DNA from: Bacteroidales bacterium
GTDB lineage: Bacteria; Bacteroidota; Bacteroidia; Bacteroidales; F082
Reading direction: 5' to 3'
Assembly: GCA_030690365.1 (NCBI GenBank)
Contig: JAUYGX010000024.1
Span: forward strand, 1 to 64,000
Length of the DNA: 64,000 nucleotides
Shown here piece by piece: positions 1-64,000 of the stretch; position 1 is the stretch's first letter, and every line of letters starts with the position of its first letter. Both the position numbers and the translations under genes were made by a program. Below the pieces are notes generated by a model. That model worked only from the letters and a program-made list of their open reading frames with translations, was not told the origin of the DNA and ran no database searches.

Positions 1-261
1 CCAACCGCTATAATCAGCTATTAATTTTGGTAATTCTATTTCAAATATTCCAATTCTAGTCGAATAGTAAAATGCGAAAAATAATAAGCCCATACCAACA
101 ATAGAAGTTTCAATTTTCCCGGGATTTAATACTCGTTTTCCATTTTTATCAGTCGGTAATGCTTTATTAAGTCCTTTTAGTCCACCAAAGGCCCAATAGA
201 AATGGATTATAGAAATAATTAAAAATGTAATGGTCAAGATGCTTTCTGGTATTTCAATCAT
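1..261 (-). CDS. DUF3995-like small membrane protein, partial (runs off window start)
   Basis: Manual reverse translation from ATG at 261: MIEIPESILTITFLIISIIHFYWAFGGLKGLNKALPTDKNGKRVLNPGKIETSIVGMGLLFFAFYYS..., open to the window edge. Confidence 0.65.
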   Translation of the reverse strand, partial: MIEIPESILTITFLIISIIHFYWAFGGLKGLNKALPTDKNGKRVLNPGKIETSIVGMGLLFFAFYYSTRIGIFEIELPKLIADYSGW

Positions 262-285
262 CTGTAAGTTTTTTACTTCTTTCTA

Positions 286-1926
286 TCAGCTAAAATATTT
301 TTGTATTAATGACATTAACTCATTTTTTATCACCGGCTTCGACAGATGTTCATTGCATCCTGCTTCGATTGCTTTTTCTCTGTCACCCGTAAGTGCATAA
401 GCTGACTGAGCAATGACAATAACATCTTTATTAAACTGGCGAATTTGTCGGGTAGCTTCATAACCATCTATTACCGGCATTTTAATATCCATTAATATCA
501 AATCCATATCAGGGTTATTACGGCAAAGTTCAATGGCTTCAAGCCCGTTTTTTGCATGAAGGATTTCCCGGCTTATTTCTGTGAGCATTATACTGATTAG
601 CAAATCAGAAGTATCATCGTCTTCAACAATTAATATTTTCAGGTGTTTAACCTGAGGTTCCATCACATCATTGGTGGTACTGTTTGTAATTCCGTCTGAT
701 CTCATTACTTCAATAGTGCAGGGAATAGTAAAGTAAAAGGTTGAACCTATGCCTTTTTTGCTTTCCACCCACAATTTTCCACCAAGCATTTCCACGTAGG
801 CTTTGGAAATCGACAAGCCCAAACCTGCTCCCTGATATGCATGTTCATCTGAAATATCAGCCTGAACAAAACGCTCAAAAATGGCCTTCTGTCTGTGGCT
901 GTCAATACCAATACCTGAATCTTTAACGTAAAATTCAAGATATTCGTTTTTCTTGTCGTAACCCAATTCTATTGTGCCTTTTTCGCTGTATTTAATGGCA
1001 TTTTTTACAAGATTGGTTAAAATAGCAAATAACTTTTCGCGGTCGGTCCTGATAATGGCTTTGCTGAAAGGCAAATGATTTTTAAATATAAACTGTATTC
1101 CCTTGCCTTCAATCTCTGGTTTAAAGAAGGTATAAATATATTCGATTTGCTCGTTAATATTTGATTCACTTATGTTAACCTCCATCAGACCCGATTCTAT
1201 CTTTGAAATACTAATAATATCATTAATGATATTTAGCATGCGGGCACCACTTTTCTCGATAATCCGTATGTACTTTTGTTGTTTCTCGCCTGATAAGTTT
1301 GGTTCTTTCAACAATCCGGCAAATCCAAGAATGCCATTCATTGGTGTGCGAATTTCATGACTCATATTCGCGAGAAAAGCAGATTTCAGGCGGTCGCTTT
1401 CCTCTGCACCGACTTTAGCTTTGATTAATTCTTTCTCGATTTCTATTCGTGCTGAAATATCACGGATGTTGCATTGTATTACATTCTGATTATCGGCTAA
1501 ATACACATTGCTAACGAACTCAACATGGATTATGCGCCCATCTTTGGTCTCAAGTGGCAAATCATTATAACGGACATATTCCTTTTTCTTCAATTCTAAA
1601 AATTTATCATGATTGGCAATGATATCTTTAAATATCCCGATTTCCCAAATAAATTTTTCAATGAATTGGTCGTGAGAAAACCCCAATAAATCTATTAAAA
1701 AGGGATTCACATCAACAATCATTCCTGTTTCTGCATCCAGAATTAGAATACCGTCTTTTGCCGATTCAAAAAGCGAACGATAGCGGATTTCGGAAGCAAT
1801 CAAAGCCATCTCTGTTTTCTTCAATCTGGAGATGTCGTTAAACAAGGTTTTTAAGGAATTATTCTCTTGTTGCAATTCCCTCAACTCGCGGATGAGTTCT
1901 TCTTTGGTTTTGTCCAGAATATTCAT
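286..1926 (-). CDS. PAS-domain hybrid sensor histidine kinase with C-terminal receiver domain
   Basis: PAS segment; H-box FLANMSHEIRTPMNG; N/G boxes (LVKNAIKYS, DSGIGI, GAGLGLSISKAYVEMLGG); REC domain with LILMDIKMPVIDGYEATRQIR. Confidence 0.93.
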   Translation of the reverse strand: MNILDKTKEELIRELRELQQENNSLKTLFNDISRLKKTEMALIASEIRYRSLFESAKDGILILDAETGMIVDVNPFLIDLLGFSHDQFIEKFIWEIGIFKDIIANHDKFLELKKKEYVRYNDLPLETKDGRIIHVEFVSNVYLADNQNVIQCNIRDISARIEIEKELIKAKVGAEESDRLKSAFLANMSHEIRTPMNGILGFAGLLKEPNLSGEKQQKYIRIIEKSGARMLNIINDIISISKIESGLMEVNISESNINEQIEYIYTFFKPEIEGKGIQFIFKNHLPFSKAIIRTDREKLFAILTNLVKNAIKYSEKGTIELGYDKKNEYLEFYVKDSGIGIDSHRQKAIFERFVQADISDEHAYQGAGLGLSISKAYVEMLGGKLWVESKKGIGSTFYFTIPCTIEVMRSDGITNSTTNDVMEPQVKHLKILIVEDDDTSDLLISIMLTEISREILHAKNGLEAIELCRNNPDMDLILMDIKMPVIDGYEATRQIRQFNKDVIVIAQSAYALTGDREKAIEAGCNEHLSKPVIKNELMSLIQKYFS

Positions 1927-2242
1927 GGTATTCGTTTTTAGTCTATGAAATTTCGCATCGGCTTTTTAGTATTGGTCGTTATGGATTGAATAGCTCCAAT
2001 TGTCGCTATGCCCATTATGTAGTCTTTATAGTTATAAAATCTTTTAGTATTCATACAACTTCATTATCAATATACTATACAATCATAACCGATCATCATG
2101 AATAAATCGGCTCCTTGTTTTCAATGCAAATAGATCATCTGATGTTTGGTTTGGTAAAACTAGGGAATTATTTTTAGTGGTTTGATTTTTAGAAGTGTTA
2201 TTTTGATGATTTGTTATTAGCGATGGGATAATTTCGTGCTTT

Positions 2243-4432
2243 TTATCTCCTGATAATTAATTTTGCACATTTCAACTTACTTTTAAAATCCCCAACTTTT
2301 ATGGTATAAAAGCCTTGTGGCAATCCTGTAATATCAATACTTATTTTGTCTGCTTTTTGTACTTTCCTTCTCAGGACAACTTCGTTGTATAGGTTGTAAA
2401 GTGTAATTGAAACATGGTTTGAGTAGTCTGCTCCCAAATCGAGAGTAATGATATCTGATGCAGGGTTAGGGTATATCAACAGGTTGTCATAGTTCAATTT
2501 TATTTCATCCACTTCCACAATCAGGCAATCAGGATAATTTAAACAGTTGCATTCTATGGTCATTTGATTGTTGTTGAATGGCATAATATTATTGTTTGTG
2601 TCAAGATTTGCAGGGTGAGTTGCCGTCCTGCCGTCACATTCAAGCAGGTTATTCTGATAGTAGTTAGTCATTCGATAATAAACCCCATTATCGCAGTCGC
2701 CTGTTTCATTATAAACCACTACGTCACCACCTACTTCAATGTTTCCATGCAAATGGTAGTTGCTCACTTTTGCTCTCATATCAATCAGGGCATCACCCCA
2801 AAGTGTGCAATTCTCTACAAAAGCCTGACCCTCAATAACTACATTGTCTGAAATAACTCCCCCTACTACAAAACTATTGTTTGCGATTCTGGAATTTCCA
2901 CTCATGGTGGCATTTTTAACAAGGGCCGTATTTTCAATCCTGACATTGCCGGTAATATTTGAATTTCCGAGGATAATTGCATAGTGAGATACATATACTG
3001 ATGGGGCAACTGTGGCGGTATTTGCAACCCATCCTCCACCATTTGAATGAATATGTCCGTTGGTTTTTAATTGTGGCCTGAAGTTCTCTGCTACTTGAAA
3101 ACCTTCGGGTATACCACCACTAATAGTGAGTTCATAAGGAAATCTGAAATGTTTGGGGTAGCCATGCCAGGTGTCATTGTACTCAGAAGTCGTAATCATA
3201 TCCGGAGCACCCATCACAACAAAATACATATGCGATTCATTTTCAAGCAATGAAAAACCAATTTCAGCATCCGGCTCATTGTAAGTTTCACTATACCTGC
3301 TAACTGTTCCATCTTCAAATGCAGCAACAAAGCCATAACACCAGCCTGTATGCAAATTTGCATCGGTATGACCCTTGAATTTTATGATCACAGCACAACT
3401 ATCAGCATCAGGATATATTGGAATAATGTTATACGCAGATTCTTCGGGGGCAATCTCAATGGGAACCCTGAAATGAGTGGGTATGAGCGAATCCTGAGCT
3501 AATATCGTATACGTTGCCTGGATAGAAGGAAGCCAGTTAAGCAAATCATTGTTTCGGTATTGCAGGAAGTAATCGCCAATATTATTGTAGTTAAAATCAT
3601 AGGTCGCCATCCTCCTGGCATATTTAAACATTTTGTCATTAAACTGTTCCTGGTTAAAGTTCATCAGTCTTTTATAGGATTGAAGGGGATACTCATTGCT
3701 GTAGGAGTTACGCCAAAGGCGGTTTATTACATCAATACCATCCTCTTCCATGATAGCCAAAAGCATTTCATAATTTTCGTAGGTGTTTTTCCAGTCGCCC
3801 CATGTTTCGATGTGATAAACATCCATTCCCCAGGCAGTTACATCTTGTGGGTAAAGGAGGTTACGCATAAAATTGGCATGTGTTTCCCAAAAAATGCCCG
3901 CATTGTTCCAAACCGACCCAAGACCAAAAATGGTTCTGTAATCTATTATACATTGTGCTTGCAACGAATGCGTGAATTCATGTGCAGCCACATCACCTGT
4001 CTGTATGGCCAGGGGATGGACCCAAAATGCTCCGATGATTCCATCTGCATCACCTCCAAAAGCCCATCCGGTTGTGCCCGTGGGGCCAAAAGTATTGAGC
4101 ATAACGACTGGTACTTTATATTGATGCAGGTTTGTTCCTGTTGTGTCCCAGGCAAAGCCGAAATCAACAAATGCCTGGTAGATCATTTCCATGGTGTCGA
4201 GTACCATATTTGGGTCAAAATAAAGGTCAGGGTCAGGAGGGTTTAGTGGATCAAGTCCAACTGAATCACCCCAAATAATGGTGAAGTTTGAGCTTTGCAT
4301 TGTTTTACTCCATGTAAACTGACTTCCGTCAACGGTGTTAGGGTCGAGCAGGTAGGCGGGTATATAAGCCTCTTTCTGTGAATAACAAGTTAAGGTTAAA
4401 AAACCGAAAAGTAGTATTGCTAATTTCTTCAT
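2243..4432 (-). CDS. Secreted putative metalloprotease-like protein (HEFTH motif, DUF6055-like) with beta-helix-like repeats and T9SS type A sorting tail
   Basis: Signal peptide; VAAHEFTHSLQ (HExxH) followed by FWETHANFMR; repetitive N/V/I-rich segment; C-terminal LLIYPNPASDIITLDL...GFYTIKVGDFKSKLKCAKLIIRR. Confidence 0.75.
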   Translation of the reverse strand: MKKLAILLFGFLTLTCYSQKEAYIPAYLLDPNTVDGSQFTWSKTMQSSNFTIIWGDSVGLDPLNPPDPDLYFDPNMVLDTMEMIYQAFVDFGFAWDTTGTNLHQYKVPVVMLNTFGPTGTTGWAFGGDADGIIGAFWVHPLAIQTGDVAAHEFTHSLQAQCIIDYRTIFGLGSVWNNAGIFWETHANFMRNLLYPQDVTAWGMDVYHIETWGDWKNTYENYEMLLAIMEEDGIDVINRLWRNSYSNEYPLQSYKRLMNFNQEQFNDKMFKYARRMATYDFNYNNIGDYFLQYRNNDLLNWLPSIQATYTILAQDSLIPTHFRVPIEIAPEESAYNIIPIYPDADSCAVIIKFKGHTDANLHTGWCYGFVAAFEDGTVSRYSETYNEPDAEIGFSLLENESHMYFVVMGAPDMITTSEYNDTWHGYPKHFRFPYELTISGGIPEGFQVAENFRPQLKTNGHIHSNGGGWVANTATVAPSVYVSHYAIILGNSNITGNVRIENTALVKNATMSGNSRIANNSFVVGGVISDNVVIEGQAFVENCTLWGDALIDMRAKVSNYHLHGNIEVGGDVVVYNETGDCDNGVYYRMTNYYQNNLLECDGRTATHPANLDTNNNIMPFNNNQMTIECNCLNYPDCLIVEVDEIKLNYDNLLIYPNPASDIITLDLGADYSNHVSITLYNLYNEVVLRRKVQKADKISIDITGLPQGFYTIKVGDFKSKLKCAKLIIRR

Positions 4433-4525
4433 TTAGAGTTTCTTTTTAAAATAACTGAATTGCAACTGTTTTATGTTGTGTATCAGCGGTTCGTTGTTTT
4501 TCTTCACGTGCTAAATTTACAATGA

Positions 4526-4966
4526 TTAAATTTTTTCATTTTTTATTCCTTTGCTCAACATCCAAGCTGAAACTCCTGCAGAAATTGTCATTGCAAATAC
4601 ACTACAAGCTAAATCTGCAAAAACACTTGGTATTGAAAAAATATTTTGTGCAGAAAATAGTCCGAAATTAATAGCTGTCCAAAAAAGAAATCCAAGTATG
4701 AAACCATACTTCAATCCAGAGCCAAAAGTTTTCGCGCCTGACCATTTTATGGTAGTGGTTATTAAAAAGCCAAATGCCAATGAAGAAACAAGCAAAGCCC
4801 AAATTATAGGTTGGTCAGGTGGTCGGTTAAGTTGTTTTAAATATTCTATTGAACCAGCTGGATGGGTTGCATAAAAATCCTTTAAAAAAACAAAAAAAGC
4901 ACCAGCATGAAGTATGAGGTTTATTATCGTGGTAACTAAGCCTGTTAAGAGAAAATTTTTGTTCAT
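4526..4966 (-). CDS. Hypothetical small membrane protein
   Basis: Four hydrophobic segments, ATG start; antisense to a longer spurious ORF. Confidence 0.6.
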   Translation of the reverse strand: MNKNFLLTGLVTTIINLILHAGAFFVFLKDFYATHPAGSIEYLKQLNRPPDQPIIWALLVSSLAFGFLITTTIKWSGAKTFGSGLKYGFILGFLFWTAINFGLFSAQNIFSIPSVFADLACSVFAMTISAGVSAWMLSKGIKNEKI

Positions 4967-5019
4967 ATGTTAATTTTTACATTTATTTTTTGTCAGTTTG
5001 GGTGTCGCTCAACAAATAC

Positions 5020-5152
5020 TGCTAACGGGTAGCATACGCTTTGTGGCGGACTTTAAAAGACAAATCTTTCAGCCCACGACGATTTATATTTGGAACTAAA
5101 ATACTCATTTTCATAACGTAACCCGCCATAAAGTATTATGCATTGTTATGCC
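5020..5152. repeat. Long imperfect inverted repeat (attC-like/cassette-boundary-like)
   Basis: Left arm TGCTAACGGGTAGCATACGCTTTGTGGCGG (5020-5049) is imperfectly complementary to right arm CCCGCCATAAAGTATTATGCATTGTTATGCC (5122-5152), about 72 nt between arms. Confidence 0.65.
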
Positions 5153-5200
5153 TCGTTCTTCCTTTCTTCTGCCTGTATTTTATTTATTCGTTTTTGCAAT

Positions 5201-6145
5201 TCAGTCAGTTATGAGTTCGTCAAAGTCTAACGGTTGTCCGTAAATCATACTGTCTTTCATTTCTTCGTAGTCAGTTTCCCACTTTCTTATAATTGTTTCG
5301 GGCGGAATAAATTTGATGTTTGCAGGATTGTGTTTTGAATAGTCAATGCCCGAAATAGCTGTAAACTTACTGCGATGTTTTACGATAGTGTTGTAAAGTT
5401 CGGTGTCTTGCAAAGCAATGTCAACATAATCAGTTTGACTTAGTTTTTCAATGTCATAAAGATGTCGGCTTAATCGTTCCACTCTTATTTTGTCAAGCGG
5501 TTTTTGAAATTCTTCGTGCAATAAAAATACCTTTTCTAAAAATGTCCGTTCGGGATTTACAACAGGAATGGTAATTGGTTTATCCGTAAAAGGATTGTCT
5601 TTGTAGATTTCAGAAACAAATGTTCCGAAAGTTCTTTGCGTAAAAGGTTCTTTTAATGAACGGCTACCCAACTCAATTAAGACACCGGGTTTCAGATAGG
5701 TGTCTTTTTCCGTGAGTTTGTTGTAATAGATTTCAATAATCAAAGGGTCTTGGTCGTGATTCTCTACTTCACGAGGTTTTACTGTTACATTTTTAAATCC
5801 TAATTCGGTAAATTTATTTTTCAATTCTTCGGTAAAAATTTCCGAGATAAATTGAAACGATTTTCTTCTTAGTTTTCTGATGTCGCCTTTTGTTAGTTCG
5901 CCCGAAAAACCAAGAAATTCTCTGTCCAAAGCCAAATCAATGTCTTCCGAAAATCGGTGTATCACGTTCCAACCTTTGCTTAACGAAGTTCCACCTTTAA
6001 AAATTAAGGCATTTGCACAATCTATTGAAAAAATCACGGACAAAGTATGTACTACCCACCAATCTTTTTCTGCGGCTGATGAAGACGGCAAACCAATATG
6101 TCGGCTTGTTTCTGCAAACAATCTGATTTTAGTTTCGGAAGGCAA
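5201..6145 (-). CDS. abiEii: AbiEii/AbiGii-family nucleotidyltransferase toxin (type IV TA); 5' end uncertain, true start may be ATG at 6180
   Basis: AEKDWWVVHTLSVIF, IFKGGTSLSKGW, FSEDIDLAL motifs; directly downstream of AbiEi-like gene. Confidence 0.88.
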   Translation of the reverse strand: MPSETKIRLFAETSRHIGLPSSSAAEKDWWVVHTLSVIFSIDCANALIFKGGTSLSKGWNVIHRFSEDIDLALDREFLGFSGELTKGDIRKLRRKSFQFISEIFTEELKNKFTELGFKNVTVKPREVENHDQDPLIIEIYYNKLTEKDTYLKPGVLIELGSRSLKEPFTQRTFGTFVSEIYKDNPFTDKPITIPVVNPERTFLEKVFLLHEEFQKPLDKIRVERLSRHLYDIEKLSQTDYVDIALQDTELYNTIVKHRSKFTAISGIDYSKHNPANIKFIPPETIIRKWETDYEEMKDSMIYGQPLDFDELITD

Positions 6146-6172
6146 CCGAAACCATTCTTGTAAATGTTTAAC

Positions 6173-6769
6173 TTATTCATTGTCCGCAATCAATTTTTTT
6201 ATCCAAACAGGTGCTAACAGCAAATCGTGTTGCAAGTTTTTCTGATTTTCATTCTTCAAAACTTTCTTTATCTGTTTTATTTCTTCTGTTGTTACTTCTT
6301 CTTTACCAATTGTCCGCAATGCTTGTATTGCCAATGTGCTGATTTCGCCAACGAAAGCCAGGTTTTTAGAACTTGCTTTCTTAAACGTAATGGTCTGTTT
6401 TCCGATTTTAATTTTTCGTGCTGAAGTATCCGTATAAAAAACAATGTTTAACGGAACTTGTGTTGTCAAGCCCAATTTATACATTGCATAACTGCCTGTC
6501 GGGATAATCGTTGCTCTGTCCCTTTTTGCTATGGCAACCGCAATTTCTTCAATGCTCGGCAATACTTTACCAATGTAATTATCAATTACTGGTCGAACGT
6601 AAATACCTTGTGTTACTCGTTCTATTTCACCCGATTTTACTAAGCGTTCCAATGCCTTATTTACCGATTTGCTATTTGCAATTTTCGTAAAACTATCTAC
6701 AAAGAAAAGCATTCCTCTCGGACTTCTCTTTATCTTGTTTAATACATGTAATTCAACGCTTTCAGACAT
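6173..6769 (-). CDS. abiEi: AbiEi-like antitoxin (DUF6088-type)
   Basis: N-terminal winged-helix-like region (RSPRGMLFFVDSFTKIANSKSVNKALERLVKSGEIERVTQGIYVRP) and downstream domain typical of AbiEi/DUF6088; adjacent to AbiEii. Confidence 0.88.
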   Translation of the reverse strand: MSESVELHVLNKIKRSPRGMLFFVDSFTKIANSKSVNKALERLVKSGEIERVTQGIYVRPVIDNYIGKVLPSIEEIAVAIAKRDRATIIPTGSYAMYKLGLTTQVPLNIVFYTDTSARKIKIGKQTITFKKASSKNLAFVGEISTLAIQALRTIGKEEVTTEEIKQIKKVLKNENQKNLQHDLLLAPVWIKKLIADNE

Positions 6770-6784
6770 ATTTATACTTTAATC

Positions 6785-6815
6785 TTGTCGCAAATTTAGT
6801 AAATATTTGCGACAA
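6785..6815. promoter_or_regulatory. Perfect 11-bp inverted repeat upstream of abiEi, candidate AbiEi operator overlapping a TAnnTTTG -7 box
   Basis: TTGTCGCAAAT (6785-6795) N9 ATTTGCGACAA (6805-6815); minus-strand TAAATTTG at 6798-6791. Confidence 0.7.
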
Positions 6816-6856
6816 AAAATAAATTGAGAACAATATTGCTATAAAAGTTGAGATGA

Positions 6857-7129
6857 TTACTTTTCTGAATATTGATAAATGCTTTTTTCGTCCGATTTTA
6901 AAAAGTCAAAGAAGTTTATCCCTTGATATTTACAGGTTTGAAGTATCGAAAGCAAAATCAAGTGATGTTCTAAATTTTTCTTTGTAAGGCTTTTACTGAT
7001 TTTCTTTCTCCATTTTGCAAATGGTTTTTTGGAATGCTCTGCATTATTGTTGTTCCAAGGAATGCCATCGTAATTTAAAATCGAATTAATTGATAAACCC
7101 GATACGAAAACTAAGCTATCGCCTTTTCC
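6857..7129 (-). pseudogene. C-terminal remnant of a DDE-type transposase (IS66-like resemblance)
   Basis: Minus-strand translation KGDSLVFVSGLSINSILNYDGIPWNNNNAEHSKKPFAKWRKKISKSLTKKNLEHHLILLSILQTCKYQGINFFDFLKSDEKSIYQYSEK*; no catalytic N-terminus upstream. Confidence 0.7.
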
Positions 7130-7144
7130 TCATGGCTCCGATGA

Positions 7145-7165
7145 CCCCGATAGCTATCGTGGGGG
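7145..7165. repeat. Short near-perfect palindrome CCCCGATAGCTATCGTGGGGG
   Basis: Direct reading; CCCCGATAGCTATCG(T)GGGG with one interrupting base. Confidence 0.55.
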
Positions 7166-7396
7166 CATTCGGGAGGGGATAGGGGTACTTAAAACCATCA
7201 CAATAAACCACCCGGTTCTGTTCTTACAGGGTTCCATTTTACCTTATCACATAATAAGCTTGCTGTACGTTACATCAATTAGGCTTAGTTTGGCGAACTG
7301 TGTGGAGTCAATTCAATATTGCACGGAAAGCTTAACTACGTTGAAATAAGAGGGGTTAGCTATCACTGGATCAATAAACGCTGACATGGGCTTTCT

Positions 7397-9739
7397 TTAT
7401 ACAACATGATCAGAAATACCCGCCCCTTCCATCGAGCTTTCAAGCTCTTCAGCGAGCGCGATAAAGTCGTCCACCTTCATTTCTTTAACATAAATCAGCC
7501 CATGTGTGGCCCTTATCAGGGGATGAGTATTTTGATAAAAATAGTTCTTGCCAAGTATCAACTGAATCTGTCTCAACTGCTGAACCCAGATTTTTTGGGT
7601 CAGCTCATTAAATTTACCATCATGTTCGTAACTGGGAAACGACGCATTTACCTGACTCATATAACATTCAGTAAATGAATTTTCGAGTACGTCGAGGGCA
7701 TTTAACGAAACAGGGATAATGGCATCGGCTTCGGATGGGTGAAATTTAAACCAAACATTACGGTAACCAACTATTTTCAAATTCGATAAGTCAGTCTCTT
7801 TGCTCCACTCTCTTACTGCTCCGGCAATGGTTTGCAATACTTTATAATGTGTGTCAGGGCCGCTTCCTTCAGGATCCATGGCCAAACTAATTACCGTTGG
7901 TTTGTATTTCCTGAATTCTTCGAGAACGGGCAGCATGTCGCGGTTTTTTTGCGGTTGCTCTGTAAAAATGTCTCCCTGATAAAAGCCTAGTCGCAGATGA
8001 TGTACATTCTTTAATGGTACGCCGAAGTGAGCCCAGACCAGTTCTTCTTCAAATTCACGGATCATCCCCTTCAGTTTCTGTACCCTGGAGGGATTTTTAC
8101 TTCCATCATAACTCTCGCCCAGAAGATTCATGATGTCGTGAATAGTCTTTCGTAAAGCAATAACATCTTCTATTTGCCATATATCAACCAATGCCCTTAC
8201 CAAACGATGACACAATCCCCTTCTTTTTTCTTCTTTGTTACGTTCGGCAACGCTATCCAAAAAATGATACACATCTTTATCCCATTTTTCCTTATATCCA
8301 TGTGCAAAGAAGTCGGCATAATGTATCATTTGAATCCTGTCTTTATCCATAAAATAGATAATATCGTTCAGCGCTTCTATTACAAACCCATTGGTTACAG
8401 CTGTAAAACCTGAGGTAAGTACCGAGAAATGAACTTCGTTATGAGCCAGGCGAACTTGTCGGTTTGTGTAGGGCATAATTCCCAGCATGATGTCGTCGTG
8501 ATGAGGCCCCGTATGGTAATAGACCTGATGGTCGTCGTTTTTCATGCCCTTTGCCATCTTCAGTTTCATCGAATCGATGACGGATTGCACGGTGGTATCT
8601 GACAGATCAGGAATCAGACTGCAATATTTATCACTTTTTAAATGATCAATGGTCAGGTGATGTCCATATTTATTCAGTTTTTGGCACAGATCGATAATGG
8701 CCCTTTCTGTTTTCTGATGGTTCCATTCACCCTGTTGGTAATATGCATCAATACTATCGGTTAACTTACAGGCAGCGCCTATCGTCAGGTAGAACCGTCC
8801 ATTCTTAATTCGTTGCAAAACGGTTGCCGGGTAAATGGCTTCGGGATTACTTTCGAGCGATGATTTTACAATATTGGCTTTTGCTTCGCCAGCCGCGAAT
8901 ATGATAGCCACCGCATCGGGATTGTAGGTGATTGTTTCTAAACCAATGGTGATGACCAAGCGGGTTCGCGATACTTCGATGCCGCCTAAATCGCCGGCCG
9001 AAACGGCCTGTGTTTCGAAGTTAGTCGGGGTTAAACGGGTTGTGGAATAATGATCGGAACCACGGGTATTAAAGGCGATATGTCCATCAGGGCCAATGCC
9101 ACCAAGGAAAAACCCAATACCACCCATATCCCGGATTTTCTTTTCGTAATCGGTGCACCAGTTATCAATTTTAAAAATGGATTGCTGTTGTAGTTTTTCC
9201 ATCGGGTTTGTTGCCTCACGGTATCGCAACGACAAGTCGATGCTCAAATCAGGAAAAATCTCTATGTACGATTTCCCGTCACTCAATGGAATTTCATTTG
9301 AATTGATAAGAAGTGCTTTGTCCAAATCCAAACCAAAGCCCTCGATGTAGTAATTCATCACATAGTTGTAGAAACTATTGTGCTGTTTTGGGTTGATGGG
9401 ATAAAACTCATCAATCTGCACAAACCTTAAACCTCTCAAATCAGGTCTTTTCAAACTGCTCAGACCATATTTATTCCTGATTTCCAGTCCACTAACTTTG
9501 TCCCAGTTCTTCAATAAAAACTGCGTGTATTTGATGAAATACTCGGGAGTCTTTCCTGTGGGAAGACTGATTACTCCGTAGGGATTTTCTGAAACCCATT
9601 CTAAAAACCTTAATGCCGTAACCAATCCGAGTTTCGGAAAATTATCAACCAGTAAATAAGGGATTTTTGTAGAAATTATGGGTGCACCCGACATTTTATA
9701 AAGTGTAGATTCAACGCTTGAATCAAAACGTATATTCAT
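7397..9739 (-). CDS. NagB-like glucosamine-6-phosphate deaminase domain fused to a PIG-L/LmbE-like deacetylase domain
   Basis: N-terminal SLPTGKTPEYF, FVQIDEFYPI, FFLGGIGPDGHIAFN; C-terminal YYHTGPHHDDIMLGIMPY resembling the PIG-L PHPDDE motif. Confidence 0.82.
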   Translation of the reverse strand: MNIRFDSSVESTLYKMSGAPIISTKIPYLLVDNFPKLGLVTALRFLEWVSENPYGVISLPTGKTPEYFIKYTQFLLKNWDKVSGLEIRNKYGLSSLKRPDLRGLRFVQIDEFYPINPKQHNSFYNYVMNYYIEGFGLDLDKALLINSNEIPLSDGKSYIEIFPDLSIDLSLRYREATNPMEKLQQQSIFKIDNWCTDYEKKIRDMGGIGFFLGGIGPDGHIAFNTRGSDHYSTTRLTPTNFETQAVSAGDLGGIEVSRTRLVITIGLETITYNPDAVAIIFAAGEAKANIVKSSLESNPEAIYPATVLQRIKNGRFYLTIGAACKLTDSIDAYYQQGEWNHQKTERAIIDLCQKLNKYGHHLTIDHLKSDKYCSLIPDLSDTTVQSVIDSMKLKMAKGMKNDDHQVYYHTGPHHDDIMLGIMPYTNRQVRLAHNEVHFSVLTSGFTAVTNGFVIEALNDIIYFMDKDRIQMIHYADFFAHGYKEKWDKDVYHFLDSVAERNKEEKRRGLCHRLVRALVDIWQIEDVIALRKTIHDIMNLLGESYDGSKNPSRVQKLKGMIREFEEELVWAHFGVPLKNVHHLRLGFYQGDIFTEQPQKNRDMLPVLEEFRKYKPTVISLAMDPEGSGPDTHYKVLQTIAGAVREWSKETDLSNLKIVGYRNVWFKFHPSEADAIIPVSLNALDVLENSFTECYMSQVNASFPSYEHDGKFNELTQKIWVQQLRQIQLILGKNYFYQNTHPLIRATHGLIYVKEMKVDDFIALAEELESSMEGAGISDHVV

Positions 9740-9879
9740 CGTAATTGGTTCTTTATCTGATTTATATATTCAAAAAAATCCATTGAGAAGACTTTCAGGA
9801 TTCAGGTGATAAAATTAATCGAATTTTGCGTGTATAGGAAAGAAAAATACTGAACCTATCCCGGACATGCCAGAAAAAG

Positions 9880-9985
9880 TTCACGCAAAGCGCGCTAAGT
9901 TTTAGTCCGCAAAGTTCGCAAAGAAGGTTAGTGACACAAAACATTCATCACGTTGCGAACCATGGCTCCGTAATCTTTGCGTGAA
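9880..9985. repeat. Nested inverted-repeat element built on CGCAAAG
   Basis: Outer TTCACGCAAAG (9880-9890)/CTTTGCGTGAA (9975-9985); inner GTTCGCAA (9914-9921)/TTGCGAAC (9953-9960). Confidence 0.8.
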
Positions 9986-10025
9986 ACATATTGCCGGATA
10001 AAGCACGAACATGTGGAATAAGACA

Positions 10026-10694
10026 CTAATTAGCCTTCATTTTTTGTTCCAGGGTAAGCAAATCATCTTCTAATTTATCAATTCGATTTTGCGCCTCAAT
10101 TAAAGAATTGTTTAACTGAAACAGGGTCGATGTTAACGACCGATTCATGTTTGGATCTTTTAAGATCAAATCTTTAACCAAAATAAGACCCTCTTTATCA
10201 ATACTAAAATTCCGTGTGTCGATGATGATTTGGTTGGAATTGTTTAATGTGAGAAATGCTTTGCTTTCGTTGCCAAAAATGATCGATCGCTGATTGTGGC
10301 CGGTATAAGATGGAATAGAAAGTATCAGGTTGCCTTCACCCACTTTTCTGATGACGGCATCCCGCGCCTGAGCCAGGTCGGAGAAATGATTTTCGCCTGA
10401 TGCCACTGCCAATTCCAATGCACCATGTCGCCCACTAACGATTTTTAGTAAAGGATCATTTTTTTTAAATACCTCGAAGGCAGTACCAATCTTGTACGAT
10501 TTTCCAATATAGGCTTCGGTAAGTGTGTCTTTTTGGTCGGCTATTGCATCCTCAGCCCTGGCATCGGCATAGATACTTACCTTGTTTTTCCAAAAAAGCT
10601 TTGAGTAGGCATAGTTAATGAAAAAAGAAACACCAACGATCAGGAGCAAATTTGCAACGCCAATAATGAACCATTGTTTCTTACTCATTATCAT
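10026..10694 (-). CDS. Hypothetical membrane-anchored protein with C-terminal coiled coil
   Basis: N-terminal TM helix; C-terminal LIEAQNRIDKLEDDLLTLEQKM heptad-like pattern. Confidence 0.7.
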   Translation of the reverse strand: MIMSKKQWFIIGVANLLLIVGVSFFINYAYSKLFWKNKVSIYADARAEDAIADQKDTLTEAYIGKSYKIGTAFEVFKKNDPLLKIVSGRHGALELAVASGENHFSDLAQARDAVIRKVGEGNLILSIPSYTGHNQRSIIFGNESKAFLTLNNSNQIIIDTRNFSIDKEGLILVKDLILKDPNMNRSLTSTLFQLNNSLIEAQNRIDKLEDDLLTLEQKMKAN

Positions 10695-10737
10695 TGAATT
10701 ACCATACTTTGATAAATCGATGTATTATGACGACTCA

Positions 10738-11277
10738 TTATTTGTTGGCGTTGTTTTTCTCAAATTCCTTTACCAGCTCTTCAGGGGTTTTTCCCAGGTT
10801 TAGAAGTGATGCATGGGCATCATTGGCAAAGGGGCTTTCCGGGTATTTCTCCAGAAATTCGTTGTAGAACTTGCCGGCATTTTCAAAATCATGCATCTGG
10901 TCGTCATACACAAAAGCCTTTAAAAACAAGGCTGTGGACGCATTTTTCGACTGGGGATAGTTGGTGAGAATCTGATCGAAAAGCCCGATACTACGACGGG
11001 GATTGTTTAAATTCATCGCCACATCCGCAGCTTTTAACAGATAGTCTGATGCCTTTTCGTCAGCCGGATTTTCAACAGCCCACTGCTCGTACAAACGTGA
11101 TAACTCATTGGCTTTCTTTTTATCGAGTGCATTGGTATTTGCGTTAAAAAGACTGTCCTCCAACTGTTTAATCGATTCCATGGTCGATAGCTTTGCAGCT
11201 GCTTTATTTGATTGCTGACAGGCAAAACCCACCATTAACAACATAACTACACTAATAATGAACGTCGTTTTTCTCAT
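10738..11277 (-). CDS. Tetratricopeptide-repeat lipoprotein
   Basis: Lipobox LMVGFAC; TPR-like repeats (DQILTNYPQSKNASTALFLKAFVYDD...). Confidence 0.8.
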   Translation of the reverse strand: MRKTTFIISVVMLLMVGFACQQSNKAAAKLSTMESIKQLEDSLFNANTNALDKKKANELSRLYEQWAVENPADEKASDYLLKAADVAMNLNNPRRSIGLFDQILTNYPQSKNASTALFLKAFVYDDQMHDFENAGKFYNEFLEKYPESPFANDAHASLLNLGKTPEELVKEFEKNNANK

Positions 11278-11313
11278 CTTAACTTATTATTTTCAACTTT
11301 TAACTTTAAACTT

Positions 11314-11892
11314 CTAACTTTTTCCCTTTACCTTTTTCCTGGGCAGCAACATCCTATATTCAGCTTCGGATTTCCCCTGGCTAATATCGCGCAATTTTCC
11401 TTTTAACAAAACCTTTTTAATGTTTGGAATCCGTTCCACAAACAGCTTTCCTTCGGTATGATCGTATTCGTGCTGTATCACCCGTGCAAAAGGTCCGTCG
11501 ATGCGCACATTGTCGTAAAAATTAAAATCACGGTCGTAATAGCTGATGTAAACAACAGGCTTGCGTTTAACAACTTCATGAATGCCCGGAATACTCAGAC
11601 AACCTTCCTCAAAGCCCCATTCTTCGCCTTCTTCACTGTTAATCCTGGCATTGATAAAAACAAACGCCTTATCGGCATATTCGCTGTTTTCTAATTTAAG
11701 CAGCGTTGTGTCAATCACAAATAACCTGATGCCCTTGTTGATTTGTTGCGCTGCAAGTCCAAGTCCGTCAGCCTGATACATGGTTTCAAACATATCGTCG
11801 ATTAGTTTTTCAAGATCCGGATAGTTTTTGTCAATTTCTACCCCCATCATTTTCAGGGTGGGATGTCCGTAAGCCGTAATGGGTAATATCAT
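11314..11892 (-). CDS. def: Peptide deformylase
   Basis: GLGLAAQQI, EEGCLSIPGI, QHEYDHTEGKLF. Confidence 0.97.
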   Translation of the reverse strand: MILPITAYGHPTLKMMGVEIDKNYPDLEKLIDDMFETMYQADGLGLAAQQINKGIRLFVIDTTLLKLENSEYADKAFVFINARINSEEGEEWGFEEGCLSIPGIHEVVKRKPVVYISYYDRDFNFYDNVRIDGPFARVIQHEYDHTEGKLFVERIPNIKKVLLKGKLRDISQGKSEAEYRMLLPRKKVKGKS

Positions 11893-12326
11893 GGTATTAA
11901 ATTTTTCGGTGTTTCTTCAGATGAAAGCATATACGATTGCAGAATAATGGTGGCACTGATGGTGTCAACAAGCTCCTTGTTCTGGCGTTGCATTTTTTTT
12001 AGTCCGCCTGCCAGCATCACGTCGTGTGCCATTTTACTCGTAAAACGTTCATCCATTCGTTCTATTTTTAAAGCAGGGAAGTTTTTCCGAAGCCGGGAAA
12101 CAAAAGGTTCAATAAAGCGCGAAGCATCCGATGGTTGATTTTGCATGGTTCGGGGTTCGCCTACCACAATACAATCCACCGTTTCCGATTTCAGATAATT
12201 GATTAAAAAATCCCAGAAATCTTTTACGTGCACAGTGGTTAAACCATTGGCAATGAGTTGCAATGGATCGGTAACCGCGATGCCGACACGCTTTTGCCCG
12301 TAATCGATGGCCAGAATTCTTCCCAT
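11889..12326 (-). CDS. ruvX: Holliday junction resolvase RuvX/YqgF family
   Basis: MGRILAIDYGQKRVGIAVTDP..., VVGEPRTMQNQPSD, DERFTSKMA. Confidence 0.95.
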   Translation of the reverse strand: MGRILAIDYGQKRVGIAVTDPLQLIANGLTTVHVKDFWDFLINYLKSETVDCIVVGEPRTMQNQPSDASRFIEPFVSRLRKNFPALKIERMDERFTSKMAHDVMLAGGLKKMQRQNKELVDTISATIILQSYMLSSEETPKNLIP

Positions 12327-12400
12327 AACTTAAATTGACAGCAAAATTACAATTTTTTCGGTTGACGAAAACTTGTATTTTAGCGGCTTAAGCGGTAAAC

Positions 12401-13216
12401 ATGAAAGATTTACAAAGGATTATCGAAGCAGCCTGGAATAACAGGTTGTTGTTGGCTGAAAACCAGACCATCAAAGCCATTGAAGCAACCATCGAGGCAT
12501 TGGATAAAGGAAAGATCCGCGTTGCGGAACCCCGTGGAGAAGATTGGATAGTGAACGACTGGGTTAAAAAAGCGGTGATTCTTTACTTTCCCATCCGGAA
12601 AATGGAAACCCTGGAAGTGGGGATGTTTGAATTTCATGATAAAATTCCTTTGAAACACGACTTCGCCGCTCAACAGGTGCGCATTGTGCCACATGCCATT
12701 GCCCGGTATGGTGCTTTCCTCGATCGTGGGGTGGTGATGATGCCTTCCTATGTAAATATTGGCGCCCACATCGGGAAAAACACGATGGTGGATACCTGGG
12801 CTACGGTGGGATCGTGCGCGCAAATTGGCAACGAAGTCCACCTGAGTGGGGGAGTGGGCATTGGTGGAGTGCTGGAGCCTGTGCAGGCAGCCCCCGTCAT
12901 CATTGAGGATAACTGCTTTATTGGGTCACGCTGTATTGTGGTGGAAGGCGTTCGTATTGGCAAAGCGGCCGTATTGGGAGCCAATGTGGTGCTTACCCAA
13001 TCTACCCGCATCATCGATGTAAGTCAAACAAAACCAGTTGAATATAAAGGCTACGTGCCACCCGGATCGGTGGTAATACCAGGCACCTTTCCAAAGCAAT
13101 TCCCAGCCGGAGAGTATCAGGTTTCGTGCGCGCTGATTATTGGAAAGCGAAAGGCCTCCACCGACATGAAAACCTCACTCAACGAAGCCCTTAGGAATTT
13201 TAATGTGGATGTTTGA
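12401..13216 (+). CDS. dapD: 2,3,4,5-tetrahydropyridine-2,6-dicarboxylate N-succinyltransferase
   Basis: Hexapeptide acyltransferase; RGVVMMPSYVNIGAHIGKNTMVDTWATVGSCAQIG, SGGVGIGGVLEP. Confidence 0.97.
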   Translation: MKDLQRIIEAAWNNRLLLAENQTIKAIEATIEALDKGKIRVAEPRGEDWIVNDWVKKAVILYFPIRKMETLEVGMFEFHDKIPLKHDFAAQQVRIVPHAIARYGAFLDRGVVMMPSYVNIGAHIGKNTMVDTWATVGSCAQIGNEVHLSGGVGIGGVLEPVQAAPVIIEDNCFIGSRCIVVEGVRIGKAAVLGANVVLTQSTRIIDVSQTKPVEYKGYVPPGSVVIPGTFPKQFPAGEYQVSCALIIGKRKASTDMKTSLNEALRNFNVDV

Positions 13217-13272
13217 TCTGCTGGATAATTGCAAATACTAAATAATTGCTTTATGCAAACACACCCTCCTAA

Positions 13273-15180
13273 TTATGGTTTTCTCGTGCGTCTTTTGCCT
13301 TTATCGTAAGGCTTTGGGTCGCTTTTCTTTCTTTTTACCGAGGACCGTGGTGTATCAGCATTTCGGTTTTCAAAAGATTTCTTCTTTTTCTTCCGTTCGC
13401 CTTCCTCACGGAATCCACCACCCTTTGAATTGGCGGCTTCGAGCATCACAGGTGCATTGTCGAAAACGGCACCCTGGAAACTTTCGGCAAGTTTACGTTC
13501 GAATTTTTTATCGATTTCGAAGAATGAAAAACTCTTCATAATTTCTATTTTCCCGATCTCGATGCCTCTTTCGTTGGAGTATTTATTGATTAATCCAATA
13601 AGTGATGCAGGATTCAGATCGTCCTTGCTCCCTTTGTCGATGAAAAATCTGGAGAATTCAATGTCGGCATTCGATTTGCGTCTGTCACCCGAATCATCCG
13701 ATCTGTCTCTGCGGCTGGGCCGTTCTCTGTCGTCAACACTGCGAAATCGTTCTCCTCTGTCATTCCTTCTGTCTCTGTCGTCACGGCCTCTCTCGTCATG
13801 GCTGCCTCTGCTGTCTCTGCGGCCCCGGTCGTTTCTGTCACCACCCTCCATTTTCTCGTTAATGTTCAGGTCGCGGGCATTTTTGTAGTACTCTAAAAAC
13901 TGGTTAAATTCTACCGATACAAACCGTTTGATGAGCTCTTCACGATCCAGTGAACTCAGCTTATCATAAATCACCTCCAGGAAAGGATTAATCTGTTTCT
14001 CGTTGATTTCAACTTGCTGGAATTTATCAATGAGGTTAAATAGTTGAATTTCACAGATTTCCTTGCCAGATGGAACCTGTTTCTTCTCAAATTTTTTGCC
14101 AATTTTCTTTTCGATGGCTCTCAGCTTATGTTTTTCGCGCATGTGAAGGATAGAAAGAGAAATACCGCTTTTTCCGGCACGACCGGTACGGCCACTGCGG
14201 TGGATATATACTTCGTCTTCATCTGGCAGGTTAAAGTTGATGATGTGGGTGAGATCGTTTACATCAAGGCCACGGGCTGCAACATCAGTGGCGACCAACA
14301 ATTGCAGGTGTTTCGATCTGAAACGGCCCATCACATGGTCGCGTTGTGCCTGACTCAGGTCGCCATGCAAGGCATCGGCATTGTAACCGTCCTGCATCAG
14401 CTTGTCGGCGATATCCTTGGTTTCCATGCGGGTACGACAAAAAACAATGCCGTATATTTTGGGATTAATGTCGGCAATGCGTTTGAGTGCCTCATAACGA
14501 TCGCGCGCATGTACTTCATAATAGATGTGTTCAATGTTGTCGGCACCTTCGTTTCTCTTGCCCACCGAAACTTCAATGGGGTTGGACATGTAAGTTTTTG
14601 AAATCCTGACAATGTCCTGTGGCATAGTGGCCGAAAAAAGCAGGGTTTGTTTTTCTTTGGGAGTTCCTTCAAGGATGCCGTCCAACTCATCCTTAAAGCC
14701 CATTGTAAGCATTTCGTCTGCTTCGTCGAGTACCAAAAATCGGATGTTGTTGACGATTAGTTTTCTGCGGTTGATCAAATCCAGGGTTCTGCCCGGAGTT
14801 CCAACAACAATTTGTGCGCCACGGCGCAATTCGGAAATCTGTCCTTCGGCACTTGCACCGCCGTAAACAGCCACAATATTTATTTTATCTGAGTTTTTTG
14901 CATACGATTTCAGGTCGTTGGCGATCTGAAGGCAAAGCTCACGGGTAGGACTTAATATAAGCGCCTGTGTTTCTTTTGATTCTGTAATTTTCTGTATGAT
15001 AGGCAGCCCGAAAGCAGCTGTTTTTCCTGTTCCTGTTTGTGCAAGACCGATGAGGTCGTTTTCGTTTGCCAACAGAATCGGAATGGTTTTTTCTTGAATA
15101 GGAGTAGGCGTTTCGAAGCCCAATTTTTCGATTGATTGGAGTATTTCGTCCGACAATCCAAGCGATTTGAAAGTGGTCAT
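13273..15180 (-). CDS. DEAD-box RNA helicase with R/D-rich linker and DbpA-like C-terminal domain
   Basis: AQTGTGKT, PTRELCLQI, LDEADEM, SAT, HRSGRTGRAGK; start assigned to ATG at 15180 (MTTFKSLGLSDEIL) rather than the longer ORF. Confidence 0.95.
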   Translation of the reverse strand: MTTFKSLGLSDEILQSIEKLGFETPTPIQEKTIPILLANENDLIGLAQTGTGKTAAFGLPIIQKITESKETQALILSPTRELCLQIANDLKSYAKNSDKINIVAVYGGASAEGQISELRRGAQIVVGTPGRTLDLINRRKLIVNNIRFLVLDEADEMLTMGFKDELDGILEGTPKEKQTLLFSATMPQDIVRISKTYMSNPIEVSVGKRNEGADNIEHIYYEVHARDRYEALKRIADINPKIYGIVFCRTRMETKDIADKLMQDGYNADALHGDLSQAQRDHVMGRFRSKHLQLLVATDVAARGLDVNDLTHIINFNLPDEDEVYIHRSGRTGRAGKSGISLSILHMREKHKLRAIEKKIGKKFEKKQVPSGKEICEIQLFNLIDKFQQVEINEKQINPFLEVIYDKLSSLDREELIKRFVSVEFNQFLEYYKNARDLNINEKMEGGDRNDRGRRDSRGSHDERGRDDRDRRNDRGERFRSVDDRERPSRRDRSDDSGDRRKSNADIEFSRFFIDKGSKDDLNPASLIGLINKYSNERGIEIGKIEIMKSFSFFEIDKKFERKLAESFQGAVFDNAPVMLEAANSKGGGFREEGERKKKKKSFENRNADTPRSSVKRKKSDPKPYDKGKRRTRKP

Positions 15181-15444
15181 TAATTCTTTGTGTTCATGAA
15201 AAGTACACGGTGGCAGGTAATTGTAAAAATTCAATGCCGGAAATTTCCGGCTAATACCTCCATGTGTAATCGGCGGCAAAAGTAGTAAAAATATTCGATC
15301 GCCCGACCCTCATCCTGCTTTTTAACCTAAATATTAATGGGTTATGGCTTTTAAGTTAAAATGATGTGGTTTTAGTGATCATTATCAGGGGCGATTAAAC
15401 GATACTTTATAATTTAGAATAGATTTAAATTGAAAAACAATTGT

Positions 15445-15452
15445 TAATTTTG
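15445..15452 (+). promoter_or_regulatory. Candidate Bacteroidetes -7 box TAATTTTG upstream of the E1 gene
   Basis: Matches TAnnTTTG; -33 element is weak. Confidence 0.35.
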
Positions 15453-15479
15453 CACCCGCAATAACCAAAAGTTAAGCCG

Positions 15480-17525
15480 ATGGCTCAAAAACGTAAATAT
15501 TCATTAGATAATACCGACAAAGAAACCCTGAAAAAGTGGTACCAACTGATGACACTTGGAAGGCAGCTGGATGAGAAAGCTCCCAATTATCTGAAGCAGG
15601 CCCTAGGCTGGTCGTACCATGCCCCTTATGCCGGACACGATGGAATACAGTTGGCCATTGGTCAGGTATTTAATAGAAAAACCGACTTTTTGTTCCCCTA
15701 CTATCGTGATATGCTCACGGCCATTTCAGCCGGATTAACAGCCGAAGAAGTCATCCTGAACGGAATTAGCAAGGCAGCAGATCCCGCTTCCGGTGGGCGT
15801 CATATGTCGAACCATTTTGCAAAACCTGAATGGAATATACAAAATGTAAGTTCAGCCACCGGAAACCATACTTTGCATGCTGCCGGTGTTGCCCGATCCA
15901 TAAAATTATATAAGTCGCATGGAGTCGCCATCAGTTCACAGGGTGAATCCTCCACTTCGGAAGGGTATGTTTTTGAGGCCATTAACGGCTCTTCCCGAGA
16001 AAAACTTCCGGTGATCTTCGTTTTTCAGGATAACCAATACGGTATCTCGGTACCTCAACGCGACCAGTCGGCCAACAGAAGAGCTGCCGAAAACTATCGG
16101 GGTATCGCCAACCTGCGCATCATGTATTGCGATGGCAAGAATGTGTTCGATTCGATGAACACCATGGATGCTGCCAGAGCTCATGCGATAGAACATTCGG
16201 AACCGGTGATCGTTCATGCCAACTGTGTGCGGATTCTGTCACACTCAAATAGCGACAAACACGAGCTTTACCGGGATGAAAATGAACGCCACTGTGCGAG
16301 GATGAGCGACCCGCTCACCCGCTTCAGAATCCAATTAATTCACTCCGGTAAGTTTACCGAAGATGAGTTAAACGATCTGGACAAAGAAGCCAAAAAAACG
16401 ATCAGTGCAGCTCACAAAGTGGCACTGGTTTCTCCCGACCCGAATCCCAAATCCATTTACGATTTTGTGTCGCCTGAACCCTATGTTTCCACCAAATATC
16501 CTGAAGGCCTTCACGATGGCACTCAAGGCGAAAAGTTAAAACTCATTCAGGCATTAAATCAAACACTGAAGGCGGAATTCAGGATAAATCCTGATACGTA
16601 TCTATATGGCCAGGACATGGCCAACAAAGACAAAGGCGGGATTTTCAATGTGAGTAAGGGATTGCAGCAGGAATTTGGCGAGAGCCGCATCTTTAACGCC
16701 CCCATTGCAGAAGACTTTATCCTGGGAACGGCCAATGGAATGACCCGTTATAATGATAAAATCAGGGTGGTGGTCGAAGGAGCCGAGTTTGCAGATTATT
16801 TCTGGCCTGCCATGGAACAACTCGTCGACAGTTCACATGATTACTGGCGAAGCAATGGAAAATTTTCACCCAATGTAGTCATCCGGCTGGCTTCGGGCGG
16901 TTATATTGGCGGTGGTTTGTATCACAGTCAGACCATCGAAGGTACCTTGACCACCTTCCCCGGACTGCGGGTGGTATATCCCGCTTACGCGGATGATGCT
17001 GCCGGTTTGTTGCGGACGGCCATCCGCTCGAAAGGATTAACGATTTTTCTTGAACCCAAGGCTCTGTACAACGACCCACTTTCAGAAGCGGTTGTTCCTG
17101 AGGATTTTGAAGTTCCATTCGGGAAGGCACGTGTGCGCCGCGAAGGTAAGGATCTGAGTGTATTTACCTACGGAAATACGCTCCCCATGTGTGTGAGTGC
17201 GGCCAACAAAATAGCTGAAGAAACAGGTAAAGAAATTGAAGTGGTGGATTTGCGATCGCTGCTTCCGCTGGATGAAGAAACTATCCTCAGGTCGGTTGAA
17301 AAAACCAGCAGGGCACTCGTGGTACACGAAGACAAGGTGTTTGCCGGATTTGGGGGCGAAGTTGCCTCTCTGATTACCGAAAAAGCCTTTAAGTTCCTGG
17401 ATGCTCCGGTAAGAAGAGTGGGTTCTACCTTTACACCTGTTGGATTCAACAGAATTTTGGAAAAAGCCATTCTTCCCAATGCGGATAAAATTTTGGTTGT
17501 GATGAAGGAAATGCTGGAATACTAA
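15480..17525 (+). CDS. Thiamine-dependent 2-oxoacid dehydrogenase E1, fused alpha and beta subunits
   Basis: E1 alpha region (YYRDMLTAISAG, GRHMSNHF, SSQGESSTSEGYVFEAIN) followed by E1 beta region (LYGQDMANKDKGGIFNVSKGLQQEFG, GLRVVYPAYADDAAGLLRTAI, EVVDLRSLLPLDEETI). Confidence 0.95.
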   Translation: MAQKRKYSLDNTDKETLKKWYQLMTLGRQLDEKAPNYLKQALGWSYHAPYAGHDGIQLAIGQVFNRKTDFLFPYYRDMLTAISAGLTAEEVILNGISKAADPASGGRHMSNHFAKPEWNIQNVSSATGNHTLHAAGVARSIKLYKSHGVAISSQGESSTSEGYVFEAINGSSREKLPVIFVFQDNQYGISVPQRDQSANRRAAENYRGIANLRIMYCDGKNVFDSMNTMDAARAHAIEHSEPVIVHANCVRILSHSNSDKHELYRDENERHCARMSDPLTRFRIQLIHSGKFTEDELNDLDKEAKKTISAAHKVALVSPDPNPKSIYDFVSPEPYVSTKYPEGLHDGTQGEKLKLIQALNQTLKAEFRINPDTYLYGQDMANKDKGGIFNVSKGLQQEFGESRIFNAPIAEDFILGTANGMTRYNDKIRVVVEGAEFADYFWPAMEQLVDSSHDYWRSNGKFSPNVVIRLASGGYIGGGLYHSQTIEGTLTTFPGLRVVYPAYADDAAGLLRTAIRSKGLTIFLEPKALYNDPLSEAVVPEDFEVPFGKARVRREGKDLSVFTYGNTLPMCVSAANKIAEETGKEIEVVDLRSLLPLDEETILRSVEKTSRALVVHEDKVFAGFGGEVASLITEKAFKFLDAPVRRVGSTFTPVGFNRILEKAILPNADKILVVMKEMLEY

Positions 17526-17544
17526 TTGTTTAATAAAACTCTGA

Positions 17545-17573
17545 AAAAGGCGGATGAAACCGCCTTTTTTTTT
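17545..17573 (+). terminator. Intrinsic terminator after E1 gene
   Basis: AAAGGCGG-ATGAAA-CCGCCTTTTTTTTT. Confidence 0.85.
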
Positions 17574-17899
17574 GTCCAAACCGAAATATAAGATTTAATG
17601 ATTGTGTACATTGCACTCAATTTTGGTAAAAAAATCAAACATTTGGTGACGTTTCTGAAAAATATTTCCCCTGTTAAACTCCCTAAAACTTCTACAAATG
17701 CTTATTCAGAATAATTCTACATTGATATTAATTGAAGGCTAATGAGCATAATATGAAATAAATACGAGACTATTTAGATGGGCTGACTGAAATTTTTGTG
17801 TTTGGGAAAACCCTCAAACGGATTACGATCGTTTAAAATTTGTAATCCATTACATCTACCTGATAACTTTGTCATCCTATAACCAAATTATATTTAAAT

Positions 17900-20215
17900 A
17901 TGAAAAAAACTCTTTTACTCTCTCTTATTTTGATGGTTGCAGGGAGCCTGTTTGCGCAGGTTGCACGTGAATATGTCCTTGTAGAAATTGGTACAGGTAC
18001 GGGATGTGTTTATTGTCCAGGAGCTGCATTAGGTCTTGACGATTTGTATGTAAATGGTGATCCTGTTGCTGGTATCGAATATCATTCCTATAACAGTAGC
18101 GACCCATTTAACACCCCTGAGGCAGCGGCACGTACTTCATACTATGGCATTACCGGTTATCCCACCGCTCAGTTCGACGGTGAATATGCAGAGCATGTGG
18201 GCGGCGATCCATCCAATAGTTTGTATTCCACCTATTTGCCATTTGTGAATGCACGTAGCGTGATACAAAGCCAATTTACCGTAGAACTCTACGGCGACAA
18301 CACCGGAAATAGCTATGATGTCGTGGTTCGCGTAACCAAAGAATCCGAATATAGCGGAACCGATCTGAAAGTAAGATTTGCACTTACCGAGTCGAATGTG
18401 CCCTATAACTGGTACGGATTAACTGACATTGACTTTGCAGAGCGTCTGATGGCACCAGATGAAAATGGTACGGCTGTAAGTTTTGCCAATGTTGGCGACC
18501 AGGTGGATGTAAACCTGAGCTTCACCTTTAATAGCTCCTGGGTAGCTTCCAACTGTGAACTGGTGGCCTGGATTCAGGATGATGCAAATAAATTTGTGTT
18601 GCAGACTACCAAAGTGGAATTGCTCAGTCTACAGCCTGACGTAGCCAGTGCCAATTTTACCCAGAATGTTGAAACCACTTGCGAAGGATCTTCAGTAAGC
18701 TTTACCGACCTGTCTGGCGGTAACATTACATCCTGGAACTGGGTTTTTGAAGGCGGTATCCCAGCCACTTCAACCGATCAGAATCCCGTGGTTACATACA
18801 ATACCGTCGGTGACTATGATGTTTCGCTGGAAGTAAGCGATGGAACCACAACCAGCACTATGGCGCTCTCAAATCTGATCCACATTATCCTTCCTCCGGT
18901 ACAACCCAATGCACCGACAGGAGAAATTTCAGTATGTGCTAACAGCACTTATACCTATTCCGCCCAAGCGGTACCTGTAGCTGACACTTACACATGGAAA
19001 GTAGAGCCTGTTGCGGCAGGAATCATTACAGGAACAGGCACACAAGGAACATTTACTTCCGATGGCAGTTTTGTGGGTGATTACACCATCTCGGTACGCG
19101 CTGATAATTTCTGTGGTAATGGCATCTGGTCGTCACCGCTAAGTTGTACTTTAAATTACACCCCTCAACCTTTCTCTTTATCTGATGGAGGCGGCATCTG
19201 TGCTGGTAGCCAGGGACTGGAAATTACGCAATCAGGATCGGAAACAGGAATTGATTATTTACTGTATTGTGAAGGGAACTATACAGGGACTACCCTGGCC
19301 GGAACGGGAAATGCTTTGAATTTTGGCTTCCAGAATCAGGAAGGAATTTATACCGTTATGGCCCACGCAACACATTGTGATTTGCAAATGTGGGGTACCC
19401 CATGGATTCATGTGCTTCCAATTCCTTCGCAGGCCTCCATACCAACAGGTTCTACAGCAGTTTGTAACGATCAGCAATCCAGCTATTCAACTACCTCACT
19501 CACCAATGCAGAAAGTTATAATTGGCTTTTAGTACCCGCAGAAGCCGGCGAGTTAACGGTGGTGGGTACCGATGTTGATATTGCCTGGGCTTCCACCTTT
19601 AGTGGTGAGGCTCTGTTGTCGGTTGCCGGTGAAAATCAGTGTGGTGTTGGTACATACTCCGATGAGTTGGCCATTCAACTTTCGGATGTTCCCCATCCCG
19701 AGATCGCCGGACCTGTGATGACCTGTGATTTTACAGCCGAAATATACACTGCACCTGACCAATACAATCATATCTACGAGTGGGTAGTTCAGGGTGGTAC
19801 CATTACATCAGGTGATGAAACCAACCAAATTACGGTTATGTGGTCCAATCCCGGAGTTGGTACTGTGAACTTAACACAGACCTCCCCTGAGGATTGCTCG
19901 GGTGTTGCCGAAGAAATTGTGGTAACCATTGATAATTGTACCGCGATTGAAACCAACGCTTTGGGTGAATTAAAGATCTATCCCAATCCGGTGGATAAAG
20001 TACTCAATATTAGTTTGGTGCTAAACAACGAAAATAAGGCTGTTATTTCGGTATTGAACGTCTTTGGACAAGTTGTTGCATCAGAAAATGTCCTTCTTTC
20101 AACCAATGGAACTTTTCTTCAGATAAATACAGCTGAACTTTCTAACGGATATTATATAGTAAAGGTTGAAACTACTCATGGAGTTGTTCTCCAGCAAAAG
20201 TTTGTAAAGCAATAG
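17900..20215 (+). CDS. Omp28-like secreted protein with PKD-type domain and T9SS sorting tail
   Basis: REYVLVEIGTGTGCVYCPGAALGLDDL; PKD segment; C-terminal LKIYPNPVDKVLNISL...NGYYIVKVETTHGVVLQQKFVKQ. Confidence 0.85.
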   Translation: MKKTLLLSLILMVAGSLFAQVAREYVLVEIGTGTGCVYCPGAALGLDDLYVNGDPVAGIEYHSYNSSDPFNTPEAAARTSYYGITGYPTAQFDGEYAEHVGGDPSNSLYSTYLPFVNARSVIQSQFTVELYGDNTGNSYDVVVRVTKESEYSGTDLKVRFALTESNVPYNWYGLTDIDFAERLMAPDENGTAVSFANVGDQVDVNLSFTFNSSWVASNCELVAWIQDDANKFVLQTTKVELLSLQPDVASANFTQNVETTCEGSSVSFTDLSGGNITSWNWVFEGGIPATSTDQNPVVTYNTVGDYDVSLEVSDGTTTSTMALSNLIHIILPPVQPNAPTGEISVCANSTYTYSAQAVPVADTYTWKVEPVAAGIITGTGTQGTFTSDGSFVGDYTISVRADNFCGNGIWSSPLSCTLNYTPQPFSLSDGGGICAGSQGLEITQSGSETGIDYLLYCEGNYTGTTLAGTGNALNFGFQNQEGIYTVMAHATHCDLQMWGTPWIHVLPIPSQASIPTGSTAVCNDQQSSYSTTSLTNAESYNWLLVPAEAGELTVVGTDVDIAWASTFSGEALLSVAGENQCGVGTYSDELAIQLSDVPHPEIAGPVMTCDFTAEIYTAPDQYNHIYEWVVQGGTITSGDETNQITVMWSNPGVGTVNLTQTSPEDCSGVAEEIVVTIDNCTAIETNALGELKIYPNPVDKVLNISLVLNNENKAVISVLNVFGQVVASENVLLSTNGTFLQINTAELSNGYYIVKVETTHGVVLQQKFVKQ

Positions 20216-20236
20216 GTTATCCTATAGTGTTGTATA

Positions 20237-20267
20237 AGCCCCGTCAGTTTTGACGGGGCTTTTTTTA
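20237..20267 (+). terminator. Intrinsic terminator after Omp28-like gene
   Basis: AGCCCCGTCAGTTTTGACGGGGCTTTTTTT. Confidence 0.9.
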
Positions 20268-20275
20268 TGATTTTT

Positions 20276-22792
20276 TTAGAAAGTAAATTGTAAACTAAAC
20301 CTGATCCCGAAAGGAACCACGTTGGGATGATCCAGGTAGGAGAGTCGCCAGATAGCATCTACCCGGATGATTTTAAAAATGTTTTCAACACCTGCACCTG
20401 CTTCAAAATAGGGTTTGGTAAGTGGATACAGTATGTTGTCGGGATGGACAGAATAATTCCTGTTGTTATTATCCAATCCACCTACCAGTCCGGTTACGTA
20501 AGCTACTTCGCGCCATTTTAGCTTCCTGAACAAGGGAATCCTATTAAAGAAATATCCATTAAAGTGGTGCGTAAAAAAAACACTCAGGTATTTATCGCTT
20601 TGAAATTCGTAGTAATTCATGAGGTTGAATGAGGCTTCATCAAAAAAGTAGGTCTCATTTCCTTCGTGCAGTTTTAGCAAAGGATAGGGGAGTGTACCCC
20701 AAATGCGGCCGCCTTCTATACGGAACTTCGACCATCCGAAATTGAATACGTTAAACCAATGACTCACACTCATTTGCAGCTTGGTGTATTCGTAATCGCT
20801 TTTAAAAACGTGCGGAATTCCATAGGCGTACCTGATGTTAAGGATGGGATATTTGGCACCCAGACTGATTCTTTCAAATTCACCCATCGACACCCGCTCT
20901 TTGTAAGCCAGCCGTACATCTATGCCAACCTCGGCAGAAGTAATAGCCGTTTCTTCAGCAATTTTCTGCACCCCGTTATCATCGTAATAATATTCAAATT
21001 TGGCTCCACCCACCGGATACAGGTTGCGGTTTTTCAGGTTGAATTTGGTGCTGAAACCTGTAAAAAATTCGTGTTCGTATGCTAAACTGATTTCCTCAAC
21101 CATCGACAGTTTGTTCGCCGGCTCCCTCCTGAACAGAAAAGCCAGAAAGAAGTCTTCACGGAAAGCATTCTGGCTGGCTCCCAGCTGTTCCAGATCGTAT
21201 CTGAAAGAACCGCTGAGCGCCCGTCGTGGATTTTTATTCAACATATAAAGTACATTTCCACCGTACTTTAACTTGTTGTCGAGGGTGCCATAGGCCATAT
21301 AACCACCCACCATTACCTTGGTGCTGAACGCATTGCTGGTACGTCCGCCAAACCTGAACCGCGTACCTTCCACCGCATTGAAACTCAGCATCGAAGCATA
21401 AGGCCCAATCTCAAATTTTCCTTTCACATAATAACCTGTAAGCACCATTTCGATGATGTCGATGTAGGTTTTAAATTGTGGAATGGTTTTTAAAGTGTCG
21501 ATCATATAATACACGGTACGCTCATCTTTGGTCAGCGTTTCGGGACGATTCTCTGTCCAGAATTCTTCGGATTGTTTTAGTGCATCATCCTCAACAACCA
21601 CGTTAACAGGTGCCTGATAGAACTTGTTTTCTTTGGGTCGATTGACCAGAAAATTCAGGTAGGAGGTTGTTTTTTTTCCAAAAAATCCCAGCGTGGTTTT
21701 GTTGTTTTCAATCAGGTTAAAATCACCAACGGTGCGATCCCGGGTTAAAAGCCAGTGTTCACCATCCACCTGTTCAAAGGTCTTGGTAATCACCAAATCG
21801 TTGACGTAGTTGATGTTGGCATCGTCGGCAATACGCATTTCAATTTCCTTGATGGCGAATGTAGTGTCGTGTACCCAAAAATTCCCGGTAAAGGTGAGTG
21901 TTTGTTTGTGCCTGGGTTTGAACATGATTTTGTAACACCACTTATTTCCAAAATAAGCGCTATCAACCAGATAATACCGATAAAAGGGCAAGCTCCCGTT
22001 GGCGATGGGGCTCACAAAATTTAACTGAAAAATTTCGATAAAATTATCGTAAATATTAGTGTGAAAAAATTCATCTCCAAGCAATTGTACTGCACTCTTG
22101 TTGTTGATGCCACTGATTTTGGTGGCTTTAACCTTTTCGAGGAAGGATCTGGGTTCTTTTTTTACGTAAACATCAGAGAGCGTTTCACTTAAAAAAATAG
22201 GAAGATAGGTTTTTCCGTTTACTGTAGAGGTATCTACATTATCGAAGATAAACTGAAACGGACGGTATATTCTCCTGTTTTTAAGCTTGTCGGTGATGTT
22301 ATTTGCATCGAGTTCTATTTTTGTATAGGCCTCATATTGATAGGCATCCAGGTGATCGGGGTCGTTTTCGGGTTTTCGGTCGATAATTTTTTGTAGGATG
22401 ACCTCTGCCGGATTAACTCCGGGCCGAATTACAACATCCTGAAGTTGAATATTTTGGGAGACCATCAAAAAGTCAATTACCTGAAATTTGCCATGTGCTA
22501 CCGGTTGTGATTTCTTGTAATAGCCTATAAATGAAGCCGCCAAAGTGTCGCCGGGTGTTTTTGTTTCGATGGAATATTTGCCATCAAAATCGCTTGTCAC
22601 TCCAATGGAAGTCCCTTTAAATATAATGTTTACAAAGGGCATAGGCTCGCTTGTGGCACTATCGGTTACTGTTCCCATTATTTTGGTGAGCTGACCAAAA
22701 CCAGGTGAACTAAAAAAGATTCCTGCCAATATCAATATAACCAGAAACGGGCTTTTTATTTTAGGTTGAGTTTGCTGCATATATTTAAACAC
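20276..22792 (-). CDS. DUF5686-like outer membrane protein with N-terminal carboxypeptidase-regulatory-like domain
   Basis: N-terminal IMGTVTDSATSEPMPFVNIIFKGTSIGVTSDFDGKYSIET; long beta-barrel C-terminus ending in aromatic residue (FSLQFTF). Confidence 0.85.
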   Translation of the reverse strand: MFKYMQQTQPKIKSPFLVILILAGIFFSSPGFGQLTKIMGTVTDSATSEPMPFVNIIFKGTSIGVTSDFDGKYSIETKTPGDTLAASFIGYYKKSQPVAHGKFQVIDFLMVSQNIQLQDVVIRPGVNPAEVILQKIIDRKPENDPDHLDAYQYEAYTKIELDANNITDKLKNRRIYRPFQFIFDNVDTSTVNGKTYLPIFLSETLSDVYVKKEPRSFLEKVKATKISGINNKSAVQLLGDEFFHTNIYDNFIEIFQLNFVSPIANGSLPFYRYYLVDSAYFGNKWCYKIMFKPRHKQTLTFTGNFWVHDTTFAIKEIEMRIADDANINYVNDLVITKTFEQVDGEHWLLTRDRTVGDFNLIENNKTTLGFFGKKTTSYLNFLVNRPKENKFYQAPVNVVVEDDALKQSEEFWTENRPETLTKDERTVYYMIDTLKTIPQFKTYIDIIEMVLTGYYVKGKFEIGPYASMLSFNAVEGTRFRFGGRTSNAFSTKVMVGGYMAYGTLDNKLKYGGNVLYMLNKNPRRALSGSFRYDLEQLGASQNAFREDFFLAFLFRREPANKLSMVEEISLAYEHEFFTGFSTKFNLKNRNLYPVGGAKFEYYYDDNGVQKIAEETAITSAEVGIDVRLAYKERVSMGEFERISLGAKYPILNIRYAYGIPHVFKSDYEYTKLQMSVSHWFNVFNFGWSKFRIEGGRIWGTLPYPLLKLHEGNETYFFDEASFNLMNYYEFQSDKYLSVFFTHHFNGYFFNRIPLFRKLKWREVAYVTGLVGGLDNNNRNYSVHPDNILYPLTKPYFEAGAGVENIFKIIRVDAIWRLSYLDHPNVVPFGIRFSLQFTF

Positions 22793-22870
22793 TTAAAGCT
22801 AAAGTAGTGTTGTAGCAGGCAAAAGTAAAGTTTTCGACATATGAAAAGTAAGGACTTGAAAGAATTGTTT

Positions 22871-22903
22871 GCAAAAAAAAACCCGCCAAAGTACAAGGCG
22901 GGT
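22871..22903 (-). terminator. Intrinsic terminator after gyrB
   Basis: Minus strand: ACCCGCC TTGTACTTT GGCGGGT TTTTTTTT. Confidence 0.9.
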
Positions 22904-22925
22904 CAATAAGAATTTTCATTTTAGA

Positions 22926-24893
<1,968 letters not shown>

Positions 24894-25070
24894 TTATCTC
24901 TGACTTTTTTCAGATTTATTAAGGGTGCAAAGTTAACAAAATTTACTTGACCACTGTCACCAAATAGCCGCCTGATTACCGAATTATTAACAGGTGTTAA
25001 TATGCCAAAAATCAGTATATTATAAAGCTTTTACATGTGATGAGAGGCAAAAAAAATGATTAGGTTTTTG

Positions 25071-26783
25071 TTAAAACCGATAGGTTATTCCTCCCATCAC
25101 CTGCCATCCCTGAACCGGATATTGATAATACCTTTGATATTCGTTGTTCAACAGGTTGGTACCACTCAGCCACACCGAAAACTGGTCGCTTAACTGGTAG
25201 TCGACACTCAGGTTTAAGTCTGCATAAGGATCCAGGGTTACGTCGCTGGTTACAAATGAACTCACATCAAGGGCATACCTCTTTCCACTACCAAACAATT
25301 CGGCTTCTACGGTTACTTTTTGCTTAATCAGGACTGATCCTCCCAGTTGAAATTGGGTCAAGGATTTATGATAAGGCTGATCGAGCGAATCCAGGGAATA
25401 GGAGTGGAGCTGAGCTCCGACCCATAGTTTTACTGTTTTTTGAACGGTATAGGTTACCTGGGCATCCAGTGAAACGCGGCTGCCATTGTCGAATATGGTA
25501 ATAAATTTGTTTTGAATATAAGGTGAAATATAGCCCTGATCCAACTGTGGCTCGTTGATGAAAAAATACATGTTATTGAATTTTTTCCAGGTGCCTTGTA
25601 TGCTATAGTTTACTTTATGGGCAATGTTGCCTCTAAAACCTCCAAACACCCGCATGCCATGGTCCCAATCAAGGTTGGTTTCGGGATTTAACCAGGGATT
25701 CACGGTTGTTAATTTTTTGTAACCCTGATACTCAACATCGCCATCAATTCCTGCGAATGCAGTAAGCGACTCATCAATTAAATTGGCCGATGCATGCAGT
25801 ATAGGATAGAAATAAAAATCGAACGAGCTGGCATTTAGGAAATTAAAATTGAGTCCGGCGTTGAAGTTGAATATCCCGTAATTTCCTTTAAAGTAAGGAG
25901 TTACTGTAATAAGTGTGGAATTATTTGTAACGATACTGTTTTTTGCACCGTAGTAGGTAACATTTCCCTTTACACCCAGGTGTTGATAATTCAGTAATTC
26001 GGTCAGTGCGTATTCCTTGTAAGCGTTAAACGTGAGGTTGGCATTGGTTTCAGTGGTTTTGAATTTATCGAAATAGTAACCGGTCTCCAGGTTGACCTCA
26101 TGATGCAGTTTTTTGTTGCTTTTGTAGTTACTGGTCAATCCCACATTGGCTTCCACCATGTTAAAGTTCTGTTTTAACTGATCTATCGTATAGTCTGCAT
26201 TTGGAAAATCATCTGGCTTAAAGCCATAGTACCGATTGGTGTTTAACTGATATTTTATGCCTGTTTTGAGTAAATGGTTGCTCAGGAATTTGGTATAATC
26301 CACATCAAAACCACTTTTGCTATAAGGACTTTTTTGGTAACCTTTAATGTTACTAAAAGTTGAGATGTGGTGAACATGTGCATTTAACCGGTACTGATTG
26401 CGCTGACCATGAGAGTGAAAGAACTCAAAATAGGGTGTGAGCAGGCTTCCCAGTCCGGCCAAAAGAATATTATCAAATGTTGTTTCACGTTTTCCCGGAT
26501 TCAGGGTCACCGGCGTGATGGGATCGCTGACAATTTCGGTAGGTTGAACAATATCCAGTGCCTCGAAATTGTATGTTGGTTTTTCCTCGGACGGACTTAG
26601 CTCGGTAACAGGCTGCAAATTGATTTTAAAAGCCTCGTTGATGGAAGGATCGAATGAGCCAATAATGGTTACTTCTTCCTTATGGGTAATGTCTTTGGCG
26701 CCCTGCTGTCCCAATACACACATGGGCAAAAACAGGGTAGCCACAAGCAACTTCTGTAATGAATTAATTGGTCTTATTGTCAT
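25071..26783 (-). CDS. Outer-membrane beta-barrel protein resembling a TonB-dependent receptor barrel without plug
   Basis: Signal peptide, beta-strand-rich, C-terminal QRYYQYPVQGWQVMGGITYRF; start assigned to internal ATG MTIRPINSLQKLL. Confidence 0.7.
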   Translation of the reverse strand: MTIRPINSLQKLLVATLFLPMCVLGQQGAKDITHKEEVTIIGSFDPSINEAFKINLQPVTELSPSEEKPTYNFEALDIVQPTEIVSDPITPVTLNPGKRETTFDNILLAGLGSLLTPYFEFFHSHGQRNQYRLNAHVHHISTFSNIKGYQKSPYSKSGFDVDYTKFLSNHLLKTGIKYQLNTNRYYGFKPDDFPNADYTIDQLKQNFNMVEANVGLTSNYKSNKKLHHEVNLETGYYFDKFKTTETNANLTFNAYKEYALTELLNYQHLGVKGNVTYYGAKNSIVTNNSTLITVTPYFKGNYGIFNFNAGLNFNFLNASSFDFYFYPILHASANLIDESLTAFAGIDGDVEYQGYKKLTTVNPWLNPETNLDWDHGMRVFGGFRGNIAHKVNYSIQGTWKKFNNMYFFINEPQLDQGYISPYIQNKFITIFDNGSRVSLDAQVTYTVQKTVKLWVGAQLHSYSLDSLDQPYHKSLTQFQLGGSVLIKQKVTVEAELFGSGKRYALDVSSFVTSDVTLDPYADLNLSVDYQLSDQFSVWLSGTNLLNNEYQRYYQYPVQGWQVMGGITYRF

Positions 26784-29700
26784 TATCTTCAATAATTTCG
26801 TTTTCTGGATTTGTGTTCTTATCTGCATTGAGTTTCTTTAAACGGTCAAGTTTATCGACAGCTTCCTTTTTCAAATCGTCGCCTTTATAGTTTTCAATCA
26901 CGCTTTGAAGGGTTTGTTCGGCCTGGAAAATATTGTCGCGACCTACATAGATGTCTGCCAGCAGAATAAATGCCCTGGCAATCCAGTAGTCGGAGTTGGG
27001 ATATTTTTCAGAAAGTTCATAAACCTGGTTTTCAGCATCTTCAAGCTTATTGGCCCGGTAGTTTAGTAAGGCTACGTAGTACTTCGATTCGGCCCCTTTT
27101 TCACCTGCCGACAGGTTGGTAGTAATGTTGAATTCTTTGAGCGCCTGCGTCTGGTTGTTGTCCAGCATGGCCATTTTTCCAAGCAGGAAGTGAGCATTAA
27201 TAATTTGGTCGTTGCTTACTTTTTCGGTCATTAAAAGATCAGTGGCTGCTTTTTTGGCCTTGGGATAATCGCCATTCAAATAGGCACTCTGCATCACGCC
27301 GTCAAGCGATTCAAGCCAGCCCGAATTGTTATCGTCCATTTCTGAAAGGCGTTCGTAGTAAAGCTGCGATTTGCCGTAATCACCCTTGGCAAAGGCCACT
27401 CTGGCTGATTTAAGTAAAGCTTCAGAGGTGTATTGATTGTCGGGCATCGAAATGATCTTCTCAAAAATGACTTGTGCTTCATCACCCTTACCCGTCTTTT
27501 CAAGACATTGGGTCAGGTAATGATAGGTGGTTAGAATAAATCCTCCGTTTGGATATTGTTCCAGGTATTTGTTTAAGGCCGGAATGGCCTTGTTACAATC
27601 GTTGTTAAGGTAATAATTTTCGCCGGAGGTAAAGGTGAGCGAATCCTCCTGACTGGTCGAAATCTGCACAAAATCAAGTCCTTTGGCAAACGCCAGATAT
27701 TGATCAACCTTTCCCATATCCATGTAAATGCTCTGGAGGGTGTTAAGAGCTTCCTTGGCCTCCAAAGAAGCCGGGTAGCGGTCCACAACCTGTTTTAACA
27801 CCTTGATAGCTTCTTCAAACTGGTTATTTTTATAATACACAAATCCCATTTTTACCAATGCCTTTTTCGCCAGATTACTATTGGGTTTTTCTTTCACCAA
27901 CCGGTTGAAATAGTTAATGGCCAACCGTTGATCGTTCATGATCAGATAAGTAGAGGCGATTTCGTATAGGGCGTCATCATATAGTTTCGACGATTTGTAC
28001 CTTTCGGCCAGTTGGGTCAGCGTATTGGTTTTTTGTTGAAAGTTGCCCGCCGATCCGTAACAGGCCGCCAGTTGATAATGCGCATAGTCGGCATCACGGC
28101 TGTCGGAACCAATCACTTTCTGGTACCACTGCATGGCAGTTGAATACTGTTTTAAAATAAAATAACTGTCGGCAAGTCGTAGCCAGGCATCTGCCACCAG
28201 ATTTTTCTGTGGCGATTTGGCGGCCAGGAATTTTTCAAAATCACTGATGGCCTGTGCATAATTTTTCTGGTTAAAAGCTGCATACGCCATGTTGTATCTG
28301 GCCGTTGCCAACAAATCGGTCCGACTGGCATCACGCATGTTGAGGAATGAAGAAAATTTGCGTGAAGCAAGATCGTATTGTTTTAATCTATAATAGGTGT
28401 CACCTTGCCAAAACAAGCTTAAGGCCATTAGTCGGCCGTCGATGGGGTAGGTTTGCGATTTTTCAAAATAGGCCAAGGCGTCGGTGTACGAGCCCCGGTT
28501 AAAGTATTCAATTCCTTGATTGTAAGTTATTTGCTGATAAACTTTTTGAAGTTGCTTATCGGGATGGTTCGTTTTCTCGATGGATAGGATAGCGGCATCA
28601 TAGTTCCGGCTGCTTAGGTAAAGCTGCGATAGCAAGGCGTATGCCTGACTGGCTTCTGACGATCCCGGGTGCTCAGCTATGAATTCTTCAATGGTCACCA
28701 CCGGATCGTTGTATGGGTCGCCTCCCAAAGTGATGGTGGTTTTTACATAGTTGAACAGGGCATCAGAGGTCAATCTGGGGTCGCTTTTTAATTTATAGGC
28801 TTTCAAAAAGGCATTCTGGGCAAACTTCTCCTGATGGGTTTCCAAATAACAAAATCCAAGGTGATACCAGGCGTTTTGTTCCATGGCGCCTCCTTCCTTG
28901 GTGGCTTCCTGAAAGTTGCTGATGGCGCTGCTGTATTCCTTATTCATGAATTTGGTATAACCGATGCGGTATTGTTCACCCGGGCTTTGGTCGCGTTTGC
29001 CACCATATTCATATTCAGTATAATACTCCAGGGCATGTGGGTAATCCTTTAGATTGTAATAGGCATTGCCCAACAACCGGGCCAACTCTGCCTTGGTGGT
29101 TCGGTCTGCGGAGTTATAATATGTTTTGCCTTCATCCACCACTTTTTCAAATTGTCCCTGTACATAATAAATGTGCATCAGGTAATTGGGGACATATTTT
29201 TTAAATCTTCGGTCGTTTTCAATGGCTTTAAAACCCTTTAAGGCCTCGTCATAATTCCCTTTCAGGTATTGCAGGTGGGCATAATAATAGTTGGCTGCGC
29301 GGCCATATTCTGTTTTGGAGTCGGTAATTTTTGAAAAATTGGCAATGGCGGCATCGTACCTGTTCAGCTTCATCTGGCTAAAGCCGATTTGATAGTAATA
29401 TTCCGTGCGTTGTTCGCCTGTAAGCTGTTGCGCGGAAATTTTTTGATACATCTCCAGGGCATCATCATATTTTTTGTCCTTAAACAAAAGTTGTCCCATC
29501 TGAAAATGAATAGATGGAATCCACGCACTTTCGGGATAGGTGGAGGCAAAATGCAGTGCATGGTTGTATGCGTCTTTGTCTTCGAGTTGCACGGCACACA
29601 CAATGCTGTAATAAGCTGCATTTTCGTAAAAGGCACCCTGCTGGTCCTTTTCTTGCTGCATTGATTGGGCAAACATTTGTCGTGCGGCACCGTAATTCTG

Positions 29701-29877
29701 ATGTTCAAAAAGAGTTAAAGCATTTCGGTAGGTCTCCGATGGAGGATTCCTGTATACCGTTTCCTGTGCTAAACTATGGTTAACATTTAGGAAAATGAAG
29801 AATAAGGTAATGGAAATCAGTGATTTTATTTTCATTGGATTGCTGATCTTATAAGAAAGTAAAACTATACATTGCAC
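26764..29877 (-). CDS. Large secreted tetratricopeptide-repeat protein
   Basis: Many TPR-like units (e.g. EYYYQIGFSQMKLNRYDAAIANFSKI); signal peptide LFFIFLNVNHSLAQ; first Met may be downstream (MKIKSLISITLFF). Confidence 0.9.
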   Translation of the reverse strand: MQCIVLLSYKISNPMKIKSLISITLFFIFLNVNHSLAQETVYRNPPSETYRNALTLFEHQNYGAARQMFAQSMQQEKDQQGAFYENAAYYSIVCAVQLEDKDAYNHALHFASTYPESAWIPSIHFQMGQLLFKDKKYDDALEMYQKISAQQLTGEQRTEYYYQIGFSQMKLNRYDAAIANFSKITDSKTEYGRAANYYYAHLQYLKGNYDEALKGFKAIENDRRFKKYVPNYLMHIYYVQGQFEKVVDEGKTYYNSADRTTKAELARLLGNAYYNLKDYPHALEYYTEYEYGGKRDQSPGEQYRIGYTKFMNKEYSSAISNFQEATKEGGAMEQNAWYHLGFCYLETHQEKFAQNAFLKAYKLKSDPRLTSDALFNYVKTTITLGGDPYNDPVVTIEEFIAEHPGSSEASQAYALLSQLYLSSRNYDAAILSIEKTNHPDKQLQKVYQQITYNQGIEYFNRGSYTDALAYFEKSQTYPIDGRLMALSLFWQGDTYYRLKQYDLASRKFSSFLNMRDASRTDLLATARYNMAYAAFNQKNYAQAISDFEKFLAAKSPQKNLVADAWLRLADSYFILKQYSTAMQWYQKVIGSDSRDADYAHYQLAACYGSAGNFQQKTNTLTQLAERYKSSKLYDDALYEIASTYLIMNDQRLAINYFNRLVKEKPNSNLAKKALVKMGFVYYKNNQFEEAIKVLKQVVDRYPASLEAKEALNTLQSIYMDMGKVDQYLAFAKGLDFVQISTSQEDSLTFTSGENYYLNNDCNKAIPALNKYLEQYPNGGFILTTYHYLTQCLEKTGKGDEAQVIFEKIISMPDNQYTSEALLKSARVAFAKGDYGKSQLYYERLSEMDDNNSGWLESLDGVMQSAYLNGDYPKAKKAATDLLMTEKVSNDQIINAHFLLGKMAMLDNNQTQALKEFNITTNLSAGEKGAESKYYVALLNYRANKLEDAENQVYELSEKYPNSDYWIARAFILLADIYVGRDNIFQAEQTLQSVIENYKGDDLKKEAVDKLDRLKKLNADKNTNPENEIIEDNDNKTN

Positions 29878-30030
29878 AATTGCGGTTTGGTTGAAACAGG
29901 TTAATTTATTAACAAATTACCTGTTCAAACAACGCAGAAAACCTCAAATTAATATACTTTAGCTCCAATTATTATAAAAATCAGTGTAATCGGCTTTCGG
30001 TGTCTTGCATTTTATATTGAACAGCTACTA

Positions 30031-31989
30031 ATGGGATTTCAATTCAGTACTTATACATCATTTCGACGAATAATTCTTACTCTTTTGGTTTTATTGGTTG
30101 TCGGTAGCGCGCTGCCGGGGCAGGAAACTGAATTGTCGACACAAAACAAAAGGGCCAGAAAACTTTACGTGCAGGCCGAACAATTTGCCCATCAGCGAAA
30201 TCTGGAAATGGCGATTGAATCCTTAAACAAAGCGTTGACGATTGATCAGAATTTTGTCGAAGGATGGCTGCTGTTGGCCGAAATCAGGCAGGACGAGCAT
30301 CACTATCCGGAGGCCTTGTCTGCATTTCAACATGCTTTTTCGATTGATTCGATGCGGTATCCCCACATGTATTTTTCCATGGGAAAGCTGGCTTTTGATA
30401 TGGGCAATTACCCACTAGCGGTGAAGTATTATCGCAATTATATCCACTTCAATTCACTGGATAGTCTTGAAAATGAAATGGTTTTATCAGGACTTAAATC
30501 AGCTCAACTTGCGTTGAATTTGATGCAACATCCTTTTATGATTGAAATCCACAACATGGGAAATGACATTAATACGGCTGATGATGAGTTTGTTAACTTT
30601 TTATCTGCCGATGATCGAATGATGGTGATAACACGAAAAATCCGGCGTGATTCGGTACTTGAAGGTGATGTCGAATTTGCGGAAGGTTTCTACCAGTCCC
30701 ATTTTGCAGATTCTGTCTGGACGAAGCTACAAGCCATGAACTTACCCTGGATTGATGGAAACAATGCTGGTGGAATGAGCATGAGTGCCGATGGACGGAG
30801 TATGTTGTTCACCGGTTGTTACTGGCCCAATGGAAATGGAAGCTGCGATATTTATTACTCAAACCGCATCGGCAGGAACTGGGAAAACCCAGTGGCCTTT
30901 AATGACCGGATCAATACCCCGGGATGGGAATCGCAACCTGTGATTTCATCCGATGGCAGAACCATTTATTTCACGTCGAAGCGTGCAGGAGGTAAAGGAG
31001 GTGCCGATATTTGGAGAACCAATTATATTCCCGAAAAGGGGTGGAGTATACCAGTTAATCTGGGCGATAGCATCAATACCGCCGGTGACGAAATGGCTCC
31101 TTTTATCCATGGCGATGACCAGACGTTGTACTTTTCTTCAAACGGACATCCCGGACTGGGTGGATACGACCTGTTTTACGCACGAAAAGATAAAGCCGAC
31201 AGATGGAGTAATGCCCGGAATATGGGCGTTCCCATCAATTCCAAAGCTGATGAGGTGAATTTGTTTGTCAATTTAAAAGGTACTCATGGCTGGATTTCTT
31301 CCAATCGCGAAAAGGGCTTTGGGGGCATGGATATCTGGGATTTTCCGATTCCCGAAATGCTGAAACCCCAACCGGTGATCTTACTTGCAGGCATTGTGGT
31401 AGATAGCCTCACCTCAAAACCACTACAAGCTCAGGTGGAAATTGTAACGCTTCCGGCTGCCACAGAAATCAGGCAACTGCAATCTGATAGCATTACCGGC
31501 GAGTTTCTGGTGGTGCTGAACCCTAAAAATAGCTACATATTTAATATCTACAAAAAAGGCTATCTGTTTTATTCGGAACAAGTAAGCCAAACAGATGTTC
31601 AGCTAAAGGAAAATCTGGATAAGGTTTATGCCTTGCGGCCCGTGAAATCGGGGGAGAAAATGAATTTATACAATGTGTTTTTCAATTTCAACAGCGACAA
31701 ATTATTGCCAGCCTCCACACCTGAGTTGGATAGGTTAATTACCCTTTTAAACGATAATCCTTCTGTCAGGGTACAGATTACAGGGCATACAGATAGCATT
31801 GGGTCAGGGGATTTTAATCGCACACTATCGCAAAAGCGTGCAACATCGGTGATGAATTACCTTGTTGGGAAGGGTGTAAATTCTGGTCGGCTTATTACTG
31901 CCGGTTTGGGCGATACCCAACCCATCGCTTCAAACAGTGCTGAGAGCGGAAGGGCCTTAAACCGGCGAACCGAAATAACCATTAAATAA
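30031..31989 (+). CDS. OmpA-family protein with N-terminal TPRs and PD40/WD40-like propeller repeats
   Basis: GWESQPVISSDGRTIYFTSKRAGGKGGADIW repeats; OmpA C-terminus VQITGHTDSIGSGDFNRTLSQKRATSVMNYL...NRRTEITIK. Confidence 0.93.
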   Translation: MGFQFSTYTSFRRIILTLLVLLVVGSALPGQETELSTQNKRARKLYVQAEQFAHQRNLEMAIESLNKALTIDQNFVEGWLLLAEIRQDEHHYPEALSAFQHAFSIDSMRYPHMYFSMGKLAFDMGNYPLAVKYYRNYIHFNSLDSLENEMVLSGLKSAQLALNLMQHPFMIEIHNMGNDINTADDEFVNFLSADDRMMVITRKIRRDSVLEGDVEFAEGFYQSHFADSVWTKLQAMNLPWIDGNNAGGMSMSADGRSMLFTGCYWPNGNGSCDIYYSNRIGRNWENPVAFNDRINTPGWESQPVISSDGRTIYFTSKRAGGKGGADIWRTNYIPEKGWSIPVNLGDSINTAGDEMAPFIHGDDQTLYFSSNGHPGLGGYDLFYARKDKADRWSNARNMGVPINSKADEVNLFVNLKGTHGWISSNREKGFGGMDIWDFPIPEMLKPQPVILLAGIVVDSLTSKPLQAQVEIVTLPAATEIRQLQSDSITGEFLVVLNPKNSYIFNIYKKGYLFYSEQVSQTDVQLKENLDKVYALRPVKSGEKMNLYNVFFNFNSDKLLPASTPELDRLITLLNDNPSVRVQITGHTDSIGSGDFNRTLSQKRATSVMNYLVGKGVNSGRLITAGLGDTQPIASNSAESGRALNRRTEITIK

Positions 31990-32367
31990 TTGTTGTGCTG
32001 TTCGTTGGTTTGCAAGATTCAATTTACTATTTTTGGAGCTGAAATGACCATCAACAAACAGTTTGTTGGTGTTGTGGTACGAAAAAAGGATCGTTCGCCA
32101 TTAAGTTTATTTCTAAGGTAATGTTCCGGATTGGAATTTGGCTGAAATAGGTTGGATTTAATTTACAGATAACCATTCTGTTAAGTTAAATACTGGCTTT
32201 GATTTCATCAGGTTCGTGGAATTGTATTGTGTAAACGAACCTGCCGGAGCGGGTAGCGTTTTGTTTGTCAGTGTTACTGATTTTTTTCAAGACACGACGT
32301 GTCACATGGTGAATTGTAAACAGTCAGGATGATGAAATGATATAAAAGTGTATACAAAAAGGAATGG

Positions 32368-34923
32368 ATGATACAGAAAACCAATAAGTCCAATGAGGAG
32401 CTAAGTGCTGAACTTATTGAACTCCAAAAGAGGTATGCCGAACTGGAGAATAAATTTATACAGGTTAATCAGGGCTTCGATTCTGAAGATGAATTGATGC
32501 ACCACGAACGCAAGTTGGTTGAACAGGCACTTCGCGATAGCAATGAACTTTTTAAAACCACCTTATATAGTATAGGTGATGCCGTAATTGTTACCGATAG
32601 GTTTAATACGGTAAGAAATTTAAATGCCATTGCCGAAAAGCTTACCGGTTGGACAGAAAAGGAAGCCATAAATGTTCAGTTGAGCGAAGTGTTTAAAATC
32701 ATTAATGAAAAATCCCGGAAAATCGTTGAAAACCCTGTGGATATAGTGATGCGTGATGGAACAACGGTTGGATTGGCTAATCACACCTTGCTGATTTCAA
32801 AAAATGGAGAAGAAATCCCCATCGCCGATAGCGCAGCACCCATTAAAAATGAAAACGGGGAAATTCTGGGTGTGGTATTGGTTTTCAGAGACCAAACCAT
32901 GGAACGCGAAAGCAGGAGGGATATCGAACAAAGCGAATTGCGTCTTCGAAGAGCAGAACTGGCCTCCAAATCCGGTAACTGGGAAATTCACTTTGACCAG
33001 AATATTGGCATTGCATCCAAAGGAGCCTCCCGTATTTATGGGCTGGGCAAATCAAAGTTTTCCATTGCTGAAATTCAAAAGTATCCGCTACCGGAGTACA
33101 GGCCTGTTCTTGATGAGGCACTGGCAAACCTGGTACAAAAAAATATACCTTATCAGGTAGAGTTTAAAATCAGAACCGCCGATACAAATGAAATCAAAGA
33201 TATCCGTTCGGTGGCCTTCTTCGATAAAGAGAAAAACTCATTGTTTGGTGTAATTCAGGATATTTCCGAAAAAAAACAACTTCAGGAAAGACAGGAGGTC
33301 TTGTTTAATATTTCCAATGCAGTGATGTCAACGGATAGTCTGGAAGAGTTGAACAGACTCATTACCTATGAATTAAGTAAGATAATCGATACTTCCAACT
33401 TTTATATTGCGCTCTATAACCGAAATACAGATACCCTCAGCATACCTTTTATGGTTGATCAGAACGATCGTTTTGACGAAGTAAAAGCCGATAAAACCTT
33501 AACAGGATATGTGATAAAAACGGAGAAATCCTTGTATGCCACGAGCGAAGTTTTTGAAGATTTGGAACAAAAGGGCGAAATTGAACTTATAGGAACTCCT
33601 TCAAAAGTCTGGGTAGGTGTTCCTCTGACCCTTAAAAACCAAGTGATTGGTGCTATTGTTTGTCAAAGTTACCTGGATGAGTCAGCATTGACTAAAAGCG
33701 ATTTAAAGGTTCTTGAATTTGTGGCCCCTCAAATCAGTCTTGTACTTGAACGAAAAAAATCAGAGGAAGAACTTAAACGGGCCTTAAAAAAAGCACAAGA
33801 ATCCGATCGGCTAAAATCGGCGTTTCTGGCCAATATGAGCCACGAAATCAGAACACCCATGAATGGGATAATGGGTTTTGCACAACTCCTCAAAGAACCT
33901 GCACTGGGCGGAGAAAGTCAACAGAGATACATTGGCATCATCGAAAAAAGTGGTGCTCGCATGCTCAACATCATCAATAACCTCATCAACATATCTAAAG
34001 TTGAAGCGGGCCAGATGCCAATTACCTTTTCTGCCGTAAATGTGAATGAGCAGTTGGAATACATTTATGCCTTTTTTAAGCCTGAAGCTGATGCGAAAGG
34101 GCTGCAATTGTTTGTGATGAGTACTTTAAAACCCTCGGAAGCGGTCATCAGAACTGATGCTGAAAAGTTAACTGCAATTCTGTCGAATCTGGTTAAAAAT
34201 GCCATTAAATATACCAGAATCGGGTCGATTTTCATGGGGGTTGAAATTCAGCAGAATTCACTCGTGTTTTTTGTTAAAGATTCAGGAGTAGGAGTTCCAA
34301 AGGATCGCCAGTTTGCCATTTTTGAGCGCTTTGTACAGGCTGATATAGAAGATATTAAAGTTTACGAAGGAGCAGGTCTCGGATTGACAATTTCAAAGGC
34401 GTATGTCGAAATGATTGGCGGCAGGATATGGTTGGATTCGGAAGAAGGGGATGGTTCACAATTTTACTTTTCGCTGCCTAATATGCTTGAAAGAAATCAA
34501 TTCTCGGCAGGCAGCAGCACCGAAAAGAAACTCGCCATCAGCAATACATCAAAAAAGTTGAAAATATTGGTTGTAGAGGATGATGAAACCGCCAACTTAC
34601 ACCTGGCTATTCTGTTAGAACACATTTCGAATGAAATTTTACATGCTGTTTCGGGAGATCATGCGGTTGAGATTTGTAAAAACCATCCGGATGTGGATTT
34701 GATTTTAATGGACATCAAAATGCCTGTGATGAACGGATTTGAAGCTACCCGTCAAATCAGGGAATTCAACAAAGACGTCATTATCATTGCGCAAACAGCC
34801 TATGCCCTGGAGGGCGATAGGGAAAAAACCTTCGCGGTTGGTTGCGATGATTATATCACCAAACCCCTTCAACAAAATGAGTTGATGATGTTGATTAAAA
34901 AGCACTTTGAGGCACTGAATTAA
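32368..34923 (+). CDS. PAS/GAF hybrid sensor histidine kinase with receiver domain
   Basis: Multiple PAS segments, GAF-like segment, FLANMSHEIRTPMNG, GAGLGLTISKAYVEMIGG, REC LILMDIKMPVMNGFEATRQIR. Confidence 0.95.
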   Translation: MIQKTNKSNEELSAELIELQKRYAELENKFIQVNQGFDSEDELMHHERKLVEQALRDSNELFKTTLYSIGDAVIVTDRFNTVRNLNAIAEKLTGWTEKEAINVQLSEVFKIINEKSRKIVENPVDIVMRDGTTVGLANHTLLISKNGEEIPIADSAAPIKNENGEILGVVLVFRDQTMERESRRDIEQSELRLRRAELASKSGNWEIHFDQNIGIASKGASRIYGLGKSKFSIAEIQKYPLPEYRPVLDEALANLVQKNIPYQVEFKIRTADTNEIKDIRSVAFFDKEKNSLFGVIQDISEKKQLQERQEVLFNISNAVMSTDSLEELNRLITYELSKIIDTSNFYIALYNRNTDTLSIPFMVDQNDRFDEVKADKTLTGYVIKTEKSLYATSEVFEDLEQKGEIELIGTPSKVWVGVPLTLKNQVIGAIVCQSYLDESALTKSDLKVLEFVAPQISLVLERKKSEEELKRALKKAQESDRLKSAFLANMSHEIRTPMNGIMGFAQLLKEPALGGESQQRYIGIIEKSGARMLNIINNLINISKVEAGQMPITFSAVNVNEQLEYIYAFFKPEADAKGLQLFVMSTLKPSEAVIRTDAEKLTAILSNLVKNAIKYTRIGSIFMGVEIQQNSLVFFVKDSGVGVPKDRQFAIFERFVQADIEDIKVYEGAGLGLTISKAYVEMIGGRIWLDSEEGDGSQFYFSLPNMLERNQFSAGSSTEKKLAISNTSKKLKILVVEDDETANLHLAILLEHISNEILHAVSGDHAVEICKNHPDVDLILMDIKMPVMNGFEATRQIREFNKDVIIIAQTAYALEGDREKTFAVGCDDYITKPLQQNELMMLIKKHFEALN

Positions 34924-34924
34924 C

Positions 34925-35713
34925 TTACAAGTTGATTACAAGACCATCGTAAGCCAGGTGGATTCCATCCGGGAGCATCCTTTCAACTGCATTATGAAAA
35001 CCCATCAAATGACTGAGGTGGGTTATATATCCAACTTCAGGGTTGATAAATTGCAGTATGTTTACAGCCTGTTCAAGGTTGTAGTGCGAAACATGAGGTT
35101 CTTTTCTCACAGCACTCACCACCATATATTTTACCCCGTCGAGCTGTGCAAGTGTGGAACCCGGTATGTAATTGGTATCGGTAATGTAGGCAAAATCACC
35201 AATCCTGAACCCATATACCTCCATACTCCTGTGAAGTACAGATAGTGGAATAACGCGAGTTCCGTTAATATCAAATGGCTTGTCGGTGATGGTTTTCAGG
35301 TTGTATTTTGGTAATCCCGGATAATCGGCTTCTCCAAAAGCGTAGGAGAATTCAAGTTTGATTTCTTTCTGGCTTTCTGCCGAAGCATAAATATCCATCG
35401 ATTTTCTGTAAATGAAATTGAACGACCGCACATCGTCCAACCCCGCAATGTGATCGCGGTGGGCATGGGTGATCAGGATGGCATCAAGTTTCATGGCTCC
35501 GGCACGTAACATCTGGTACCTGAAATCAGGTCCCGCATCAATCAGTATTACCTGATGGTCCACCTCAATTAATATTGAAGAGCGAAGTCTCTGATCTCTA
35601 ATATTTGCTGAGCGACAAACATCACAAGGGCAGGCAACTACCGGTACTCCTTGTGAGGTTCCTGATCCTAAGAATGTTACTTTTATCAAATTGAAAAATT
35701 TAAATTCCTGCAA
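34925..35713 (-). CDS. MBL-fold metal-dependent hydrolase (PhnP-like); start uncertain, TTG at 35689 possible
   Basis: VTFLGSGTSQGVPVVACPCDVC, ILITHAHRDHIAGLDD, ITDTNYI. Confidence 0.9.
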   Translation of the reverse strand: MQEFKFFNLIKVTFLGSGTSQGVPVVACPCDVCRSANIRDQRLRSSILIEVDHQVILIDAGPDFRYQMLRAGAMKLDAILITHAHRDHIAGLDDVRSFNFIYRKSMDIYASAESQKEIKLEFSYAFGEADYPGLPKYNLKTITDKPFDINGTRVIPLSVLHRSMEVYGFRIGDFAYITDTNYIPGSTLAQLDGVKYMVVSAVRKEPHVSHYNLEQAVNILQFINPEVGYITHLSHLMGFHNAVERMLPDGIHLAYDGLVINL

Positions 35714-35781
35714 AGGTATAATGATTGCTTATGCGGCTTTAAAAATCTTACTATTTTTACCACCTAATACCATTTGTAATT

Positions 35782-36339
35782 TTGGACATCCTCAACCTGA
35801 TAAAAAAGCCTGTACAAAGCCTGTTTATAAACCACGGCCGTACGGATACAATTCCATTTCATCACGGGTATACCCAATTACACGATTGCAACCTTATATT
35901 GTTGTTTTGCATAAATCAACAATCTGATATGCAATCAATTGAAGCAATATTACCAATTGCAAAAATGCATTTTAAAAAGGTGGTTGCACTGGTGTTGTAT
36001 ACCGGTGTTAAAAAACCACCCATTTCTAAGGAACAGGTAAGGGTGGTTTCAATAAATGATTTTACTCTTCTGGGAAAACCAAATTCAGGATTGTTGGAAT
36101 ATACTGCCGGATATGAAGCGGATATTTTGATCAGTATGAATAGTTGTGAGTCGGGTTATTTTAAAAATTTGGTCAGTACTATTCCTGTTGATTTTAAGGC
36201 AGGCATCTATCAGGCTTCATTTTCTTCGCTTTTTCATTTTATGCTCCAGGTGGATTCGCAGAATTTGTCAGATGAATTGGTACTGGAACAATTTGTTATT
36301 TACCTCAAAAAAATTAAAACACACAGCCATGAACAATAA
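35782..36339 (+). CDS. DUF6913-like protein; start uncertain (TTG at 35782 or ATG at 35929)
   Basis: Length, content and position immediately upstream of dapA; stop overlaps dapA start. Confidence 0.65.
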   Translation: MDILNLIKKPVQSLFINHGRTDTIPFHHGYTQLHDCNLILLFCINQQSDMQSIEAILPIAKMHFKKVVALVLYTGVKKPPISKEQVRVVSINDFTLLGKPNSGLLEYTAGYEADILISMNSCESGYFKNLVSTIPVDFKAGIYQASFSSLFHFMLQVDSQNLSDELVLEQFVIYLKKIKTHSHEQ

Positions 36340-37213
36340 GCTAAAGGGTACAGGTGTGGCCATCGTAACGCCTTTTTTAACCACGGGAGAAGTTGATTTT
36401 GAGGGTCTTGATCGACTTCTCAATCACCTGCTGGAAGGAAATGTGGATTTTATTGTTGCCCTGGGGACAACCAGCGAAGCCGCAACTCTTACCACTGCTG
36501 AGAAAGCAGAAGTGATGAGCTTTGTAAAATCAAAAATTGTGGGTAAAATTCCATTGGTGATGGGATTGGGTGGTAACAACACCCGGGCGATTATCGATCA
36601 GATAGCCACCACCGATTTTACCGGAATTGATGCCTTGTTGTCGGTGGCTCCGTATTATAACAAACCCAATCAACGTGGGTTGTATGCACATTTTGCTGCC
36701 ATTGCACAGGCATCCCCACTCCCCGTGATCTTGTACAATGTTCCCGGCCGGACCAGTTCCAATTTGATGGCAGATACCACCCTTGCGCTGGCCAACGATT
36801 TCGGCAATATTGTTGCAGTAAAAGAGGCTTCCGGTGACCTGGGACAGATTATGGAAATCATTCGCCGTAAACCGGCTGGTTTCTCGGTACTTTCGGGTGA
36901 TGACGCTTTTACATTTGCCATGATGGCACTTGGAGCCGAGGGCGTTATATCTGTAGTTGCCAACGCGCTTCCTGCCGAATTCGCCCGCATGGTGGATTTA
37001 TGCCTGCAAGGCAAAATGGAGGAGGCCAGAACCCACCACTATCAAATTCTGCCTGTCATCGATTTGCTGTTTGCCGATGGAAATCCCGCTGGTGTTAAGG
37101 CGGCACTGAATTTTTTAGGCATTTGTGACAACAATTTACGCTTGCCGCTGGTACCCGTGAAACAGGAAGTGAAACAGGCACTTGAAAAAGCCCTGGCTCA
37201 TTTTGGGTTGTGA
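36329..37213 (+). CDS. dapA: 4-hydroxy-tetrahydrodipicolinate synthase
   Basis: GTGVAIVTPF, LGTTSEAATLT, SVAPYYNKPNQRGLYAHF, VILYNVPGRTS; start at MNNKLKGTG. Confidence 0.96.
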   Translation: MNNKLKGTGVAIVTPFLTTGEVDFEGLDRLLNHLLEGNVDFIVALGTTSEAATLTTAEKAEVMSFVKSKIVGKIPLVMGLGGNNTRAIIDQIATTDFTGIDALLSVAPYYNKPNQRGLYAHFAAIAQASPLPVILYNVPGRTSSNLMADTTLALANDFGNIVAVKEASGDLGQIMEIIRRKPAGFSVLSGDDAFTFAMMALGAEGVISVVANALPAEFARMVDLCLQGKMEEARTHHYQILPVIDLLFADGNPAGVKAALNFLGICDNNLRLPLVPVKQEVKQALEKALAHFGL

Positions 37214-37279
37214 AATGAATGCAACGATTGTAAACACAATCTTGTCAAAAGAGAAGATTATATTTGTTAAAAAGTGAGT

Positions 37280-39604
37280 ATGAAAAAGAGTTTACTGTTG
37301 GTGTTGTTGGTTGGGTTGTTCATCGGGGAAATTATGGCACAACCAGATTTTAATACCTTATCGGGCAATAGAAAAGAAATTGTATTTACTTTTTCGGTTG
37401 GCAATCAGAGCAAAGAAACAATTAACAAACTGTCGCATATCATTTCCATTGATAAAGTTTCAGGAAATGAAGTAACGGCCTATGCAAATGAACAGGAGTT
37501 TGAATATTTTCTTGAAATGAACATCGATTTCAGGGTGGTTACTCCTCCATCCATGTTGCGGCAACCAGAAATGATGACCGAACTTCCTTCCAGAGAAAGT
37601 AACGATTGGGATGCTTATCCCACCTGGGATACATACGTAGCAATGATGCAGCAATTCGTGACCGATTTCCCTGAATTATGTGAACTGGTTTCGATTGGGA
37701 CATCTACAAATGGTAAAAACCTGTATTTCATCCACATCAACAATCAATTGGGAGTCGACCAGAACGAACCACAATTTATGTATACTTCAAGTATTCACGG
37801 AGATGAACTTACTGGCTATGTGCTGATGCTGAGATATATCGATTATCTGTTGAACAACTACGGTGTCGATTCAAGGGTGACCGGTCTGGTTGATAACATT
37901 GATATCTGGATCAACCCGTTGGCAAATCCCGACGGTACTTTCGCGGGTGGAAATAACACGGTTTATGGAGCTACCCGAAGCAACGCATACGGAATTGATT
38001 TAAACCGCAATTATGCCGATCCCGATGACGGACCTCATCCCGATGGAAATGCCTATCAAATCGAAACGCAGGCCTTTATGGATTTTGCCGAAAACCATCA
38101 TTTTACCATGTCGAGCAATTTCCATGGTGGGGCAGAGGTGTGCAATTATCCATGGGATACATGGTCGAAACTTCATCCCGACAACAGTTGGTGGGTATAT
38201 GTTTGCCGCGAATATGCCGATACGGCTCAAGCCCATAGTCCTACAGGTTATTTAACTGATTTAAATAACGGTATTACCAATGGATATGCATGGTACACCA
38301 TTACCGGTGGCCGTCAGGATTACATGAATTATTTTCACAATTGCCGGGAGTTAACCATTGAAATTTCCTCGCCAAAAACACCACCTTCTGCTTATTTGCC
38401 AAATTATTGGGAGTATAACTACAGGTCGTTACTCAACTACATGGAGCAAAGTCAATATGGAATTAAGGGGCTGATTACAAACAACGTAACAGGTACTCCC
38501 ATTGAAGCTCAGGTGACCATGGATGACCATGATGCCGATAATTCCTGGGTATACAGTGGGTTGCCTGTTGGCGATTATCACCGGCCAATAAAAGAGGGTA
38601 ATTACAATATTACTTATTCAGCTTATGGATATTATTCAAAAACCTTCAATTCGATTGTTTTGCAAGATCAACAAGCTGAAGTTTTAAATGTGCAACTGGA
38701 TCCCATTACGGAACTCACATCTGATTTTACGGCCACCAGAACCGATATAGGAACCAATTCACCCATTGTGTTTACAAACGAAAGCTATGGTAGCGATATC
38801 ATTTCCTGGAACTGGACTTTTACAGGTGGCACCCCGGCGACTTCTGTATTGGAAAACCCTACCGGAATTATGTATGCCGTTCCGGGAGTGTATGATGTTA
38901 AACTCAAAGTAACGACTTCAGGTGGCGATTCTGATACCGAAACCAAAGTGGGATATATTCATGTGTATGATGCATATAATATGGAAGATGGTCAGGTAAC
39001 TACATGTAGTGCAATATTATATGATAATGGCGGACCATTTGCCAACTATGCAAATAACAAAAATTACACGTTTACCATTTATCCTGCCGGAACCGAAAAA
39101 GTAGTGAAGTTGGATTTCCTTGAATTTGATCTAGAAATTGAAGCTGATTGTAACTATGATTACCTAAAGGTATACAATGGTTCGGATATAAATTCACCCA
39201 TTTTAGGCACTTGGTGTGGAACCGAATCACCCGGAATTGTAATATCGTCGAGTACGGAGGGTGCGTTAACACTGTATTTTCATTCAGATGACAGTGAAAA
39301 CCATGCGGGATGGACAGCGCTGGTTTCCTGTGATTCAAACGTTGGTGTTGTGGACAATCCTGAAATCGAAATCCTGTTTTTCCCCAACCCGGTGACCGAT
39401 TTGCTTCAGGTTCAACTTCCTGACAAAGGAATGAGTCAGGTGTTTTTAACCGACATCACTGGTAGGAAGGTCTATGAAAAGCTTACGGATTTAAAAATGC
39501 TTGCCATTCCGGTCCGCGATCTAAAAAAAGGAGTTTATTTGATAACCGTGATTACGTCAAACCAAAAACGAACTGGAAAAGTGGTTATTAGTTCCTTAAA
39601 TTAA
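37280..39604 (+). CDS. M14-family zinc carboxypeptidase with PKD and CUB domains and T9SS tail
   Basis: TSSIHGDELTGYVLMLRYIDYL, NPDGTFAGGN, NCRELTIEISSPKTPP; PKD; CUB-like CSAILYDNGGPF...; C-terminal FFPNPVTDLLQVQL...GVYLITVITSNQKRTGKVVISSLN. Confidence 0.92.
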   Translation: MKKSLLLVLLVGLFIGEIMAQPDFNTLSGNRKEIVFTFSVGNQSKETINKLSHIISIDKVSGNEVTAYANEQEFEYFLEMNIDFRVVTPPSMLRQPEMMTELPSRESNDWDAYPTWDTYVAMMQQFVTDFPELCELVSIGTSTNGKNLYFIHINNQLGVDQNEPQFMYTSSIHGDELTGYVLMLRYIDYLLNNYGVDSRVTGLVDNIDIWINPLANPDGTFAGGNNTVYGATRSNAYGIDLNRNYADPDDGPHPDGNAYQIETQAFMDFAENHHFTMSSNFHGGAEVCNYPWDTWSKLHPDNSWWVYVCREYADTAQAHSPTGYLTDLNNGITNGYAWYTITGGRQDYMNYFHNCRELTIEISSPKTPPSAYLPNYWEYNYRSLLNYMEQSQYGIKGLITNNVTGTPIEAQVTMDDHDADNSWVYSGLPVGDYHRPIKEGNYNITYSAYGYYSKTFNSIVLQDQQAEVLNVQLDPITELTSDFTATRTDIGTNSPIVFTNESYGSDIISWNWTFTGGTPATSVLENPTGIMYAVPGVYDVKLKVTTSGGDSDTETKVGYIHVYDAYNMEDGQVTTCSAILYDNGGPFANYANNKNYTFTIYPAGTEKVVKLDFLEFDLEIEADCNYDYLKVYNGSDINSPILGTWCGTESPGIVISSSTEGALTLYFHSDDSENHAGWTALVSCDSNVGVVDNPEIEILFFPNPVTDLLQVQLPDKGMSQVFLTDITGRKVYEKLTDLKMLAIPVRDLKKGVYLITVITSNQKRTGKVVISSLN

Positions 39605-39646
39605 ACCGACCCAATATCCTGAGTATTTCCATGAAGGGGATTAGGA

Positions 39647-40480
39647 CTAGTTCCAGAAAATGCTGTATTCATGGTTGAGCAGTACACGCATGACAATGGT
39701 GATGGTGAGCGTGGTAAATACGATCACTTTTGAAAGGCGGATGTATCGGGTTTCTTCATCAAAATACAGGGCTTCCATATAGTTTATCCTGCCAAAAATA
39801 ATGATGAGCAAAACTCCCAGGCTGATCCATGAATAAGTCTCCTGAAAAAGAAGCCGTGGCATAAAGTAAAGCATGTACAATAGAGTTCCGGCTACGAAAG
39901 GCACGATAACCTGGGCGGTTATAAAGAAAGGGAAATTTTTATGGTCCAGTTTATTAAAATAAATATTGGCCGAGGTGGCCACTGGTTTGGTCATAAAAAA
40001 AGCTGTGGCCAATAATCCAAAAAAACCAATTAAGGCCACCAACATTTTTGACGTATCAGTAAAATACAACCAGTTGAAAACATGGCCGATACCTTTCTTA
40101 AAGATGTTGCCTATCAGCAATCCTCCAAAAAAGAAGTTAAAGGCATGCAGCGTGAGCCACATGAAAAAAGTTTTAATTCGCGCCTGTTCTTCGAGGAATG
40201 AATAAAAAGTAATCAGCGAAATAAATCCTGTTATGAGAATAAGTATGGGGCCTGCGCTATATATCAGAAATACGGAGTCATGGGTCCATTCGTAAGGTTC
40301 GATGTGATAAAATATAATGTCCCAATCGAAACTAATTTCATAGCCAAAAGTGCCACAAGTTAGGATGTTGGCGAAATGATTGATATAAAACACAAACAGA
40401 AAGGCCAAAACATACGAAGCTGTTGAATTGGCAGCAATAATCCAGAAATTTTTTTGAGTTTGTGTTTTATGGTGCTTCAT
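39647..40480 (-). CDS. Hypothetical polytopic membrane protein
   Basis: About seven hydrophobic segments. Confidence 0.7.
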   Translation of the reverse strand: MKHHKTQTQKNFWIIAANSTASYVLAFLFVFYINHFANILTCGTFGYEISFDWDIIFYHIEPYEWTHDSVFLIYSAGPILILITGFISLITFYSFLEEQARIKTFFMWLTLHAFNFFFGGLLIGNIFKKGIGHVFNWLYFTDTSKMLVALIGFFGLLATAFFMTKPVATSANIYFNKLDHKNFPFFITAQVIVPFVAGTLLYMLYFMPRLLFQETYSWISLGVLLIIIFGRINYMEALYFDEETRYIRLSKVIVFTTLTITIVMRVLLNHEYSIFWN

Positions 40481-40485
40481 AGGTT

Positions 40486-40517
40486 AAAAAAGTTCGGGGT
40501 AGCAAAGCTACCCCGAA
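40486..40517 (-). terminator. Intrinsic terminator after alpha-oxoamine synthase gene
   Basis: Minus strand: TTCGGGGTAGC TTT GCTACCCCGAA CTTTTTT. Confidence 0.9.
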
Positions 40518-40527
40518 TCATGTTAAT

Positions 40528-41772
40528 TTATGCGGTATGGTCTTTAAATGTATCCGCGTATTCGTTGTTCTCTAACTTCGCTTTTACAACTTCAAATGCT
40601 TTAATGGTATATTCTACATCCTCCAGGGTATGGATGGCAGTCGGAATCAGCCGCAAAAGTATGATTCCTTTCGGGACTACCGGGTAAGCCACAATTGAAC
40701 AGAAAATATTGAAGTTTTCACGCAAATCGTAGGTGATCTGAGTTGCCTCGGGGACGCCTCCGTTCAGGATAACCGGCGTTACCGGTGAGTTGGCATCTCC
40801 TAAATTAAATCCTCTTTCCCTTAATTTCGACTGTAAAGCATTTACAATTTTCCAGAGATTTTCACGATGCTCAGGCTGTGTGCGTAACATTTCCAAACGT
40901 TTCATGGCACCAATGACCATGGGCATGGGAAGCGATTTGGCAAAAATCTGCGAACGCATGTTGTACATTAAAAATTTGATAACTTCTTTCTTGCCAGCCA
41001 CAAAACCTCCAATACCGGCCATGGCTTTGGCAAATGTGCCAAAATACAAATCAACCTGATCCTGAACACCAAAATATTCATCGGTTCCGGCACCTGTCGG
41101 TCCCATGGTTCCAAATCCATGCGCATCATCAATAAACAAGCGGAAGTTGAATTTTTTCTTCAGGGCAACAATCTGATCCAGTTTGCCCAAATCGCCCGAC
41201 ATGCCGTAAACGCCTTCGGTAATGACCAGGATGCCCCCTCCCGTCTGCTCAACAATCTTGGTCGCTCTGGTCAGTTCTTTTTCAAGGTTTACCATGTTAT
41301 TGTGCGGATAAACAAACCGTTTACCGAAATGCAACCGCATTCCATCAATAATACAGGCATGTGCTTCAGAGTCGTAAACGATGACATCCTTACGATCGAC
41401 GATGGCGTTAATAATGGAGACCATTCCCTGATAACCATAATTAAGCAAATAAGCTGCTTCGCGACCAACAAATTCAGCTAATTGATTTTCAAGCTTTTCG
41501 TGATATACAGATTGTCCCGACATCATTCGTGCCCCCATGGGGTAGGCCAACCCCCATTCTTTAGCTGCGTCGGCATCTGCTTTGCGTACCTCCGGGTGAT
41601 TGGCTAACCCAAGATAGTTGTTTAAACTCCATACCAATCGTTCTTTACCCATGAACAGCATCTTGTTTTTAATTTCGCCTTCCAACTTGGGAAACATGAA
41701 ATAACCTTCAGATTGTGTTGCATATCGACCCAGAGGTCCCATGTTTGTAACGCACTTGTCAAAAACATCCAT
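40528..41772 (-). CDS. PLP-dependent alpha-oxoamine synthase-family acyltransferase (KBL/AONS/SPT/CFAT superfamily)
   Basis: NNYLGLANHPEV, DSEAHACIIDGMRLHFGKRF, FIDDAHGFGTMG, YFGTFAKAMAGIGGFVAG. Confidence 0.9.
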   Translation of the reverse strand: MDVFDKCVTNMGPLGRYATQSEGYFMFPKLEGEIKNKMLFMGKERLVWSLNNYLGLANHPEVRKADADAAKEWGLAYPMGARMMSGQSVYHEKLENQLAEFVGREAAYLLNYGYQGMVSIINAIVDRKDVIVYDSEAHACIIDGMRLHFGKRFVYPHNNMVNLEKELTRATKIVEQTGGGILVITEGVYGMSGDLGKLDQIVALKKKFNFRLFIDDAHGFGTMGPTGAGTDEYFGVQDQVDLYFGTFAKAMAGIGGFVAGKKEVIKFLMYNMRSQIFAKSLPMPMVIGAMKRLEMLRTQPEHRENLWKIVNALQSKLRERGFNLGDANSPVTPVILNGGVPEATQITYDLRENFNIFCSIVAYPVVPKGIILLRLIPTAIHTLEDVEYTIKAFEVVKAKLENNEYADTFKDHTA

Positions 41773-41798
41773 ATTCTGTATACTTTAAAATTAAGGTG

Positions 41799-41828
41799 CA
41801 AAAGTATGGATTTACTTTTATAGAACAA
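41799..41828 (-). promoter_or_regulatory. Bacteroidetes-type promoter TTG-N19-TACTTTTG for the oxoamine synthase gene
   Basis: Minus-strand TTG (41828-41826), 19-nt spacer, TACTTTTG (41806-41799). Confidence 0.65.
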
Positions 41829-42015
41829 GATGTTTCATCGAATTCGTTGCATATGTATTTGCTGATGGCTAAACTGATCGAAAACATGGATTTTTATTGA
41901 ATTTTAACATTACTGTAAACAGGTCCAATGGCGGTTTCTGTGCATCTTTGCAATTGAAGGCGATGAGGCGGGATGAATAAATATTCCCATACATACCATA
42001 CGCCTTGAAAAATCG

Positions 42016-42046
42016 TTTTGTACTTCAATTATTTATGCTAATTTTG
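42016..42046 (+). promoter_or_regulatory. Bacteroidetes-type promoter TTTTG-N18-TAATTTTG immediately before bamD
   Basis: TTTTG at 42016-42020, TAATTTTG at 42039-42046, ATG at 42051. Confidence 0.65.
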
Positions 42047-42050
42047 CGCC

Positions 42051-42848
42051 ATGTTAAAAAAGAAAAGTTTATACTCGTTACTAATTGTAACACTGCTTGT
42101 TATAACTGCCTGCAATGGCCCTCAAAAGATACTTAAAAGCGGTAACAACCAGTTAAAGTATGAAACCGGTGTAGATTTATACGAAAAAGGTGACTATAAC
42201 AAGGCACTTCAGTTTTTCGATATTCTCAGGGCTGTATATCGCGGCACCGAAAAAGGAGAGCTTCTAACCTATTATTCTGCCAATTGCTATTTTCAAATGC
42301 GTGATTATCAGATTGCCAGTTATTATTACGATCAATATGTGCAGATGTATCCGCGTGGAAGCCATGCCGAAGAGTCAGCTTATTTAACAGCCTACTGTAG
42401 TTACATGGAATCGCCCAGAAGCACCCTGGATCAAACCAACACCTATCAGGCACTTCGTCAACTACAGTCGTTTATCGATATGTATCCTAAAAGTGACAAG
42501 GTTGCGGAAGCCACCAAACAGATGGATGATCTACGCAACAAATTGGAGTTAAAAAGCTATAACATAGCTGTTTTATATTTTAAAATGGAAGACTTTCAGG
42601 CCGCTATTACTTCGTTCGAAAATCTAATGGAGAATTATCCCGACACTGAATACAAAGAAGAGGTGTTGTTTTCCATTACCGAAGCCTATTATTCTTATGC
42701 TGAAAAAAGTATCTTCTCGAAGAAGGGCGAACGATACGAAAAAACCGTTGAAGCCTTTAATAACTTAAAATACATCTTTCCCGAAAGCAAATATCTCCCC
42801 ATGGCACAGACCTATAACGACAATGCTATGAATCATTTAAGTAATTAA
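42051..42848 (+). CDS. bamD: Outer membrane protein assembly factor BamD
   Basis: Lipobox LLVITAC; YEKGDYNKALQFFDIL, YPRGSHAEESAYLTAYC; TPR architecture; upstream of rpoZ-coaBC. Confidence 0.92.
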   Translation: MLKKKSLYSLLIVTLLVITACNGPQKILKSGNNQLKYETGVDLYEKGDYNKALQFFDILRAVYRGTEKGELLTYYSANCYFQMRDYQIASYYYDQYVQMYPRGSHAEESAYLTAYCSYMESPRSTLDQTNTYQALRQLQSFIDMYPKSDKVAEATKQMDDLRNKLELKSYNIAVLYFKMEDFQAAITSFENLMENYPDTEYKEEVLFSITEAYYSYAEKSIFSKKGERYEKTVEAFNNLKYIFPESKYLPMAQTYNDNAMNHLSN

Positions 42849-42860
42849 CAATCAAATAAT

Positions 42861-43190
42861 ATGGACTATAAAAAAGTAAAAACGGAAACTTCTGCCGTCA
42901 CCCGTCAAAAGGACAAATTTTACGAACAAACCGGAAATATATACGAAACCATCGTCATTCTGGCTAAACGTTCCAATCAGATTGGATCGGACATTAAAGT
43001 GGAATTGGATCAGAAAATTTCGGAGTTTGCCCCCACCAGCGACAATTTGGAGGAAGTTTTTGAAAACAGAGAGCAAATTGAGATCGCCCGTTTCTATGAA
43101 GGCCTTCCAAAACCAACTCTCTTGGCTGTGAATGAGTTTCTTAACGGAGAAATTTATTTTAGAAACCCGCACAAGGAAATGGTAAAATAG
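42861..43190 (+). CDS. rpoZ: DNA-directed RNA polymerase omega subunit, Bacteroidetes type
   Basis: TGNIYETIVILAKRSNQIGSDIKVELDQKISEFAP; operon context. Confidence 0.85.
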   Translation: MDYKKVKTETSAVTRQKDKFYEQTGNIYETIVILAKRSNQIGSDIKVELDQKISEFAPTSDNLEEVFENREQIEIARFYEGLPKPTLLAVNEFLNGEIYFRNPHKEMVK

Positions 43191-43198
43191 TTGACCAT

Positions 43199-44410
43199 AT
43201 GTTGAAGGGTAAAAAAATATTAATTGGCATAACCGGGAGCATAGCGGCTTACAAAGTTCCTTTTATTATCCGGTTGTTGAAAAAAGCAGGAGCTGAGGTT
43301 CAGGTAATTATGACTCCGATGGCCTGCGATTTTGTTACCCCTTTAACGTTGTCCACCTTAACTGAACGTCCGGTTCTGGTCAACTTTTTTGATAAAGGCG
43401 ACGGAAGCTGGCACAGTCATGTTGATTTGGGCTTATGGGCCGATGTATATTTACTGGCCCCGGTTTCGGCCAATACCATGGCCAAAATGGCGGCCGGCAT
43501 CGCCGATAATCTGTTGTTGACAACAGTTTTATCGGCAAGATGCCCGTTGTTTTTTGCCCCGGCCATGGATCTGGACATGTACCAACATCCAACCACACAA
43601 GACAATATTAAGCGGCTTCAGGAATATGGTTATGAGCTTATTGAACCCACTCAGGGGGAATTGGCAAGTGGTCTGCATGGCTTTGGCCGTCTTGAGGAAC
43701 CTGAAGTCATATTCCAGCGGATACTCGGTTTTTTCGATCAGAATAGACCTCTGGCTGGAAAAAAATGCCTGGTAACAGCAGGCCCTACCTATGAGCCTAT
43801 CGACCCGGTCCGGTTTATTGGGAACCACAGTACAGGCTTGATGGGAATTGAAGTGGCCAAGGCACTGGCCGACCTGGGAGCTGAGGTGCAACTGGTATTG
43901 GGACCATCCTCCATCCAATTGGATAATTCCATTATCAACGTAACCAGAGTCACCACTTCAGGTGAAATGCTCGAAGCCTGCAACAAGAATTTTGATTCAT
44001 CAGATATCACCGTCATGGCAGCCGCTGTGGCAGACTTCAGACCTGTGGTGCTTTCGGATAAAAAAATGAAGAAGTCAAACATGGTGCATAGCCTGGAAGT
44101 TGAACCAACAACAGATATCCTGGCAACACTCGGAAAAAGAAAACAAAATCACCAACTACTCATTGGATTTGCTCTTGAAACCGATGACGAAGTAGCACAT
44201 GCCACCGGTAAACTGACTTCCAAAAACCTGGATATGGTCGTGCTAAACTCATTGAACGATGCAGGCGCCGGCTTTGGACATGCCACTAACAAAATTTCCC
44301 TGCTCACCCGCAACAATGATCCGGTTGTTTTTCCGTTAAAGTCTAAAAAAGAAGTAGCCAGAGACATTGTAAATGCCATCATCGCATTAAAAGAAATACC
44401 AAAAGGATGA
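43199..44410 (+). CDS. coaBC: Bifunctional phosphopantothenoylcysteine decarboxylase/phosphopantothenate-cysteine ligase
   Basis: KILIGITGSIAAYKVPFIIR, APAMDLDMYQHP, VTAGPTYEPIDPVRFIGNHSTG. Confidence 0.97.
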   Translation: MLKGKKILIGITGSIAAYKVPFIIRLLKKAGAEVQVIMTPMACDFVTPLTLSTLTERPVLVNFFDKGDGSWHSHVDLGLWADVYLLAPVSANTMAKMAAGIADNLLLTTVLSARCPLFFAPAMDLDMYQHPTTQDNIKRLQEYGYELIEPTQGELASGLHGFGRLEEPEVIFQRILGFFDQNRPLAGKKCLVTAGPTYEPIDPVRFIGNHSTGLMGIEVAKALADLGAEVQLVLGPSSIQLDNSIINVTRVTTSGEMLEACNKNFDSSDITVMAAAVADFRPVVLSDKKMKKSNMVHSLEVEPTTDILATLGKRKQNHQLLIGFALETDDEVAHATGKLTSKNLDMVVLNSLNDAGAGFGHATNKISLLTRNNDPVVFPLKSKKEVARDIVNAIIALKEIPKG

Positions 44411-45303
44411 AAAAGGGAATTGTTGCATTTTTGTTTATTTTGATTACTCAAATAAGTGTAGCCCAGGAGTTTTTGGGAAATATTCAAATCCAATCGCAGA
44501 AAATACAAGGAATCGACCCTTCGCTTTGGACCACCATGCAGACCTCGATGTATGAGTTTATGAACAACCGGATTTGGTCCAATTACAATTTTAAAACCGA
44601 GGAACGTATTCAGTTTTCCATGGTTTTTACCATGGCCAGTGTGGTTGGTGGTGACGATTTTACGGGTACCTTGAACCTCGTGATGAAAAGGCCGGTTTAT
44701 GGAACAGATTACCAAACGGATATATTAAATCTGGTTGACAAGGATATTCACTTTAAGTATATTCCCTATCAATCCATGGAATATGTCGATGGTACTTACT
44801 CCAACAATCTGACTTCCATTCTGGCTTACTATGCTTACTTGATGTTAGGGCTTGATTTTGATACATTTAGCCCGCTGGGAGGGACTCCGTTTTACGAAAA
44901 AGCAATGGCTGTGGTTTCCTCAGCTCAAAGTTCACAGGAACGTGGCTGGCAAAGTTTTGATGGTTCTGAAAACAGATACCACCTGATCGAAAACCTGTTG
45001 AACCCAAGCTACGTGGAAATGAGAAAATTTCTTTATGAATATCACCTGAAAGGGATGGACGTAATGTCGGAAAATGTGGAAGGTGCGAGAATTGATATAG
45101 GGAAATCAATTAAGTATTTTCAGAATGTTTACGACAAACGGTCAGGTTTGTATTTGCTTCAGGTAATGATTCAAACCAAACGCGACGAAATTATCAACAT
45201 CTATAAGGAAGCCACTCCAATGGAGAAAACAAACATGCTTAATATCATGAAGGCCATCGATCCGGCAAACGGAACCCGTTACGATATGGTGAACGATAAA
45301 TAA
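44407..45303 (+). CDS. DUF4835 family protein
   Basis: EFLGNIQIQSQKIQGIDPSLWTTMQTSMYEFMNNRIWSNYNFKTEERI; typical position after coaBC. Confidence 0.9.
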   Translation: MKKGIVAFLFILITQISVAQEFLGNIQIQSQKIQGIDPSLWTTMQTSMYEFMNNRIWSNYNFKTEERIQFSMVFTMASVVGGDDFTGTLNLVMKRPVYGTDYQTDILNLVDKDIHFKYIPYQSMEYVDGTYSNNLTSILAYYAYLMLGLDFDTFSPLGGTPFYEKAMAVVSSAQSSQERGWQSFDGSENRYHLIENLLNPSYVEMRKFLYEYHLKGMDVMSENVEGARIDIGKSIKYFQNVYDKRSGLYLLQVMIQTKRDEIINIYKEATPMEKTNMLNIMKAIDPANGTRYDMVNDK

Positions 45304-45515
45304 GCCACTACTTCCTTTTTGCTATGCTACAGCAAAATTGAATAATATCCTGTTGGGACCTACATTCGATTTTTTTGTTTTTCTCTTTATCGCTTATAAT
45401 TTAATAGTATGCAATGTATTGTTGAATATAATGGTTACTTTTGTCATCCATGAATTGAACAACCAAAATCTTTTTGGGATATGATGCTAACTCATATAAG
45501 TGATTAAATCTGTCA

Positions 45516-47519
45516 ATGGAGAGTAAAATAGTACATATCCTGAGGCAACTGACCGGATCTGAGAATGGTAACACCGGAATAGTGTTAAGGGAGGGTGCGG
45601 GAGTTTTGCATGTTCCGTTTATGGCCTTCCTTGCTACCGACTCAAATCGCCATTTGTATCTTGAAGCTACCAATGAATCTCCGGAAAGTCCATGCTCAAT
45701 AATTGATCAGAAAAATTTAGTCGATTATTTTAACGGAAATTCGATGGAACCCATACAATTTTCTGTTGATTTAAATTTCAATAATTCCCCTGATAATACA
45801 TTTATTGTAAGCAGAAAACTGGTTTCCATGGCCGCAGTACACGTCGTTCAGGAAGATATTGCCATTGGATTGCTTGTAGTTGGTGATAAAAATCACCGGG
45901 TATTTAGCCGGGAAGATCTTAATTTATTGTTGATATTTGGAGATCTTTTTAAACTTATCCTGAGAAAAGAGGAGCCATCAAGCACTTCTGTTAAGCCCTT
46001 CAACAAATACAAGGCCGTATTCGACCATAGTAGTAACGGTGTTCTATTGTTTAATGATAATGTGGTTGTCGACGCTAATCCTATGGCTTGTAGTATGTTT
46101 GAAATGTCACTTGAATCCATTATAGGGCTCTCAACTGATGATTTGTCACCGGATGATTACATAGTCAATGGTTGTTTGCAGCACTCAGATGTGACAAAAT
46201 ATACCGAAAAAACCCTTCTGGGGGAAAGCCAAAAATTTGAATGGGTTCATCAAAAAAAAACTGGCGGTTTATTTACGACAGAAGTAACGTTGAAGAAAAT
46301 TGAGGGTCAGCCTGATTTTAATATTCTGGGGATAATCAACGACATCAGTCTGCGTAAAGAATATGAATATCAGTTAATTAAGGCTAAAGATGAAGCGCGG
46401 GAAGCCAATCGGCTAAAGTCCGCGTCTTTGGCTTCCATGTCGCACGAAATACGTACACCATTAAATTCAATTATTGGTTTTTCCGATTTATTACTCGAAA
46501 CGGATGTCTCCGAAGAAGACAGGGAAACCTTTACGAAACTGATCATGGTGGCGGGAAAATCACTCGTACAGCTTGTAGCGGACATTATTGATATTTCAAA
46601 AATTGAAGCAGGGCAAGTGATGATTCATGAGGAGGAGTTTGAATTGAATAATTTTCTTCAGGAAATCTATCAGACTTTTATCCGCGAACGGATGCAGCTT
46701 GAAAACCAAGATGTTGAACTTCGTCTGGCCGTTTCTTCATCTGAAAATATCCTGCTTAAAACAGATCAGTTGAGGTTGCGACAAATATTTAATAACCTAA
46801 TTACCAATGCGCTCAAATTTGTGGATGAGGGATATGTAGAATTTGGCTATTCCTCAATCATGCCGGGCACCTTGCTTTTTTATGTGAAAGATACAGGCGT
46901 GGGAATAGAGAAAAGTAAGCAAAAAGTGATATTTTCGCAATACGGACAGGATTCGAGTACCTATCAGCGCAACCGTGAAGGTACCGGCCTGGGGCTGGCT
47001 ATCAGTAAATCGTTTGTTGAACTGTTGGGTGGTAAAATCTGGCTCGATTCCGAGACAGGCTCTGGTTCAACATTTTACTTCACTATTCCAATTGGTCAGG
47101 ATCAAATCAATCTCGAAATACCCGTGAACGAACAAGGAGCATTTAATGTTGATTTAACAGGTAAGAAGGTGCTTATTGTGGATGATATTCAGGAAAACAG
47201 CAAATTGCTCATCGAACTCTTCAGAAAAACAAATGCAGAACTGCTCGTCGCCGGCAATGGCCTGGAAGCCATAAATCTTGCACGTTCAAATTCAACGCTC
47301 GATTTGGCTATCCTCGACATTCGTATGCCGGTGATGGATGGATATGAAACGGCAAGGATTCTTCGTCAGGAATTTCCTGAGATCGTATTGATGAGCCTTA
47401 CCGCCTATCCTAATTCTGATGGTAGAGCAAAGTGCATGGCTTGTGGTTTCAACGAGTACATAAGCAAACCTTTGATGTTGCAGGAACTTATTCAGTTACT
47501 TCAGCAATATTTCCATTAA
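45516..47519 (+). CDS. PAS hybrid sensor histidine kinase with receiver domain
   Basis: SLASMSHEIRTPLNSIIGFSDLL, GTGLGLAISKSFVELLGG, REC LAILDIRMPVMDGYETARILR. Confidence 0.94.
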   Translation: MESKIVHILRQLTGSENGNTGIVLREGAGVLHVPFMAFLATDSNRHLYLEATNESPESPCSIIDQKNLVDYFNGNSMEPIQFSVDLNFNNSPDNTFIVSRKLVSMAAVHVVQEDIAIGLLVVGDKNHRVFSREDLNLLLIFGDLFKLILRKEEPSSTSVKPFNKYKAVFDHSSNGVLLFNDNVVVDANPMACSMFEMSLESIIGLSTDDLSPDDYIVNGCLQHSDVTKYTEKTLLGESQKFEWVHQKKTGGLFTTEVTLKKIEGQPDFNILGIINDISLRKEYEYQLIKAKDEAREANRLKSASLASMSHEIRTPLNSIIGFSDLLLETDVSEEDRETFTKLIMVAGKSLVQLVADIIDISKIEAGQVMIHEEEFELNNFLQEIYQTFIRERMQLENQDVELRLAVSSSENILLKTDQLRLRQIFNNLITNALKFVDEGYVEFGYSSIMPGTLLFYVKDTGVGIEKSKQKVIFSQYGQDSSTYQRNREGTGLGLAISKSFVELLGGKIWLDSETGSGSTFYFTIPIGQDQINLEIPVNEQGAFNVDLTGKKVLIVDDIQENSKLLIELFRKTNAELLVAGNGLEAINLARSNSTLDLAILDIRMPVMDGYETARILRQEFPEIVLMSLTAYPNSDGRAKCMACGFNEYISKPLMLQELIQLLQQYFH

Positions 47520-47572
47520 TTCGCTTATCTTTATTCTTTATTGATGTAAGTTGCAATTGGAGCCACAAAAAA

Positions 47573-49504
47573 ATGAGAATTGAGGCAAAAAAGATATTGG
47601 TTAAATATTGGGGTTTTCCTGATTTCAGGCCCATGCAGGAGGAGATTATCTTTTCTGTAGCCGAAGGTCACGATACCCTGGCCCTTTTGCCCACTGGTGG
47701 CGGAAAGTCTATTTGCTTTCAGGTGCCGGCACTCATGAGCCCCGGAACCTGCATCGTGGTCACACCGCTGATAGCACTGATGAAAGACCAGGTAAATAAT
47801 CTGAAAAAGGTTGGTATCAAAGCGGCGGCCATCTATACGGGGATGCACAAGTCTGAAATTGAGTCGATTTATTCAAATGTGGTGGCCGGTACGTATAAAT
47901 TTTTCTACGTTTCTCCCGAAAGGTTGGATACGGAGATTTTCAAAGAAGTTATTTCAAGGGTGAAGGTTAATTTATTAACCGTTGACGAAGCCCACTGTGT
48001 TTCGCAATGGGGGTACGATTTCAGACCACCCTATCTGCGCATCGCGGAAATCAGACCCTATATCCCCGATGTGCCTGTACTGGCTTTAACAGCAACGGCT
48101 ACTCCGGAGGTGGTTTCTGACATCATGAACAAGCTTGAATTTAAGAGACACAAGGTCTTTCGTACCACCTTCGAGCGTACCAACCTGGCTTACCATGTAG
48201 CTAAAGAATATGATAAACCAGCCTTTTTGATGCGTTTTTTTGCTGATGTAAAGGGATCAGGAATTGTGTATGTGCGCAACAGGAAAAAAACCAGAGAACT
48301 TGCTGAAATCCTGACCAAAAAAGGAGTGAGCGCTACTTTCTATCATGCTGGCCTGGATGCCCACACCCGTGACGAAAGGCAAAAGCAGTGGAGTACGGGT
48401 CAGGTTAAAGTGATGGTTTCTACCAATGCTTTCGGTATGGGCATCGACAAAGCCGATGTACGGAAAGTGGTTCACTACGATTTACCCGATTGTGTTGAAT
48501 CCTATTTTCAGGAAGCAGGCAGGGCAGGCCGCGATCAAAAACCATCGCAGGCAGTTTTACTTTATACCTCTCACGACATCGTCAACGCGAAGGATCTTCT
48601 GAAGGCATCGTACCCACCCATCGAAGAAATAAAAACCATATATAATGCGCTGGGAAACTATTTGCAGCTTCCGGAAGGTGGAGGCAAAGACATTAGTTTT
48701 GACTTCAGAATCAGTGATTTTGCGAACAACTACAATTTCAATTTGCTCCAGGTGTATAATGCCTTAAAGATTTTGGAGCGCGATGGATATCTGATGTACA
48801 TCGAATCGGCAGGACAATATTCAAAACTGTTCGTACCGTTAACCAAGGAGGACCTGTACCGGTTTATGGTTGAAAATTCAGAGAGTGAACGCATTATTAA
48901 AGAAATCATGCGTTCCTATTCAGGAATATTTACAGATTATATCAACATCAACGAAAATATGTTGGCCAAACGTGCCGACATGAGTATCGATGTGGTGGTG
49001 AAGCAGTTGAGTTATCTGGCGAAGGTTAAAGTCCTCACCTATATTCCTGTTTCAACACAGCCTCAGCTTGTCTTTACATCCGGCAGGCTCAATGCCAAAT
49101 ACATACAGCTCTCTGATCAGAATTATCGCTTTCTGAAAGAAGCCGCCGAAAAGCGGCTTGATGCATTGCTCCGGTTTATTACTGACAACCTGAAATGCCG
49201 AAGTCAGCAGCTTTTAGCCTATTTTGGGGAGCAAAAGAGCCAGCGTTGTGGTATCTGCGATGTATGTATGTCGAAAAATAAAACAAATCTAAACGAGCTT
49301 GAATTCGAACAATTGGTTGAATCCATCAAATCGATGTTAATACAAAGGCCCCGATATCTGAATGATATTTTTCCGGTTTTCACACAGTATACAGAAGACC
49401 AAATTATTGATGTCGTCAGGTGGTTGATGGACCATGACAAGATCATCAGATTGAAGGATGAAAGTTTGGTTTGGTACGATCAGCTTAACCTAACATTTGA
49501 ATAA
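47573..49504 (+). CDS. recQ: RecQ family ATP-dependent DNA helicase
   Basis: LLPTGGGKSICFQVPAL, VDEAHCVSQWGYDFRPPYL, QEAGRAGRDQKPS; RQC Cys cluster C...CGICDVC; start at MRIEAKKILVKYWGF. Confidence 0.95.
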   Translation: MRIEAKKILVKYWGFPDFRPMQEEIIFSVAEGHDTLALLPTGGGKSICFQVPALMSPGTCIVVTPLIALMKDQVNNLKKVGIKAAAIYTGMHKSEIESIYSNVVAGTYKFFYVSPERLDTEIFKEVISRVKVNLLTVDEAHCVSQWGYDFRPPYLRIAEIRPYIPDVPVLALTATATPEVVSDIMNKLEFKRHKVFRTTFERTNLAYHVAKEYDKPAFLMRFFADVKGSGIVYVRNRKKTRELAEILTKKGVSATFYHAGLDAHTRDERQKQWSTGQVKVMVSTNAFGMGIDKADVRKVVHYDLPDCVESYFQEAGRAGRDQKPSQAVLLYTSHDIVNAKDLLKASYPPIEEIKTIYNALGNYLQLPEGGGKDISFDFRISDFANNYNFNLLQVYNALKILERDGYLMYIESAGQYSKLFVPLTKEDLYRFMVENSESERIIKEIMRSYSGIFTDYININENMLAKRADMSIDVVVKQLSYLAKVKVLTYIPVSTQPQLVFTSGRLNAKYIQLSDQNYRFLKEAAEKRLDALLRFITDNLKCRSQQLLAYFGEQKSQRCGICDVCMSKNKTNLNELEFEQLVESIKSMLIQRPRYLNDIFPVFTQYTEDQIIDVVRWLMDHDKIIRLKDESLVWYDQLNLTFE

Positions 49505-49575
49505 TTGATTAACTTTGATACCAAATTAGGTGATGTTTTGGTCATCATGGTGTTTCACTTTAAATATTTTGAATC

Positions 49576-50292
49576 ATGAATAAGGCAGTTAAGTTATTGA
49601 TTTTTATAGTGATAATTCCTTTTATCACTCAGGCACAATCCACCAAACGACAAATGGCCGGACTTTCAATCGGGCCGTCATTCACCTTGTCGGCATTTGC
49701 CAAAAAAGACATAAGCGATTCTACTTCAGGATTTGCAAAAACAGGAATCTCAATTAATTTTAACTACGCCTTTAGAGTTTCCCATAATTTTGGCCTCCAG
49801 ATTTTGGTTAATTATAGCGGTAATGCTCTAAATACCAGTGCTTATGCAGATGAACTGATGAAAGTACATCCTGAATACGGGGTGAGTGTCGAAAGTTCAA
49901 AAAACTGGTCGAGTGGCGGTATTTTTGGCGGGCCTTATTTAAGATTTCCTATTGGCGATTTATTTTCGTTTGATGTCCGGGGGTTAATCGGTTTCTTTGG
50001 GAGTTATTCGCCACAAGCGACCATTTATGCCAACCACCTGACAAAACCTGACGATAAGGGAACTTATTATCGCGAGAGCAGTCGATCAACAGGTTTTGGA
50101 TATTTGCTTGGTGCAGGAGTTAAATACAGGCTTAGTCACTACTATTTAACTGCCTTTGCAGATTATGTGGGAGCCGATCTTAATTTTAAGGATGCTTCGG
50201 GTTGGAACTGGGATGATGAGCCCTATACCACAACTTTTTCTCAAAAAATAAATTATCTGGCGCTGACCTTTGGCGTGGCTTATATCCTTTAA
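49576..50292 (+). CDS. Outer membrane beta-barrel protein, hypothetical
   Basis: Signal peptide; alternating beta pattern; terminal INYLALTFGVAYIL. Confidence 0.75.
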   Translation: MNKAVKLLIFIVIIPFITQAQSTKRQMAGLSIGPSFTLSAFAKKDISDSTSGFAKTGISINFNYAFRVSHNFGLQILVNYSGNALNTSAYADELMKVHPEYGVSVESSKNWSSGGIFGGPYLRFPIGDLFSFDVRGLIGFFGSYSPQATIYANHLTKPDDKGTYYRESSRSTGFGYLLGAGVKYRLSHYYLTAFADYVGADLNFKDASGWNWDDEPYTTTFSQKINYLALTFGVAYIL

Positions 50293-50294
50293 TC

Positions 50295-50909
50295 TTGAGC
50301 AGAGTAGTCCTTCCTGAGACTTATTATTGCAACGAAGATGTAGTTTTTCTTGCCAAAGATTTGTTGGGAAAACTGATTCAGGTTGCACATTCCGATGGAA
50401 TTGTATCAGCCTTAATCACCGAAACAGAAGCCTACGCAGGGGTGGTGGATAAGGCTTCGCATGCCTACAATGGCCGCCGCACTTCCCGTACTGAAGTGAT
50501 GTATCAAACAGGAGGCGTTGCCTACGTTTATCTCTGCTATGGGGTACATTATTTGTTTAATGTGGTTACAGGCCCCGAAAACGTGCCTCACGCGGTGCTG
50601 ATTAGAGGAGTAGTTCCGTTTGAGGGTGTCGATTTGATGGTGGCGAGAAGAAATCTGAAAACTGCACATTATAAGGATTTTAATGGGCCGGGAAAATTGA
50701 CTTCAGCCCTGGGTATCAACATCACCCACAATGCGGCCCGGCTAACGGATGGAACGATTCAAATTCTTGATACCGGAATCAGAATCGCGGAAAATGAAAT
50801 AATTACAAGCAAGAGAATCGGTGTAGACTATGCGGCTGAAGATGCCTTGCTTCCATATCGGTTTCAAGTGACTGAACCATGGATGGCAAAAAAAAACGTC
50901 CTGTTTTAG
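50295..50909 (+). CDS. mpg: 3-methyladenine DNA glycosylase (AAG/MPG family), probable TTG start
   Basis: LAKDLLGKLI, ITETEAYAG.DKASHAYNGRRTSRTEVMY, GGVAYVYLCYGVHYLFNVVTG, GPGKLTSALGI. Confidence 0.95.
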   Translation: MSRVVLPETYYCNEDVVFLAKDLLGKLIQVAHSDGIVSALITETEAYAGVVDKASHAYNGRRTSRTEVMYQTGGVAYVYLCYGVHYLFNVVTGPENVPHAVLIRGVVPFEGVDLMVARRNLKTAHYKDFNGPGKLTSALGINITHNAARLTDGTIQILDTGIRIAENEIITSKRIGVDYAAEDALLPYRFQVTEPWMAKKNVLF

Positions 50910-50925
50910 CAACAGGACGTTTTTA
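50890..50925. terminator. Bidirectional intrinsic terminator between mpg and HU gene, overlapping the mpg stop
   Basis: AAAAAACGTCCTGTT-TTAGC-AACAGGACGTTTTT. Confidence 0.88.
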
Positions 50926-50940
50926 CACGATGTAAAATTA

Positions 50941-51213
50941 TTATTTTACAACATTTGATAGGTCAGCACCAGCTTTAAACTTTACCACTTTTTTGGCAGC
51001 GATATTAATTTCTTTACCAGTTTGTGGGTTACGTCCTTTGCGGGCGGCTCTTGTGGAAACGGAGAATGATCCGAAACCAACTAAAGCAACACGGTCGCCA
51101 GTTTTTAAAGCATCACCAGTTGAGGTAACAAAAGCATCTAATGCTTTTTTTGCGTCACTTTTACTAATGCCAGCTCCAGCGGCCATAGCATCGATTAATT
51201 CAGCTTTGTTCAT
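50941..51213 (-). CDS. HU-family DNA-binding protein
   Basis: [28 protein letters not shown]..., [24 protein letters not shown]. Confidence 0.97.
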
Positions 51214-51256
51214 CGTGAATAGAATTTTTAATTAACACTTAGGGTATTTATCTTAA

Positions 51257-51286
51257 CAAATGTAATGTATATCTGTTAAAAATCAA
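51257..51286 (-). promoter_or_regulatory. Bacteroidetes-type promoter TTG-N19-TACATTTG for HU gene
   Basis: Minus strand TTG (51286-51284), 19-nt spacer, TACATTTG (51264-51257). Confidence 0.65.
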
Positions 51287-51416
51287 GCATTGACGCACAT
51301 TTTAGCGAAATTTGTTGATAAATGCACCATTTTGTTAATAAAACGTGCTTAAATAGCGTTGTTTTTACGCAAAATGCTTTTCAAAGGCTGCGAAATCTTT
51401 ACTAAAAAACAGCCTT

Positions 51417-52397
51417 TCATCTGCTCAAACTCATGAATCCATTTGATATATCACTGGTTCCTCTTAAAAATTCGTCCGCTTTCATACGTTTTTTCCCCGA
51501 CTGCTGCAATTCTTCAATATAAACAAAGCCATTTTTTACGGCTACGCGAATGTTATTTTTATCTTCTATATCAATGCTGCCGATTGCAAGTTGATGTTGG
51601 GATTTGACAAATCGGGTTTTGAAAATTTTAACCGATATCTGGTTTCCGTCGTTCTTTTGGATTATAGAAACAGCAGCAGGGTAGGGGCTCAATCCCCTGA
51701 CAAAATTGTGAATTTCCTCCCCGGACAGTTGCCAGTTTATTTCACAATCGGATTTAAATATTTTAGGTGCCTTTTTTGGCTCTTCGATATGGTTTTCTAT
51801 TTCGCTTTGCGAAACAGGGCTAATCGCATCAATCAGGATGGCTTCTGCTGTTTTTACCACCAGATGCGAACCGATATCCATCAGTTTGTTGTGCAAGCTG
51901 CCTGCATCGTCTTCGGGGGTTATAGAAACAGATTCCTGAAAGAGGATTTTTCCGGTATCAATCTCCTGATCGAGCATAAATGTGGTTACACCCGTGGTGG
52001 TTTCTCCATTGATCAGGGCATGGTTGATGGGCGCTGCACCCCTGTAGTGTGGCAACAGGCTGGCATGAAGGTTAAAAGTACCCAAAAGAGGCATTCCCCA
52101 TACATTTTTTGGCAGCATCCTGAAGGCGACCACAATTTGCAGGTCGGCCCTGAATTGTTTCAAGTCTTCGATAAATTGGGGATCCTTTAAGTTCTCAGGC
52201 TGAAGTACCTGTAACCCGAGTTCCAGAGCACATTGTTTTATAGCAGACTGTGTTAATATCTTGCCCCGTCCGGCTGGTCGGTCAGGAGCCGTAATTACGC
52301 CCACCACCTGAAATCCTTTGTCGACCAGGGCAACAAGCGACGGAACAGCAAACTCGGGTGTTCCCATAAAGATGATACGGGCTTCAGTTTTATCCAT
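51417..52397 (-). CDS. fmt: Methionyl-tRNA formyltransferase
   Basis: RIIFMGTPEFAVPSL, APDRPAGRGK, FNLHASLLPHYRGAAPINHALINGETTTGVT; start at MDKTEARI. Confidence 0.97.
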   Translation of the reverse strand: MDKTEARIIFMGTPEFAVPSLVALVDKGFQVVGVITAPDRPAGRGKILTQSAIKQCALELGLQVLQPENLKDPQFIEDLKQFRADLQIVVAFRMLPKNVWGMPLLGTFNLHASLLPHYRGAAPINHALINGETTTGVTTFMLDQEIDTGKILFQESVSITPEDDAGSLHNKLMDIGSHLVVKTAEAILIDAISPVSQSEIENHIEEPKKAPKIFKSDCEINWQLSGEEIHNFVRGLSPYPAAVSIIQKNDGNQISVKIFKTRFVKSQHQLAIGSIDIEDKNNIRVAVKNGFVYIEELQQSGKKRMKADEFLRGTSDISNGFMSLSR

Positions 52398-52410
52398 GGG
52401 GTAAAAATAA

Positions 52411-52435
52411 AAAAAACCCGGCATTTAACCGGGTT
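52411..52435 (-). terminator. Intrinsic terminator after TPR gene
   Basis: Minus strand AAACCCGGTTAAATGCCGGGTTTTTTT. Confidence 0.85.
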
Positions 52436-52455
52436 TCAGTCTTTTAAAGTCAGGT

Positions 52456-53157
52456 CTATTTATTTTTTTTAGCCGTAGTAGCGCGTGCGATATACTTATC
52501 GATGTTGCGGGCTTCCTTGCTCTTGACGAAATTGGTTTTAATGCGCTCGTAAGTGCTGATGGCATCGTCATATTTACCCATGAGCTCGTAAACATTTCCG
52601 GCTTTCATCAAAAACAAAGGAGCGGTAAACCCATTTCCATCCTGATTGGCAGCTTCCAGATAAAAAGCTGCTGCTTTTTTCTGATCGCCAAGTTCAAGCT
52701 GTGCATCACCAATGGCACCGGTAGCCATTGGGCCAATGAGGTGATCGTCACCGCTAAAATCTTCGAGATAATCGATGGCTTGTTTAAAATCTTTTTTCTT
52801 CAGGAAACAGATACCGGCATAGTAATTTGCCAAATTGCCCTGCTTTGTTGAACCATATTTACCGGAAATGTCAATAAATCCCAGGTTGTTACCATCACCA
52901 TAAAGGGCTTTCTCAATGGAGTCCTGCTCAAAATAGCGTTGGGCATTAAACATTTGAGTAGAGGCTTCCATGCTTTTTGGTGCCATGTAGTATTTGTTGT
53001 ATGCAAAATATGCAATGATGCCTATTACTACTACAAAGACAACAACCGAAATGTTCTTTTGGTTGTTAAAAATAAATTGTTCTGTTCTGGTAAGTGTTTC
53101 TTCAATGTTTTCAAGGCGTTGATCACCTTTTTCGTCCAGATGCTTTTTATCGGCCAT
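52456..53157 (-). CDS. Membrane-anchored tetratricopeptide repeat protein
   Basis: TM segment ISVVVFVVVIGIIAYFAYNKYY followed by TPRs; start at MADKKHLDEKG. Confidence 0.87.
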   Translation of the reverse strand: MADKKHLDEKGDQRLENIEETLTRTEQFIFNNQKNISVVVFVVVIGIIAYFAYNKYYMAPKSMEASTQMFNAQRYFEQDSIEKALYGDGNNLGFIDISGKYGSTKQGNLANYYAGICFLKKKDFKQAIDYLEDFSGDDHLIGPMATGAIGDAQLELGDQKKAAAFYLEAANQDGNGFTAPLFLMKAGNVYELMGKYDDAISTYERIKTNFVKSKEARNIDKYIARATTAKKNK

Positions 53158-53281
53158 AGTCTTTTGATTTGAGGTGCAAAAATATATTTTTATTCCCAAT
53201 AATAAAAACCAACTGATAATTATTAATTTTGCTTTTTCCACCGGGTTATAAACACATTTCATTCAAAAATATTGATCTATA

Positions 53282-54109
53282 ATGTATCAAATGAGGTATT
53301 TATATAGATGGCTGTTGGCCATGTTTTTGATTCTGAGCGTGGGAACCTGTTGGGGAGGCTGGGTTATTTCTGAAACAATCACCGATAACTTCGGAAATAA
53401 GTCTTCCCGAAGCACCTTTATACAACAAAACCTGATCAGGTTCGAAGATGCTTCGTCTATTACCATCCTGAATTTAAACGACAGTTCCATCACCATTGTA
53501 TTTCCAACACTCAGGGCCTACTGGCAGGGTAGCCCTGCGGATTTGATTGCAGGTATGATAGATGCCTTTGATATTCAGGCTCAAACGCTTATTTTGGATT
53601 TGCCCTATGATCAGCAACCCATTTATCAGCAGATGTACGACAGCATCAAGCAACAGCTGAAATCTCCTGATACCAATGTAGGTTCAAATGAACTGAAATT
53701 GATTAAGTTGGACAGCATAACGCTTATCGGTGAATACAAAGCAGGCGCCTATCAAATTATAACCGATAGCATATTGAAAGAGGAGTTCTGGGTAACCCAG
53801 GAAGTAAAGCCCTATAATGAGGTAGATATTCCATTGTTTATTTCGATCAATAACTGGATAAACCCCTATTCCCGTAAAGGGTATACCCTGAATTCAAAGG
53901 AATATGTCCGGTTGTTGAGTGAAGGTTTGATTGTAAAATCAACTAAACCGGGTGAAAATGGCCACTTTATTGAAACTCAGTTGAAAAGTGTGAAACAGTT
54001 TCAAATTCCCGTTGATTTCTTTTATCCACCTGTTAATTACCGAAAAGTAAGTCTGGTGGATGTTTTAAACCTGCCTGTTATCGATCCGGAGGAAAGTCAG
54101 GAAAAGTAA
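53282..54109 (+). CDS. Hypothetical secreted protein
   Basis: Signal peptide; beta-rich; no family recognised with confidence. Confidence 0.65.
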   Translation: MYQMRYLYRWLLAMFLILSVGTCWGGWVISETITDNFGNKSSRSTFIQQNLIRFEDASSITILNLNDSSITIVFPTLRAYWQGSPADLIAGMIDAFDIQAQTLILDLPYDQQPIYQQMYDSIKQQLKSPDTNVGSNELKLIKLDSITLIGEYKAGAYQIITDSILKEEFWVTQEVKPYNEVDIPLFISINNWINPYSRKGYTLNSKEYVRLLSEGLIVKSTKPGENGHFIETQLKSVKQFQIPVDFFYPPVNYRKVSLVDVLNLPVIDPEESQEK

Positions 54110-54147
54110 CTATTTAAAAGGCAATTTGTTAAAAACGGACTGGAACT

Positions 54148-54759
54148 CTACTTTACATTAAAATCAAGCAATTTCTGATCTTCGATATAGGCTTCAAAAT
54201 GATCCCCGATTTGGGTTGGCCCTACACCCGAAGGTGTTCCTGTAAAGATAAAATCGCCAATACGGAGCGTAACGAATTGTGAAATATAGGCAATCAATTG
54301 GTCAAAATGGAAGACCATATCATGGGTATTGCCTGTTTGGCGGCGTTCGTTATTGATGTCGAGCCAAAAACGGATGTTATCAGGATCGGCCAGCGAATCA
54401 AGCGGAATAAATTTACCGGTAGGAGCCGATTGATCGAACGATTTGGCTATTTCCCAGGGAAGTCCTTTGGCCTTGCAGTTGTTTTGAAGGTCACGGGCTG
54501 TGAAGTCAATTCCAACAGAAATTTCATCATAGTACCGGTGCGCAAATTCCTGTTCAATGTGTCGGCCGTTTTTACTGATTTTGAGAACGATCTCTGTTTC
54601 GTAATGCAGATCTTCTGTAAACGAAGGGTAGAAAAATGGATTGTTTTTCAGCAACATAGCTGTATCTGGTTTCATAAAAAAAACCGGTGACTCAGGAACA
54701 GCATTGTTTAACTCTTTGGCATGAGCCACATAATTTCTCCCAATACAAATAATCTTCAT
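54148..54759 (-). CDS. Fumarylacetoacetate hydrolase family protein
   Basis: MKIICIGRNYVAHAKEL, PVFFMKPDTA, HYETEIVLKI, DFIFTGTPSGVGP. Confidence 0.95.
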   Translation of the reverse strand: MKIICIGRNYVAHAKELNNAVPESPVFFMKPDTAMLLKNNPFFYPSFTEDLHYETEIVLKISKNGRHIEQEFAHRYYDEISVGIDFTARDLQNNCKAKGLPWEIAKSFDQSAPTGKFIPLDSLADPDNIRFWLDINNERRQTGNTHDMVFHFDQLIAYISQFVTLRIGDFIFTGTPSGVGPTQIGDHFEAYIEDQKLLDFNVK

Positions 54760-54764
54760 AGCTG

Positions 54765-55577
54765 TTAACTTTGTTGAAGTTTCATTCTTAGCTTGATATT
54801 TGTCAGCAGGTTTTTGGTAAACAACGGAAAATCAGAGTTCATAACCCAGCTGTAATAGGAGGGTTCCTCTCTCAATATATCTTCTACCTTTTTGCCTTTG
54901 TGTTTCCCGAAGTTAATCACTTCTTCGTTGTTGTCGTTGTATATGATTTGACCAATCAAATCAGCATTGTGGTGATGGGTCGAAAATGCATGAAGCGCAT
55001 CCATGTCGTTTTTTACCGGTATTGATTCTACACCGGATTTATCGGTATAAATGGTATTCTGGTATTGATCCAGTTGGGCTTTTAAAATTTCGTAGGTGGC
55101 AATGGTATCAGCCTCAGCACCATGGGCATTCTGCAGCTCTTTTTGAAGATAGTATTTGTAAGCTGCTGATAGTGTGCGCTGTTCCATCTTCATGAAGATG
55201 TTCTGGACATCAATTACCCGGCGTTTTTTAATTTCGAAATCTACATCGGCACGCAGAAATTCTTCCACCAGCATGGGGACATCAAATTTTATGGCATTGT
55301 ATCCGGCCAGATCGCAGTTGTGCAGAAAACGACTAATTTCTTTTGCTACCTGCTTAAAGGTGGGTTTGTCCTTTAAACTTTCGTTGCTGTATCCATGTAT
55401 CTGCTCCGCTTCTTCGCTGATGGGATAATCAGGATTGATAAGCCATGTATTGCTCTCCTGAGTGCCGTTTGAGTTTATTTTCAGAATACATAATTCAACA
55501 ATCCGGTCTTTTACAATACTAAGCCCGGTTGCTTCAATATCGAAAAAAGCAAGTGGCTTTTTGAGGTTTAATTCCAT
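54765..55577 (-). CDS. DnaQ-like 3'-5' exonuclease
   Basis: AFFDIEATGLSIVKDRIVELC, IHGYSNESLKDKPTF, HGAEADTIATYEIL. Confidence 0.93.
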   Translation of the reverse strand: MELNLKKPLAFFDIEATGLSIVKDRIVELCILKINSNGTQESNTWLINPDYPISEEAEQIHGYSNESLKDKPTFKQVAKEISRFLHNCDLAGYNAIKFDVPMLVEEFLRADVDFEIKKRRVIDVQNIFMKMEQRTLSAAYKYYLQKELQNAHGAEADTIATYEILKAQLDQYQNTIYTDKSGVESIPVKNDMDALHAFSTHHHNADLIGQIIYNDNNEEVINFGKHKGKKVEDILREEPSYYSWVMNSDFPLFTKNLLTNIKLRMKLQQS

Positions 55578-55593
55578 GGTAAGTGCGCTAAAC

Positions 55594-55618
55594 AAAATTG
55601 GGGAGGCGAGGCTCCCCG
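55594..55618 (-). terminator. Intrinsic terminator after E2 gene
   Basis: Minus strand CGGGGAGCCTCGCCTCCCCAATTTTG. Confidence 0.65.
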
Positions 55619-55630
55619 ATTTTTAATAAT

Positions 55631-56959
55631 TTATATCTGTGTTTCAGGATCAAAACTTTCGAGTAACTCTTTCATCCGTTTTAAAAACATACCAGCCAAA
55701 GCACCATCCACAATGCGGTGGTCGTAGGCGAGCGAAAGAATCATGATGTGACGGATTCCAATCATATCTCCATCGGCGGTTTCAATTACCCGTGGTTGTT
55801 TTCTGATGGCCCCAAGACCAAGAATGGCTACCTGAGGTTGGTTGATAATAGGTGTTCCTGTGAGACTGTCGAACGATCCAAAATTGGTGATCGTAAAGGT
55901 GCCTCCCTGAATTTCATCTGGTTGTAACTTATTGATTCTGGCTCGGTTGGCAAGATCATTTACCGATTTTACAACACCCAGTAAGTTTTTCTGATCTATA
56001 TTTCTGATCACCGGAACAATCAGGTTTCCGGAAGGCAAGGCGGTGGCCATCCCAATATTGATGTTTTTGCGGTAAATAATATTATACCCGTCCAGCGAAA
56101 CATTAATCTGAGGAAACTCTCTCAGGGCTTGGGCTGCAGCGTGGAAAAAAATAGGAGTGAAGGTAATTTTTTCTCCTTCACGTTTGGAGAAACTATCTTT
56201 GACTTTGTTTCTCCAGTTCACAATGTGAGTAACATCAGCATCAATAAACGAAGTAACATGTGGAGAAACCTGTTTTGACATTACCATGTGATCAGCGATT
56301 AGTTTACGCATGCGATCCATCTCAACTACCTGATCGCCAGCACCGGAAGTGACCGTTGGAGCAGCCATTTTTGGCGTTGCGGCCGATTTAGAAGGTGTGC
56401 TAACGGTAGCTTGAACAGGTCCTGATTTTCTTTTGTCCAGATAATCAATCACATCTGCCTTCGTTACTCTGTTATCGCGGCCCGACCCCGGCATTTTTTC
56501 AAGTTCACCCAGGCTGATATTCTCCGCCTTGGACATGCTTTTTACTAAAGGTGAATAAAATCGCTCACTTTGCGAAAAGTCTGAAATAGCTTTTTCTCCA
56601 ACTTTCTCAGTTGCCGATGAATCAGGTGCAACAGTTTCGGCTGCCTTTTCTTCTACAGGCTTTTTTTCTTCTTCAGTTTTGGTTTCTTCCTGTCCGGCAG
56701 GTTCTTCACCACCTTCGCCATCGGTTTCGATAAGAGCAATCACAGTACCTACTGGCACTACATCACCTTCGTTGAAGAGGGTTTTTACCAGCTTTCCTTC
56801 AACCGGACTGGGTATTTCACTGTCCACTTTATCGGTTGCAATTTCTACCAAAGAGTCGTCTTCTTCAACAGAATCGCCCACATTTTTCACCCAGCGGGTA
56901 ATGGTTGCTTCTATAATGCTTTCGCCCAATTTGGGCATGATGATTTCAAATTTTGCCAT
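55631..56959 (-). CDS. Dihydrolipoamide acyltransferase (2-oxoacid dehydrogenase E2)
   Basis: Lipoyl domain EIATDKVDSEIPSPVEG; peripheral-subunit-binding region SPLVKSMSKAENISLGELEKMPGSGRDNRVTKADVIDYL; catalytic YDHRIVDGALAGMFLKRMKELLE. Confidence 0.95.
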   Translation of the reverse strand: MAKFEIIMPKLGESIIEATITRWVKNVGDSVEEDDSLVEIATDKVDSEIPSPVEGKLVKTLFNEGDVVPVGTVIALIETDGEGGEEPAGQEETKTEEEKKPVEEKAAETVAPDSSATEKVGEKAISDFSQSERFYSPLVKSMSKAENISLGELEKMPGSGRDNRVTKADVIDYLDKRKSGPVQATVSTPSKSAATPKMAAPTVTSGAGDQVVEMDRMRKLIADHMVMSKQVSPHVTSFIDADVTHIVNWRNKVKDSFSKREGEKITFTPIFFHAAAQALREFPQINVSLDGYNIIYRKNINIGMATALPSGNLIVPVIRNIDQKNLLGVVKSVNDLANRARINKLQPDEIQGGTFTITNFGSFDSLTGTPIINQPQVAILGLGAIRKQPRVIETADGDMIGIRHIMILSLAYDHRIVDGALAGMFLKRMKELLESFDPETQI

Positions 56960-57162
56960 GATCAATTTTCAACTTTATTAAAATGCTTAAAATCAACAAT
57001 ATCCTAAGCTTAAATTCCTGGTTTTTTCAACTGCGAAATTAGCGATTTATTTAAAATAGCGGGCTGGATTGACGAATTTATTTATACTTATTATAATTAA
57101 GCGTTATGTTAGTGAATTGAAAACCCATTTAAACCAACGCCAGGCATAGATTTTTAAGGTGA

Positions 57163-59064
57163 CTATTTTTCAATAAGGATGATTTTTTCGTCGTCTTTTG
57201 CACTTAGCCGTTTGAGATATTTATTGATCTCATCATATTCTGTTTCTTTGTATTCTCCATTGTTTATTGTGTAATCGCGCACAATAGTTACCAGATTGTT
57301 TTCAAAGTGATAGGTTATCTCAAAACTCCCGTATGAGGAGTTTAGTGATATATCATCGGGTAATTTTTCAATTTGATAATGTTCAGGTATGTGAATACAC
57401 AGGGTGTCGCTATACGAATATCCAATGGCCTGATAAATTGGATACTTTCGGGAAGCATTGATTTCTTTAAATGTGGACATTTGTAAAAGACTATTCGATT
57501 TAATAAACCATCGTTTTACGGTTTTGGAGCCGTATTGATTGATAGTTCCATTAACTTTAAGTTCGCCGAGTGCATTTTTATCCGATTGGTCATCGATGGA
57601 AAAGTTATTGATCTCTAATCCTCTGGCTGAAAGTGATTTTAACAAATCTTCCTTTTGTTCTTTACCTGATTTATGCATGAATCTATAAATATCTTCAAAC
57701 AGATAGTTTTTATAATCCGCCCGGATATCGAAACTCGCATGTCCATCATCAAAAAGTGTGATGTTGGTTGTCGAATTTCTGTGGTTATCTTTGATATTAT
57801 ATTCAGGCGTTTTGGCAAGCACTCCTCCTTGAGGTGTTATCAACAAAGCATATCTGTCGGCATTGCCTCTCCCGATGTATCCACAAGGGATATTCTGATT
57901 GGTGCATTCGAGCCAGAGGGTATCTTCCATAGGTACACAAAGAATCACATGGTTGGTTTGATTTACACTTGGAAATTCGGGGTATTTTATCCTTTTGTTT
58001 AATCCATTTCCAATTTCAGCATAGTACGATGCTATGCCTACACTTTTTAACAAAGCCCTGGTATAGTTTGACAGTGCTTTGCAGTCGCCGTAACCTTTTC
58101 CGTCCACATCACTGGCCATTATAGGCTGAAAACCTCCAATACCCAGTGAGATGTTGACATACCTGGTGTTTTGCTGCATATACTGATAAATAGCCTTTAC
58201 TTTTTCCCTGATATCGTTTATGGTATCAGTAAGTTTTTGCATTTTAAAGACGGTCTCATCCGGGAGATTATCCCGGTTCTCAATCAGCTGGTTTACCCAA
58301 AGGCCATATGTTTGCCAACTTGTAAAATCGCCACTGGTTCCTTCATAACTGATATTCACGGGCGTTAGAAGTATGGCGGGGAATATGCTCAGGTAACCAG
58401 GGCTATAAGGTTCATATTCAATGGCTTTTAGGTTATTAACCTGCCAGGTATATTCAGTAATCGTCTTATCTGCACTTTGGTTGAATTCAAATGAATGATT
58501 TAATTCCTTGTATTTGAGTTCAAGTTGGGCAGGTGTTCTGAAAATTAATTCTGACTTTTCTACCGAAATATTAAAACCTTTTTGTGGTACCCAGCTGCCA
58601 AATCCAACAACTTCATCATACTCAATTGTGTATTTATACTCAACAGTAAAAGGATAAGTGTTTGATACGGGATTGCAGTGTTTTACCCGATTATCGCTGT
58701 AAAGCGTGTAGCTGTTATTGGAGGCATAATCCTGAATGTCCTTTTTATTGATTTTCTTTATCAAGATACCTAAGGAATTATAGGTATAGCCTTCAATTCG
58801 TATAACTTTTGAATTCCGATCGTATGGGATCAATAATCTGGCTTCGGAAATTCCTTTTGAATTAAGAATGGTGATGGCATAGTGTACGGTTTCGCTGTAT
58901 TTCCCAACCGATGTACGATCATAGGTGGTCGTGTTAAACCGAATCACCGCGTTGGCATTTCTGGTAAGTGAGTCAGCAATTAATTCACTGTTTAGCGGAG
59001 TTTGCCCGGAAACCGAATTGATCAGGGCAAATGTAATTGCAAGTAGTAGAATTAACCTGTGCAT
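57163..59064 (-). CDS. DUF3857/transglutaminase-like domain protein
   Basis: N-terminal DUF3857-like region and YGDCKALSNYTRALLKSVGI transglutaminase-like core. Confidence 0.87.
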   Translation of the reverse strand: MHRLILLLAITFALINSVSGQTPLNSELIADSLTRNANAVIRFNTTTYDRTSVGKYSETVHYAITILNSKGISEARLLIPYDRNSKVIRIEGYTYNSLGILIKKINKKDIQDYASNNSYTLYSDNRVKHCNPVSNTYPFTVEYKYTIEYDEVVGFGSWVPQKGFNISVEKSELIFRTPAQLELKYKELNHSFEFNQSADKTITEYTWQVNNLKAIEYEPYSPGYLSIFPAILLTPVNISYEGTSGDFTSWQTYGLWVNQLIENRDNLPDETVFKMQKLTDTINDIREKVKAIYQYMQQNTRYVNISLGIGGFQPIMASDVDGKGYGDCKALSNYTRALLKSVGIASYYAEIGNGLNKRIKYPEFPSVNQTNHVILCVPMEDTLWLECTNQNIPCGYIGRGNADRYALLITPQGGVLAKTPEYNIKDNHRNSTTNITLFDDGHASFDIRADYKNYLFEDIYRFMHKSGKEQKEDLLKSLSARGLEINNFSIDDQSDKNALGELKVNGTINQYGSKTVKRWFIKSNSLLQMSTFKEINASRKYPIYQAIGYSYSDTLCIHIPEHYQIEKLPDDISLNSSYGSFEITYHFENNLVTIVRDYTINNGEYKETEYDEINKYLKRLSAKDDEKIILIEK

Positions 59065-61131
59065 CTATATTTTCTTAAGTACGATCATCTCCTTTTGTTT
59101 ATTGAGTATCAGATCGTAAATTTGTTTTAGAGATTCATATTCATCGGGTAGAAAGATACTCTTGTTTATAAAGAATCTTGAAACAAGATTAACTTTATTT
59201 CCTATCACATTTACCTGATAAATAAATTTGATACTGTTGTCGGGAAGTTTTAGGACGGTAGCCTCTGGAAGCTCAGATACTTCATAGTTTTCAGGTAGTT
59301 CGATGGTGCATATTTGTTGAATTCTGTATGGATAGTTAAATTCTACAGGGTAGTCGCGTTTTGGAAGTTTAAATGGATTGTTTTCAATAAATGGATTGAT
59401 GGCAGGGGAGAAGTAAAGTAGATTATCTGAAACCTCCGCAGGATTTTCTATTTTAATTTGATAAGAAACATTGATACTTCCGGTAATTGAATCCATATCC
59501 GAAAGTTCCATTTTTTCGATGGATAAACCACCATTTTTCTTTTCCAGAGATTGAGTGTATTCTTCCTTAGTGTTGTACTTTTTGAAGTCTTTTATAAAAT
59601 TGTAGGCAGCATATTCTTTAAGCATCATACCTTCATTTCCTGTCAGAACAAAATTTTCATCAAACGACAAGTCAAATTTAGAAGTTAACTGATAAGATTT
59701 ATAATCCATTAAATTTATCCAGTCGTGTTTCGATTTATCAATTACCCTTCCTTTGTCATTGAGGCAGCGGATGGGGATTAAATTTATTTCGGATGAGGGA
59801 TCAGTAGCATCCATCAGATAGGCACTGCTATCGATTTGAACCATGGCGATAACATAGTTGAACCTGGTTAACGATGGGTGAGCCGGGTGAATAATGCCAT
59901 TTTCCTGGGTGCTCAAAATAACCGGATAAGCATTAAAACCGAGGGTATTTAGAAGCACTACCAGATTTAGATTGACATCGGAGCAATTTCCGCCTCCCTC
60001 TTTGTAGGTTTTGCTAAGGGGGAAACTGGTGTATTTGCTTCTGATTCCATTCCAGACCATGGTTTTTTTTATGTGGTGGAAAGCGGCATTCATAAGTGAG
60101 TCATCACCGAGATTAAGACTTTTCAGCGCTTCAGTTTTTCGCTTGAAATGTCCCGAATTGTCCAGTTGCTTGCCAAAGTTTGCATTGTCAAGTAGTTTGT
60201 TGTCAACCTGATCCCAAGTGGTTGTATAGCTCTTGGTAGTTTGGTTGGGAAATTTGGTGTAAGCAAGTTCAAATTCAATACGGGTGAGGTAATTGTCTTT
60301 TGTACGTAAAAATCCTTCGGATGGAAACGCGGGGATGTTTTCAACATGGTAGTGATCATATATTTCCATATAATCATATTTCTTTGTGTAGGTATCGGTG
60401 GTACGTATCTGTCCGTCGTTTACCTGAACATAGGTGAATTCCAATTGCTTGTTCTGGGAAGTATTTTTAACTTTTATGGGAAAGTAACCTCGTTGGGTTG
60501 CGTTAAATACGAAATAATCAGGAATTCTGATATGATAGTCGCTCTGCAAAACAGGAATTGAGTACTGAAATTTCCAGTCACGCAAATTAAAAAAGTAATC
60601 GGATTTAATAGAATATTCAACTTCTATAATGGATCCCGCTCGTACATTGGGCAAAGCAAATTTTTTGGTCATCCAGTTTTCACTAGTTTCTTCCCTGATA
60701 ATATCACTGGCATTCAATTTTGTTCTAACAATTTTCCCTCCCTCCAGATTATAGGTGGCCGCTTTCACACCTGTGGTTCTTTCCTCTTCATTATTCTCAT
60801 GGTACAGGGGTATTTCAACATCTGCCCACGAAAACCCCTGGTTGTCAAGAATCTTTATTCTGAATTGACGTGTGAAATAAAGTTGGAATCCATTGTTTTC
60901 ACTATCCGGCCTATCGGAAACGATTCTGGTAGTACCATATTCAAAGTAGGCTTTCCCATAGTCATAAATGTAGTATGCATGCGCATTTGAGTCTATTGGA
61001 CAATGGGTTATCAGCAATTCTTCTTTGGTTACATCACCGTATTTCATGGCGGGTCGTTGTGCCTGAATACTTACACTTGTAATAAAAATCAGGGCCAAAG
61101 TGAAGAGGCCAGGAGTAAATTTGTTATTCAT
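59065..61131 (-). CDS. DUF3857/transglutaminase-like domain protein
   Basis: RAGSIIEVEYSIKSDYFFNLRDWKFQYSIPVLQSDYHIRIPDYF; GGNCSDVNLNLVVLLNTLGFNAYPVILST transglutaminase-like core. Confidence 0.87.
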   Translation of the reverse strand: MNNKFTPGLFTLALIFITSVSIQAQRPAMKYGDVTKEELLITHCPIDSNAHAYYIYDYGKAYFEYGTTRIVSDRPDSENNGFQLYFTRQFRIKILDNQGFSWADVEIPLYHENNEEERTTGVKAATYNLEGGKIVRTKLNASDIIREETSENWMTKKFALPNVRAGSIIEVEYSIKSDYFFNLRDWKFQYSIPVLQSDYHIRIPDYFVFNATQRGYFPIKVKNTSQNKQLEFTYVQVNDGQIRTTDTYTKKYDYMEIYDHYHVENIPAFPSEGFLRTKDNYLTRIEFELAYTKFPNQTTKSYTTTWDQVDNKLLDNANFGKQLDNSGHFKRKTEALKSLNLGDDSLMNAAFHHIKKTMVWNGIRSKYTSFPLSKTYKEGGGNCSDVNLNLVVLLNTLGFNAYPVILSTQENGIIHPAHPSLTRFNYVIAMVQIDSSAYLMDATDPSSEINLIPIRCLNDKGRVIDKSKHDWINLMDYKSYQLTSKFDLSFDENFVLTGNEGMMLKEYAAYNFIKDFKKYNTKEEYTQSLEKKNGGLSIEKMELSDMDSITGSINVSYQIKIENPAEVSDNLLYFSPAINPFIENNPFKLPKRDYPVEFNYPYRIQQICTIELPENYEVSELPEATVLKLPDNSIKFIYQVNVIGNKVNLVSRFFINKSIFLPDEYESLKQIYDLILNKQKEMIVLKKI

Positions 61132-61387
61132 AATTTGTTGATAAAGTAATGGATTCTTTTTTAACTGAGGTCGTTTCCTTAATAATCATCTGTTGCTTGA
61201 TTTATATATTCAATTGAATAGTCAGTTCGTTTTTATTCTGAAATTTTGATTACATCATAAAAGTAATGCCCGGGTATAAAATATACCGACGATTAACAGT
61301 CCATAACTTTTAGTTGGTCAAAATTATAAAAAAAAGGTTACGCCGAAATGCACAGATGTGTTTTATGCAAGTTTAGCTATGCACTTG

Positions 61388-61828
61388 TTAACGAAGTACT
61401 TCCTTTGCGATGGTAACAGCATCAGATATACATTTCTCACAAATAGATTCCATTAGTTGGTATTCCTTAATATATTGTTGACCTTCAGCCGTGTTTAGAT
61501 CGGCATTTAGCAGCTTTTTACAAATCAATGTTCCATGAATGGCGGTAAATTGCTTGCTGAAATCGCGGATCATGCCGTTTGTAATCTCTTTCTGTTCCTG
61601 GTTCTCATTGTACTTTTGTCCATTATATAACCCAAATACCATAAACGATCCGGTTGCTGCCCCGCATGTGCCCTGAAGTTTTCCCATGCCTCCACCGAAT
61701 CCGCTTGCTATGCTTTGAGTAATATTGCTGTCAACTTTTAACTCTTCCGAAAAGGCTCTCAGCACCGATTGAGCACAGTTATTTCCTGATCTGTAATGAG
61801 TGAGTGCGTTTTCTTCCTTTTTATCCAT
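61388..61828 (-). CDS. C_GCAxxG_C_C family protein
   Basis: NCAQSVLRAF, ASGFGGGMGKLQGTCGAATGSFMVFGL, C-terminal CEKCISDA. Confidence 0.93.
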   Translation of the reverse strand: MDKKEENALTHYRSGNNCAQSVLRAFSEELKVDSNITQSIASGFGGGMGKLQGTCGAATGSFMVFGLYNGQKYNENQEQKEITNGMIRDFSKQFTAIHGTLICKKLLNADLNTAEGQQYIKEYQLMESICEKCISDAVTIAKEVLR

Positions 61829-61841
61829 GGTCAGACATTCA

Positions 61842-62789
61842 TTAATCTTTATTTTTCAGGCCACTGTAATCAGTTTTTACAATTTTCTGAATCCCATCAG
61901 CATAAGAAGTCGGTTTGATGCCAAACCGCTTTTCAAATTTGCTGCTGTCGAAAACATAGTCGCGATCGTATTGATAGATCATCTCCACCATCTCCTTCAT
62001 GATGGGGATGAAAAGGCCCAGAATGCGAACCAAAAATTTGGGAGCTACCTGATACTTTGGTGCCACTCCCATTTCTCCGGCAATGGCCTCAATCCACTCT
62101 TTACCCGTAAATGGGTTTGCCATTGTTGGGAGGTGCCATACCTGATTATAGGCATTGGCTGTATTCCCCAAAAGAGCTGTAGCTATTCCTGCATCAGGAA
62201 TATAGGTAAATGAATGCTTGAAGTTGGCGGAACCCATCCAATTGGCCTTTTTACCCAGACTAAAGTTTTTAAATACCATTTCGGTGAGCATGCTGACATT
62301 TTGTATGGATGGGCCATAAAAGTCGGCTGATCTGGCAATGAGGGCGGTAAGTTGTCCTGAATCGACTTCACTCATAATCTCCCTTACAATCTCAGCCCGG
62401 ATTTGACCCTTTTTACTGGGTGGATTGATGGGTGTTTCTTCTGTCATGCCATTCAGGTAGTTTTTGTCGTACATATATATATTGTCGAAAAATACCATCT
62501 TGCATTTATGTTGTACACAGGCTTTAATTACATGACCGATAAACAACGGCCAATTTTTTGTCCAAACCTTCAGGTTGTACTCAAAACCAACGGTTACATA
62601 AACAACCGAAGAGCCTCTTACCGCTTTTTCAACTTCGTTGAAATTAAGCAGATCAGCAGTAAGTAGCTCATCTGTATCATTTACCTTCTTAGGGTTTCGG
62701 CTTACCAGCCTGATTTTAGTGGTATATTTTTTTAGCGCTTTTGCCAGTTCAATTCCAATGGCTCCACCGGCGCCGAGTATCGTTTGCAT
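61842..62789 (-). CDS. NAD-dependent epimerase/dehydratase family protein
   Basis: MQTILGAGGAIGIELAKALKKY, VVYVTVGFEYN, MVFFDNIYMYDKN; start assigned to MQTILGAGG. Confidence 0.88.
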   Translation of the reverse strand: MQTILGAGGAIGIELAKALKKYTTKIRLVSRNPKKVNDTDELLTADLLNFNEVEKAVRGSSVVYVTVGFEYNLKVWTKNWPLFIGHVIKACVQHKCKMVFFDNIYMYDKNYLNGMTEETPINPPSKKGQIRAEIVREIMSEVDSGQLTALIARSADFYGPSIQNVSMLTEMVFKNFSLGKKANWMGSANFKHSFTYIPDAGIATALLGNTANAYNQVWHLPTMANPFTGKEWIEAIAGEMGVAPKYQVAPKFLVRILGLFIPIMKEMVEMIYQYDRDYVFDSSKFEKRFGIKPTSYADGIQKIVKTDYSGLKNKD

Positions 62790-62791
62790 AA

Positions 62792-62899
62792 TTATTTCTT
62801 TAAAAGATCGCGAATTTCTGTTAATAATACTTCTTACTTCGATGGAGCAGGAGCAGCAGTGTGTGCGGCTGCTTCTTTCTTTTCCAACTTTTCTTTCAT
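62792..62899 (-). pseudogene. mscL: Remnant of mscL 3' end (C-terminal cytoplasmic helix) with internal stop
   Basis: Minus-strand reading MKEKLEKKEAAAHTAAPAPSK*EVLLTEIRDLLKK*, matching the conserved MscL C-terminus; no transmembrane coding sequence upstream. Confidence 0.72.
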
Positions 62900-62989
62900 T
62901 TAACAAAGATAGATTTAATTCATACAGTTTCAGATAAGAAATTTTACTATCGTAAAAGACTTATGCTTTTAAAATCAGTTATTTAAAGA

Positions 62990-63910
62990 TTAGCCTGCAT
63001 GTGTAATTGAGGCAAAAGTCCGCTTGATACCCTTTGTGTAATGAACCTTTGGATGTCCAAAAATCAGGAAGATACCTTCACGACTCGGGTATTTAATTCC
63101 ATGCTTCTCTCTAAATACCCTGGCTTTTCGGCCATTCTGAATCAGTGGATGAATTCCCCCCAGCATGCAACTTCCCAACCCGAGTGTTTCGCCGGCCATC
63201 ATCGCATAGGTGGCGGCAATCAAAGGATCAGCCGGGTCAGCATAAGGGGATCCATAGAAATACAGTGCCAAAGGCGCATCGTAGGTAACCAAATCCTGTC
63301 CCTGTTTCATATGATCGATATAAATCCGAAACAATGGTTTTACAAATTGCCTGAATAATTCATCATTCGATTTACCCCAAATTGGTTTCATAAGTGCTAA
63401 AAACCAGCCAGATACAAACCATTTCATTTTTTCAAGATAGTGGCAAAAATCTTCTGAAAAGTCCCGGACTTTCTGTTTATTATCCAAAACGAGTACGTTG
63501 ACGTCTGAAGGTGGCAGTCCCATGGGTGCTGTTCGTGCCATATCCAGTATCTTTTTGATTGATTCCTGCTCCACGGGATAGTCATTGAATTCACGGATAC
63601 TTCTTCTGGACTGTAACATGCTCATTAACTGGTCGTAATTGGTCTTGGTTGCTTTTTTCGGCAGATCAAATACATCTTCTGGTGAACATTCTCTACCTTG
63701 AATTTCAATTGCTCCCGAAGGACAAATGGTCATACAATGTGCACATGCAATACAACCAAAAAGTGGATGTTCCGTGGTGGCTACTTTTCCATCCACCATC
63801 TGTAAACTAAAGTCTTTGCACACCAACACACATAGTCCGCAACCGGTACAAAGTTCAGTTTTAATGTGTATTTCCGCTTTTTCTTTGGTTCTGGTGGTTG
63901 GAATGGCCAT
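62990..63910 (-). CDS. Nitroreductase family protein with N-terminal 2x[4Fe-4S] ferredoxin domain
   Basis: CTGCGLCVLVCKDF, CIACAHCMTICPSGAI; SRRSIREFNDYPVE, LGLGSCMLGGIHPLI. Confidence 0.94.
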   Translation of the reverse strand: MAIPTTRTKEKAEIHIKTELCTGCGLCVLVCKDFSLQMVDGKVATTEHPLFGCIACAHCMTICPSGAIEIQGRECSPEDVFDLPKKATKTNYDQLMSMLQSRRSIREFNDYPVEQESIKKILDMARTAPMGLPPSDVNVLVLDNKQKVRDFSEDFCHYLEKMKWFVSGWFLALMKPIWGKSNDELFRQFVKPLFRIYIDHMKQGQDLVTYDAPLALYFYGSPYADPADPLIAATYAMMAGETLGLGSCMLGGIHPLIQNGRKARVFREKHGIKYPSREGIFLIFGHPKVHYTKGIKRTFASITHAG

Positions 63911-64000
63911 GGTTACAAATTAAGGGAATAATAAATCGTGCGTAAATTTACAAAATCTCCGAATTACTTTTATAATCAGGGTATTGAAAATAATCTACCC

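Follow-up and report, generated by a model that had tools for sequence, protein, structure and literature searches.

A toxin-antitoxin gene pair of the AbiE type resides near the start of the 64,000-nucleotide stretch of Bacteroidales DNA analysed here (hereafter 'the window'). The first gene of the pair (6173–6769, minus strand) encodes the antitoxin AbiEi, a winged-helix regulator of the DUF6088/AbiEi_4 type (PF19570, 1e-68; PF13338, 1e-5; PADLOC AbiEi, 2.4e-69), and the second (5201–6145, minus strand) encodes the nucleotidyltransferase toxin AbiEii (PF08843, 4.7e-35; PADLOC AbiEii, 3.1e-94). Both families score above cut-off with Pfam and PADLOC, in the gene order on the minus strand that a preliminary description of this DNA had proposed. 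Directly upstream of AbiEi, a perfect 11-bp inverted repeat (6785–6815; TTGTCGCAAAT / ATTTGCGACAA, 9-nt spacer) lies over a TAAATTTG box. In the AbiE family, AbiEi is a repressor and AbiEii is a type IV toxin acting in abortive infection. The inverted repeat fits autoregulation of this kind, in which AbiEi would repress the pair via the putative operator, and AbiEii would, from knowledge of its family, be the toxin of this type IV system, acting in abortive infection. The gene pair and the operator-like repeat upstream of it are the same as in known AbiE type IV systems. Taken alone the pair is ordinary, and its position upstream of an attC site is its sole unusual feature.

This attC site (5024–5147, minus strand), with which the presumed AbiE cassette ends on its 3' side, opens with AAC at 5147–5145, closes with GTT at 5026–5024 and carries the R'' flank AACGAGGCATAAC. 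Downstream of it lies the small membrane-protein gene reported earlier (4526–4966, minus strand), which belongs to no Pfam family, has no second attC beyond it and is not a recognisable cassette. Upstream of the pair, an open frame of ~90 amino acids (6857–7129, minus strand) occupies the expected cassette start. The preliminary description read this frame as a piece of a DDE transposase; a transposase-like remnant is plausible, but the frame has no Pfam match, its sole counterparts are broken fragments in a single relative (65% over 49 amino acids), and support for that assignment is weak. The housekeeping surroundings described for the locus were not supported on the upstream side, where the gene at 7397–9739 was found in none of four genus relatives; for this gene and the membrane-protein gene, these relatives yielded no counterparts or only distant matches of 27–28%.

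A repeat family at the ends of gene units

The imperfect inverted repeat that had been noticed 3' of the AbiE pair was confirmed, and it belongs to a multi-copy family far beyond chance. A search of its own genome (4.33 Mb, 155 contigs, 99.6% complete) returned 40 matches; identity reaches 94% over 125 bp, some copies are arranged head to tail, and the best match besides the repeat itself has E = 6e-50. Three of the four genus relatives contain about twenty copies each. When named genomes were scanned for the pattern, the family was found in GWF2_41_31, CG18_41_14, HGW-Bacteroidetes-16 and Lentimicrobium, covering Bacteroidales and other Bacteroidetes MAGs, and also in the cultured Planktosalinus lacus. 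Three copies lie on a contig binned as Candidatus Cloacimonadota (L167), through either transfer across phyla or a binning error.

In the canonical direction, every family site opens with AAC and closes with GTT. A strict RYYYAAC-type scan of the window gave no match because the arms do not conform to the classical consensus, and an Rfam search also gave none. The first 20 kb of the window contain a single attC, and attC clusters exist elsewhere in the genome. Several copies are broken at the same model position, ~41–43 (L035:453–2098, L052:4938, L054:2121 and L103:2476), and the gap at L035:453–2098 contains a transposase gene.

The sites were evaluated for complementarity between their arms and the gene units that they terminate. 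In 41 of the 64 testable sites, the site's own gene unit starts with the exact reverse complement of the nine-base stretch that ends at the left AAC, compared with 1.05 expected from a control in which arms were swapped between sites; with ten letters, 25 of 65 sites pass versus 0.6 expected. The complementary start immediately follows the preceding site or an attI-like core. The letters to the left of AAC vary from site to site yet are complementary to the start of their own unit, as is predicted for an excised cassette circle. For 23 of the 64 family sites, no recognisable start was present within 3 kb.

The 41 delimited units have a median length of 864 bp, and every one of their 46 open reading frames of at least 60 amino acids points toward the site, with a median of 14 nt from stop codon to AAC. 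Two characteristics of integrons are thereby found: co-directional cassettes of one or two genes that end at attC and are, as their sequences indicate, probably mobile as units, and AAC...GTT arms that pair within one cassette and can fold. A cassette encoding AbiJ_NTD3 is common to the genomes G000, where it lies right after an attI-like core, and G001, where it follows another attC. The two proteins of this cassette are 100% and 98.9% identical between the genomes, and DNA homology begins exactly at |GTT. At the level of sequence, these data establish the units, their exact ends and the presence of one cassette in two contexts; recombination itself we infer from them. The attC interiors of the two copies (L025:1030–1152 and L087:7321–7443) have visibly diverged, more than the genes, which suggests exchange within the attC hairpin.

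We also considered that the repeats might be REP-, terminator- or MITE-like palindromes that are dispersed after genes by coincidence and are not mobile, with AbiE acquired by another route such as the upstream transposase. The uniformity of the family (78–80% mean column identity) and its many single copies spread over contigs would suit such elements, as would covariation in the attC stem, where there are too few changes to count as evidence for a selected stem. However, dispersed palindromes predict neither the complementarity of arm and unit start (41 of 64 versus 1.05) nor the exact |GTT junction of the shared cassette, and they leave the adjacent recombinases described below unexplained. 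We therefore regard this explanation as very improbable. A terminator or REP-like reading of the repeat was rejected on the basis of the cassette-end test.

Read on the canonical strand, the attC stem contains two A.C mismatches, invariant in all 36 sites compared; the opposite strand has G.T wobbles at these positions. Of the non-Watson-Crick pairs in the outer arm, 36 read as G.T on the bottom strand, against none on the top strand. When both strands are folded, stability favours the bottom one at 41 of 53 array sites and at 31 of 37 reconstituted circle sites. Classical integrons use the bottom strand, and this strand is probably the substrate here as well.

Probable assignment of the AbiE pair to a cassette

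An intact AbiE cassette would have the layout GTTATGCC...AbiEi-AbiEii...GGCATAAC-attC. The start GTTATGCC is absent from the 8 kb upstream, by both exact and relaxed patterns, and because of this the pair is assigned to a cassette by position only. AbiEii ends 53 bp before the attC in cassette orientation, with no gene between. Among the four genus relatives, two have no match to AbiEii, and the others encode distant forms (42% in G003 and 29% in G004) at other places, so that the vertical conservation in all close relatives that would speak against acquisition was not seen.

Apart from the probable AbiE cassette, the cargo of the cassette system includes AbiJ, T5orf172, Bro-N, KilA-N, Fic, CAP12 TIR and a weak PIN match, along with DUF4143 ATPases, MORN, TonB, outer-membrane proteins and many unknowns. 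That several delimited cassettes bear other defence genes, and that AbiEii ends near its site in the right direction as genes do in delimited cassettes, argues against an explanation in which the attC is genuine and AbiE is not its cargo, a transposase-borne AbiE having taken the place of the cassette gene originally present upstream of an orphan attC. This explanation draws on the missing cassette start, on the transposase-like frame directly upstream and on the G003 and G004 AbiE relatives, which have no attC in the stretches examined; we consider it unlikely.

Instead, the repeat 3' of AbiEii probably serves as the attC of an integron-like cassette system of Bacteroidota, with the AbiE pair most likely its cargo and the 5' end of the cassette lost or overwritten. 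Of the bounded island that had been proposed, the repeat is real, but it constitutes the 3' end of a cassette rather than one of two borders, and the 5' border is not seen. The related proposal of a horizontally acquired defence cassette at an attC-like site is upheld insofar as the repeat is a member of a genuine family of cassette sites and the orientation of AbiEii fits, whereas the 5' edge was not found.

Recombinases and attI-like sites beside the arrays

In four loci, an integrase gene reads in the same direction as the array that follows it, with 308, 178, 304 and 152 nt between the integrase stop and the first cassette start. Attachment sites of the kind that integrons carry next to the integrase gene are represented by attI-like cores, recognised as conserved by their sequence, and a conserved leader of ~200 bp precedes many of these cores. 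The order of integrase, attI-like core and cassettes is thus directly apparent in the sequences. Leader and core are also scattered over the genome with no integrase nearby (31 matches in the examined loci), as at L022, L024, L028, L031, L053, L054, L036, L052 and window positions 1989–2192; the window copy (minus strand) is decayed, matches the leader/attI profile at E = 2.3e-34 and has lost its GTT.

The 683-amino-acid integrase type, P0001 (L025:2687–4738), carries a second, catalytically incomplete recombinase core in front of the intact one. Orthologs that are 63% identical reside on attC-bearing contigs of two relatives; one of them, L160, also has the incomplete core, and on one of the two contigs the first recognised cassette start is 5.7 kb away. 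Exact arm pairs are present after L158 and were not found after L156, L157 or L159, and a repeat search next to three distant integrases found none. Complete plasmids of Rufibacter tibetensis, Pontibacter kalidii and Chryseobacterium sp. SNU WT5 encode a related integrase followed by co-directional small genes. The arrays of these plasmids have other attC sequences, with arm complementarity in several units, and contain IS110-family elements in all three cases and a group II intron in one.

An IntI-specific additional domain has been named as a defining feature of integrons (PMC9668308), and this domain is lacking here. The best solved relative of P0001 is VchIntIA (2a3v), and the IntI-specific stretch is missing in P0001; in an alignment with 11 IntI proteins, every system integrase has a gap at the IntI insertion. 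IntI forms a separate clade (100/99) in the tree, with the system integrases outside it. These enzymes score below the cut-off of TIGR02249 and near that of NCBIfam XerA_Arch, and they are distinct from the genome's two Xer-type recombinases on contigs C91 and C125. Two 583-amino-acid recombinases (L142:5515–7263 and L143:7004–8752) have HARP-like modules, are adjacent to IntI in the tree and have no attC nearby; they were left out of the system counts.

Could the attC family instead be moved by an ordinary IntI encoded elsewhere, the Xer-like recombinases being frequent cargo? Classical IntI is indeed common in other classes of the phylum (above cut-off in 84 of 297 genomes sampled), and just one of the IntI-positive genomes is listed as belonging to the same class, whose share of the sample is only partly listed. 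However, the genome under study, at 99.6% completeness, encodes no IntI above cut-off. The recombinases lie outside the first cassette, on its attI-proximal side (150–310 nt away in four cases), and are so placed on three plasmids as well. We judge it highly unlikely that such an IntI accounts for the family. Taken together, the cassette units, the arm test and the non-IntI recombinases beside the arrays support an integron-like system with a non-IntI integrase, in which the array-adjacent enzyme presumably carries out the recombination.

The N-termini of several of these integrases contain one to three modules that we tentatively call HARP-like; they are clear in the 683-, 546- and 374-amino-acid types and weak in P0002 and the Rufibacter integrase type. 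A profile of the module searched against the PDB matched only one chain below 1e-3, 4o66 (E = 2.1e-4), and the Pfam HARP match (0.005) falls below cut-off. The assignment is tentative because the fold search was not significant: Foldseek ranked 4o66 first with E = 0.58. For one integrase modelled over its entire length, AlphaFold gave a poor structure (pLDDT 51).

We propose that an Xer-like tyrosine recombinase with HARP-like N-terminal modules would recombine folded bottom-strand attC with an attI that would sit directly 3' of the integrase's own gene, and would cut at G|TT. The HARP-like modules may aid recognition of the hairpin. A further suggestion, for which we hold the chances to be somewhat below even, is that these elements form a separate Bacteroidota class of integron, built on an Xer-like recombinase that came to cassette recombination independently of IntI, and with HARP-like fork-binding modules (plus, in one type, a fused dead recombinase core) replacing the IntI insertion in the recognition of folded single-stranded attC.

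Comparison with integrons and other known systems

If this interpretation is true, the phylum has its own trade in cassettes on chromosomes and plasmids, partly of phage-defence genes such as AbiJ and probably AbiE. The system also allows a test of whether the IntI domain is required for recombining folded hairpins or whether another route exists. Surveys of integrons identify the integrase through the IntI insertion and have recorded few integrons in Bacteroidetes (PMC9024848, PMC9668308); because of this reliance, they would overlook the present system or register it as orphan attC sites. A published description was not found in a search to which preprints and most subscription journals were external, and an earlier one is possible.

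By an IntI-based rule, the arrays of this genome would be scored as CALIN, from which they differ in having their own recombinase and attI-like sites. The usual CALIN threshold is two attC sites (PMC9024848), and the window locus has a single one. With XerA, XerC and XerD the system enzymes share the core fold and catalytic residues, but they adjoin cassette arrays and carry N-terminal modules. The likeness to the HARP domain of SMARCAL1/UvsW consists of the 4o66 profile match only, and here the module is found on a tyrosine recombinase rather than on an SNF2/SF2 motor.

Integrons offer the closest comparison. Shared with them are an attI by the integrase gene, single-gene cassettes that are promoter-poor, co-directional and terminated by attC, and defence cargo, as well as, judging from the sites, a probable G|TT crossover, R''/R' arms that pair within one cassette and a bottom-strand folding bias. 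In contrast, the integrases described here lack the ~41-residue IntI insertion, fall outside the IntI clade and bear HARP-like modules at their N-termini; the integrase gene is oriented toward the array; the arm letters are freer than RYYYAAC; and the strand bias arises from A.C/G.T pairs rather than from clear extrahelical bases.
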